Assembly (NCBI GenBank): GCA_946186575.1
Contig: CAMHNO010000025.1
Location: 1 to 35,764, forward strand
DNA: 35,764 nucleotides
Source: an uncultured Prevotellaceae bacterium
GTDB lineage: Bacteria; Bacteroidota; Bacteroidia; Bacteroidales; Muribaculaceae
Reading direction: 5' to 3'
Shown here: positions 1 to 35,764 of the stretch, one piece after another
Numbering within the stretch: position 1 is the stretch's first letter
Layout: each line of letters begins with the position of its first letter
Position numbers and translations under genes: made by a program
The notes under the pieces: model-generated
Databases searched by the model: none
Told to the model about the DNA's origin: nothing
Seen by the model: only the letters and a program-made list of their open reading frames with translations

Positions 1-1544
<1,544 letters not shown>

Positions 1545-1600
1545 AATTCTTTTTATGCGATTATATTATGATTATTGTAGCATCTTTAATATTCAAACTG

Positions 1601-1608
1601 CAAAATTA
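1601..1608 (-). promoter_or_regulatory. Putative -7 element for valS
   Basis: Read on the minus strand this is TAATTTTG, matching the Bacteroidetes -7 consensus TAnnTTTG. It lies ~57 nt upstream of the valS start. No TTTG is found at the expected -33 distance, so support is partial. Confidence 0.4.
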
Positions 1609-1661
1609 ACAAAAAAAATTCACATATCAGATATTATAATGCCAGAAATCAATGTCAGTTG

Positions 1662-2993
1662 TTAGATTTCGGATTTCTTGAGTTTGAACTCGATGTGGTG
1701 GAACTTGTGCAGGGCGTAGATGATGCAGGCCTCGATGAGATAGGCAATCAGGTAGCTGTACCAGATAGCATTGGGGGCAACCTTTGCCATAATCCACAGC
1801 ACAGGAATCACCGTGAGCGAGAGGATGAAAGAAATGAAGAGCGCCATGCGGTGGTGGCTGTAGAGCTTGTAGATGATCATGAGCACATAGATGTAGCTGA
1901 AGAGGATGAAGCTCAGCGCAAACACGCGCAGCGCATGGCTGCTCTGGGCAAGCATCTCGGGCTCGTTGCAGCCAAAGAGCTCGGCGATGCCTTGAGGCCA
2001 CACCCACACCAGAGCGCATGTTACCACCATCGACACGGTGATGAAGCGCAGCCCCTTGTAGATGACTGTCCTCACTCCACTGTCGTCGCCCTTGCCCACC
2101 TGGATGGCTCCGAGCGACTGGAGTGTTTGGCATGTGCCCGAGATGAAGAGATTGTACACTTGCAGCAGGTTCATGCACAGGGCAAACACGAAGATGCCCG
2201 TGCGGCCAGTGGTGGAGAGCACGATGGTGTTGGCGCTAAGCAAGAGCAGTGTGAGGCATATCGAGGCCATTGCCAGCGGAGCTCCCTGTGATGCTATGCG
2301 ACGCCACATTGCCAACAGTCCGCCACCGCCAAACACGAGTCTCAGTCGCCTGTTCTCGGGCTTGCGCCAGTGGCTTAGCAGGATGGCGATGCCCACGAGG
2401 TGTCCCACTACGGTTGCGGCGCTCGAACCGGTGATGCCCCAGTCGAATACTTGGATAAACACGATGTCGAGCAGCAAGTTGACCACGTTGTCCACTATCA
2501 CCGCCATCGACACCAACTTGGGGCTACCATCCACGCCCACCATGGTCGAGAGGCCCCACATCACTATGAATGCCGGGTTGCCAATGAGCAGCACTTGCAT
2601 GTAGTCTTGCGCAAGTGGGAGGATGTGCTCGTTGCTGCACAGCAGGCGAGCCGTCTGTGAGGGGAACAACAGCCCACCAAAGATGGTGAGCAGCAGTCCC
2701 AGGCCCGTGCTCAGTGTGAGAGCACGGGTGAAGAACCGTCGTGCGTCGGCTATGTTCTTCTTGCCCAGGGCATAGCCCACGAGCATTCCGGCACCGGCAT
2801 TGATGAGCAGGTGCAAGGTGAAGATAAACTGGTTGATGGGTTTCGACAGGTTGATGGCGCTCACGCCATCCTCGCTGATAAGGTTGCCCACGATGATGCC
2901 GTCCACCACGTTGCCCAAGCATCCCGAGAGGGCCACCAGGATGTAGGCCCACAAGTAGTTATAAAATTGCTTATTTATGCTATTGTCGCTCAT
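1662..2993 (-). CDS. MATE family efflux transporter
   Basis: 443-residue polytopic inner-membrane protein, the usual length for the MATE family. These transporters export cationic drugs or metabolites in exchange for Na+ or H+. The N-terminal sequence (GNVVDGIIVGNLISEDGVSA, then AGAGMLVGYALGKKN) is the characteristic first-repeat signature. About a dozen hydrophobic segments follow, with a second repeat from roughly residue 230. Its own promoter lies at 3031-3062. It ends 117 bp before valS and could be read through into it. The substrate cannot be told from sequence. It is about 4.5 kb beyond the 3' end of the NRPS gene and separated from it, so a role in exporting the NRPS product is only a possibility. 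Confidence 0.92.
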   Translation of the reverse strand: MSDNSINKQFYNYLWAYILVALSGCLGNVVDGIIVGNLISEDGVSAINLSKPINQFIFTLHLLINAGAGMLVGYALGKKNIADARRFFTRALTLSTGLGLLLTIFGGLLFPSQTARLLCSNEHILPLAQDYMQVLLIGNPAFIVMWGLSTMVGVDGSPKLVSMAVIVDNVVNLLLDIVFIQVFDWGITGSSAATVVGHLVGIAILLSHWRKPENRRLRLVFGGGGLLAMWRRIASQGAPLAMASICLTLLLLSANTIVLSTTGRTGIFVFALCMNLLQVYNLFISGTCQTLQSLGAIQVGKGDDSGVRTVIYKGLRFITVSMVVTCALVWVWPQGIAELFGCNEPEMLAQSSHALRVFALSFILFSYIYVLMIIYKLYSHHRMALFISFILSLTVIPVLWIMAKVAPNAIWYSYLIAYLIEACIIYALHKFHHIEFKLKKSEI

Positions 2994-3030
2994 GTTTCAA
3001 AAAAAGATATCAAAAAAGTCTCAAAACTCA

Positions 3031-3062
3031 CAAAAGTAGAATAATTCCCCAAATTATACAAA
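3031..3062 (-). promoter_or_regulatory. Bacteroidetes-type promoter for the MATE gene
   Basis: On the minus strand, TTTG (3062-3059), a 20-nt spacer, then TACTTTTG (3038-3031). This matches the TTTG-N19-21-TAnnTTTG consensus. It sits 38 nt upstream of the MATE start codon. Confidence 0.65.
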
Positions 3063-3144
3063 TCCTTTAATAGAAATTCTAAAATTTCACCAACTTAATG
3101 GGATTATGCATCTTTTCTGTAATTTTTTTAAAATAAGAAAGAAT

Positions 3145-3175
3145 TTTGTGGTTTGAGTATTATGGGGTAACTTTG
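3145..3175 (+). promoter_or_regulatory. Bacteroidetes-type promoter for the DUF6624 lipoprotein
   Basis: TTTG at 3145-3148, a 19-nt spacer, then TAACTTTG at 3168-3175. This fits the Bacteroidetes sigma-ABfr consensus well. The implied 5' leader is ~75 nt. Confidence 0.65.
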
Positions 3176-3256
3176 TGGCAAGATTTTAAATTTACGAGAA
3201 TCATCTTGTAGTACATCAACTTTTTTAGAAGAAGAAATAACAAGTAATTGAAGTCT

Positions 3257-4777
3257 ATGAAAAAATACATATTTATCTTATTGGTAACCTTGTGCCTCGC
3301 AAGTTGCGGGAGGTATCAGTTGCCATCATTTGGTTCTTCAAGCGATTGGGAATTAATCGACAACATGGTGATAAACAGCGATATGGCAGTTAACTTTGGT
3401 GGCAATGACATTCTTGCCAACGCCAGTAATGGAGACTATGACCTACACTTTATTACAAGTAAAGAAGGCTTTAATGCCTATGACCCTAAATGTGCCAAGT
3501 ATCTTGCCGACGTAGTCAAGCAGATACCCTTAAAAATTGATTCAATAGAGGTGATTCTTGCCGATCAATACCTGATTTTATCGACCAATGCCAATAGCGC
3601 GTGGGAGCCCGACTATGTGCGTCGTGCCGATGGCGCAATCCTAACCGTGCAGGCCAATCCTGTTCAGAGCCTCGTCCAGCCACAGGATGAATTGTGGCGC
3701 AACCTCATTATTAACAAGTCGAAACACCAAATCATTGTCGTTGACCGCCTGATAAAGAACAACAGGCACTATGCCATCGCCTATGTGCTACAGAGCGAGA
3801 GCAAGAGTTCGCCACTGTCGCGAAACATTCAATATGACATCACCAGTGCGCGTAATATCCAGTCAACTGGAACCATGCTCGAAGCCCTGATTAGCAAGTC
3901 GGTCGATGCTATGGTCGTCGAGGTCACAGCCATGAGTTATAACGATTACATAATGCAAGCCGACTCGTGTTTCATGCGAGGCAACTATGCTGAGAGCAGC
4001 AACGCTTTTGCCGAAGCATTCAAAATTAAGGATGCGATTCAGGGCACACACCTCTACAACGGTGCCTGTGCTGCGGCGATGGCAGGACTGAATGATGTAG
4101 CTTTTGAGCGGTTAAACATGCGACTCAACAGCGACCGCAATTGGTATGTTGACGATCCTAACCGCGACAGCGACTTAAGCAGCTTGCACAGCGACGTGAG
4201 GTGGAAAACCTATTGCGACACCATTATTGCTCGTCGCGACAGGATTGAGGCCTCATTCGACAAACCCTTGCAACGCAGGCTACAAGAGATTGGGCGTAGC
4301 GACCAGGAGGTGCGATATGAATTCCTTGCTGCCTACAATGCCCAACCTCGCAACCAGGCACTCGTCGATTCGCTTGTTGCCCAAATGCAACGTGTCGACA
4401 GCATCAACCAGTGTGCCATCAGCGAAATTCTCGACACGCGAGGTTTTGCGGGGCGCGACAAGGTGGGCGACGCATCGGCTGTGTATTGGCTTGTCATTCA
4501 GCATGCACCTGTTGAGATGCAGAAAAAGTATTTCCCTCTCTTTGTAGAAGCAATGGAGCGTGGCGACTTAGCTCGATCACAGGTGGCAATGATGGACGAC
4601 CGCATTGCCATGTTTGAGGGTCGGCCTCAGAAGTATGGCTCACAAATCGTGGAAAACGACAGGGGTGAACGTGTTATTTATCAACTCCTGGACCCCGCAC
4701 AAGTTGACGTGTGGCGCAAAGCAATGGACCTAAACCCACTGTCGGAGTACATGAAACAAATGGGAGTGGAGAAATAA
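3257..4777 (+). CDS. Lipoprotein with TPR-like region and C-terminal DUF6624 domain
   Basis: 506 residues from the ATG at 3257; an in-frame TTG at 3248 is a weaker choice. MKKYIFILLVTLCLASC is a lipoprotein signal ending in the LASC lipobox, so the mature protein should be membrane-anchored. The middle section (DSCFMRGNYAESSNAFAEAFKIK and following) looks like one or two tetratricopeptide-type helical hairpins. The C-terminal ~170 residues match DUF6624: a Q-rich helical start, then DKVGDASAVYWLVIQHA, then DDRIAMFEGRPQKYGSQ, ending with a pattern like LNPLSEYM. DUF6624 has no established function. The gene stands alone, with its own promoter and a strong terminator. Confidence 0.85.
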   Translation: MKKYIFILLVTLCLASCGRYQLPSFGSSSDWELIDNMVINSDMAVNFGGNDILANASNGDYDLHFITSKEGFNAYDPKCAKYLADVVKQIPLKIDSIEVILADQYLILSTNANSAWEPDYVRRADGAILTVQANPVQSLVQPQDELWRNLIINKSKHQIIVVDRLIKNNRHYAIAYVLQSESKSSPLSRNIQYDITSARNIQSTGTMLEALISKSVDAMVVEVTAMSYNDYIMQADSCFMRGNYAESSNAFAEAFKIKDAIQGTHLYNGACAAAMAGLNDVAFERLNMRLNSDRNWYVDDPNRDSDLSSLHSDVRWKTYCDTIIARRDRIEASFDKPLQRRLQEIGRSDQEVRYEFLAAYNAQPRNQALVDSLVAQMQRVDSINQCAISEILDTRGFAGRDKVGDASAVYWLVIQHAPVEMQKKYFPLFVEAMERGDLARSQVAMMDDRIAMFEGRPQKYGSQIVENDRGERVIYQLLDPAQVDVWRKAMDLNPLSEYMKQMGVEK

Positions 4778-4801
4778 AGAAAAGCCCACTCGGGCAAATG
4801 T

Positions 4802-4839
4802 AAAAAATGCACTCGCTTAGCACAGGCGAGTGCATTTTT
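4802..4839 (+). terminator. Rho-independent terminator after the DUF6624 gene
   Basis: TGCACTCGC (4808-4816) pairs perfectly with GCGAGTGCA (4826-4834), followed by TTTTT. The stem is preceded by AAAAAA, so it may also work on the minus strand. Confidence 0.8.
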
Positions 4840-4913
4840 ATTGGTGGTTAAGAAGTTTATTGGATGATAACGTTAAGCTATCGCTTGAAGTTGTTCACGT
4901 TAGGGATAACTTG

Positions 4914-5000
4914 AGCAAGCTCAGTACTCCTCTCACTTAAAAATGCGATTAAGTGAGATAAAGCATGAGCTTGCTAAATGCTTTGCGAGCGTGAGCATTT
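4914..5000 (-). terminator. Nested hairpins at the 3' end of the adhesin-like gene
   Basis: Three perfect inverted repeats lie just past the stop codon of the minus-strand gene: AAATGCT/AGCATTT (4976-4982 with 4994-5000), AGCAAGCTCA/TGAGCTTGCT (4914-4923 with 4966-4975), and within the last one CTCACTTAA/TTAAGTGAG (4932-4940 with 4949-4957). They probably protect or end the transcript. No long U-tract was seen, so classic intrinsic termination is uncertain. Confidence 0.45.
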
Positions 5001-7363
5001 TATCTAATCAGAACTTTCTTGTTGCCGTTCAGGTAGATGCCTGGAGTAACGGGCTTGCCATTGAGTTTCTGGCCGCTGATGGTGTACCAGTCGTTGCTGT
5101 GGTTGCTGCCGGCTGCAATTGTCTCGATGGCTGAGGGCGAGCCGATGATGTAATCACCAATCTTGCGAACGATGATGTTTTCGTTGGCGTCGGCCACAAC
5201 CACTGAGAGTTGGCCACTGACGTTGACGTTGATGCCTTGCTCGTCGTCATAGTCTACCCAGCCTTCGGGGGCCTTTGAACCAGCAGGAATGAACATATAC
5301 CAAACAGCGCCATTCTCGGGCATATTCTCTACAGTGACATGAACGATGGTAGGAGCATCATAGGTGCCAAAGTCATTGTCGAGAGTGATAACTGGCTCAG
5401 CATCGAGTGTGGTGAAGAAGGCCGAGGCGGTCCAGTCGGAGTCTTCGACATCCTCATAGATGGCCTGTACTTGTGCTTCGTAGTCGGTGCTGGGAGTCAA
5501 GCCCTCTATTGTGGTGGGGCTGGTCACGTTGCTCAGAGTAATCCACTCGCCAGCAGGAATCTCCTCTCCATCGAGCGAGATTGCGTCAACAAACAGGTAG
5601 TAGCCACTGTTGCCGCTACTCTCGTGACGGATGGCGATGTAGCCCTGCTGACCCTCATAAGCTGTCAAGTCGTAGCTTTGCTCTGCCCAGTTGTTAATGA
5701 TTCCCGAAGTGGCCACATTCTCGCCGAGAGCTGTGAAACTGGCAGGGTCGGAGCCATTGGTGGAAATCATCACGCTGAAATGCTCGATGTTGCTTGCTCC
5801 CAGGTCGGCGACATAGAACCTGAGAGTTCCCCTCAGGTCAAGTAGTGGACTGATGAGCCAGTTGTCGCCTGAGATATATCCCCAGTCATCATTAAGATAA
5901 CTCTTTGATGCCATAACATAATCGCCATCGGCAGCAACAAGTGGAATGCCACTCATCGAGTAGTTGTTCATATTCAACATTTCCCAGTTGACTTCATCGC
6001 CATCGTTATCGACTGCGGTCCAGCCCCCCAAATCATTCTCGAAGCTTTCCTGGTACAGCTTCACATAGCCGCCCTTAGTGCGATAGCGCAGATTGTAGGC
6101 CTCGGCCATGCCTGCCCAAGTGGCGTCGGCAGTGGTTGATGTAACGTTGCTCACAGCAAGGTTGGTGGGCTTGGGGTTAGGGTTGGATTCATAGGTGTAA
6201 GAGGCAAACTGGCCAGCAGCCGGTGGAGCGCCTGCAGGACTATTGTAGATGGTCTGGCCAAAAGGATCGGTGATTGAGAAGGAACATTCATTATCGTAGT
6301 TGCCCGACACCCAAACGAAGTTGTAGGTATCGCCCGGGCAGATGCCGATGGTGCCCGAAGCCGTTTGTGAGGTGACAGTAAGGGTCTGAATCACTTCGTT
6401 GGTTGCGGCATCAATCACATTGATAGACGCACCGTTCCATCCGTCACCATAGGAGTCGTTGAGGTTGTAGGTGATGAATCCCATGTCATCACATTTGAGA
6501 GTGGTAAATGATGTTGTGGCCCAGCTGCTCAGGTTTCCGTTGCCATAGTCGCCTTGAACGCGCACATTATAGGTGGTGTTGTTGTCAAGAGCGTCCAGCT
6601 CATAGTTTGTAGCGGTCAAAGGCACGGTGGTCCATTCCTCGTCGCTGGCCTTCTTGTACTCAAGATTCCAGGCAGTTTCATTGCCGCCAGGTTGCCAAGT
6701 GGCCTTGGCACTATTGGAAGCGATGTCGGTCACCTGCAAGTTCACAGGCTTGTAGTAAACTGGTCCCTCACTGGGAGTGTAAGTAAACGTGGTTTTTGGG
6801 ATAAAGTTGCGCTGTGTGGCGGTGGCATTATCCAGGGTGTAGGCGCTGTATCCCGAAATCGAGGCCCCCTCGACGTTCTGACCATAGAAATACATGTGCT
6901 TGTACTGAGCGTCGGTGGTGTTCTCAATGCCAATGAGCAGGTTTCCGCCATCATAAGAGTAAGGCGTGGTAAAGGTGATGGTGAGCAAGCCTCCGCCATC
7001 GGTTGCGACAAAGTCGAGCGTTCCTTGATAGACCATGGTGGCTGCACTCTTGGGCTCATAGGCGCTAATTGTGGTGTAGTCGACCTCCATCAGATAAACA
7101 TCGGCTGTAGAGAGCGATGTGTAGGGAATGTTCTCAGTGTTGGTGTAGAACGTCAAGGCACTGATAGTGCCTCCAATCATTTCCTCCAGATCGGTGGCAG
7201 GAATAACAGTTTGACATCTTGTGAAGTCGTCCCAATAATAAACGTAGGCAGGAACTTTGTCGTTGGTTGCTGTTCCATCATACACCGTCAGTTCGGCTGC
7301 AACAGCAGGCTTAAATGCTGCCATTAGGACAAGAACTAAAAAATAGAATAATTTCTTTTTCAT
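5000..7363 (-). CDS. Secreted multidomain adhesin-like protein (FN3, jelly-roll, T9SS-like tail)
   Basis: 787 residues. The signal peptide MKKKLFYFLVLVLMAAFKPAVA directs export. Residues ~25-200 form a beta-rich N-terminal domain. An FN3-type domain follows at ~208-290 (PVNLQVTDIASNSAKATW). A DSYGDGWNGA-containing beta domain lies at ~292-397. A second FN3 domain appears to be interrupted by a 'cleaved adhesin'/choice-of-anchor-J type jelly roll at ~440-600, which begins ESFENDLGGWTAVDNDGD. The C-terminal tail, WYTISGQKLNGKPVTPGIYL then a basic end, resembles type IX secretion sorting domains. A surface or extracellular binding role is inferred; no catalytic motif is visible. It lies downstream of the NRPS on the same strand but is separated from it by a terminator. 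Confidence 0.82.
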   Translation of the reverse strand: MKKKLFYFLVLVLMAAFKPAVAAELTVYDGTATNDKVPAYVYYWDDFTRCQTVIPATDLEEMIGGTISALTFYTNTENIPYTSLSTADVYLMEVDYTTISAYEPKSAATMVYQGTLDFVATDGGGLLTITFTTPYSYDGGNLLIGIENTTDAQYKHMYFYGQNVEGASISGYSAYTLDNATATQRNFIPKTTFTYTPSEGPVYYKPVNLQVTDIASNSAKATWQPGGNETAWNLEYKKASDEEWTTVPLTATNYELDALDNNTTYNVRVQGDYGNGNLSSWATTSFTTLKCDDMGFITYNLNDSYGDGWNGASINVIDAATNEVIQTLTVTSQTASGTIGICPGDTYNFVWVSGNYDNECSFSITDPFGQTIYNSPAGAPPAAGQFASYTYESNPNPKPTNLAVSNVTSTTADATWAGMAEAYNLRYRTKGGYVKLYQESFENDLGGWTAVDNDGDEVNWEMLNMNNYSMSGIPLVAADGDYVMASKSYLNDDWGYISGDNWLISPLLDLRGTLRFYVADLGASNIEHFSVMISTNGSDPASFTALGENVATSGIINNWAEQSYDLTAYEGQQGYIAIRHESSGNSGYYLFVDAISLDGEEIPAGEWITLSNVTSPTTIEGLTPSTDYEAQVQAIYEDVEDSDWTASAFFTTLDAEPVITLDNDFGTYDAPTIVHVTVENMPENGAVWYMFIPAGSKAPEGWVDYDDEQGINVNVSGQLSVVVADANENIIVRKIGDYIIGSPSAIETIAAGSNHSNDWYTISGQKLNGKPVTPGIYLNGNKKVLIR

Positions 7364-7452
7364 AAGCTGAATGTTTTGAGTTAATAATATAGGTAATTTA
7401 AAGAAGTAATCAAGCGAAAGAAAAGTGCAATATCATGACAATTGAAAGAAAA

Positions 7453-7488
7453 GTGTCCTCAAGGGAATCACTCTCCCCTTGAGAACAC
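7453..7488 (-). terminator. Intrinsic terminator of the NRPS operon
   Basis: GTGT-c-CTCAAGGG (7453-7465) pairs with CCCTTGAG-a-ACAC (7476-7488). On the minus strand the stem is followed by TTTTCTTTC. It lies 13 nt past the NRPS stop codon and separates it from the adhesin-like gene. Confidence 0.7.
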
Positions 7489-7500
7489 AGAGTTGGTGCG

Positions 7501-10500
7501 TTACTCCAGGTCGAAGAAGCCCAGGCCACCAATAGCTGTGAGCATCCGCTCCACATAATCCCACGAGGTGGGCGACCAGGCGAAGCCCAAACGGTAGAGC
7601 ACCTGGGTGGTGTAGTCGTTGTCGCGGGTCACGTCGGTAGTCTTTTGGCCATGCGCCATGTCCTGGTAGGCGAGCAGACTCGACATCTGCCGAGCCTTGG
7701 CTGGATCGTTCTTGGCCTCATCCATTGCCTTGTCGAAGTCTTCCTGCTCCACAAATCGGATTCCCTCGCCCACCGTGTGCAGTCCCATGAGCACGTCGCC
7801 CAGGAACTGAGTGTGGATGTTATAGGGATGGAACACGCAGCACTCGCGCGGTGTGGTGGCAAGCATCACGATGGCATGTGCCACCTCGTTGATTGGTGAG
7901 AACTCAACGCGCTTGTTGCGCATGCTGTAGGGGCACTCTCCCAGCATGTTGTAGACCTTGATGCGGCCCATGAAGGAGTTGGTCTGGAAGTTGGCTTGGA
8001 ACTCACCGTCGGTCGAGCGTGCCGCGAGGTTGCCCACGCGCATTATCTTGGCGCTGAGCCCCTGGTGGGCTACTGCGTCGAGAATAAGGCGCTCGGCCAT
8101 GAACTTGGAGTAGATGTACTTGTTGCCCAGGAACTGACCCATGAAGAGGCGTTGCTCGGTGAATACATCGTCGCGCGCCTCGCCTGCCCACAGGCCTCGG
8201 GTGCTGGCAGTGGAGATGTGAATCAGTTTAGCGTCTTTCTTCAGGCAGTAATCCACGCAGCGTTGAGCTCCGCCTATGTTCACATCCTCAATCTCGGTGC
8301 CCTCGCTAAAGTGCTTCACGATGGCAGCGCAGTTGACCACAGTGTCGATGTCGAGATTCTCGCCAAAGTCGCTCGTCACGTCACCCACCACGATGTGAAG
8401 GCGACTGCCAAAGAGATCTTGGAATGCGTTGGCAAAGTAGTAGTAGAGCAGTGTGCGCAAGCGGCTCTCGGCCTTCTCGGCATCCTTGCCGCGCACCAGA
8501 CAGTAGATGTTGCGTGCATCGCTGTCGATGAGTTCGCGCAGTATGTGTATGCCTAAGTAGCCCGTTGCGCCCGTTAGCAGCACATTTCCAAGTTGCTGGC
8601 GCTCGCCATGACGGAAGGCGTCGAGCGTACCAGCCTTGAGCACCTCGTTGATGGCGGTGTAGTCAAAGCCCTTCACCTCGTCGGGACCCTCGGCAACTGT
8701 CTCGCCTGTGACAAGGCTTGCCAGCTGTCGTGGAGTGGGATTGGCGAAAACGTCGCCGTAGGCCACGTGCATACCAGCTTTGTCGGCCTCGATGATCACG
8801 CGTGTCACCACAAGCGAGGTTCCGCCCAGCTCGAAGAAGTTGTCGGTAGCCCCCACCTTGTCCATTTGCAGGATGTCGGCAAATATTTCACAGAAGGTGC
8901 GCTCGGTGTCGGTTGCTGGCTCTTCGTAGGCCGATGCGATGGCAAGTTCGGGTTCGGGCAGTGCCTTCACGTCGGTCTTGCCGTTGGGGGTCATTGGCAT
9001 CTTGTCGAGCTGGCGATAAGCCGTTGGCACCATGTATTGAGTCAGGCTCTTTGAGATTTCGGCTTTGAGTGCGTCGGGAGCGATTTCACGGTCGGCAGTG
9101 TAGTAGGCGCACAAGTGCTCCTTGCCGCCAATCTTGCGAATCATGATAACCACCTTGTCGATGCCTTCAACACGGAGCATCACGTTCTCTATCTCGCCAA
9201 GCTCAATGCGCAATCCGCGCAGCTTGATTTGGTGGTCGGTGCGACCCAGAATCACCACGTCGCCGTCGGGTAGCCACTTGGCGTAGTCGCCACTCTTATA
9301 GATGCGAGTGCCGTGATAGTCGACGAATCGCTCACGGGTCATGTCGTCGAGGTTGTTATAGCCGCGTGCCACACCGCGGCCGCCAATGTAGAGCTCGCCC
9401 ACAACGCCCACAGGCAACTCATTGCCGTCGGTGTCAACGATGAATTCCTTGACGTTGAGCTGTGGCTTGCCCACAGTAACAATCGAGGCACGAGTGAGTT
9501 CTTTGTTGTTCGACGCCACAGTAATTTCGGTGGGACCGTAGCAGTTGAAGATGCGGGCCTTGGTCACCGAGCGCACTTGCTTGAGCAACTGGTCGCTGAA
9601 CTTCTCGCCACCGGCACGCACAATGGCGATGCCGGCAATGGCACGAGCAAAGTCGTCGCTCGTGAGCCACGTTTGCCAGCGCGATGGCGTGCCGCTCACC
9701 ATGTTGATGTGTTGCTCGGTGATGAGCGCAGCCAGGTCGAGCGGGTTGTTGGCCTGCTCCTCGGTGGCGACAATGAGCGTCTTGCCGTTATAATAGGCCA
9801 TGCCTATGTCTTGCAGTGCGGCGTCGAACGAGATGGTTGTCACACTCAGCACACGCTCGGCATCGGTGAGCACAGCGTTGGCAAACACATTGGCGGGATG
9901 CCCATAGAGGTAGTTGCAGATGCCTTCATGCCTCAGCATCACGCCCTTGGGTCGGCCTGTTGAGCCACTGGTGTAAATAAGGTAGGCAAGGTCGTCGGGA
10001 GTGATGTCGGGCTTGCAATACTCGGCATCGCTGGTGATTAGGTCTTCGACATTTATCGCTTTCTCGGCCGGAACGCTGTCAATCTTGTCGGCAGTGGTGA
10101 TGATGTAACGTGCCTCACTGTCCTCAAGAATGAGCTTAATGCGGTCGGCGGGATACTCTGGGTCGCAAGGTATGTAGGCTGCTCCCGTCTTCAGCACGCC
10201 AAAGAGTGCCAGAATCAGGCGGCTGGTGCGAGGCAGCAGCAGTGCCACGCGGTCGCGTTCTTTCACGCCACGAGCCTGCAGTGCCGCTGCAATGGTGGTG
10301 GTGACCTCATTCATCTCCTTATAGGAGAACTTGCCGTCGACGGCCACCAGAGCGTCGTGGTTTGGCTGAGAAGCTGCGAAGTGGCCTATGCACTCATGCA
10401 TCAGCTTGAATGGCGCGTCGCCGGTTGCCACCTCACGCAGCTTTGTGAGTTCGGCTTCTTGGTCGTTGCTCACGATTGAGATGTGACGCACGTTCTCACT

Positions 10501-13500
10501 TGGTTTCTCAATCATGCGGCTGGCAACGGCTCCGATGCTTTGTGAGAGTGCTGTTGCCAGCTTCTCGGAATAGATGGCATTGTCATATTGCACCACAATG
10601 CCACGCGACTCTATTTTGATGTTGATTTTGAACTTAGGCACATTGAGCTCGAGCAGTTCCTGCTCAATAGTTTCGCCGTTAAGGGTGTAGCGCGAGAGCA
10701 CTCCCACTTGATAGGCATAGGCGATAGCTGGTCGGAAACCGTAGTCGGCAGCGATGCGGGCAAAGGGGTAGTCCTCGTGGCGCAAGGTGTTGTCAAATGT
10801 GTTGCTTGTGCCCTTGAGGAAGTCGCTCACCGTCACGTCGTCGATGCTTATGCCTAATGGTAATGTGTTGACAAACATACCCACTGTGTCGGCAATCTTC
10901 AGGTTGGAGCGACCGCTGCTCACGGTGCACAAGTACACCTCGCGGTTATTGGTGTAGCGCGATACCACATAGGATGTGGCAGCGAGGAAAAGGTGGGCCG
11001 GAGTTACCTCCTGGTTGCGGCAATAGGCGGCAACCTTGTCGTGGTCGACAGCGCACACTGCCTCGCCAATAAAGCCTTGCTGGTCGCTCTTGGGCAGGTC
11101 GCCTGGAATTTCGCTGGCTCCCTCACAGGTGGCAAGACGCTCGGCGAAGAACTGCTGCGAGGCCTTGAATGTGTCGCTCTCCTCGGCTGCCAGTTGGTCG
11201 GTGACGAAGTCGAGGTAAGAATAGGTCTCTTTCTCTACACTATTGCCCTCTAAGGTATTGCTGATTTGGCGAATGAGCAAGTCGGCGCTGCCACCGTCGA
11301 AGAGCAAGTGATGAACGTCAAAGAGCAGATGCACGCCGCTTGGTGTTGTAACTACCTCAAAACGATAAAGTGGGGCCTTCTGCAAGTTGAAGGGCTTCAC
11401 AAACTCGTTCTTATAGGTTTCCAGTTCCTTGTCGCTCATGTGAGTGACAGGTATGTTGACTGGCACACCGTTCTCTGTGGTCTGCATTATCTTATCGCCC
11501 TCGGTGGTGAAATGCACGCTAAGCTCGGGATGACTCTCCACCACTTGTTTCACTGCGTCGGCAAGTTTCTGGGCATTGGTGTCATAGGGGTAAGATAGCA
11601 GATATGGGATGTTGTAGATGGTTGAAGTGGAATTTTTCAGGCACTCGAAATAAACACCGGTCTGTGCGTATGACAGCGGCACAGCAGTCTTTGTCTCGCC
11701 CTTTGCCTTTGATGCCGAAGCGGGAGATTTCTCGCCAGCCATGAGGTGGGTGAGAATGTCGTTTTCTATGCTCTGCAGTGTGCCAGTTTTGACGAGCGAC
11801 TTGGAGTCGAGAGCCACGCCATAGCGCTTGTTGACTTGCACAGCAAGACGAATTGACGAAATAGATGTCAAACCGGCATAGCCTAATGGTGTGGTGATGC
11901 CAAACTCGCTATTGCCCACAATTCCCGCTACTATCTCGTGCAACTGCTGCTCGAGAACATTCATGGGCACGTTGCTCTCCTCGAGGGCTGCCTCAGCCTT
12001 CTTTTCGGGCTTGGGCAGGGCACGTTTGTTCACCTTCTGGTTCTGGTTGAGGGGGATTGCGTCGATCTGCATTGTCACAGCGGGAACCATGTAGGGAGGC
12101 TTCTCGTCAAGGATGAAGTTGTTGAGGGCATCGATGTCGATGGTCTCATCGCTCACGATATAGGCTGCTATAAACTTGCCGCCGCCTTCCTCGTCAAACG
12201 CCTGAACAGTGGCGTCCTTGATGCCTGGGAACTCGCGTATGATGCCTTCCACCTCCTTGAGCTCGATGCGGAAACCGCGAATCTTGACCTGACCGTCGCG
12301 GCGACCCACAAACTGGATGTCGCCACTGGGCAGATAGCGAACAATGTCGCCGGTGCGATAGATGCGGCAGTATTTCTTCTCGCTGGTGAAAGGGTTGTCG
12401 ATATAAACCTCGGCAGTCTTTTCGGGGCGGTTCAAGTAGCCACGACTCACCTGCGGGCCGGCCACCCATAGTTCGCCAGCGGCTCCCACAGGCAGCCGGT
12501 GGCACTGCGGGTCGACGATGTAGAGCCGCATGTTGTCGAGAGGCTTGCCAATGGGGATGTCCTTAATGTAATGCTCTACGGGGAATGTAGTGGTGAAAAT
12601 GGTGCACTCGGTGGGACCGTAACCATTGTGGAAAGTGTAGCCCGTGGGTGGGGTGAGTGGGGCAAGCTTCTCTCCGCCAGTGCTCAGGTGTAGCAGCGAG
12701 TGGTTCTCGATGCCGGTGGCAAACTGGTAGCCCACCTGTGTGGTCATGAACGAGTGGGTGATGCCGTTGCTCTCGAAATATTCGTTAAGGGCTATAAGGT
12801 CGAGCCTTAGCTCCTCGGGCACGATGTGCACTGCGGCCCCGCAGGTGAGGGCGGGATACATGTCCATCATGCAGGCGTCGAAGCCATAGCTGGCATAGGC
12901 TGCCACGCGGTGCTCGGGCTTGAGGTCGTAGTAGCGATGATACCAGTGGCAGAAGGCCACAAGGTTGCGGTGGGTGAGCTGGCAGCCTTTGGGCACGCCA
13001 GTCGAGCCGCTGGTGTAAAGCATGATGAAGAGCTGGTCGGGCTCGATGGTCACGTTGGGAGCTGGAGCGCTGGGCAGACCGCTGAGGTCGCTGGTGAGCA
13101 GCACTTCGCCCTCATATTCGTTGACGAGTGGTCGCAGCTCGGCATCGGCGATGAGCAGCCGTGCACTTGCATCTTTCATCATGAAATTGAGGCGCTCGGT
13201 GGGATAGCTCGGGTCAAGGGGCTGATAGGCGCAGCCAGCCTTGAGCACACCTAATGATGCAATTGCCATCCACTCGCATCGTGGAATTAGCACACTCACC
13301 ACATCTTCCTTGCCCAGTCCCTTGGCTGCGATAGCGGCAGCAATGCGGTTGCTGATGTCATCTACTTGGGCATAAGTGTAGCTGCGTCCATTACAGACAA
13401 CGGCAGTGTTAGATGGAGTGGTCTCGACTTGATGCTTGAAGAGCGACACGATAGTGTGCGTGTCGTCGTAAGGCATGTCGGTGCAGTTGAAACTGTCGAG

Positions 13501-14754
13501 TGCTTCGACTTGCGATGATGTGGCAATATCAATGTCGCACAACTTTTGCCCAGAGAGTAATCCCTCGACCACAGCTTCATAACTCTCGAGCAGCTGAGCT
13601 ATAAGCTCTTGTGAATACTCATTGCTGCTGTACTCGGCTTTTACATTAACTTTGCCATCAAGAATGAATGTCTTGAGATAGAGCGAGGCATCGAGGGTGC
13701 TGTTGCCCAGGCGCATGGCTTTCATGGGCTTGCCGGCCCACTGGCTGTCGCTAAAAATATTGCCATGCCATGCAAACATGGCGTTGGTCTGCAGGTTCAT
13801 GTCGGTCATCAGGTCGCTGTAGTTGTAGATGCACCGCTGGCGGCAACCGCTCATCTGCTCCTGCAGTGAGCGCATGAAGTCGAGCACGGTGGTCTCGAGC
13901 GAGAACTTGCCATAGACAGGCAATGTCTTTACCATCATGCCAATGGTGCCAGCCATCAGCTTCGAAGTGCGACCATTATACACAGTGGTGAAGAGCGACT
14001 CTTGTTCGTTGTTGAACTTTGCCAGCAAGAAACTGAAGGCCGAGGTGAAGAAGCTGCTCTTGTAGATGCCATTATCGCGGCAAAACTGCTCGACGCGCGC
14101 CAGATTCACACTCAAGGTGCGCAGCAGGCTCGACTCGCTCGGTTCCGGCTCGTAGCGGTCAGGCATGAGCTGGGTGAAGGTGTCGCCGCAGTCGAAGGTG
14201 GAGGCATACCATTGCCTGGCTTCGTCAAACTCTGGCTTCTTGCGACCGATGGCCTCGTCAAGAGCGATTTGGGCCATGGTGATGCCCTCGGCGGGAATCT
14301 GGTGGCCACAATAGGCTCGCTCCATGTCGTGCAGCAACAGCTGCATCGATGTGCCGTCCACGATGATGTGGTGGTAGTCCACAAAGAGGTAGCAGTGCAT
14401 GCTGTCGCGCATCAGGCTCACACGGAACAGCCGGTCGCCACAGATGTTGAACGGTTGCACCAGCCGGGTCTTCTCTTTCTCTATGTCGGTAATGTCTTTA
14501 ATCTCAATTGTCAGGTCCTCATTGTCGAGGTCGAGTGTTTGCACGGGCTCGCCATCATCGCCAAGCTCAATGCGGGTGAACATGGTGGGGTGCGACTTGA
14601 GGGCGGTTGTCACTGCTTGGCGCAGTTGCTCGCAGTCGAGGCTGCCGTCAAGCTCATAGATGTAAGGCAGATTGTAGCGCGCCTCTCCGGGATGGCTCGC
14701 GCAGTCAACATACAGCCCATACTGCGACGCGCTCAGTGGGGCGATGGTTTTCAT
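7501..14754 (-). CDS. Nonribosomal peptide synthetase, C-A-T-C-A-T-reductase
   Basis: 2417-residue two-module cytoplasmic assembly line. C1, ~1-415, has HHIIVDG at 128-134. A1, ~435-925, has YTSGSTGVPKG at 580-590 and GYGPTE at 711-716. T1, ~930-1003, has a probable phosphopantetheine serine S964 in AGLTSIS. C2, ~1022-1430, has HHLLFDG at 1148-1154. A2, ~1450-1935, has YTSGSTGRPKG and its lysine at 1926. T2, ~1945-2018, has FFELGGTSL with S1980. A thioester-reductase domain, ~2050-2400, has TGATGYLG (2061-2068) and a Y2213xxxK2217 pair. Known NRPSs with this last domain release the product with NAD(P)H as an aldehyde or alcohol. A dipeptide aldehyde, possibly N-acylated because the protein opens with a C domain, is therefore inferred. 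My manual A-domain codes suggest an aliphatic then an aromatic residue. The start codon lies 6 nt after the STAS stop codon. Confidence 0.95.
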   Translation of the reverse strand: MKTIAPLSASQYGLYVDCASHPGEARYNLPYIYELDGSLDCEQLRQAVTTALKSHPTMFTRIELGDDGEPVQTLDLDNEDLTIEIKDITDIEKEKTRLVQPFNICGDRLFRVSLMRDSMHCYLFVDYHHIIVDGTSMQLLLHDMERAYCGHQIPAEGITMAQIALDEAIGRKKPEFDEARQWYASTFDCGDTFTQLMPDRYEPEPSESSLLRTLSVNLARVEQFCRDNGIYKSSFFTSAFSFLLAKFNNEQESLFTTVYNGRTSKLMAGTIGMMVKTLPVYGKFSLETTVLDFMRSLQEQMSGCRQRCIYNYSDLMTDMNLQTNAMFAWHGNIFSDSQWAGKPMKAMRLGNSTLDASLYLKTFILDGKVNVKAEYSSNEYSQELIAQLLESYEAVVEGLLSGQKLCDIDIATSSQVEALDSFNCTDMPYDDTHTIVSLFKHQVETTPSNTAVVCNGRSYTYAQVDDISNRIAAAIAAKGLGKEDVVSVLIPRCEWMAIASLGVLKAGCAYQPLDPSYPTERLNFMMKDASARLLIADAELRPLVNEYEGEVLLTSDLSGLPSAPAPNVTIEPDQLFIMLYTSGSTGVPKGCQLTHRNLVAFCHWYHRYYDLKPEHRVAAYASYGFDACMMDMYPALTCGAAVHIVPEELRLDLIALNEYFESNGITHSFMTTQVGYQFATGIENHSLLHLSTGGEKLAPLTPPTGYTFHNGYGPTECTIFTTTFPVEHYIKDIPIGKPLDNMRLYIVDPQCHRLPVGAAGELWVAGPQVSRGYLNRPEKTAEVYIDNPFTSEKKYCRIYRTGDIVRYLPSGDIQFVGRRDGQVKIRGFRIELKEVEGIIREFPGIKDATVQAFDEEGGGKFIAAYIVSDETIDIDALNNFILDEKPPYMVPAVTMQIDAIPLNQNQKVNKRALPKPEKKAEAALEESNVPMNVLEQQLHEIVAGIVGNSEFGITTPLGYAGLTSISSIRLAVQVNKRYGVALDSKSLVKTGTLQSIENDILTHLMAGEKSPASASKAKGETKTAVPLSYAQTGVYFECLKNSTSTIYNIPYLLSYPYDTNAQKLADAVKQVVESHPELSVHFTTEGDKIMQTTENGVPVNIPVTHMSDKELETYKNEFVKPFNLQKAPLYRFEVVTTPSGVHLLFDVHHLLFDGGSADLLIRQISNTLEGNSVEKETYSYLDFVTDQLAAEESDTFKASQQFFAERLATCEGASEIPGDLPKSDQQGFIGEAVCAVDHDKVAAYCRNQEVTPAHLFLAATSYVVSRYTNNREVYLCTVSSGRSNLKIADTVGMFVNTLPLGISIDDVTVSDFLKGTSNTFDNTLRHEDYPFARIAADYGFRPAIAYAYQVGVLSRYTLNGETIEQELLELNVPKFKINIKIESRGIVVQYDNAIYSEKLATALSQSIGAVASRMIEKPSENVRHISIVSNDQEAELTKLREVATGDAPFKLMHECIGHFAASQPNHDALVAVDGKFSYKEMNEVTTTIAAALQARGVKERDRVALLLPRTSRLILALFGVLKTGAAYIPCDPEYPADRIKLILEDSEARYIITTADKIDSVPAEKAINVEDLITSDAEYCKPDITPDDLAYLIYTSGSTGRPKGVMLRHEGICNYLYGHPANVFANAVLTDAERVLSVTTISFDAALQDIGMAYYNGKTLIVATEEQANNPLDLAALITEQHINMVSGTPSRWQTWLTSDDFARAIAGIAIVRAGGEKFSDQLLKQVRSVTKARIFNCYGPTEITVASNNKELTRASIVTVGKPQLNVKEFIVDTDGNELPVGVVGELYIGGRGVARGYNNLDDMTRERFVDYHGTRIYKSGDYAKWLPDGDVVILGRTDHQIKLRGLRIELGEIENVMLRVEGIDKVVIMIRKIGGKEHLCAYYTADREIAPDALKAEISKSLTQYMVPTAYRQLDKMPMTPNGKTDVKALPEPELAIASAYEEPATDTERTFCEIFADILQMDKVGATDNFFELGGTSLVVTRVIIEADKAGMHVAYGDVFANPTPRQLASLVTGETVAEGPDEVKGFDYTAINEVLKAGTLDAFRHGERQQLGNVLLTGATGYLGIHILRELIDSDARNIYCLVRGKDAEKAESRLRTLLYYYFANAFQDLFGSRLHIVVGDVTSDFGENLDIDTVVNCAAIVKHFSEGTEIEDVNIGGAQRCVDYCLKKDAKLIHISTASTRGLWAGEARDDVFTEQRLFMGQFLGNKYIYSKFMAERLILDAVAHQGLSAKIMRVGNLAARSTDGEFQANFQTNSFMGRIKVYNMLGECPYSMRNKRVEFSPINEVAHAIVMLATTPRECCVFHPYNIHTQFLGDVLMGLHTVGEGIRFVEQEDFDKAMDEAKNDPAKARQMSSLLAYQDMAHGQKTTDVTRDNDYTTQVLYRLGFAWSPTSWDYVERMLTAIGGLGFFDLE

Positions 14755-14760
14755 AGGGCT

Positions 14761-15063
14761 TTACTCAAAGTTGAACAGGTTAATAAATCCAGTCATTTTG
14801 AACACATTCATGATGTCGTCGTTCAGGCCTTTGAGGGTCACGGTGTGGCCGTGCGACTTGGCCCTCTTGAGGATGCCGAGCAAGATGCGCAGGCCGCTCG
14901 ATGCGATGTACTCGAGCTTCTCGCAGTGGATGGTGATGTCTCGGTCCTCGTTGTCGTAGAGGGGTTTCATCTCTTTCTCTACCTCTACTGCGGCAGCTGT
15001 GTCGAGCTGGCCTTCGAATGTGGCAACAAGCTTGCCGTCGATTTCATTGATTGTAGTCTTCAT
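14761..15063 (-). CDS. STAS-domain protein (anti-sigma factor antagonist-like)
   Basis: 100 residues from MKTTINEIDGKL. An upstream in-frame ATG would add 24 residues that do not resemble the fold and would start beyond the likely promoter, so the start at 15063 is preferred. The whole protein is one STAS domain of the SpoIIAA/RsbV type. EYIASSGLRILLG is the conserved switch motif, with the phosphorylatable serine expected at S55 or S56, and FEGQLDTAAA forms the first strand and helix. Family members bind kinase/anti-sigma proteins when dephosphorylated. The aspartate often found before the serine is replaced here (IASSG). It is the first gene of the NRPS operon, and no kinase or PP2C phosphatase is nearby. 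Confidence 0.9.
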   Translation of the reverse strand: MKTTINEIDGKLVATFEGQLDTAAAVEVEKEMKPLYDNEDRDITIHCEKLEYIASSGLRILLGILKRAKSHGHTVTLKGLNDDIMNVFKMTGFINLFNFE

Positions 15064-15104
15064 AATATGTAATTGTGGGTTATCGGGTTTATCGGTTGTG
15101 ATGG

Positions 15105-15136
15105 CAAAGTAAACACTTTTTTCTGTAAAATGCAAA
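15105..15136 (-). promoter_or_regulatory. Promoter of the STAS-NRPS operon
   Basis: On the minus strand, TTTG (15136-15133), a 20-nt spacer, then TTACTTTG (15112-15105). This has one mismatch to TAnnTTTG and lies 41 nt before the STAS start. An alternative -7 element TAATTTTG at 15140-15133 overlaps the -33 element. Confidence 0.5.
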
Positions 15137-15189
15137 ATTATGCACGCTTTGTTATGCCGCTTATTCTGCTTGAAGGAAGGCGGGGTGCC

Positions 15190-16365
15190 TTAGTCTTCTA
15201 ATGATTGAGGCGCAGTGGCGGGGCTGTGGACGGTGCGGTTTGACGAGTAGTTGCTTGTGATGTCGCCGATGTTGGCAATGTCGAGCATCAGGTAGATGAA
15301 ATAGTCGAGTTCCTCTTTCTCCATGCCAATGCTGCGCCAGTAGTTGTAGAAGCCCTGGGCAAGGTCGTTGCTGGGCCCGAAGGAGCGGGCATAGTTGATC
15401 ACGCTGCGAATGCCGCTGCGAGTGCGCTTGTTGCTGCTGCCCAGGCTCAGCGTCGAGAGCTCAAAGTCGCGGCTCAGGTCCACCTCGCTCATTCCCAAGA
15501 GCCCACCCACCAGGCAGCTCACCATGCCGCAGCGGTCGCACCCTATGGCGCAATGCCAGTCCACATTTTTGCCTTCCATGAGTCGCGACAATATCCATCT
15601 GAGGTCGGTCACAGCCACTTGAGCCGAGCGCTCGCTTGCCAGCCCCTTGAAGAACGGGCTGTGGTCTAAGCGCAGATAGTCCTTGTCGGCTCCGAGAGCC
15701 GAGGAGGTGCGTTTCACCTCGTGTCGCAGGTCGAGCTCGGCCACCACCTTCAGGTTGTGGACAAAGTCGTGCCGGCCATTACTGTTGATGCGGTCGAGGC
15801 TCGCGCTGCGGTAGAGCCTCCCGTATTTCACCGGCACGCCATATTGAGTTTGCCATCCCCCCATGTCGCGCACGTTGGCACAGTTGCGCACCTGTATCAT
15901 CCTCAGCTGGCCTATGGTGCGGAACACTCCGCTCGCCTTGAGACTGACGGTGCCGTTATGGAGCATCTCCTCCACCTTGTAATAGTAGATGCAATTGGGC
16001 AGCAAGTTCCTGATGACGAATGTGGTGTCGCTCTTGTCGTCAGGGTTGAAGGTGTAGCCATTGCTGTAGTCGCTGTTCTCGCTTGCGGTGATGCGAATTT
16101 CGCGTATGTTTTGTGCCGAGGTGCTCGGGTGCCAACTCACCGTTTTGCCTGCAGGCCAGTAGAGCTTGTTGCCATAAATGTTGGTATTATTATATTTCGT
16201 GATTACGCTCACTCGCGAGTCCTTGTTTTGGGTATAGGTATTTAATGCATCGGCCATATAATCCTGAACGGCACGATTCTCGATGTTAACCACCTCGATG
16301 TTGTCCTGTCCCCAAGCAACCGTGGCAAGCACTATTGCGGTTAATAAAAAGCTTAATTTCCTCAT
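15190..16365 (-). CDS. Secreted tyrosine-phosphatase-like protein
   Basis: 391 residues. The signal peptide MRKLSFLLTAIVLATVAWGQ indicates export to the periplasm or beyond. Residues ~30-150 form a beta-rich, FN3-like domain (FVIRNLLPNCIYYYKVEE). The catalytic domain begins with NVRDMGGW (~164-171) and LYRSASLDRI, typical of the bacterial tyrosine/serine phosphatase family. It carries the CX5R signature HCAIGCDR, with nucleophile C272 and R278. The general-acid region was not assigned. The substrate is unknown: phosphoprotein, phosphoinositide and phytate-like substrates are all handled by relatives. The gene has its own -7 element and ends 126 bp before the STAS start, so it is probably not part of the NRPS operon. 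Confidence 0.85.
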   Translation of the reverse strand: MRKLSFLLTAIVLATVAWGQDNIEVVNIENRAVQDYMADALNTYTQNKDSRVSVITKYNNTNIYGNKLYWPAGKTVSWHPSTSAQNIREIRITASENSDYSNGYTFNPDDKSDTTFVIRNLLPNCIYYYKVEEMLHNGTVSLKASGVFRTIGQLRMIQVRNCANVRDMGGWQTQYGVPVKYGRLYRSASLDRINSNGRHDFVHNLKVVAELDLRHEVKRTSSALGADKDYLRLDHSPFFKGLASERSAQVAVTDLRWILSRLMEGKNVDWHCAIGCDRCGMVSCLVGGLLGMSEVDLSRDFELSTLSLGSSNKRTRSGIRSVINYARSFGPSNDLAQGFYNYWRSIGMEKEELDYFIYLMLDIANIGDITSNYSSNRTVHSPATAPQSLED

Positions 16366-16406
16366 TTCTCCTTCTCGTTTTTTATAATAATGTGATATTT
16401 GCGCGG

Positions 16407-16414
16407 CAAAGGTA
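16407..16414 (-). promoter_or_regulatory. Putative -7 element for the phosphatase gene
   Basis: On the minus strand this reads TACCTTTG, an exact TAnnTTTG match ~42 nt upstream of the start. The expected -33 position falls inside the heptamer repeat at 16423-16450. Confidence 0.55.
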
Positions 16415-16422
16415 GTAAATAG

Positions 16423-16450
16423 TTATGAGTTATGAATTATGAGTTATGAG
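16423..16450 (+). repeat. Four tandem heptamers TTATGAR
   Basis: Units TTATGAG, TTATGAA, TTATGAG, TTATGAG lie end to end. They overlap the expected -33 area of the phosphatase promoter and lie between two divergent promoters. Confidence 0.85.
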
Positions 16451-16521
16451 TTTTTTAGTTTTTGGGGTTTGACTAAGGAGTTTTTTTATAAGAATTTGGT
16501 GAAATGTACTAAATTTTTTAT

Positions 16522-16529
16522 TATTTTTG
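16522..16529 (+). promoter_or_regulatory. Putative -7 element for holB
   Basis: TATTTTTG matches TAnnTTTG and lies 25 nt before the delta' start codon. The nearest upstream TTTG (16495-16498) is 23 nt away, slightly further than usual. Confidence 0.5.
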
Positions 16530-16554
16530 CACTCATTAAAGCATAACAGCCCGG

Positions 16555-17673
16555 ATGAAATTTAGCGATATCATAGGAAATGAACACGCAATCGACCAAA
16601 TACGCAGGATGGTAGATAGCGGAAACATAGCCCACGCGCTGCTGTTGCATGGCGCCCCGGGAGTGCCTAAACTTGCGCTCGCGCTCGCCACAGCTCAGTA
16701 CATTCACTGCACCAACCGCACCGGTGGCGACTCCTGCGGGCAGTGCCCGCAGTGCCTGCAGCACCAGTCGCTCAATCATGCCGACACCTTCTATTCCTAT
16801 CCCATCATCAAGAAAGGCGAAAAACCCATCAGTGAGGATTTCAGCAAGGAGTGGAAAAAGTTCATTGGCGACGGGGTCATTGCCGAGGACCAGGAACGAT
16901 GGCTCTCGATGCTGGGCAACGACAATGCCCAGCCCATAATCTATGCCAGTGAGAGCGACAACATCGTCAGGAAAATGAGCCTCAGCGCCTATACCGCAAA
17001 ATACAAGGTGCTTGTGATGTGGCAGGCCGATAAGATGAACAAAGAGTGCTCTAACAAGCTGCTCAAGCTCATCGAGGAGCCCTCAAGCGACTGCATCTTC
17101 TTGCTCACCACCGACAATGAGAAGGCCATCCTGCCCACCATCTACTCCCGCACCCAGCGCATCCAGCTCAAGAAACCGTCGACCGCGCAAATTGCCGAGT
17201 ACTTGTCGCGCAATCATGGCATATCCATCGATGAGGCCATGGCCATGGCAGCTCCTGCCGACGGCAATGTGATGCTTGCCTTGCGAAACTTGGACTATGG
17301 CAGCGAGATTCATGACTTTCACAAGCAGTTTGTCTCGCTCATGCGTCTTGCCTACATGAACGACCTGGCGCAGCTCAAGGTGTGGAGCGACGATGTGAGT
17401 GGCTACAAACGCGAGAAGTCGCAGCGCTTCTTGAGCTATGCCTCACGCATGGTGCGAGAGAACTATGTCTACAATCTGGGTGTTGCGGCTCTTAACTATG
17501 AGACTGCCGAGGAATCACAGTTCAGCAAGAATTTTGCTCGCTTCATCAATGAGCGAAATGTGGAGAAACTGCTAAATCTCTTTGACGAAGCGGCTCGCGA
17601 CATCAGGGGCAACGGCAATGCCAAGATTGTGCTCTTTGATGTGGCAGTGAAGACCGCCATACTCATCAGGTAG
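16555..17673 (+). CDS. holB: DNA polymerase III subunit delta'
   Basis: 372-residue AAA+ clamp-loader subunit that helps place the sliding clamp on primed DNA. The opening MKFSDIIGNEHAIDQIRRMV is typical. The P-loop is degenerate (HGAPGVPKLALA, ~32-43), as expected for delta', which does not hydrolyse ATP. Four cysteines (C52, C61, C64, C67) form the zinc module found in this family. KMNKECSNKLLKLIEEP and the SRT version of the SRC motif (IYSRTQRIQL) follow. The length is usual for the family. The next gene starts ~120 bp downstream on the same strand, with the hairpin pair at 17705-17767 between them. Shared transcription is possible. Confidence 0.93.
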   Translation: MKFSDIIGNEHAIDQIRRMVDSGNIAHALLLHGAPGVPKLALALATAQYIHCTNRTGGDSCGQCPQCLQHQSLNHADTFYSYPIIKKGEKPISEDFSKEWKKFIGDGVIAEDQERWLSMLGNDNAQPIIYASESDNIVRKMSLSAYTAKYKVLVMWQADKMNKECSNKLLKLIEEPSSDCIFLLTTDNEKAILPTIYSRTQRIQLKKPSTAQIAEYLSRNHGISIDEAMAMAAPADGNVMLALRNLDYGSEIHDFHKQFVSLMRLAYMNDLAQLKVWSDDVSGYKREKSQRFLSYASRMVRENYVYNLGVAALNYETAEESQFSKNFARFINERNVEKLLNLFDEAARDIRGNGNAKIVLFDVAVKTAILIR

Positions 17674-17704
17674 AAGTCCAGACTTCAGAGGTCATAACAC
17701 AAAA

Positions 17705-17767
17705 CTGACAGGGCTTGCTCTGTCGCTACAAGGATTTAAAATGGTCAGAGCTGCTCTGATCCTACAA
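17705..17767 (+). repeat. Tandem pair of short palindromic units
   Basis: Two related ~25-nt units (17705-17732 and 17744-17767) both end in CTACAAG. Each is a hairpin: GACAG/CTGTC in the first and TCAGAGC/GCTCTGA in the second. They lie between holB and the nuclease gene. The paired changes keep the stems, which suggests structure or a REP-like family. Confidence 0.6.
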
Positions 17768-17796
17768 GAACCACAAATTCTTTTTCTTTTGCAAAG

Positions 17797-20700
17797 ATGA
17801 AAACCCCATTCTTGCGACAAGTGGCACAGTACTTCCATCGCAATGGAATCAACAATGACTACTGCTTTGTGTTGCCAAATCACCGTAGCTGCTCTTTTCT
17901 TGAGCGCGAATTAGACTTGGCCAGCAATGGCCCATATCTCATGCCTCGGGTGATTACCATCACCGACTTTGTCACATTGCTGGCGCAGCTCGAACCTGTG
18001 CCGCCAGTCGAGGCCATCTTCATCCTGTACAAGTGCTACACCGCAATAGCGGGTAACGAGGATTATCCCTTCGACAAGTTTGTGTACTGGGGCAATGTGC
18101 TGCTGGGCGACTTCAACGATGTGGACATGTATCTTGTGGACCCTGAGCAGATTTTCTCTAACATTAAAGACCTGCGCGAAATTCAGGCTAATTATATCGA
18201 CTCCGATGTGAGAGAAGTGGTGCAACGCTATCTCAACATGAGTGTTGAGGGAATGGCATCACGTGGCGATGACTTCTGGAAGAATAACTACTCGCAGCCT
18301 GCAGGTGCCGACGAGCAGGTCAAAAAAGAGTTCATGCGATTGTGGAACAGCATGCTGGTGCTGTATCGCAATTTTAATGAGCAGTTGCGGCACATGGGGC
18401 TGAGCTCTATGGGCAACATCTACCGCCGTGCAAGCGAGATGGTGAAGCAGGGCCATGACTTGGGGCATCAGCAATATGTGATGGTTGGTTTTAACGCCTT
18501 GTCGACGAGCGAGATAGCAATTTTCAAGCGGTTGAAGAGCGCTGGCAAGGCACTGTTTTTCTGGGATGATGCATCGCCAGCTTTCAAACCCATCGAAACG
18601 TCAGGCGCACCAAGGCATCAAACCCACCAAGGCATTAACCCCAGCACAGGTGTTAACCCTGCAGGGCGATTTGTGAACTTCTGCAAAGGTGAATTTCCTC
18701 AGCCACTCGACTTTGTGCCACAGGAGGTGAATGCTTTCCCTGCAACAAAGGTCTATGGCGTGCCATCCAATGTGGGGCAGGTGCAATGGGCATCGCGTCT
18801 GCTGGATGAGATGGAGCGTGACGGCTTGCTCGCAAGCGACAACGCCACCAGCACAGCACTGGTCTTGCCCGATGAGAGCCTCTTCCCACACCTGCTTAAT
18901 GCCTTGAATGTGCATGTGCCCATCAATGTGACCATGGGTTATCCATTGCATGATAGCGACATAGCATCGCTCATGCGCATTGTGGCAAAGATGCACCGCC
19001 AGGCACGTCGTGCTGGCGATGGCGAGTGGACTTATTACCGCCGGCAGGTCAAGACTGTGCTGTCGCATCCGCTCATCAAGACGTGCTTCGCTCAAGAGGC
19101 ACTCGAGGTGCAGATGGTAATTGACGAGGCTAACTTGTTCTCGGTGCCTGAGTCGGTTTTCAAGGACAAAGCCTTTGCAATGCTTTTCGAGACCGTCGAC
19201 CGCGATGGCGACTTAGAGAGTGTGCTGCGCTACCTGGCCGGGATGAGCCAGTTTTGCTCTCTCGTGAACGAGAGGCTTGGCACCGATGCCCCCGTTCCGG
19301 CGAGCACCGATGAGAATAGCCCAAGGCTGTCGCTGCAGCAGGCATTCCTTAACCAGTATATCAATCTCATTAACACTCTGATTGATGCCCTCAAGCGATA
19401 TCAGCTGCCGCCTTGCGAGGCCACGATATTCTTCCTGATTGACCGTCTTGCTTCGATGACATCAATTCCCTTTGAAGGCGAGCCGCTTGAGGGGATGCAG
19501 GTGATGGGCATGCTCGAGACCAGGTGCCTCGACTTTGACAATGTCATAATTCTCTCGGCCAGCGAGAGCGTGTTGCCTCGCAAGTTTCGTACCAGTTCGT
19601 TCATCACCGACTACATGCGGCGCTACTATGGCATGTCGACTGTCGCCGACCAGGAAGCCATGTGGGGTTATTATTTCTATCGCCTCATTGGCCGAGCCCA
19701 GAATCTGATATTGCTGCACGACACCAGCACCCAGTCGACCGACTCAAAAGAAATCACGCGTTATGTGCCGCAACTCGAGATGATCTATGGCTGCCAGGTA
19801 GAGCATTGCCAACTGTCGCTCAATACAAGCGTGATCGACAACGTGGCAATAGCAGTGCCCAAGCGTGGACGCGTGAGCCAGGTGCTGGAGTCCTACAAGC
19901 GTCAGGGCGGCAAGCGGCACTCGGCGAGCTCTATCAATGAGTATATCAACTGCCCGTTGTCGTTCTACATGCACTACATCGAGCGCTTGAGCACCGATAG
20001 CGATGATGAGGACTTCATGGGCGCTGGCACCTTTGGCACTATTGTTCACAACACCCTGCAGCAGCTCTATTATCCCGACGTGGACTCACAGCCCAGGGTG
20101 GGGGAGCACAAGGTCACATGCGAGGCTCTCAAGCATTTCTTGAAAAACAAGCTTGAAGCTGTGGTGCAGCATGAAGTGAACAGGTGCTACTTGCGCTCGG
20201 CCGACCTTGACCGTCCGCTCGCAGGCGAGGCGGCAATCATCAGCGTGGCTATTGCCGGCACTGTGCGCGATGCCATCAACTATGACATAGACTTGCTTGG
20301 CAACATCGACAGCAATTATTTTACTGTACTTGAGTGTGAGAAAAAGCACAGCGGCATCGTGCTCGACTATGGAGGACAGAAGTTTAACTTTACCTTCACC
20401 GCCGACCGCATCGACCGCATCGCCGATGGCACTCTGCGCATGGTAGACTATAAGACTGGCTCCGACCGCACCTTTTTTTCCAGCATGAACGACATCTTCG
20501 ACCCTAATGTCAAAAAGCGCTGCAAAGCCGTGCTGCAGCTCATGCTCTATTGCAAAGCCTATGCTATGGAGATGAACTACGACGGCCCAATCATGCCCAT
20601 GATCTACAAGCTGCGCGACATGGGCAAGAGTGGTGTATTCTTTGGAACCGAAAAAAAGAAGGTGCAAGTGACCGATTATCGCGACTTCAGCGTTGAGTTC

Positions 20701-20829
20701 AATGAACGCATGGACGAGGTGATTAGTGGCTTCTTCGACTTGAACAAAAAATTCACCCCCACTACTGTAGTGAATCCCAAGGATCGCCCATGCCGCTATT
20801 GCAAGTTCGCCGACTTTTGCCGCCGATGA
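17797..20829 (+). CDS. AddB-like PD-(D/E)XK nuclease family protein
   Basis: 1010 residues, close in size and layout to Bacteroidetes AddB-like proteins involved in double-strand-break end processing. The N-terminal ~650 residues look like an inactivated helicase fold; no good Walker A motif was seen. The C-terminal ~300 residues are a RecB-type nuclease: SINEYINCPLSFYMHY with C719, GTFGTIVHNTLQQLY with H751, then TADRIDRI, and the catalytic VDYKTG with D884 and K886. C719 together with C999, C1002 and C1008 (CRYCKFADFC) reproduces the four-cysteine iron-sulfur arrangement known from AddB. An AddA/UvrD-type helicase partner is not in the window. A short repetitive linker is encoded at 18608-18640. 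Confidence 0.88.
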   Translation: MKTPFLRQVAQYFHRNGINNDYCFVLPNHRSCSFLERELDLASNGPYLMPRVITITDFVTLLAQLEPVPPVEAIFILYKCYTAIAGNEDYPFDKFVYWGNVLLGDFNDVDMYLVDPEQIFSNIKDLREIQANYIDSDVREVVQRYLNMSVEGMASRGDDFWKNNYSQPAGADEQVKKEFMRLWNSMLVLYRNFNEQLRHMGLSSMGNIYRRASEMVKQGHDLGHQQYVMVGFNALSTSEIAIFKRLKSAGKALFFWDDASPAFKPIETSGAPRHQTHQGINPSTGVNPAGRFVNFCKGEFPQPLDFVPQEVNAFPATKVYGVPSNVGQVQWASRLLDEMERDGLLASDNATSTALVLPDESLFPHLLNALNVHVPINVTMGYPLHDSDIASLMRIVAKMHRQARRAGDGEWTYYRRQVKTVLSHPLIKTCFAQEALEVQMVIDEANLFSVPESVFKDKAFAMLFETVDRDGDLESVLRYLAGMSQFCSLVNERLGTDAPVPASTDENSPRLSLQQAFLNQYINLINTLIDALKRYQLPPCEATIFFLIDRLASMTSIPFEGEPLEGMQVMGMLETRCLDFDNVIILSASESVLPRKFRTSSFITDYMRRYYGMSTVADQEAMWGYYFYRLIGRAQNLILLHDTSTQSTDSKEITRYVPQLEMIYGCQVEHCQLSLNTSVIDNVAIAVPKRGRVSQVLESYKRQGGKRHSASSINEYINCPLSFYMHYIERLSTDSDDEDFMGAGTFGTIVHNTLQQLYYPDVDSQPRVGEHKVTCEALKHFLKNKLEAVVQHEVNRCYLRSADLDRPLAGEAAIISVAIAGTVRDAINYDIDLLGNIDSNYFTVLECEKKHSGIVLDYGGQKFNFTFTADRIDRIADGTLRMVDYKTGSDRTFFSSMNDIFDPNVKKRCKAVLQLMLYCKAYAMEMNYDGPIMPMIYKLRDMGKSGVFFGTEKKKVQVTDYRDFSVEFNERMDEVISGFFDLNKKFTPTTVVNPKDRPCRYCKFADFCRR
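18608..18640 (+). repeat. In-gene tandem duplication of a ~17-nt unit
   Basis: CACCAAGGCATCAAACC is followed at once by CACCAAGGCATTAACC, differing by one substitution and one deletion. A degenerate third segment may follow. It encodes a Pro/Gly/His/Thr-rich linker in the AddB-like protein. Confidence 0.6.
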
Positions 20830-20874
20830 ACTTTTCTCAGACTTAGGTCGAAAGCATGAGCGGCAAAATACCGG

Positions 20875-21603
20875 TTAGTCCTTCTCTTGCTCCATGATTT
20901 CCTTCCATTGCTGCTCTGTCACGCGCTCGCCGCGGTAGAAGTGGCCCTTCTTGTCGCGCAACTCGTCGCCATCGGCAACAGCAGTGGCATAGTCCACGTC
21001 ATCAAGTAGCTCGCCGCAGTACCAGATGTGACTCTTGTCGCGGCTGTAAAGGCCGTGCCACTGCTCAACGTAGGTGGCAGGGTCGGCAAGTGGCAGCACC
21101 TTGCCAAAGCGGTACACTCGCTTGCTGTCGACAGCCGTATTCCATGCCTTAACCTTGAACGTCTTGATATCAACCGAGTCCAGGCGCAGGCTGTCGTAGT
21201 AGGCATAGCGGTTGTCCATAGCCCACAAGTCATCCTCGTTGCGCTTGAGCACCATAAAGGCATCGACATGCGTCACATGCAGTGGCACGCTCATGTAGTA
21301 ATAGTCGTTCTTGTCTCGAAACAGCGGATACTTGTCGGCCTTGAGGCTTGCGGGATCGGCCCCCGGCACCAGTCGAGCCTTGAAGTAGACGTTCTTCTTG
21401 TCGTGCGCTAACCAGTTCTCAAGGCTCTTGAATGTGGCCACATCCACCTCGGGCAGCGTGTCATACCTGGTTCCGAAACTGAATGTCCAGTAGGAGTGGC
21501 ACATGGTGTTGCCCCGTTGCACATACTCCCCGTCGCTGTTGCATGAGGCCAAAATTGCCATGATCAATAGCAGTAACCAGCTGTTGTGTTTTATCATCTT
21601 CAT
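20875..21603 (-). CDS. DKNYY-type lipoprotein
   Basis: 242 residues from MKMIKHNSW; an ATG further upstream (21678) would put a poor leader before the signal and lies beyond the likely promoter. The lipobox LASC follows a hydrophobic core, so the mature protein should be membrane-anchored. Several short repeats of the DKNYY kind are visible: LAHDKKNVYFKARLV, LFRDKNDYYYMSV, LYSRDKSHIWYCG, LRDKKGHFYRGE. The family is of unknown function and often occurs in envelope lipoproteins. It converges on the nuclease gene with a 45-bp gap in which no clear terminator was seen. Confidence 0.78.
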   Translation of the reverse strand: MKMIKHNSWLLLLIMAILASCNSDGEYVQRGNTMCHSYWTFSFGTRYDTLPEVDVATFKSLENWLAHDKKNVYFKARLVPGADPASLKADKYPLFRDKNDYYYMSVPLHVTHVDAFMVLKRNEDDLWAMDNRYAYYDSLRLDSVDIKTFKVKAWNTAVDSKRVYRFGKVLPLADPATYVEQWHGLYSRDKSHIWYCGELLDDVDYATAVADGDELRDKKGHFYRGERVTEQQWKEIMEQEKD

Positions 21604-21629
21604 GGTGAATAATCTTTTAATTAATAATG

Positions 21630-21661
21630 CAAAAATAATGATATTTTTTGTAACATGCAAG
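21630..21661 (-). promoter_or_regulatory. Putative promoter for the DKNYY lipoprotein
   Basis: On the minus strand, CTTG (21661-21658), a 20-nt spacer, then TATTTTTG (21637-21630). The -7 match is exact and the -33 has one mismatch to TTTG. Confidence 0.5.
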
Positions 21662-21707
21662 AATATGTTGCCATGCAAGAGCTGTAATTGTTATTTCTTG
21701 TGAATTT

Positions 21708-21740
21708 TTTGTGCAAAATGCAACAAATGTATTATCTTTG
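21708..21740 (+). promoter_or_regulatory. Bacteroidetes-type promoter for pepD
   Basis: TTTG at 21708-21711, a 21-nt spacer, then TATCTTTG at 21733-21740. The dipeptidase start codon follows 52 nt later. Confidence 0.7.
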
Positions 21741-21792
21741 TGGCAAACAAGAATCAAACCATTAACTTATTATACTTTTACAAAAAACAACT

Positions 21793-23250
21793 ATGAACGA
21801 AATTGAAAAACTTCAACCACAATGCATCTGGCGTAATTTCTATGCGCTCACGCAAGTTCCACGCCCATCAGGGCATGTAGAGAAAATTCAGCAATATCTG
21901 CTTGACTTTGCCAAAAGAGTAGGCGTTGAGGCCTTCCAGGACCCTGCTGGCAACATCGTGATGCGCAAGCCTGCAACTCCAGGCATGGAAAACCGCAAAT
22001 GCATCACCATGCAAGCTCACATGGACATGGTGCCACAAAAGACTCCTGAGAGCAAGCACAACTTCGAGACCGACCCCATCGAGCCTTACATCGACGGTGA
22101 CTGGATCAAGGCTCGCGGCACCACTCTGGGTGCCGACGATGGTCTGGGTGTTGCCGCTATCATGGCAGTGATGGAAGACAACACTCTCAAGCACGGTCCC
22201 ATTGAGGGTCTTATCACTAAGGACGAGGAAACTGGCATGTATGGTGCCAACGACCTGCCCAAGGGTCAGATGAAGGGTGATATACTCTTCAACCTCGACA
22301 GTGAGACTTGGGGCAAGTTTGTGATTGGCAGTGCCGGAGGCATTGATGTTACCGCAACTCGCAAATATAACGAAGTGAAGACTACTGCTGGTGAAATTGC
22401 AGTGCGCATCACTCTCAAGGGCTTGAAGGGCGGTCACAGCGGACTCGAGATTCACGAGGGTCGCGCCAACGCCAACAAGCTCATGGTTCGCCTTGTACAA
22501 TTCGCCATTAAGGACCACAAGGCCCGCCTCGTGAGCTGGCACGGCGGCAACATGCGCAACGCCATCCCATTCAAGGCCGAGACCGTGATGACTCTGCCCG
22601 AGGACAACCTCAAGGGTATGAAGAAGCTCGTTAAGACTCTCAAGGCTGAGTTTGAGAGCCAATTCAAGCTCATAGAGGACAATGTTGACCTCACTCTGAA
22701 GAAGGTTGACCGTCCCAAGATGAAGATGGCTCAAGACGACCAGACCACCATCTTGCGTGCCCTCTATGCCTGCCACGACGGTGTGGTGCGCTTCATTCCC
22801 GCTTATCCTAATGTGGTAGAGACCTCGAGCAACCTCGCCATCATCGACATCGAGGACGGCAAGGCTGCTGTGAAGATTCTCGCACGCTCGGCACGCGAGG
22901 ACATGAAGGACTACATCGTTAAGATGCTCATGACTTGCTTCCACCTTGCCGACTTCAAGGTTGAGACTGGTGGCGACTACATTGGCTGGGATCCTAACCC
23001 CGACAGCGAGGCTCTGCACATGCTGCTCGACCTCTACAAGAAGCTCTTCAACGAGGACGGCATTGTGCAAGTGGACCACGCCGGTCTGGAGTGCTCGATT
23101 ATCCTGGGCAAATATCCTCACATGGATGTGGTGAGCTTCGGACCCACATTGCGCAGCCCACACACCACCATCGAGCGTGCCTACATTCCCGCCGCCGAGC
23201 CATTCTGGAAGCTGCTTGTCAAGGCACTCGAGGAGGCTCCCGTTAAGTGA
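21793..23250 (+). CDS. pepD: Aminoacyl-histidine dipeptidase (peptidase D, M20C)
   Basis: 485-residue zinc dipeptidase that cleaves Xaa-His and other dipeptides, probably in the cytoplasm since no signal peptide is present. Length and sequence match PepD. Metal-site motifs are in order: MQAHMDMVPQK (H76, D78), GTTLGADDGLGVA (D115 or D116) and TKDEETGMYGA (E145/E146). GLKGGHSGLEIHEGRANAN marks the start of the inserted lid domain. The region near the C-terminus (VDHAGLECSIILGKYPHMD) carries the remaining ligands. Codon use is strongly biased toward C-ending codons, suggesting high expression. It has its own promoter and terminator. Confidence 0.95.
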   Translation: MNEIEKLQPQCIWRNFYALTQVPRPSGHVEKIQQYLLDFAKRVGVEAFQDPAGNIVMRKPATPGMENRKCITMQAHMDMVPQKTPESKHNFETDPIEPYIDGDWIKARGTTLGADDGLGVAAIMAVMEDNTLKHGPIEGLITKDEETGMYGANDLPKGQMKGDILFNLDSETWGKFVIGSAGGIDVTATRKYNEVKTTAGEIAVRITLKGLKGGHSGLEIHEGRANANKLMVRLVQFAIKDHKARLVSWHGGNMRNAIPFKAETVMTLPEDNLKGMKKLVKTLKAEFESQFKLIEDNVDLTLKKVDRPKMKMAQDDQTTILRALYACHDGVVRFIPAYPNVVETSSNLAIIDIEDGKAAVKILARSAREDMKDYIVKMLMTCFHLADFKVETGGDYIGWDPNPDSEALHMLLDLYKKLFNEDGIVQVDHAGLECSIILGKYPHMDVVSFGPTLRSPHTTIERAYIPAAEPFWKLLVKALEEAPVK

Positions 23251-23285
23251 TTTAGAAAACTATTGTTTTTCTGATTAATATAATT

Positions 23286-23325
23286 CTGCCGCAGGCTATT
23301 CACTCAATGGCCTGCGGCAGTTTTT
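23286..23325 (+). terminator. Intrinsic terminator of pepD
   Basis: CTGCCGCAGGC (23286-23296) pairs perfectly with GCCTGCGGCAG (23310-23320), followed by TTTTT. Confidence 0.9.
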
Positions 23326-23522
23326 CTTCGCTGGCGATAGCTCTTATAGTTCCTATAGTAACTATATTAGCTATAGTGCCAATACCTATGGGTTCTTGCT
23401 GCCTTAAAAGAGGGCACTAAACGTCAATTTTCGGGAAATATTGTGCAAGAAATGAAGTTTTTTACTTTTTTTCTTTGAAAATTAAAAAAATGTTACTATC
23501 TTGTGACCGATTTAAAAGACTT

Positions 23523-23969
23523 ATGGCAAAACTCAACATAATTGAAGACTGGTGGACATCGCCCAGCGAGGACAGCGAGCGGCGAACCGTGATAGTCACG
23601 GGGAGGCGGGGGCTCGAAAATGTGATTGACACTGGCAAGTATAAGTTCCGCATTGAGATGACTTGGAATTATGAGCCCGACGGCACAGGCATGCCCGATT
23701 TCAAGACATCAAGCATCATGGAGCGGGTCACCGATGCCATTCAGGATCACCTACGCAAGGACCCTGTGGCCGTGATGACAGGAATTTACACCGGTGCCGC
23801 CGAGCGCAACTGGGTGTTCTACACCCTCTCGCTAAAGGCCTTCCAGAGCATGCTTAACCAGGCGCTAAGCATCATCGAGGAGACACTGCCACTCACCTTC
23901 CATGCCGAGGAAGACCCTGAGTGGGAAGAGTATCGCCAGATGTGCCAGTGCGAGATAGCACGCGAGTAG
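23523..23969 (+). CDS. DUF695 family protein
   Basis: 148 residues from MAKLNIIEDWWTSP. Reading can be extended upstream to a TTG at 23475, but that would overlap a promoter-like TTTG and adds an unconvincing leader. The protein matches the DUF695 pattern: a paired-tryptophan N-terminus, then RTVIVTGRRGLENV, KFRIEMTWNYEPDGTGMP, the conserved MTGIYTGAAERNWVFYT, and an acidic tail around HAEEDPEWEEYRQM. It is predicted soluble. Biochemical function is unknown. It opens a run of small same-strand genes up to 26885. Confidence 0.82.
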   Translation: MAKLNIIEDWWTSPSEDSERRTVIVTGRRGLENVIDTGKYKFRIEMTWNYEPDGTGMPDFKTSSIMERVTDAIQDHLRKDPVAVMTGIYTGAAERNWVFYTLSLKAFQSMLNQALSIIEETLPLTFHAEEDPEWEEYRQMCQCEIARE

Positions 23970-24039
23970 CGGCACCACAACCATTGCAGCGACAAAGCTA
24001 TAAACGATATATTATTAACTTTTTTAAAACCAACCGATT

Positions 24040-24279
24040 ATGGGGTCAATAGGAATTTATGCACTGCTTGCTTTAGGCATTGGCTTGGTCTGTGGCCTTA
24101 TAACCAATGTCATCGTCAGGATTGTGCGCCGTCGCAGTGCCAGCGCAGCTAATACGTCCGACGACTTCGACGAGGAAGACTACAACAGCAACTTCCTCAT
24201 GTTCAGCCTGGGGTTCTCGCTTGTGGCGTTCATCGTCATTTGCTTCACCAGCGGAGTGTTTGAGAACTTGGGTCATTAA
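24040..24279 (+). CDS. Small two-helix membrane protein
   Basis: 79 residues. A first hydrophobic helix (IYALLALGIGLVCGLITNVIV) is followed by an arginine-rich stretch (RIVRRR), an acidic linker (DDFDEEDYN) and a second hydrophobic helix (FLMFSLGFSLVAFIVICF). The positive-inside rule places the linker in the cytoplasm. I do not recognise a family. It lies 70 bp after the DUF695 gene and 47 bp before the PNPOx-like gene. Even spacing and an intact frame support a real gene, but the function is unknown. Confidence 0.6.
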   Translation: MGSIGIYALLALGIGLVCGLITNVIVRIVRRRSASAANTSDDFDEEDYNSNFLMFSLGFSLVAFIVICFTSGVFENLGH

Positions 24280-24326
24280 TAATCATTTAAAAAACATTTT
24301 GCCTATAGAGGACATCATTACTCGAT

Positions 24327-24812
24327 TTGAAGTACGAAAATAGTAAAATCAGACGACAAGACCGTCTGCTCGACGAAGCAAGGGCTCGAGAAATCCTTGC
24401 CAGTGCCGAATACGGCATTCTGTCGATGATAGATTTGGATGGTAAGCCCTATGGCGTGCCACTTAACTTTGTGTGGGATGGTGACGATGCCATCTACATC
24501 CATTGTGCGCCCGAGGGCAAGAAAATAGACATCCTCGAGTGCCATGACCGTGTGTCGTTTTGTGTTGTTGGGGATGTAAACTTGAAGCCCAGCCAGTTCA
24601 CCACCGAGTATGAGAGCATAATCCTCGACTGCGAGACGACCATTTGCACCAGTGAAGATGAACGTGTCCATGCCCTCGAGCTCCTGCTCAAAAAACTTTC
24701 TCCCCATGATTTCAACCTTGGCATGAAATATGCCCAGAAGTCCCTGCCTCGCACCTGTATCGTACGTCTCGACATCCTCACCTGGAGTGGAAAGCGCAAG
24801 AGAACAAGATAA
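24327..24812 (+). CDS. Pyridoxamine 5'-phosphate oxidase-like (NimA-related) flavoprotein
   Basis: 161 residues in the split-barrel FMN-binding superfamily. The order IRRQDRLLDEARAREILA, YGILSMIDLDGKPYGVPLNF, AIYIHCAPEGKKIDIL, DRVSFCVVGD matches the group that includes nitroimidazole-reductase (Nim) proteins. Activity may be reduction of nitro compounds or simply flavin binding; sequence alone does not decide. No ATG lies near the expected N-terminus: the first in-frame ATG (24426) would remove conserved residues, so a TTG start at 24327 is chosen. The C-terminus (LDILTWSGKRKRTR) is usual for the family. The secreted hypothetical follows 33 bp later. Confidence 0.82.
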   Translation: MKYENSKIRRQDRLLDEARAREILASAEYGILSMIDLDGKPYGVPLNFVWDGDDAIYIHCAPEGKKIDILECHDRVSFCVVGDVNLKPSQFTTEYESIILDCETTICTSEDERVHALELLLKKLSPHDFNLGMKYAQKSLPRTCIVRLDILTWSGKRKRTR

Positions 24813-24845
24813 CTATAATTATTAACATTTAAAACTTAGACAAAA

Positions 24846-25667
24846 ATGAACAAGAAACTTTTATTCTTAATTGCTCTGATTATTCCTTTCTTAGTCAATG
24901 CCCAGCAGGCAAAGTATGTTGAAATCGACAAGAAAGCTACTGTTTATAAAACAGCCAACATAAAAGGCAAGAAGATAAACACCGATATTGAGAGCACTTT
25001 TATTGCTTTTTTTATTAATGGACAAGTCTTTTTCCCATTCACTCAGCAAGTAGTAAGTGAGAAAGGGAATTGGGTCCAGCTGCCAGTAGGATGGGTGCAG
25101 AAGAAATACACTAAGCCCGTTTCCACCAAGCCAATCGATAACAATATGTTTAGGACACACTACATTGGCACTTTGCTCGATCCTAACCTCAAACAAGTAA
25201 AAGCTCACAGAGGACTGGCTAATGATTATGATTTGTATTTTGCAAAAGTCGACGACAGCAGCAATGATGTGGTAGTTTTCATTGGACTGTTTCAAGAAGC
25301 TAAAATAATCTGTACTGGCAAATTGAACAATAATGTGATTCAATGTGATAAGTTTATCATGGTTAAAGACATCGAGTACGAAGAAGACCTAACCGATCTT
25401 TATTTCACATTAGATGTTGAAAAGAACGGTGTAAAAGTATATGAATTGCATTATGGCAAGAACTTGTCCACCGAATTCGTTGAAACTTTCGGCCCAGACA
25501 CCTATGTTACCACTGGCTTTGACATGGAAAAGATGGGAAGCCGTGATTTTAGGGTCATGTTTGACAGCATTGCTAAAATAGGCAGTTCAACCAAGTTGTG
25601 CATCTCGGCCCACACGCTCGATAACCTGAAAGTCGTTGACTATGACCATCTTAAAGTTGAAGATTGA
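24846..25667 (+). CDS. Secreted hypothetical protein
   Basis: 273 residues with the signal peptide MNKKLLFLIALIIPFLVNAQ, cleaved near AQ-Q, so periplasmic or exported. Residues ~22-90 have a short-strand pattern (KATVYKTANIKGKKI, GNWVQLPVGWVQKKY) reminiscent of a bacterial SH3-like domain, but the match is weak. The rest has alternating strands and no recognised catalytic motif. It is more AT-rich than its neighbours. I cannot assign a family. Confidence 0.6.
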   Translation: MNKKLLFLIALIIPFLVNAQQAKYVEIDKKATVYKTANIKGKKINTDIESTFIAFFINGQVFFPFTQQVVSEKGNWVQLPVGWVQKKYTKPVSTKPIDNNMFRTHYIGTLLDPNLKQVKAHRGLANDYDLYFAKVDDSSNDVVVFIGLFQEAKIICTGKLNNNVIQCDKFIMVKDIEYEEDLTDLYFTLDVEKNGVKVYELHYGKNLSTEFVETFGPDTYVTTGFDMEKMGSRDFRVMFDSIAKIGSSTKLCISAHTLDNLKVVDYDHLKVED

Positions 25668-25753
25668 CAGCGCAGTAAATAATCATTTTTTTTCTGCCAC
25701 ACCACATCAAGAATGGAGTAGGGAGTGCGGAATGTGAAAAAACAGACAAGTCT

Positions 25754-26323
25754 ATGAAACAAAACTGGAGACCTGGAACAATGATCTATCCGCTGCCAGC
25801 GGTGCTGGTATCGTGCGGAGCAACCCCCGAGGAGTATAACCTATTCACAGCAGCTTGGACTGGCACCATTTGCAGCGACCCTGCCATGTGCTATGTGTCA
25901 ATCCGCCAGGAGCGCCACAGCCACGACATCATCGAGCGAAACATGGCGTTCACCATCAACCTCACCAATGAGCAGCTGGCACGAGCCACCGACTGGTGTG
26001 GCGTTAAGTCAGGGCGCGACTTCAATAAGTGGCAAGAGATGGGGCTCACACCCGTCAAGGGCGTGAAAGTGGCAGCACCCTACATCGACGAGGCCCCTGT
26101 CAGCATAGAGTGCGTTGTCAAAGACATCATGCGCTTGGGCACCCACGACATGTTCATTGCCGAGGTGCTCAACGTCATCGCCGACGACCGCTTCATCAAT
26201 CCAGATACTGGAGCCCTCGACCTGAAGCGGGCAGGCCTCATCACCTACTGCCACGGCCACTACTACAAGCTGGGCGAAGAAATTGGCCACTTCGGCTGGA
26301 CAGTGCGAAAACAAAAGAAATAA
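25754..26323 (+). CDS. Flavin reductase family protein
   Basis: 189 residues in the FMN-binding flavin reductase-like (flavoredoxin) family. The start KQNWRPGTMIYPLPAVLVSC and the segments FTAAWTGTICSDPAMCYVSIR and FTINLTNEQLARATDWCGVKSGRDFNKW are characteristic. Relatives transfer electrons between NAD(P)H or thiol partners and flavin; the physiological partner here is unknown. It is soluble, with no signal peptide. It ends with a lysine-rich tail, and the next gene starts 13 nt later, so the two are probably co-transcribed. Confidence 0.87.
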   Translation: MKQNWRPGTMIYPLPAVLVSCGATPEEYNLFTAAWTGTICSDPAMCYVSIRQERHSHDIIERNMAFTINLTNEQLARATDWCGVKSGRDFNKWQEMGLTPVKGVKVAAPYIDEAPVSIECVVKDIMRLGTHDMFIAEVLNVIADDRFINPDTGALDLKRAGLITYCHGHYYKLGEEIGHFGWTVRKQKK

Positions 26324-26336
26324 TCATTTTTCAGTA

Positions 26337-26885
26337 ATGGAAGAAATCAAGATTTATCGTTCTCTTTTGTTTAATTTTGCCATGATTATAGGCTCCATTG
26401 CATTTGTCTTGGGTGGCTACTATTGTATAAAATACCTGAGTGAAGATGTTGTCCCGTTTCACCTTTTTGATCTCTACCTGAATGTGAATGGAGTTGTTAT
26501 TGGCTGGATTTCAATTATCTTTTTTGGTCTTTGTGGTGTGGTTGTGACTTGCATGACATTCAAGCAGATGCTTTTTAAGACACCATATATGGTGATTGAC
26601 AGCGATGGTTTTACTGTTGATGCTGTGCCTCCTCTGAATATAAGCTTTGCCGATATTGAATCATTTGGAGGCATTAACATTAATGGTTCAAAGTTCATAT
26701 TGGTCAATTATAAAGAAGGAGTGAAGCATGAGAGAACCACAGCTTGGCGAGTTGTTGGCAATTTAAACAAAGTAATAACTGGTACAACCGATGGAATCTC
26801 AGTCACAGGTCTGAAACTAAGTCCCGAAGAAGTTTATTATTTGCTCGACGAGAGATTGATGCAGTATCGCGCTTCGCATCCATAG
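26337..26885 (+). CDS. STM3941-like membrane protein
   Basis: 182 residues from MEEIKIYRSLL. Two hydrophobic segments (FAMIIGSIAFVLGGYYCI and VIGWISIIFFGLCGVVVTCM) are followed by a cytoplasmic-looking beta domain (YMVIDSDGFTVDAVPP). A family of small bacterial proteins named after Salmonella STM3941 has this layout: a short N-terminus, IGW-type second helix, then 'xxIxxxG' strands. That assignment is by resemblance only. It starts 13 nt after the flavin reductase. Function is unknown. Confidence 0.65.
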   Translation: MEEIKIYRSLLFNFAMIIGSIAFVLGGYYCIKYLSEDVVPFHLFDLYLNVNGVVIGWISIIFFGLCGVVVTCMTFKQMLFKTPYMVIDSDGFTVDAVPPLNISFADIESFGGININGSKFILVNYKEGVKHERTTAWRVVGNLNKVITGTTDGISVTGLKLSPEEVYYLLDERLMQYRASHP

Positions 26886-26916
26886 TTTAGTTAACACTCA
26901 TAAGTCAAAAACATTA

Positions 26917-26924
26917 TATCTTTG
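26917..26924 (+). promoter_or_regulatory. Putative -7 element for the dockerin-like gene
   Basis: TATCTTTG is an exact TAnnTTTG match 34 nt upstream of the start codon. No clear TTTG lies at -33. Confidence 0.5.
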
Positions 26925-26958
26925 CACCATATTTCATAACACATAAAACATATCAATC

Positions 26959-27801
26959 ATGAAAAAATACTTTGCCTTATTTCTCGTGTTGATAGTCTCG
27001 CAAGTGGCTTTCGCTCAAAATGGCGATGTGAATGGTGACGGAGCGGTCACCTCAGCCGATGTCACATGTCTCTACAACTACCTGCTTAGTGGCGACGAGA
27101 GCTATTTAGCCACCAGCGATGTTGACGGTGATGGCTATATCACGGTAGGTGATATAACATCGATCTATAATATCCTATTGGGCCTGCCCAACTATGAGTT
27201 CGTTGACCTGGGCCTGCCCAGCGGCACGTTGTGGGCGACGATGAACGTGGGTGCCAACAGCCCCGAGGAATATGGTGACTACTTCGCCTGGGGTGAGACC
27301 ACTCCCAAGGATTTATACGACTGGAGTACCTACCAGTGGTGCATGGGCAGTCGCAGTTCCTTTACCAAATACTGCACCGACAGCAGTTTGGGCTACAATG
27401 GCTTTGTCGATAACAAGACGGAGCTTGACCCAGAGGATGATGCCGCCACTGCCAACTGGGGCGAGATGTGGCGAATGCCGTCAGATGACCAACTATATGA
27501 GCTTAAAGATGTATGTATATGGCAGTGGACCATGAGGAACGGCGTGAACGGCTACTTGGTAACCAGCAACCACAATGGCGCGTCGTTGTTCTTGCCGGCT
27601 GCCGGCTTCCACTGGAATGGCGGGCTCAGTAACGCTGGGGCGGGCGGCTTCTATTGGTCGCGTACGCTCTACAGCGGCAATAGCGGCACCCGCCCGTACA
27701 ACGCTTACAGCTTGTACTTCTATTCGTACGGAAAGTTTTTTGACTTCAACTACCGGAGCGACGGTCGAAGCGTGCGAGCTGTGCGTGTTTCGCAGAATTA
27801 G
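26959..27801 (+). CDS. Secreted protein: dockerin-like pair plus 'LPSGTLWAT' C-type-lectin-like domain
   Basis: 280 residues with the signal peptide MKKYFALFLVLIVSQVAFAQ. Residues ~21-75 hold two dockerin type I-like calcium loops, DVNGDGAVTSAD and DVDGDGYITVGD, each followed by a helix. Residues ~80-280 begin FVDLGLPSGTLWATMNVGA, a domain widespread in Bacteroides and Prevotella surface proteins that resembles the Fibrobacter 'major paralogous' (FISUMP)/DUF1566 type. The last ~65 residues are rich in Y, S, N, G and R and end GRSVRAVRVSQN. Surface binding is inferred. A second protein with the same domain lies at 31940-33172. The domain portion is more GC-rich than that paralog. Confidence 0.8.
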   Translation: MKKYFALFLVLIVSQVAFAQNGDVNGDGAVTSADVTCLYNYLLSGDESYLATSDVDGDGYITVGDITSIYNILLGLPNYEFVDLGLPSGTLWATMNVGANSPEEYGDYFAWGETTPKDLYDWSTYQWCMGSRSSFTKYCTDSSLGYNGFVDNKTELDPEDDAATANWGEMWRMPSDDQLYELKDVCIWQWTMRNGVNGYLVTSNHNGASLFLPAAGFHWNGGLSNAGAGGFYWSRTLYSGNSGTRPYNAYSLYFYSYGKFFDFNYRSDGRSVRAVRVSQN

Positions 27802-28116
27802 AGTGTTTTAATCAATTGTGATTACAAACCCCCAAAGCACAAAAATAAAAAAAACAAAAAGTGTCCCATCTGCCCCCTTCCAAGAGAGAGACGGCTTACA
27901 ATCCAAAAGTGAGTCAAGTGAGTCAAGTGAGTCCAAAATTCAAATAATAAACAAAGAACTACTATTCTCTACCCTCTTACTCTCTCCTATCTTCTTTTTT
28001 ATAAAAAAACTGACAACTAATTACTGATAACTGAAAACTATTTACTACCTTTGCCGAAAAATTAGAAAACCAATTTAGACTAGTCTATAAACAACATTAA
28101 CATTATTCTTTAAAAG
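27802..28116 (+). other. Intergenic region before glyA
   Basis: 315 bp without a gene. It holds three tandem copies of a 9-mer (GTGAGTCAA, GTGAGTCAA, GTGAGTCCA) at 27909-27935, a pyrimidine-rich stretch near 27962-28000, and the glyA -7 element TACCTTTG at 28046-28053. No convincing terminator for the upstream gene was found. Confidence 0.6.
28046..28053 (+). promoter_or_regulatory. Putative -7 element for glyA
   Basis: TACCTTTG is an exact TAnnTTTG match giving a ~57-nt leader. No TTTG at the -33 position. Confidence 0.5.
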
Positions 28117-29397
28117 ATGAAGAGAGACGATTTATTGTTCAGCATCATCGAGCGTGAACACCAGCGTCAACAGCGTGGCATTGAGCTCATTGCCAGCGAG
28201 AATTTCGTGAGTGACCAAGTCATGCAAGCTATGGGTAGCTGCCTGACCAACAAGTATGCCGAGGGTTATCCCGGCCATCGCTACTATGGCGGTTGCCAGG
28301 TGGTGGACGAGGCCGAGACTCTGGCTCAGGAGCGCATCAAGCAGCTCTTTGGCGCAGAATATGCCAACGTGCAGCCCCACAGCGGCGCACAGGCCAACAT
28401 GGCCGTGTTCATGGCATGCCTCAAGCCAGGCGACAAGTTCATGGGCCTGAACTTGGCTCATGGTGGTCACCTCTCACACGGAAGCCCAGTAAACTTCTCG
28501 GGCCTCGTGTTCCACCAGTGCGAATATAACGTAACCCCCGACACCAACATCGTTGACTATGACATGATGGAAGAGGTGGCAATGCGCGAGCAGCCCAAGC
28601 TCATCGTGGGTGGCGCCAGCGCCTACAGCCGCGAGTGGGACTACGAGCGCATGCGCAAGATTGCCGACAAGGTGGGTGCTATCCTCATGATCGACATGGC
28701 TCACCCTGCAGGTCTCATTGCTGCCGGTTTGCTCAACAACCCCTTGAAGTGGGCTCACATCGTTACCAGCACCACTCACAAGACCCTGCGTGGTCCACGT
28801 GGTGGTATCATCTTGATGGGCAAAGACTTCGACAACCCTTGGGGCAAGACTACCAAGAAGGGCGTAGTGCGCAAGATGTCGTCGCTGCTCGACTCGGCAG
28901 TGTTCCCTGGTGTTCAGGGTGGTCCACTCGAGCACGTTATCGCTGCTAAGGCAGTAGCCTTCGGCGAGGCTCTCCAACCCGAGTTCAAGGCCTATCAGCA
29001 GCAAGTTAAGGCCAACGCACAGGCAATGGCCAAGGCTCTGCTCGACAAGGGTTACAAGATTGCCAGTGGCGGCACTGACAACCACTGCATCCTGCTCGAC
29101 CTGCGTCCCAAGTATCCTGAGCTGACCGGTAAGGTTGCCGAGAACGCACTCGTTGCTGCCGACATCACCGTCAACAAGAACATGGTTCCATTCGACGACC
29201 GCAGCGCCTTCCAGACCTCTGGCATCCGCCTTGGCACTCCAGCCATCACCACCCGTGGTGCCAAGGAAGACATGATGGGCGAGATTGTTGAGCTCATCGA
29301 CACCGTGCTCCAGAAGCCCGAGGACGAGGCCACCATCACCATGGTTCGCGAGAAGGTGAACAACATGATGAAGGACTTCCCAATGTTTGCCTGGTAA
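28117..29397 (+). CDS. glyA: Serine hydroxymethyltransferase
   Basis: 426-residue PLP enzyme that interconverts serine plus tetrahydrofolate with glycine plus methylene-tetrahydrofolate, the main source of one-carbon units. Signatures: [19 protein letters not shown] at the N-terminus, [15 protein letters not shown], the SGAQANMAV loop, [12 protein letters not shown], and [14 protein letters not shown] with the PLP lysine at ~K222. The C-terminal [17 protein letters not shown] is also typical. Length is as expected. Codon use is strongly biased, as in pepD, consistent with high expression. It is a single-gene unit with its own -7 element and a terminator hairpin. Confidence 0.98.
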
Positions 29398-29428
29398 TCA
29401 CCAGCCACACATTTAATAACCAAACAAA

Positions 29429-29460
29429 GGAGGATGCCCACCGCGGCATCCTCCTTCTCT
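29429..29460 (+). terminator. Terminator hairpin of glyA
   Basis: GGAGGATGCC (29429-29438) pairs perfectly with GGCATCCTCC (29445-29454), followed by TTCTCTTA. The U-tract is weak but the stem is strong. Confidence 0.7.
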
Positions 29461-29601
29461 TATATCGATAACGTCATCACATGTCTTCAAGTTATAAGCC
29501 TTGAAGCTCTAAAGAGTATTTCCCAAAATCGCCTTGTGGTAGTCTTGAGACCTCTTTTTTGCGATCGTAGAATCTCATGATAAAACTTATTTTAATAGGC
29601 G

Positions 29602-29851
29602 TTAATTTAACGTGAGTTCGATGAATTTGTGACTTGAAAATCAATGCGTTAGCAGTTTCCCTCTAAGTTAGAGGGGGATACAGGGGGAGTGTGCCAGCCT
29701 TTTATGGTAATCACACTCCTCAGGGTCGCACTCCCTCTCCTCCGCCCTAAAGGGCACCTCCTCTCAGGCAGAGGAGGAGTACAGCTCCTCTAACTTAGAG
29801 GAGCAGCATGAAACACAGCTATTTATTTTCGTCGAACTCACGTTAATTTAA
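29602..29851. repeat. MITE-like palindromic repeat element, copy A
   Basis: Outer inverted repeats at 29602-29625 and 29828-29851 match at 22 of 24 positions (both contain CGAACTCACGTTAA or its complement). Inside, a core at ~29659-29806 starts CCCTCTAAGTTAGAGGGGGA and ends CTCCTCTAACTTAGAGGAG. Part of the core is the reverse complement of copy B at 31692-31875 (CACTCCCCCTGTATCCCCCT). No coding capacity was seen. A second perfect palindrome, TTAATTTAAT/ATTAAATTAA, lies at 29843-29866. The stretch between the glyA terminator and 29600 shows nothing I can name. Confidence 0.7.
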
Positions 29852-29960
29852 TGGTCATTAAATTAATGGTCGTTACAAACGATAGGATATTTAATTAAAA
29901 CATCAAAAAACAATCACGATTTTTTTCACCTTTTAATTGTGACAATTTAAAGAAATGTGT

Positions 29961-29968
29961 TATCTTTG
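29961..29968 (+). promoter_or_regulatory. Promoter -7 element of the structured RNA
   Basis: TATCTTTG is an exact consensus match. An ATTG at 29936-29939, 21 nt upstream, is a one-mismatch -33 element. Confidence 0.6.
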
Positions 29969-29974
29969 CATCGG

Positions 29975-30184
29975 AGTTCAGAGGAATACCAAATAACCCG
30001 ATATGGGTTTAACATTGCTGTTTGCTCAATCGCTATCGAATCACCACCTCGAATATAGACCAGAGCAAATGCCCACTCCTGTTGGATACATGCCATAAAT
30101 TATGGCGTGGATTTCCGCATAGGGAGTGGTAGGCTTGTGGTGAGCCTCGATAGCGTATGACGGAAGTCTGCGCTTTCTTTTTTT
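29975..30184 (+). ncRNA. Structured RNA, probably 6S RNA (6S-Flavo-like)
   Basis: A ~210-nt unit has a promoter before it and a T-run (30174-30184) at its end. It contains no credible reading frame and folds as one long interrupted hairpin. Pairings: CAGA/TCTG (29979-29982 with 30167-30170) and ATAC/GTAT (29986-29989 with 30155-30158) close it. CGCTATCGA/TCGATAGCG (30031-30039 with 30147-30155), TCACCAC/GTGGTGA (30041-30047 with 30137-30143), CCACTCC/GGAGTGG (30073-30079 with 30123-30129) and GCCAT/ATGGC (30092-30096 with 30102-30106) continue inward. A side hairpin AACCC/GGGTT lies at 29995-30009 in the 5' bulge. Closing stem, open bubble and terminal stem suit 6S RNA, which binds RNA polymerase. 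It lacks the SRP RNA and RNase P signatures. Identity is inferred from shape, not from a search. Confidence 0.5.
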
Positions 30185-30269
30185 GCCATGGTTTTGAAGT
30201 TAGTGCCCGATTTCCTGCAAGATGATGAAAAACAAACATTTTTACTAACTTTAAAACGCATAACGCACA

Positions 30270-31124
30270 ATGAAGAAAATCTTATTACTGCTATTGCTCA
30301 TGGTTGGCATTTGCTCCGCGGCCATGGCTCAAGACGTGATTGTGAAGAAAGACGGCGGCACCATCGTGTGCCGAGTGCTCGAAACCAACAAGACCTCGGT
30401 CTTCTATCAAGACTGGTCCACTCCTAACGGACCCACCCAAGTGATAAAGATGTCGCAAGTGGCAAAAATCAACTACGAGAAAGGCAAGCAAGACAACGTG
30501 CAGCAGGTTGAGAACAACCACTACACACCTTACAACCAAAACACCGGTGCCGGCCAGTACAACGACAATGCCCTGCTTGATATACAAAATCAAATAAATG
30601 AAAGAGAGCGCTCGATAGCCGAACGTGACCGAGAGCTTGCGCGCATAGCGAAATTGCCCAAGAAAGCTAAAATATGGAAATACGTAGGCCTTGTAGGTGG
30701 TGCGACGTTGGTGGCTGGCGGCATAGTCTGTTTCTTAGGTCAGAAAAAAGCCCACATAAAAGACGATGGCAGAAATTATGATGTGTCGGGCTTTCTAGGT
30801 AGTGCTTATGCACATTTCGAAAGAATAAACATAACAGACGAATCTGGACGTACGATAGAATCCTATTATAAATATACCAAGACTGTAATTGACGACAAAC
30901 TTGGTTATTACCTGGGAGCTGGCCTTGTTGGTGGAGGTCTTGTTGTTGGCGGATTAGGTTTTATCATGTCTAACAAATACCAAAAAGAATATCAAAAATA
31001 TTCTTTGGCACAAGATGAGTTTTTGTTTAAGAACGGTACATCGCTCAATGTGAGTGTTGATGTAATTAAAGATGGTTGGAACAACACAAACAACATTGGA
31101 ATAGGTTTACGCTATAATTTCTAA
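30270..31124 (+). CDS. Hypothetical envelope protein with coiled coil and two Gly-rich helices
   Basis: 284 residues. The signal peptide MKKILLLLLLMVGICSAAMAQ is followed by a small beta region (VIVKKDGGTIVCRVLETNK, ending VAKINYEKGK) resembling those in many Bacteroidetes exported proteins. A charged, likely coiled-coil stretch (QNQINERERSIAERDRELARI, ~106-126) follows. Two glycine-rich hydrophobic segments lie at ~137-157 and ~212-233. The end (GIGLRYNF) resembles a beta-strand with a terminal Phe. No known family is recognised. It is probably co-transcribed with the lipoprotein 12 nt downstream. The second half is AT-rich. Confidence 0.65.
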   Translation: MKKILLLLLLMVGICSAAMAQDVIVKKDGGTIVCRVLETNKTSVFYQDWSTPNGPTQVIKMSQVAKINYEKGKQDNVQQVENNHYTPYNQNTGAGQYNDNALLDIQNQINERERSIAERDRELARIAKLPKKAKIWKYVGLVGGATLVAGGIVCFLGQKKAHIKDDGRNYDVSGFLGSAYAHFERINITDESGRTIESYYKYTKTVIDDKLGYYLGAGLVGGGLVVGGLGFIMSNKYQKEYQKYSLAQDEFLFKNGTSLNVSVDVIKDGWNNTNNIGIGLRYNF

Positions 31125-31136
31125 AATTCTTGAATC

Positions 31137-31631
31137 ATGAGAAAGTTTTTATTATTGATGATAGTTATGATGGCAGTTTTGAATCCATCATGTCGCAGCT
31201 CAAAGAAGAACACTTCAATCGTTAATTACACCCGAAGTGGTTCGAAAAGTAATAATGCTTACAACACTCCGCCTACAACCATCACAAGCGACGGCATTGC
31301 CGACATGGAAATATCGAGGCAGAGCATTTCTTACACTATCGACATCTCAACCCCCGAGGGACAGTTAAAGTTGAAGGGACTTAAGCAAGAAGAGGCCGAG
31401 GAGTTGGCTCTGACCGAAGCTGTGATAGTGAATAGATGTGCCATGCTTATTAATCCTCAGTACACATTTTTGAAAGATGGCAAGAACATCTTGCGTGTGA
31501 CGGTTTATGGTTTCCCTGCTTACTACACAAACATAAGGTCTCGTGACGAAGTAATCCAATCGGGTGAAGAAGAGGTTAAGGTTAAAACCCAAACAACCAC
31601 AACTACCACCAAGCGAACAAAGAAAAAATAA
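31137..31631 (+). CDS. Small hypothetical lipoprotein
   Basis: 164 residues. MRKFLLLMIVMMAVLNPSC fits a lipoprotein signal, with an unusual lipobox (LNPSC) and the cysteine at position 19. The middle (EEAEELALTEAVIVNRCAMLINPQYTF) looks helical, followed by a strand (ILRVTVYGFPAYYTNI). The tail is a threonine run (QTTTTTTKRTKKK) with a basic end. No family is recognised. It starts 12 nt after the preceding envelope gene and is followed by repeat copy B. Confidence 0.6.
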   Translation: MRKFLLLMIVMMAVLNPSCRSSKKNTSIVNYTRSGSKSNNAYNTPPTTITSDGIADMEISRQSISYTIDISTPEGQLKLKGLKQEEAEELALTEAVIVNRCAMLINPQYTFLKDGKNILRVTVYGFPAYYTNIRSRDEVIQSGEEEVKVKTQTTTTTTKRTKKK

Positions 31632-31691
31632 TAAAAGACAAAAGTTCCGGAAGTGGAAATGAGACGGCAATTTGATGTATATCAGGCGATA

Positions 31692-31875
31692 AGCTCCCCC
31701 TCTAAGGCTCCCACCCCTCTGGCCTTTGGCCACCTCCCCTCAGGCAGGGGAGGAGTTGAGGCAGGGGAGAGTGCGCTAAAACTTACCGGCAAGCTACTTG
31801 AGATGGGTGGATTTATTCGCTCCATTGAGGCTGGCACACTCCCCCTGTATCCCCCTCTAACTTAGAGGGGGAGCT
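31692..31875. repeat. MITE-like palindromic repeat element, copy B
   Basis: 184 bp bounded by a perfect 14-bp inverted repeat: AGCTCCCCCTCTAA (31692-31705) and TTAGAGGGGGAGCT (31862-31875). It contains further short palindromes (CCTCTGGCC TTTGGCCA and CTCCCCT CAGGC AGGGGAG). It shares with copy A (29602-29851) the segment around CTGGCACACTCCCCCTGTAT, in opposite orientation. It fills most of the 308-bp gap between two genes; nothing else was seen there. Confidence 0.75.
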
Positions 31876-31939
31876 ATGACATGAAACACATTAGTCAAAA
31901 TTCAATGTTACTCCCGAAATTTAAGTAAAATAAAAAACT

Positions 31940-33172
31940 ATGAAGAAGTATATTTATTTTTTAATTGTAATATTATTACCTGTATTAGCGGCTTGCCCCA
32001 ACCCCGACCCCGTCAATGAGCATAATGGTGTGGCAATAACAGGTGAAGTGACCGAGATTTGGGCAACGTCGGCCACAATTGGCGGCATGGTTAACCTTGA
32101 CGCGATTGGCACTGCCTATAGCTCAGTAGATTATGGGGTTGAGTACTCGACCAATCAATCTTTCCAAGACATTATTAGAGTGTCGGCAAAAGAACAAACT
32201 GGAAGCTCATTCAGTGTGCAATTGTCGAAACTAAATCCCGAGACTAAGTATTACTATCGCACCTATCTACGTTCTGGCTCCTCACAAAACTATCATGGAG
32301 AAATAAAGTCGTTCACCACAAATAGTGTGGCTGTGACAGGTGATGCGATAGAAATTGGATCAATGACAGCCGAAATTGATGGCACTGTCAATCTTGATCA
32401 AAACACATCGGCAACGGTTTATGTGGAGTATTCCACTCAATCATCTTTCCAACAGAGTAATGAAGTTCAGGTTAACAAACCAACTGGACGCACCTTTAGT
32501 GTTAAACTGACGGCATTACAATCCGAGACAAAGTATTACTATCGCACTGGTGTTAAGTTTTGGGTAAGCAACAAACAACAAACTTATCTTGGAGAAGCAA
32601 AGACATTCACAACAAAAAAACTATCCGAAGCCGAAATGTATGTTGATTTAGCCCTTCCCAGTGGCACTTTGTGGGCGACAATGAACATTGGCGCCAAGTC
32701 TCCTGCTGGAGTTGGTGACGAGTTTGCTTGGGGCGAGACTGCGCCTAAAAATACGTATGACTGGCATACCTATAAATGGTGTAATGGAACTTATAAAACA
32801 CTCACCAAATACTGTACAGATAGTTATTATGGGACTGTTGACAACAAAACCGAGCTGGACTTAGAGGACGATGCCGCATACGTGAATTGGGGCCCTGAGT
32901 GGCGCATTCCATCACGTGAACAGATCATTGAGCTGAAAAACGGTTGCACTAGTGAGAAGGTTACATTGAACGGTGTCAGTGGATTGCTTTTAACGAGTAA
33001 AAAAAATGGGGCGACATTATTCTTGCCGGCCGTAAGGTGTTGGAGTCGAGATGGGGCTTACTCCGATTATAAAGCCTCTTACATGTATGTATGGGATGGT
33101 GAGCTGACTTGGAGTAGTGCTGACCGCTATTACGGTTATTCCGTCCGTCCTGTGCGAGTCTCAAATAATTAA
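31940..33172 (+). CDS. Lipoprotein with two FN3-like repeats and 'LPSGTLWAT' domain
   Basis: 410 residues. The lipobox LAAC puts the lipidated cysteine at position 19. Two beta-sandwich repeats of ~98 residues (~31-128 and ~129-227) share the layout 'VTGxxxEI...VEYSTxxSFQ...ETKYYYRT...GExKxFTT', so an internal duplication is likely. The third part (~234-410), YVDLALPSGTLWATMNIGAK, is paralogous to the domain in the protein at 26959-27801 but is more AT-rich. Its end (RYYGYSVRPVRVSNN) is similar, but the 40 residues before it are quite different. A surface-exposed binding role is inferred; no enzymatic motif is seen. Confidence 0.75.
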   Translation: MKKYIYFLIVILLPVLAACPNPDPVNEHNGVAITGEVTEIWATSATIGGMVNLDAIGTAYSSVDYGVEYSTNQSFQDIIRVSAKEQTGSSFSVQLSKLNPETKYYYRTYLRSGSSQNYHGEIKSFTTNSVAVTGDAIEIGSMTAEIDGTVNLDQNTSATVYVEYSTQSSFQQSNEVQVNKPTGRTFSVKLTALQSETKYYYRTGVKFWVSNKQQTYLGEAKTFTTKKLSEAEMYVDLALPSGTLWATMNIGAKSPAGVGDEFAWGETAPKNTYDWHTYKWCNGTYKTLTKYCTDSYYGTVDNKTELDLEDDAAYVNWGPEWRIPSREQIIELKNGCTSEKVTLNGVSGLLLTSKKNGATLFLPAVRCWSRDGAYSDYKASYMYVWDGELTWSSADRYYGYSVRPVRVSNN

Positions 33173-33291
33173 CATGAGCCCGCTGAATTTGTTGCCTGAC
33201 AGCCATTGCGTTGTTAACTGAGTGAAGGGCCATGATTTGTGAGGAACCCTCATGATGCTCTGTGGCGAGGCATTTTCTATACAAAAAAACA

Positions 33292-33337
33292 ATCACCACT
33301 GCCCGATTAACGAAATGGGGCAGTGGTGATGTTGCTT
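33292..33337. terminator. Bidirectional terminator between convergent genes
   Basis: ATCACCACTGCCC (33292-33304) pairs perfectly with GGGCAGTGGTGAT (33318-33330). On the minus strand it is followed by TGTTTTTTTG, a strong U-tract for the peptidase gene. On the plus strand GTTGCTTTTT follows. Confidence 0.85.
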
Positions 33338-33369
33338 TTTGCACTCTCGCGGAGTGCGCATGTTGTCGT

Positions 33370-35397
33370 TTACCAGATGATGGTGCGGTCTTTCTCGTCC
33401 ATCCACATCTTAGCTCCTGGCTTGATGTCGAAGGCCTTGAAGAAGGTGTCGATGTTGCGCAGGGTGGCGTTCACGCGATTCTCGCCCAGCGAGTGAGGAT
33501 CGCTCTTGGTGAGCTGGTAGGCAGCCTCGGGGGTGCGGTTCTCGGCCCAGATGCGGCCGTAGCTCAGGTAGAAGCGCTGCACTGGAGTGAAGCCGTCGAT
33601 CATCTTGCCCTCTTTAGCCTGCTGGGTCTTCATGAAGGCATCGTAGGCAATGCGCAGTCCGCCTTGGTCGGCGATGTTCTCGCCCAGGGTGAGGTGGCCG
33701 TTGGCATGCTCGCCGTTGCCCAGGTCGATGGCGTCGAACTGCTGAGCGAGCTTCTCGGCAGCGGCGTTAAACTTCTCGGCATCTTCGGGAGTCCACCAGT
33801 CGGTGTAGTTGCCCTGATAGTCGAAGGTGCGGCCCTGGTCGTCAAAGCCGTGAGTCATCTCGTGGCCAATCACCACGCCAATGGCACCATAGTTGGTGGC
33901 ATCGTCGGCCTTGGGGTCAAAGAAAGGAGCCTGCAGGATGGCGGCGGGGAACACGATTTCGTTGTTCAATGGGTTGTAATAGGCGTTCACAGTCTGTGGT
34001 GTCATGCCCCACTCCTCGCGGTCGACGGGCTTGCCATATTTCTCAAGGTTGCGCTTGGTGTTCCACAGCGATGCCACCTTCATGTTCTCATAGAGGGTCT
34101 TGGTGGGGTCTACTGTCAGTGTGCTGTAGTCTTTCCACTTGTCGGGATAGCCCACCTTAACGGTGAACGAGTTGAGCTTAACCAGGGCGTTGACCTTGGT
34201 CTGGTCGCTCATCCAGTCGAGGCCAGCGATGCGCTCGGCCAGAGCTTTGCGCAGGTCGCCAATGAGCTTGACCATCTTGTCCTTGCTGTCGCCGGCAAAG
34301 TATTTCTCAACGTAGAGCTGGCCCACGGCCTCGCCCATAATGCCGTTGGGCACACCCATAGCGCGTTTCCAGCGAGCCTGGCGCTCTTGCTGTCCGCTGA
34401 GTGTGCGGCCATAGAAGTCGAAGCTTGTCTCGCCCACCTCGTCGCTGAGGCTGCCAGCGGCACTGGTGATAATCATGCCAGCCACGTAGTCCTTGATTTC
34501 CTGGTCCTTGAGTGTTGTCATCAGTGTGTTAGCCACAGCCATCACCTTAGGCTGCTCCAGGATAACGGTGCCAATGTTCTTCACTCCCATCAGGTCGAAG
34601 TAGCGAGCCCAGTCGATGGCGGGATAGTCGGCCTGCAGCTGCTCGATGGTGCGCAGGTTGTAAAGCTTGGAGATGTCGCGCTGCTCGGCACGAGTCATGC
34701 TTGCCTCGGCAAACTTGTACTCGATGTTGTAGATGGTCTTTGCCGCACGCTGAGCGTCTTTCTTCTTGTAGCCGGCAAGCATGAACATCTTCACAAGATA
34801 TTCATTATACTTCTGCTGAATGTTCTTGCTGTCGGCATCGGTCTTGAGATAGTAGTCGCGGTCGGGCAGGCTCATCGAGCCGGCGCTCAGGTACATGGTG
34901 TTGATGGCGCTGTTGGCAAGGTCGGCCTCAACCCCGATGCCAAAGAATGGGTTGCCCAGGTTCATGTGCTGGTAGGCAATGAACTCAGTGAGCTTCTTGC
35001 GGTCAAAGTTGTTCAGGTCGGCAAGGTCTTGCTGAATGGGCTTAGTGCCATCGGCATTGCGGCGCACACTATCCATGGCCAGGGCATAGAGGTCGGTGAC
35101 CTTCTGGCCGTTGCTGCCCTTGGCATGTTTCTCCTTCGCGAGATTGTCGAAGAGCTCCTTGAGCTGGTCGCGATTTTTCTCGGCAAGTTCATTGAAAACG
35201 CCAAAACTCGAATACTCAGGTTTCAGTGGATTGTTCCTCATCCATCCACCACCAGCATAACGATAGAAATCGTCACCAGGATTCACTGTCAGGTCCATGT
35301 CGGCACGGTTCAGGCCGTGTCCATCGTTCTGTGCGCTCACGCTCATCAGTGGTAGCAGAGCTGCCGCCAGAACCATGATTTTCTTTAGTCGTGTCAT
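33370..35397 (-). CDS. pepO: M13 family zinc metallopeptidase (PepO-type)
   Basis: 675 residues, standard for bacterial members of the neprilysin family, which cleave small peptides. A signal-like N-terminus (KKIMVLAAALLPLMSVSAQ) indicates export. The zinc motif is HEMTH (H512, E513, H516) in VIGHEMTHGFDDQGR. The third ligand is E573 in GENIADQGG, with D577 completing the conserved ENxAD. NAYYNPLNNEIVFPAAILQ is the substrate-binding stretch and NATLRNIDTF is typical of the C-terminal end. No truncation is seen. Because it acts on short peptides in the envelope, a link with the peptide aldehyde locus can be imagined, but nothing shows it. The gene symbol reflects family name only. Confidence 0.95.
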   Translation of the reverse strand: MTRLKKIMVLAAALLPLMSVSAQNDGHGLNRADMDLTVNPGDDFYRYAGGGWMRNNPLKPEYSSFGVFNELAEKNRDQLKELFDNLAKEKHAKGSNGQKVTDLYALAMDSVRRNADGTKPIQQDLADLNNFDRKKLTEFIAYQHMNLGNPFFGIGVEADLANSAINTMYLSAGSMSLPDRDYYLKTDADSKNIQQKYNEYLVKMFMLAGYKKKDAQRAAKTIYNIEYKFAEASMTRAEQRDISKLYNLRTIEQLQADYPAIDWARYFDLMGVKNIGTVILEQPKVMAVANTLMTTLKDQEIKDYVAGMIITSAAGSLSDEVGETSFDFYGRTLSGQQERQARWKRAMGVPNGIMGEAVGQLYVEKYFAGDSKDKMVKLIGDLRKALAERIAGLDWMSDQTKVNALVKLNSFTVKVGYPDKWKDYSTLTVDPTKTLYENMKVASLWNTKRNLEKYGKPVDREEWGMTPQTVNAYYNPLNNEIVFPAAILQAPFFDPKADDATNYGAIGVVIGHEMTHGFDDQGRTFDYQGNYTDWWTPEDAEKFNAAAEKLAQQFDAIDLGNGEHANGHLTLGENIADQGGLRIAYDAFMKTQQAKEGKMIDGFTPVQRFYLSYGRIWAENRTPEAAYQLTKSDPHSLGENRVNATLRNIDTFFKAFDIKPGAKMWMDEKDRTIIW

Positions 35398-35711
35398 AAT
35401 AGTTGATTTTATTGATATGTTTAAAATAAAGTTCTTTGCACATTAGACGTAAGCCGAGGCTAAAAACTACAATATTCGCCAACTTTTTTTTAAAAAATGT
35501 GGCTTTGTCAGTAGCTTGTCAAAAAAAACGGGCTGTAGTGCACCAAACAATGTGCAAAAATACTCATTATTGACGAAAAAACATCTGTTTTGGTCATTTT
35601 TTCATCGCAACAAGAATTATTTTGTTTTGTACTTCAAAAAAAATCACTAAATTTGCACCCGCAAAAAATGAGCTCAGCAGCACGTTGAGGTGCTGCCGCA
35701 CTCAGAAGAGC
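35398..35711. other. Intergenic region before tRNA-Leu
   Basis: 314 bp, strongly AT-rich, between the divergent peptidase and tRNA-Leu. It holds the tRNA promoter (35626-35655) and a leader hairpin GCAGCAC/GTGCTGC (35677-35696). No convincing promoter for the peptidase was found on the minus strand, and no other gene. Confidence 0.6.
35626..35655 (+). promoter_or_regulatory. Promoter for tRNA-Leu
   Basis: TTTG at 35626-35629 (a second TTTG lies at 35621-35624), an 18-nt spacer, then TAAATTTG at 35648-35655, an exact TAnnTTTG match. Confidence 0.6.
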
Positions 35712-35764
35712 GCCTGTGGCGAAATTGGTAGACGCGCTAGACTTAGGATCTAGTAACGCAAGTT
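35712..35764 (+). tRNA. tRNA-Leu (anticodon TAG), 5' part
   Basis: Cut by the window end. Acceptor strand GCCTGTG, D-arm with GAAATTGGTAGACGC, then anticodon stem CTAGA/TCTAG around loop CTTAGGA, which gives anticodon TAG at 35744-35746. The start of the variable arm follows. The GGTAGACGC D-loop is typical of tRNA-Leu. Confidence 0.92.

Follow-up and report, generated by a model that had tools for sequence, protein, structure and literature searches.

A dimodular, reductase-terminated peptide synthetase of Bacteroidales and its conserved operon with a putative partner switch and exporters

The window analysed here, a 35,764-nucleotide stretch of DNA from an uncultured Prevotellaceae bacterium, encodes a nonribosomal peptide synthetase (NRPS) that is ordinary in its enzyme class and unusual in the control that is bundled with it. 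In related Bacteroidales the gene recurs in an operon with genes for a membrane sensor, a STAS protein, an outer-membrane barrel and a MATE efflux protein, and this regulatory and export operon is more informative than the enzyme itself. Our reading of the system, to which we assign a probability of roughly one half, is that the NRPS would make a dipeptide aldehyde with an acyl cap, predicted to be a fatty acid, that the sensor and STAS protein would act as its switch, and that the MATE protein and the barrel would export the product.

Domain organisation and relatives of the synthetase

The NRPS gene is a single intact frame on the minus strand that starts with ATG and has zero internal stops, and the plus-strand reading of the same interval contains 28. 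Pfam places two Condensation, two AMP-binding, two PP-binding and one NAD_binding_4 (reductase) domain in the protein, all above the curated cut-offs. The initial annotation had proposed an intact 2417-residue C-A-T-C-A-T-reductase with catalytic motifs in every domain, and both proposals are borne out by the following features.

7501..14754, minus strand: whole NRPS (P0001), dimodular C-A-T-C-A-T-R, 2417 aa (open reading frame, Pfam)
13447..14739, minus strand: C1, N-terminal condensation domain, residues 6-436 (Pfam, alignment)
12004..13446, minus strand: A1, residues 437-917, pocket letters DAMQSGGIF (Pfam, alignment, PDB match)
11755..11967, minus strand: T1 carrier, residues ~930-1000, Ser964 (Pfam, alignment)
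10447..11688, minus strand: C2 condensation domain, residues 1023-1436 (Pfam, C-domain search, alignment)
8959..10407, minus strand: A2, residues 1450-1932, pocket letters DAQSRGCVA (Pfam, alignment)
8713..8898, minus strand: T2 carrier, residues 1953-2014, Ser1980 (Pfam, alignment)
7555..8586, minus strand: R, thioester reductase domain, residues ~2057-2400, Thr2182, Tyr2213 and Lys2217 (Pfam, PDB match, alignment)

Slightly narrower limits were also read for A1 (439-917), A2 (1452-1932) and R (2057-2370). The HHxxxDG motif is found in both C domains, and the reductase glycine motif reads TGATGYLG. An alignment of the window protein with 76 sequences from 80 related loci (77 rows, from which 10 of 86 clustered relatives with lengths outside 2300-2699 aa were excluded) shows no variation, in any of the 77, at the reductase Thr/Tyr/Lys, at the serine of each carrier or, in C1 and C2 alike, at the second His and the Asp; the Gly of the C1 motif is kept in 76. 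The protein thus has the complete C-A-T modules, terminal T-R, catalytic triad and Rossmann glycine motif of a reductase-terminated NRPS. Median identity of the 76 relatives to the window protein rises from 58% in C1 through 73% (C2), 78% (T1), 80% (A1), 83% (R) and 84% (A2) to 86% (T2); C1 is thus the least conserved domain, which would fit an acyl group that varies among relatives. A C-domain search of the source genome (2.7-Mb assembly, 94.8% complete) for a second NRPS matched only two places, both in this gene.

The NRPS has at least 7975 homologous matches. Among 120 that were listed (query included), 111 are 2402-2435 aa long and the other 9 are 3485-4140 aa. In a genome collection 585 matching stretches were confirmed, and a chance open reading frame is excluded by these together with the many listed homologs of near-equal length. 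We kept 80 of the 585 as loci, with record titles that name Bacteroidales, Bacteroidia, or families or genera of Bacteroidales. Their best-segment identity to the NRPS is 52-88%, and 77 extend to residue 2408 or beyond. Isolate names place 60 of the 80 in ruminant genome sets (RUG, which we take to stand for rumen, RGIG, Tb.RUG, reindeer and red deer), the source being not evident from the other 20. In five loci (L028, L063, L066, L072 and L078) another long NRPS is encoded close by in the same orientation, and some of these differ in their adenylation pocket letters (one example is DVEQSAGII / DAESTGVDD).

Predicted release, acylation and substrates

Searched alone against the PDB, the R domain matches 6vtj (223 bits), the AusA reductase 4f6c (122.5 bits), MxaA (57 bits) and carboxylic acid reductases (29-30 bits). 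The entry 6vtj is titled 'Non-ribosomal peptide synthetase' and is presumably a PCP-R protein of Methanobrevibacter ruminantium. A grouping of R with inactive or unrelated dehydrogenases had been named in advance as evidence against the proposed aldehyde; on similarity scores R instead lies closest to 6vtj and AusA, with Thr/Tyr/Lys intact. Chain release is thus very probably reductive, and to this extent the original assignment of a dipeptide aldehyde stands. The aldehyde itself, as the form in which the product would be released, has better than even odds, since two- and four-electron reduction, and with them aldehyde and alcohol, are not separable by reading a sequence.

The N-terminal position of C1 bears on what would be released. 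N-acyl peptide synthetases are expected to have an N-terminal C domain with a catalytic HHxxxDG, and C1 has both attributes. A starter subtype would be expected as well; in a PDB comparison the best matches of C1 are all modest (TycC 72 bits, Txo1 52 and bacitracin synthase 51). Such an N-terminal domain often goes with N-acylated peptides (PMC2812497), and the product is likely N-acylated via C1. A gene of ~450-530 aa that resembles AMP ligases (Pfam AMP-binding below cut-off) directly follows the NRPS in L004, L016, L022, L046 and L067; we take it to be of the PaaK type, and it could supply an acyl starter.

N-acylation would block pyrazinone formation, because an N-acylated amine cannot cyclise. 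The initial annotation had held aldehyde, alcohol and pyrazinone to be indistinguishable; the intact N-terminal C domain narrows this against the pyrazinone, which we rank lower as a default product, and the aldehyde/alcohol part of the statement stands. A different outcome, possible but unlikely, is that R reduces twice to give an N-acyl dipeptide alcohol, or that C1 is inert and a free-amine aldehyde goes on to a pyrazinone as in the aureusimines. The top NCBIfam match of the NRPS is indeed the AusA model NF047350, at 1142.2 bits and thus below the family cut-off of 2500. To our knowledge AusA is without an N-terminal C domain of this kind, and the invariant His and Asp of C1 also speak against an inert domain. 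AusA yields pyrazinones and its reductase is a two-electron enzyme (PMC8210680); R is closer to it than to MxaA, which argues against the double reduction. Reductive release of an N-acyl dipeptide aldehyde is thus the reading that we carry forward.

Adenylation pocket letters were read by hand-placed motif anchoring on the GrsA scheme. Those of A1 open with DAMQSG in most of the 77 rows, and the closest PDB relative of A1 is the first A domain of the linear gramicidin synthetase LgrA (386 bits), which activates Val. The first residue is probably hydrophobic. A2 gives no confident substrate: its letters DAQSRGCVA are identical in 57 of 77 rows, 7 rows have DAHSRGTVS or DAHSRGSVS and 4 have DMKSMGTVS.

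A second residue that is acidic, with a conserved Arg at pocket position 299 of A2 (Lys at position 239 in another clade) binding the side-chain carboxylate and the product ending in an aspartyl or glutamyl aldehyde, seems rather unlikely to us. The Arg is kept with both the commonest code and the DAHSRG codes, and the DMKSMGTVS rows have Lys at 239; against this, 9 of the 77 rows carry neither Arg nor Lys, the A2 positions depend on hand-placed motifs, and we know of no published signature that the A2 code fits. For the preferred N-acyl dipeptide aldehyde we go no further than a probably hydrophobic first residue.

The conserved operon and its candidate switch

In the window the NRPS is accompanied by the following genes.

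14761..15063, minus strand: STAS protein of the anti-sigma-antagonist type, 100 aa, motif IASSGLRIL, 6 bp upstream of the NRPS
5000..7363, minus strand: fn3 / choice-of-anchor J (Cleaved_Adhesin) protein, 137 bp downstream of the NRPS
1662..2993, minus strand: MATE efflux protein that clusters with the MATE following the NRPS in most relatives (Pfam, clustering)

A longer, TTG-started version of the STAS frame reaches 15135. The MATE gene is set apart from the NRPS by the gene at 5000-7363 and by an opposite-strand gene at 3248-4777. The locus L065, with an NRPS 88% identical, has a similar fn3/choice-of-anchor J gene between NRPS and MATE and is without the window's extra opposite-strand gene; the fn3 gene is probably an inserted neighbour outside the core cassette. 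Just upstream of the STAS gene, at 15190-16365 on the same strand, lies a gene for a secreted-looking Y_phosphatase3 protein, in the place that the sensor gene has in most relatives. Elsewhere in the window, 26959-27801 encodes a short dockerin type I protein.

The source genome encodes its sensor (731 aa) and barrel (444 aa) next to each other on another contig (G000:C19:30344-33881). It has one SpoIIE, one STAS and one ACPS-superfamily match, and these genes are thus the sole candidate partners found in it.

Neighbour clustering in the 80 loci, together with tblastn counts, gives a recurrent co-directional order of sensor, STAS, outer-membrane barrel, NRPS, MATE and often a phosphopantetheinyl transferase (PPTase), with gaps of mostly a few to tens of bases. 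Pfam on examples describes the sensor (~737 aa) as an MCP-like PDC/dCache domain followed by SpoIIE and HATPase_c_2, the barrel (~450 aa) as Alginate_exp, the MATE protein as ~444 aa and the PPTase (~195 aa) as a member of the ACPS family; the STAS protein has 100 aa. By tblastn, of the 65 loci whose upstream flank reaches 4.5 kb or more, 60 contain STAS, 54 the sensor and 54 the barrel; of the 66 that extend 3 kb or more downstream, MATE is found in 54 and a PPTase in 33. The full set of sensor, STAS, barrel and MATE is present in 41 of the 56 loci with enough flank, and 15 are without at least one of the four nearby. Three neighbour clusters, c10 and c11 at the STAS position and c7 at the PPTase position, proved to be antisense frames and were set aside for the tblastn counts.

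The sensor and STAS proteins together have three of the parts of an Rsb-type switch: a PP2C/SpoIIE phosphatase with metal-binding aspartates, an RsbW-type HATPase with N and G boxes, and a STAS domain with the SSG serine. Among the 65 aligned sensors, all longer than 650 aa, every one retains the PP2C aspartates and ~98% retain the N-box Asn and G-box glycines; the STAS motif SSGL is kept in 53 of 54. A profile of 33 sensors matches the Cache sensor 3lic, 3ke6 (Rv1364c), RsbW, SpoIIAB and SpoIIE, and a structure prediction (input 33 of 61 sensors of 700-790 aa) reached a mean pLDDT of 84.1 and a pTM of 0.55.

We assessed co-occurrence in 198 genomes of the family at our own cut-offs (NRPS, C domain <1e-30; STAS, <1e-13 plus a short frame; SpoIIE sensor, <1e-40). 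An NRPS was found in 19, a STAS-only protein in 22 and a strong SpoIIE sensor in the same 22. All 19 NRPS genomes have sensor and STAS, as do 3 of the 179 others, the remaining 176 having neither (Fisher's exact p = 1.1e-23 with kinship ignored, a value inflated because related genomes are not independent). The 19 span 7 genera, with 13 in the genus of the window, and the NRPS shares a contig with STAS in 17 and with the sensor in 16, one genome (G154) having them on a shared contig yet >50 kb apart.

These counts depend on several choices. The NRPS count keeps G156 despite a 1442-aa frame and a second match of 8e-4, and leaves out G043, G071, G081, G090 and G099, in each of which a single, weaker C domain was found (E 1e-17 to 1e-25); with these five as NRPS-positive, STAS and strong sensor are present in 19 of 24. 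The STAS count leaves out 7 matches in 402-596-aa frames, 5 genomes having only such a match, and the SpoIIE count leaves out 3 genomes at ~1e-29 and 23 with a best match of 1e-8 or weaker. Across the order SpoIIE occurs in 292 of 393 genomes, so that co-occurrence is informative inside the family only.

Three genomes carry the sensor/STAS pair without an NRPS, and the pair is thus not exclusive to it. G164 keeps sensor, STAS, barrel and PPTase, and the stretch read there contains neither an NRPS nor a MATE gene. In G004 (L091 6749-17999) a related Cache-SpoIIE-HATPase sensor and STAS protein, at 32% and 39% identity, directly precede genes for LuxE, a LuxC/AMP-ligase fusion, a protein with weak GNAT similarity and an MFS transporter; this single case suggests that the switch can serve another aldehyde-forming pathway. 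G144 has a pair without such neighbours. Separately, STAS fused to an APH-type phosphotransferase domain occurs at L093 7865-9058 and L095 6076-7368, the one in L093 next to a second sensor of the same genome.

Linkage, co-occurrence and intact motifs together suggest a switch role, and control by the sensor/STAS pair is quite likely. That sensor, STAS and barrel instead form a separate signalling unit that merely shares the locus, the NRPS being constitutive or otherwise controlled, is doubtful: the three NRPS-less genomes, the unlinked sensor of the source genome and the protein distances in 38 loci (STAS-sensor correlation 0.77, versus 0.15 and 0.36 for STAS and sensor with A2) would agree with it, but both proteins are present in every NRPS genome of the family, 60 of 65 loci have STAS no more than 4.5 kb upstream, and a similar grouping surrounds an archaeal NRPS (mru0068, PMC2812497). 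In the same 38 loci both proteins give correlations of 0.49 to 0.67 with the other domains compared, A1, C1, C2 and R.

Proposed model and relation to known systems

Covariation of the exporter with the synthetase fits product export, in a distance-matrix test on related sequences. Across 60 loci, partial correlations of MATE distances were 0.49 with A2 and 0.40 with A1 (each with 0 of 499 permutations as high), 0.20 with R (5/499), 0.12 with C1 (12/499) and -0.36 with C2, and median MATE identity is 0.72 within A2 codes and 0.59 between them. When only the 50 loci that share the most frequent A2 code are taken, the five domains correlate with MATE at 0.37-0.53, and A2 (0.47) does no better than A1, the highest (0.53), or R (0.50).

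In the model that we favour, C1 would load an acyl group, the NRPS would join two amino acids, the first probably hydrophobic, and the NAD(P)H-dependent R domain would release an N-acyl dipeptide aldehyde, reduction being supported by homology and the aldehyde being the predicted end product. The membrane Cache sensor, through its SpoIIE-type phosphatase and RsbW-type kinase, would set STAS phosphorylation and so switch production, export or response, and the product would leave by the MATE protein and, in most relatives, the outer-membrane barrel. We know of no sigma-B in Bacteroidota. A bolder and improbable extension is a self-contained signalling circuit of ruminant Bacteroidales, in which the acyl-dipeptide aldehyde, or a derivative, would cross both membranes via MATE and barrel and the sensor would read the same or a processed molecule and act through STAS on a non-sigma-B target.

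The sensor input can be compared with rumen dCache_1 serine phosphatases, which are among putative AI-2 receptors and make up 4.41% of the receptors listed (PMC9540692). The motif given there comprises R126, W128, Y144, D146 and D173 in PctA numbering. Our sensors have the same sensor-plus-phosphatase layout, but two of the five required residues look missing: by eye, >90% of 65 sensors retain the residues of PYxD and GxD, whereas the presumed Arg column has Arg in 28% and the Trp column has Phe in 71%. The full CahR-type AI-2 motif thus looks absent. The pocket seems to keep the amine-side residues and to have lost the Arg with which Cache domains for amino acids and AI-2 bind a carboxylate, as would suit a ligand without a free carboxylate. 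We found no link to an NRPS in the available portion of that paper (PMC9540692).

Single proteins with kinase and phosphatase domains that act on a STAS-only protein are described for SypE/SypA of Vibrio fischeri and PA3346/PA3347 of Pseudomonas aeruginosa (PMC8256260). The operon sensor likewise combines both predicted activities in one protein with a putative STAS-only partner; it differs in its input, an extracytoplasmic Cache domain and not a response-regulator receiver, and in having an NRPS as output neighbour.

The closest precedent for the grouping as a whole is archaeal. Leahy et al. 2010 placed the M. ruminantium M1 NRPS mru0068 beside two serine phosphatases, an anti-sigma factor antagonist and MatE, with a PPTase in a further cluster, and already proposed sensing, regulation and export (PMC2812497), so that an NRPS product under such sensing and export had been suggested before. 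The protein has two C-A-T modules and a terminal thioester reductase according to the legend of Fig. S8, the text naming a thioesterase, and a full-length relative occurs in Syntrophomonas wolfei (PMC2812497). For M. ruminantium under lauric acid, values of 1.06 to 1.64 are tabulated for mru_0351, the two MatE genes and the PPTase (PMC5816558). Likened by description, as given in the available portion of the source, our operon has the same layout of two C-A-T modules plus reductase, phosphatase, anti-sigma antagonist and MatE. This cassette is present in most relatives and in part in the window, where STAS is linked and the phosphatase unlinked. The Bacteroidales operon differs in fusing phosphatase and kinase in one Cache sensor and in its spread among mostly ruminant Bacteroidales. 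A barrel gene is not expected in M. ruminantium, because it is an archaeon without an outer membrane.

AusA/PznA of Staphylococcus aureus, which makes the aureusimine pyrazinones, is likewise dimodular with a homologous terminal reductase, and NF047350 aligns with our NRPS over long stretches; the window protein differs by its extra N-terminal C domain, and reaches 1142 of 2500 bits. We know of no partner switch beside AusA. Guo et al., in 2017, reportedly described a gut NRPS family of 47 clusters. Such a family of 47 clusters makes dipeptide aldehydes and pyrazinones (PMC8210680, PMC11257994, PMC12282076, PMC10039858), with N-acyl tails named as a stabilising feature (PMC8210680) and Ruminococcus and Blautia given as sources (PMC10039858). 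Likened by description, in the portions of these sources available, the window NRPS would be expected to share their release chemistry.

We searched literature on rumen NRPSs and on NRPSs linked to a partner switch, by title and abstract start and mostly outside subscription journals, and did not find the Bacteroidales operon among the papers listed. The combination of an outer-membrane barrel with a sensor that fuses Cache, phosphatase and kinase domains did not appear in them either. Rumen NRPS clusters run into the thousands, with 5,346 in 8,160 genomes and 934 in Bacteroidaceae, and some from Prevotella are among the clusters expressed more in less feed-efficient steers (PMC8241843).

The operon offers sensor, switch, synthetase, primer and exporters in one locus, which makes trigger, molecule and target all testable, and it may connect what was, in 2010, a curiosity of one archaeon with a large family in bacteria. 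Were the signalling circuit true, the like grouping in a rumen methanogen would point to a signal type common to bacteria and archaea. Should the product prove to be a peptide aldehyde, it might act as a protease inhibitor in a setting where proteolysis governs nitrogen use.
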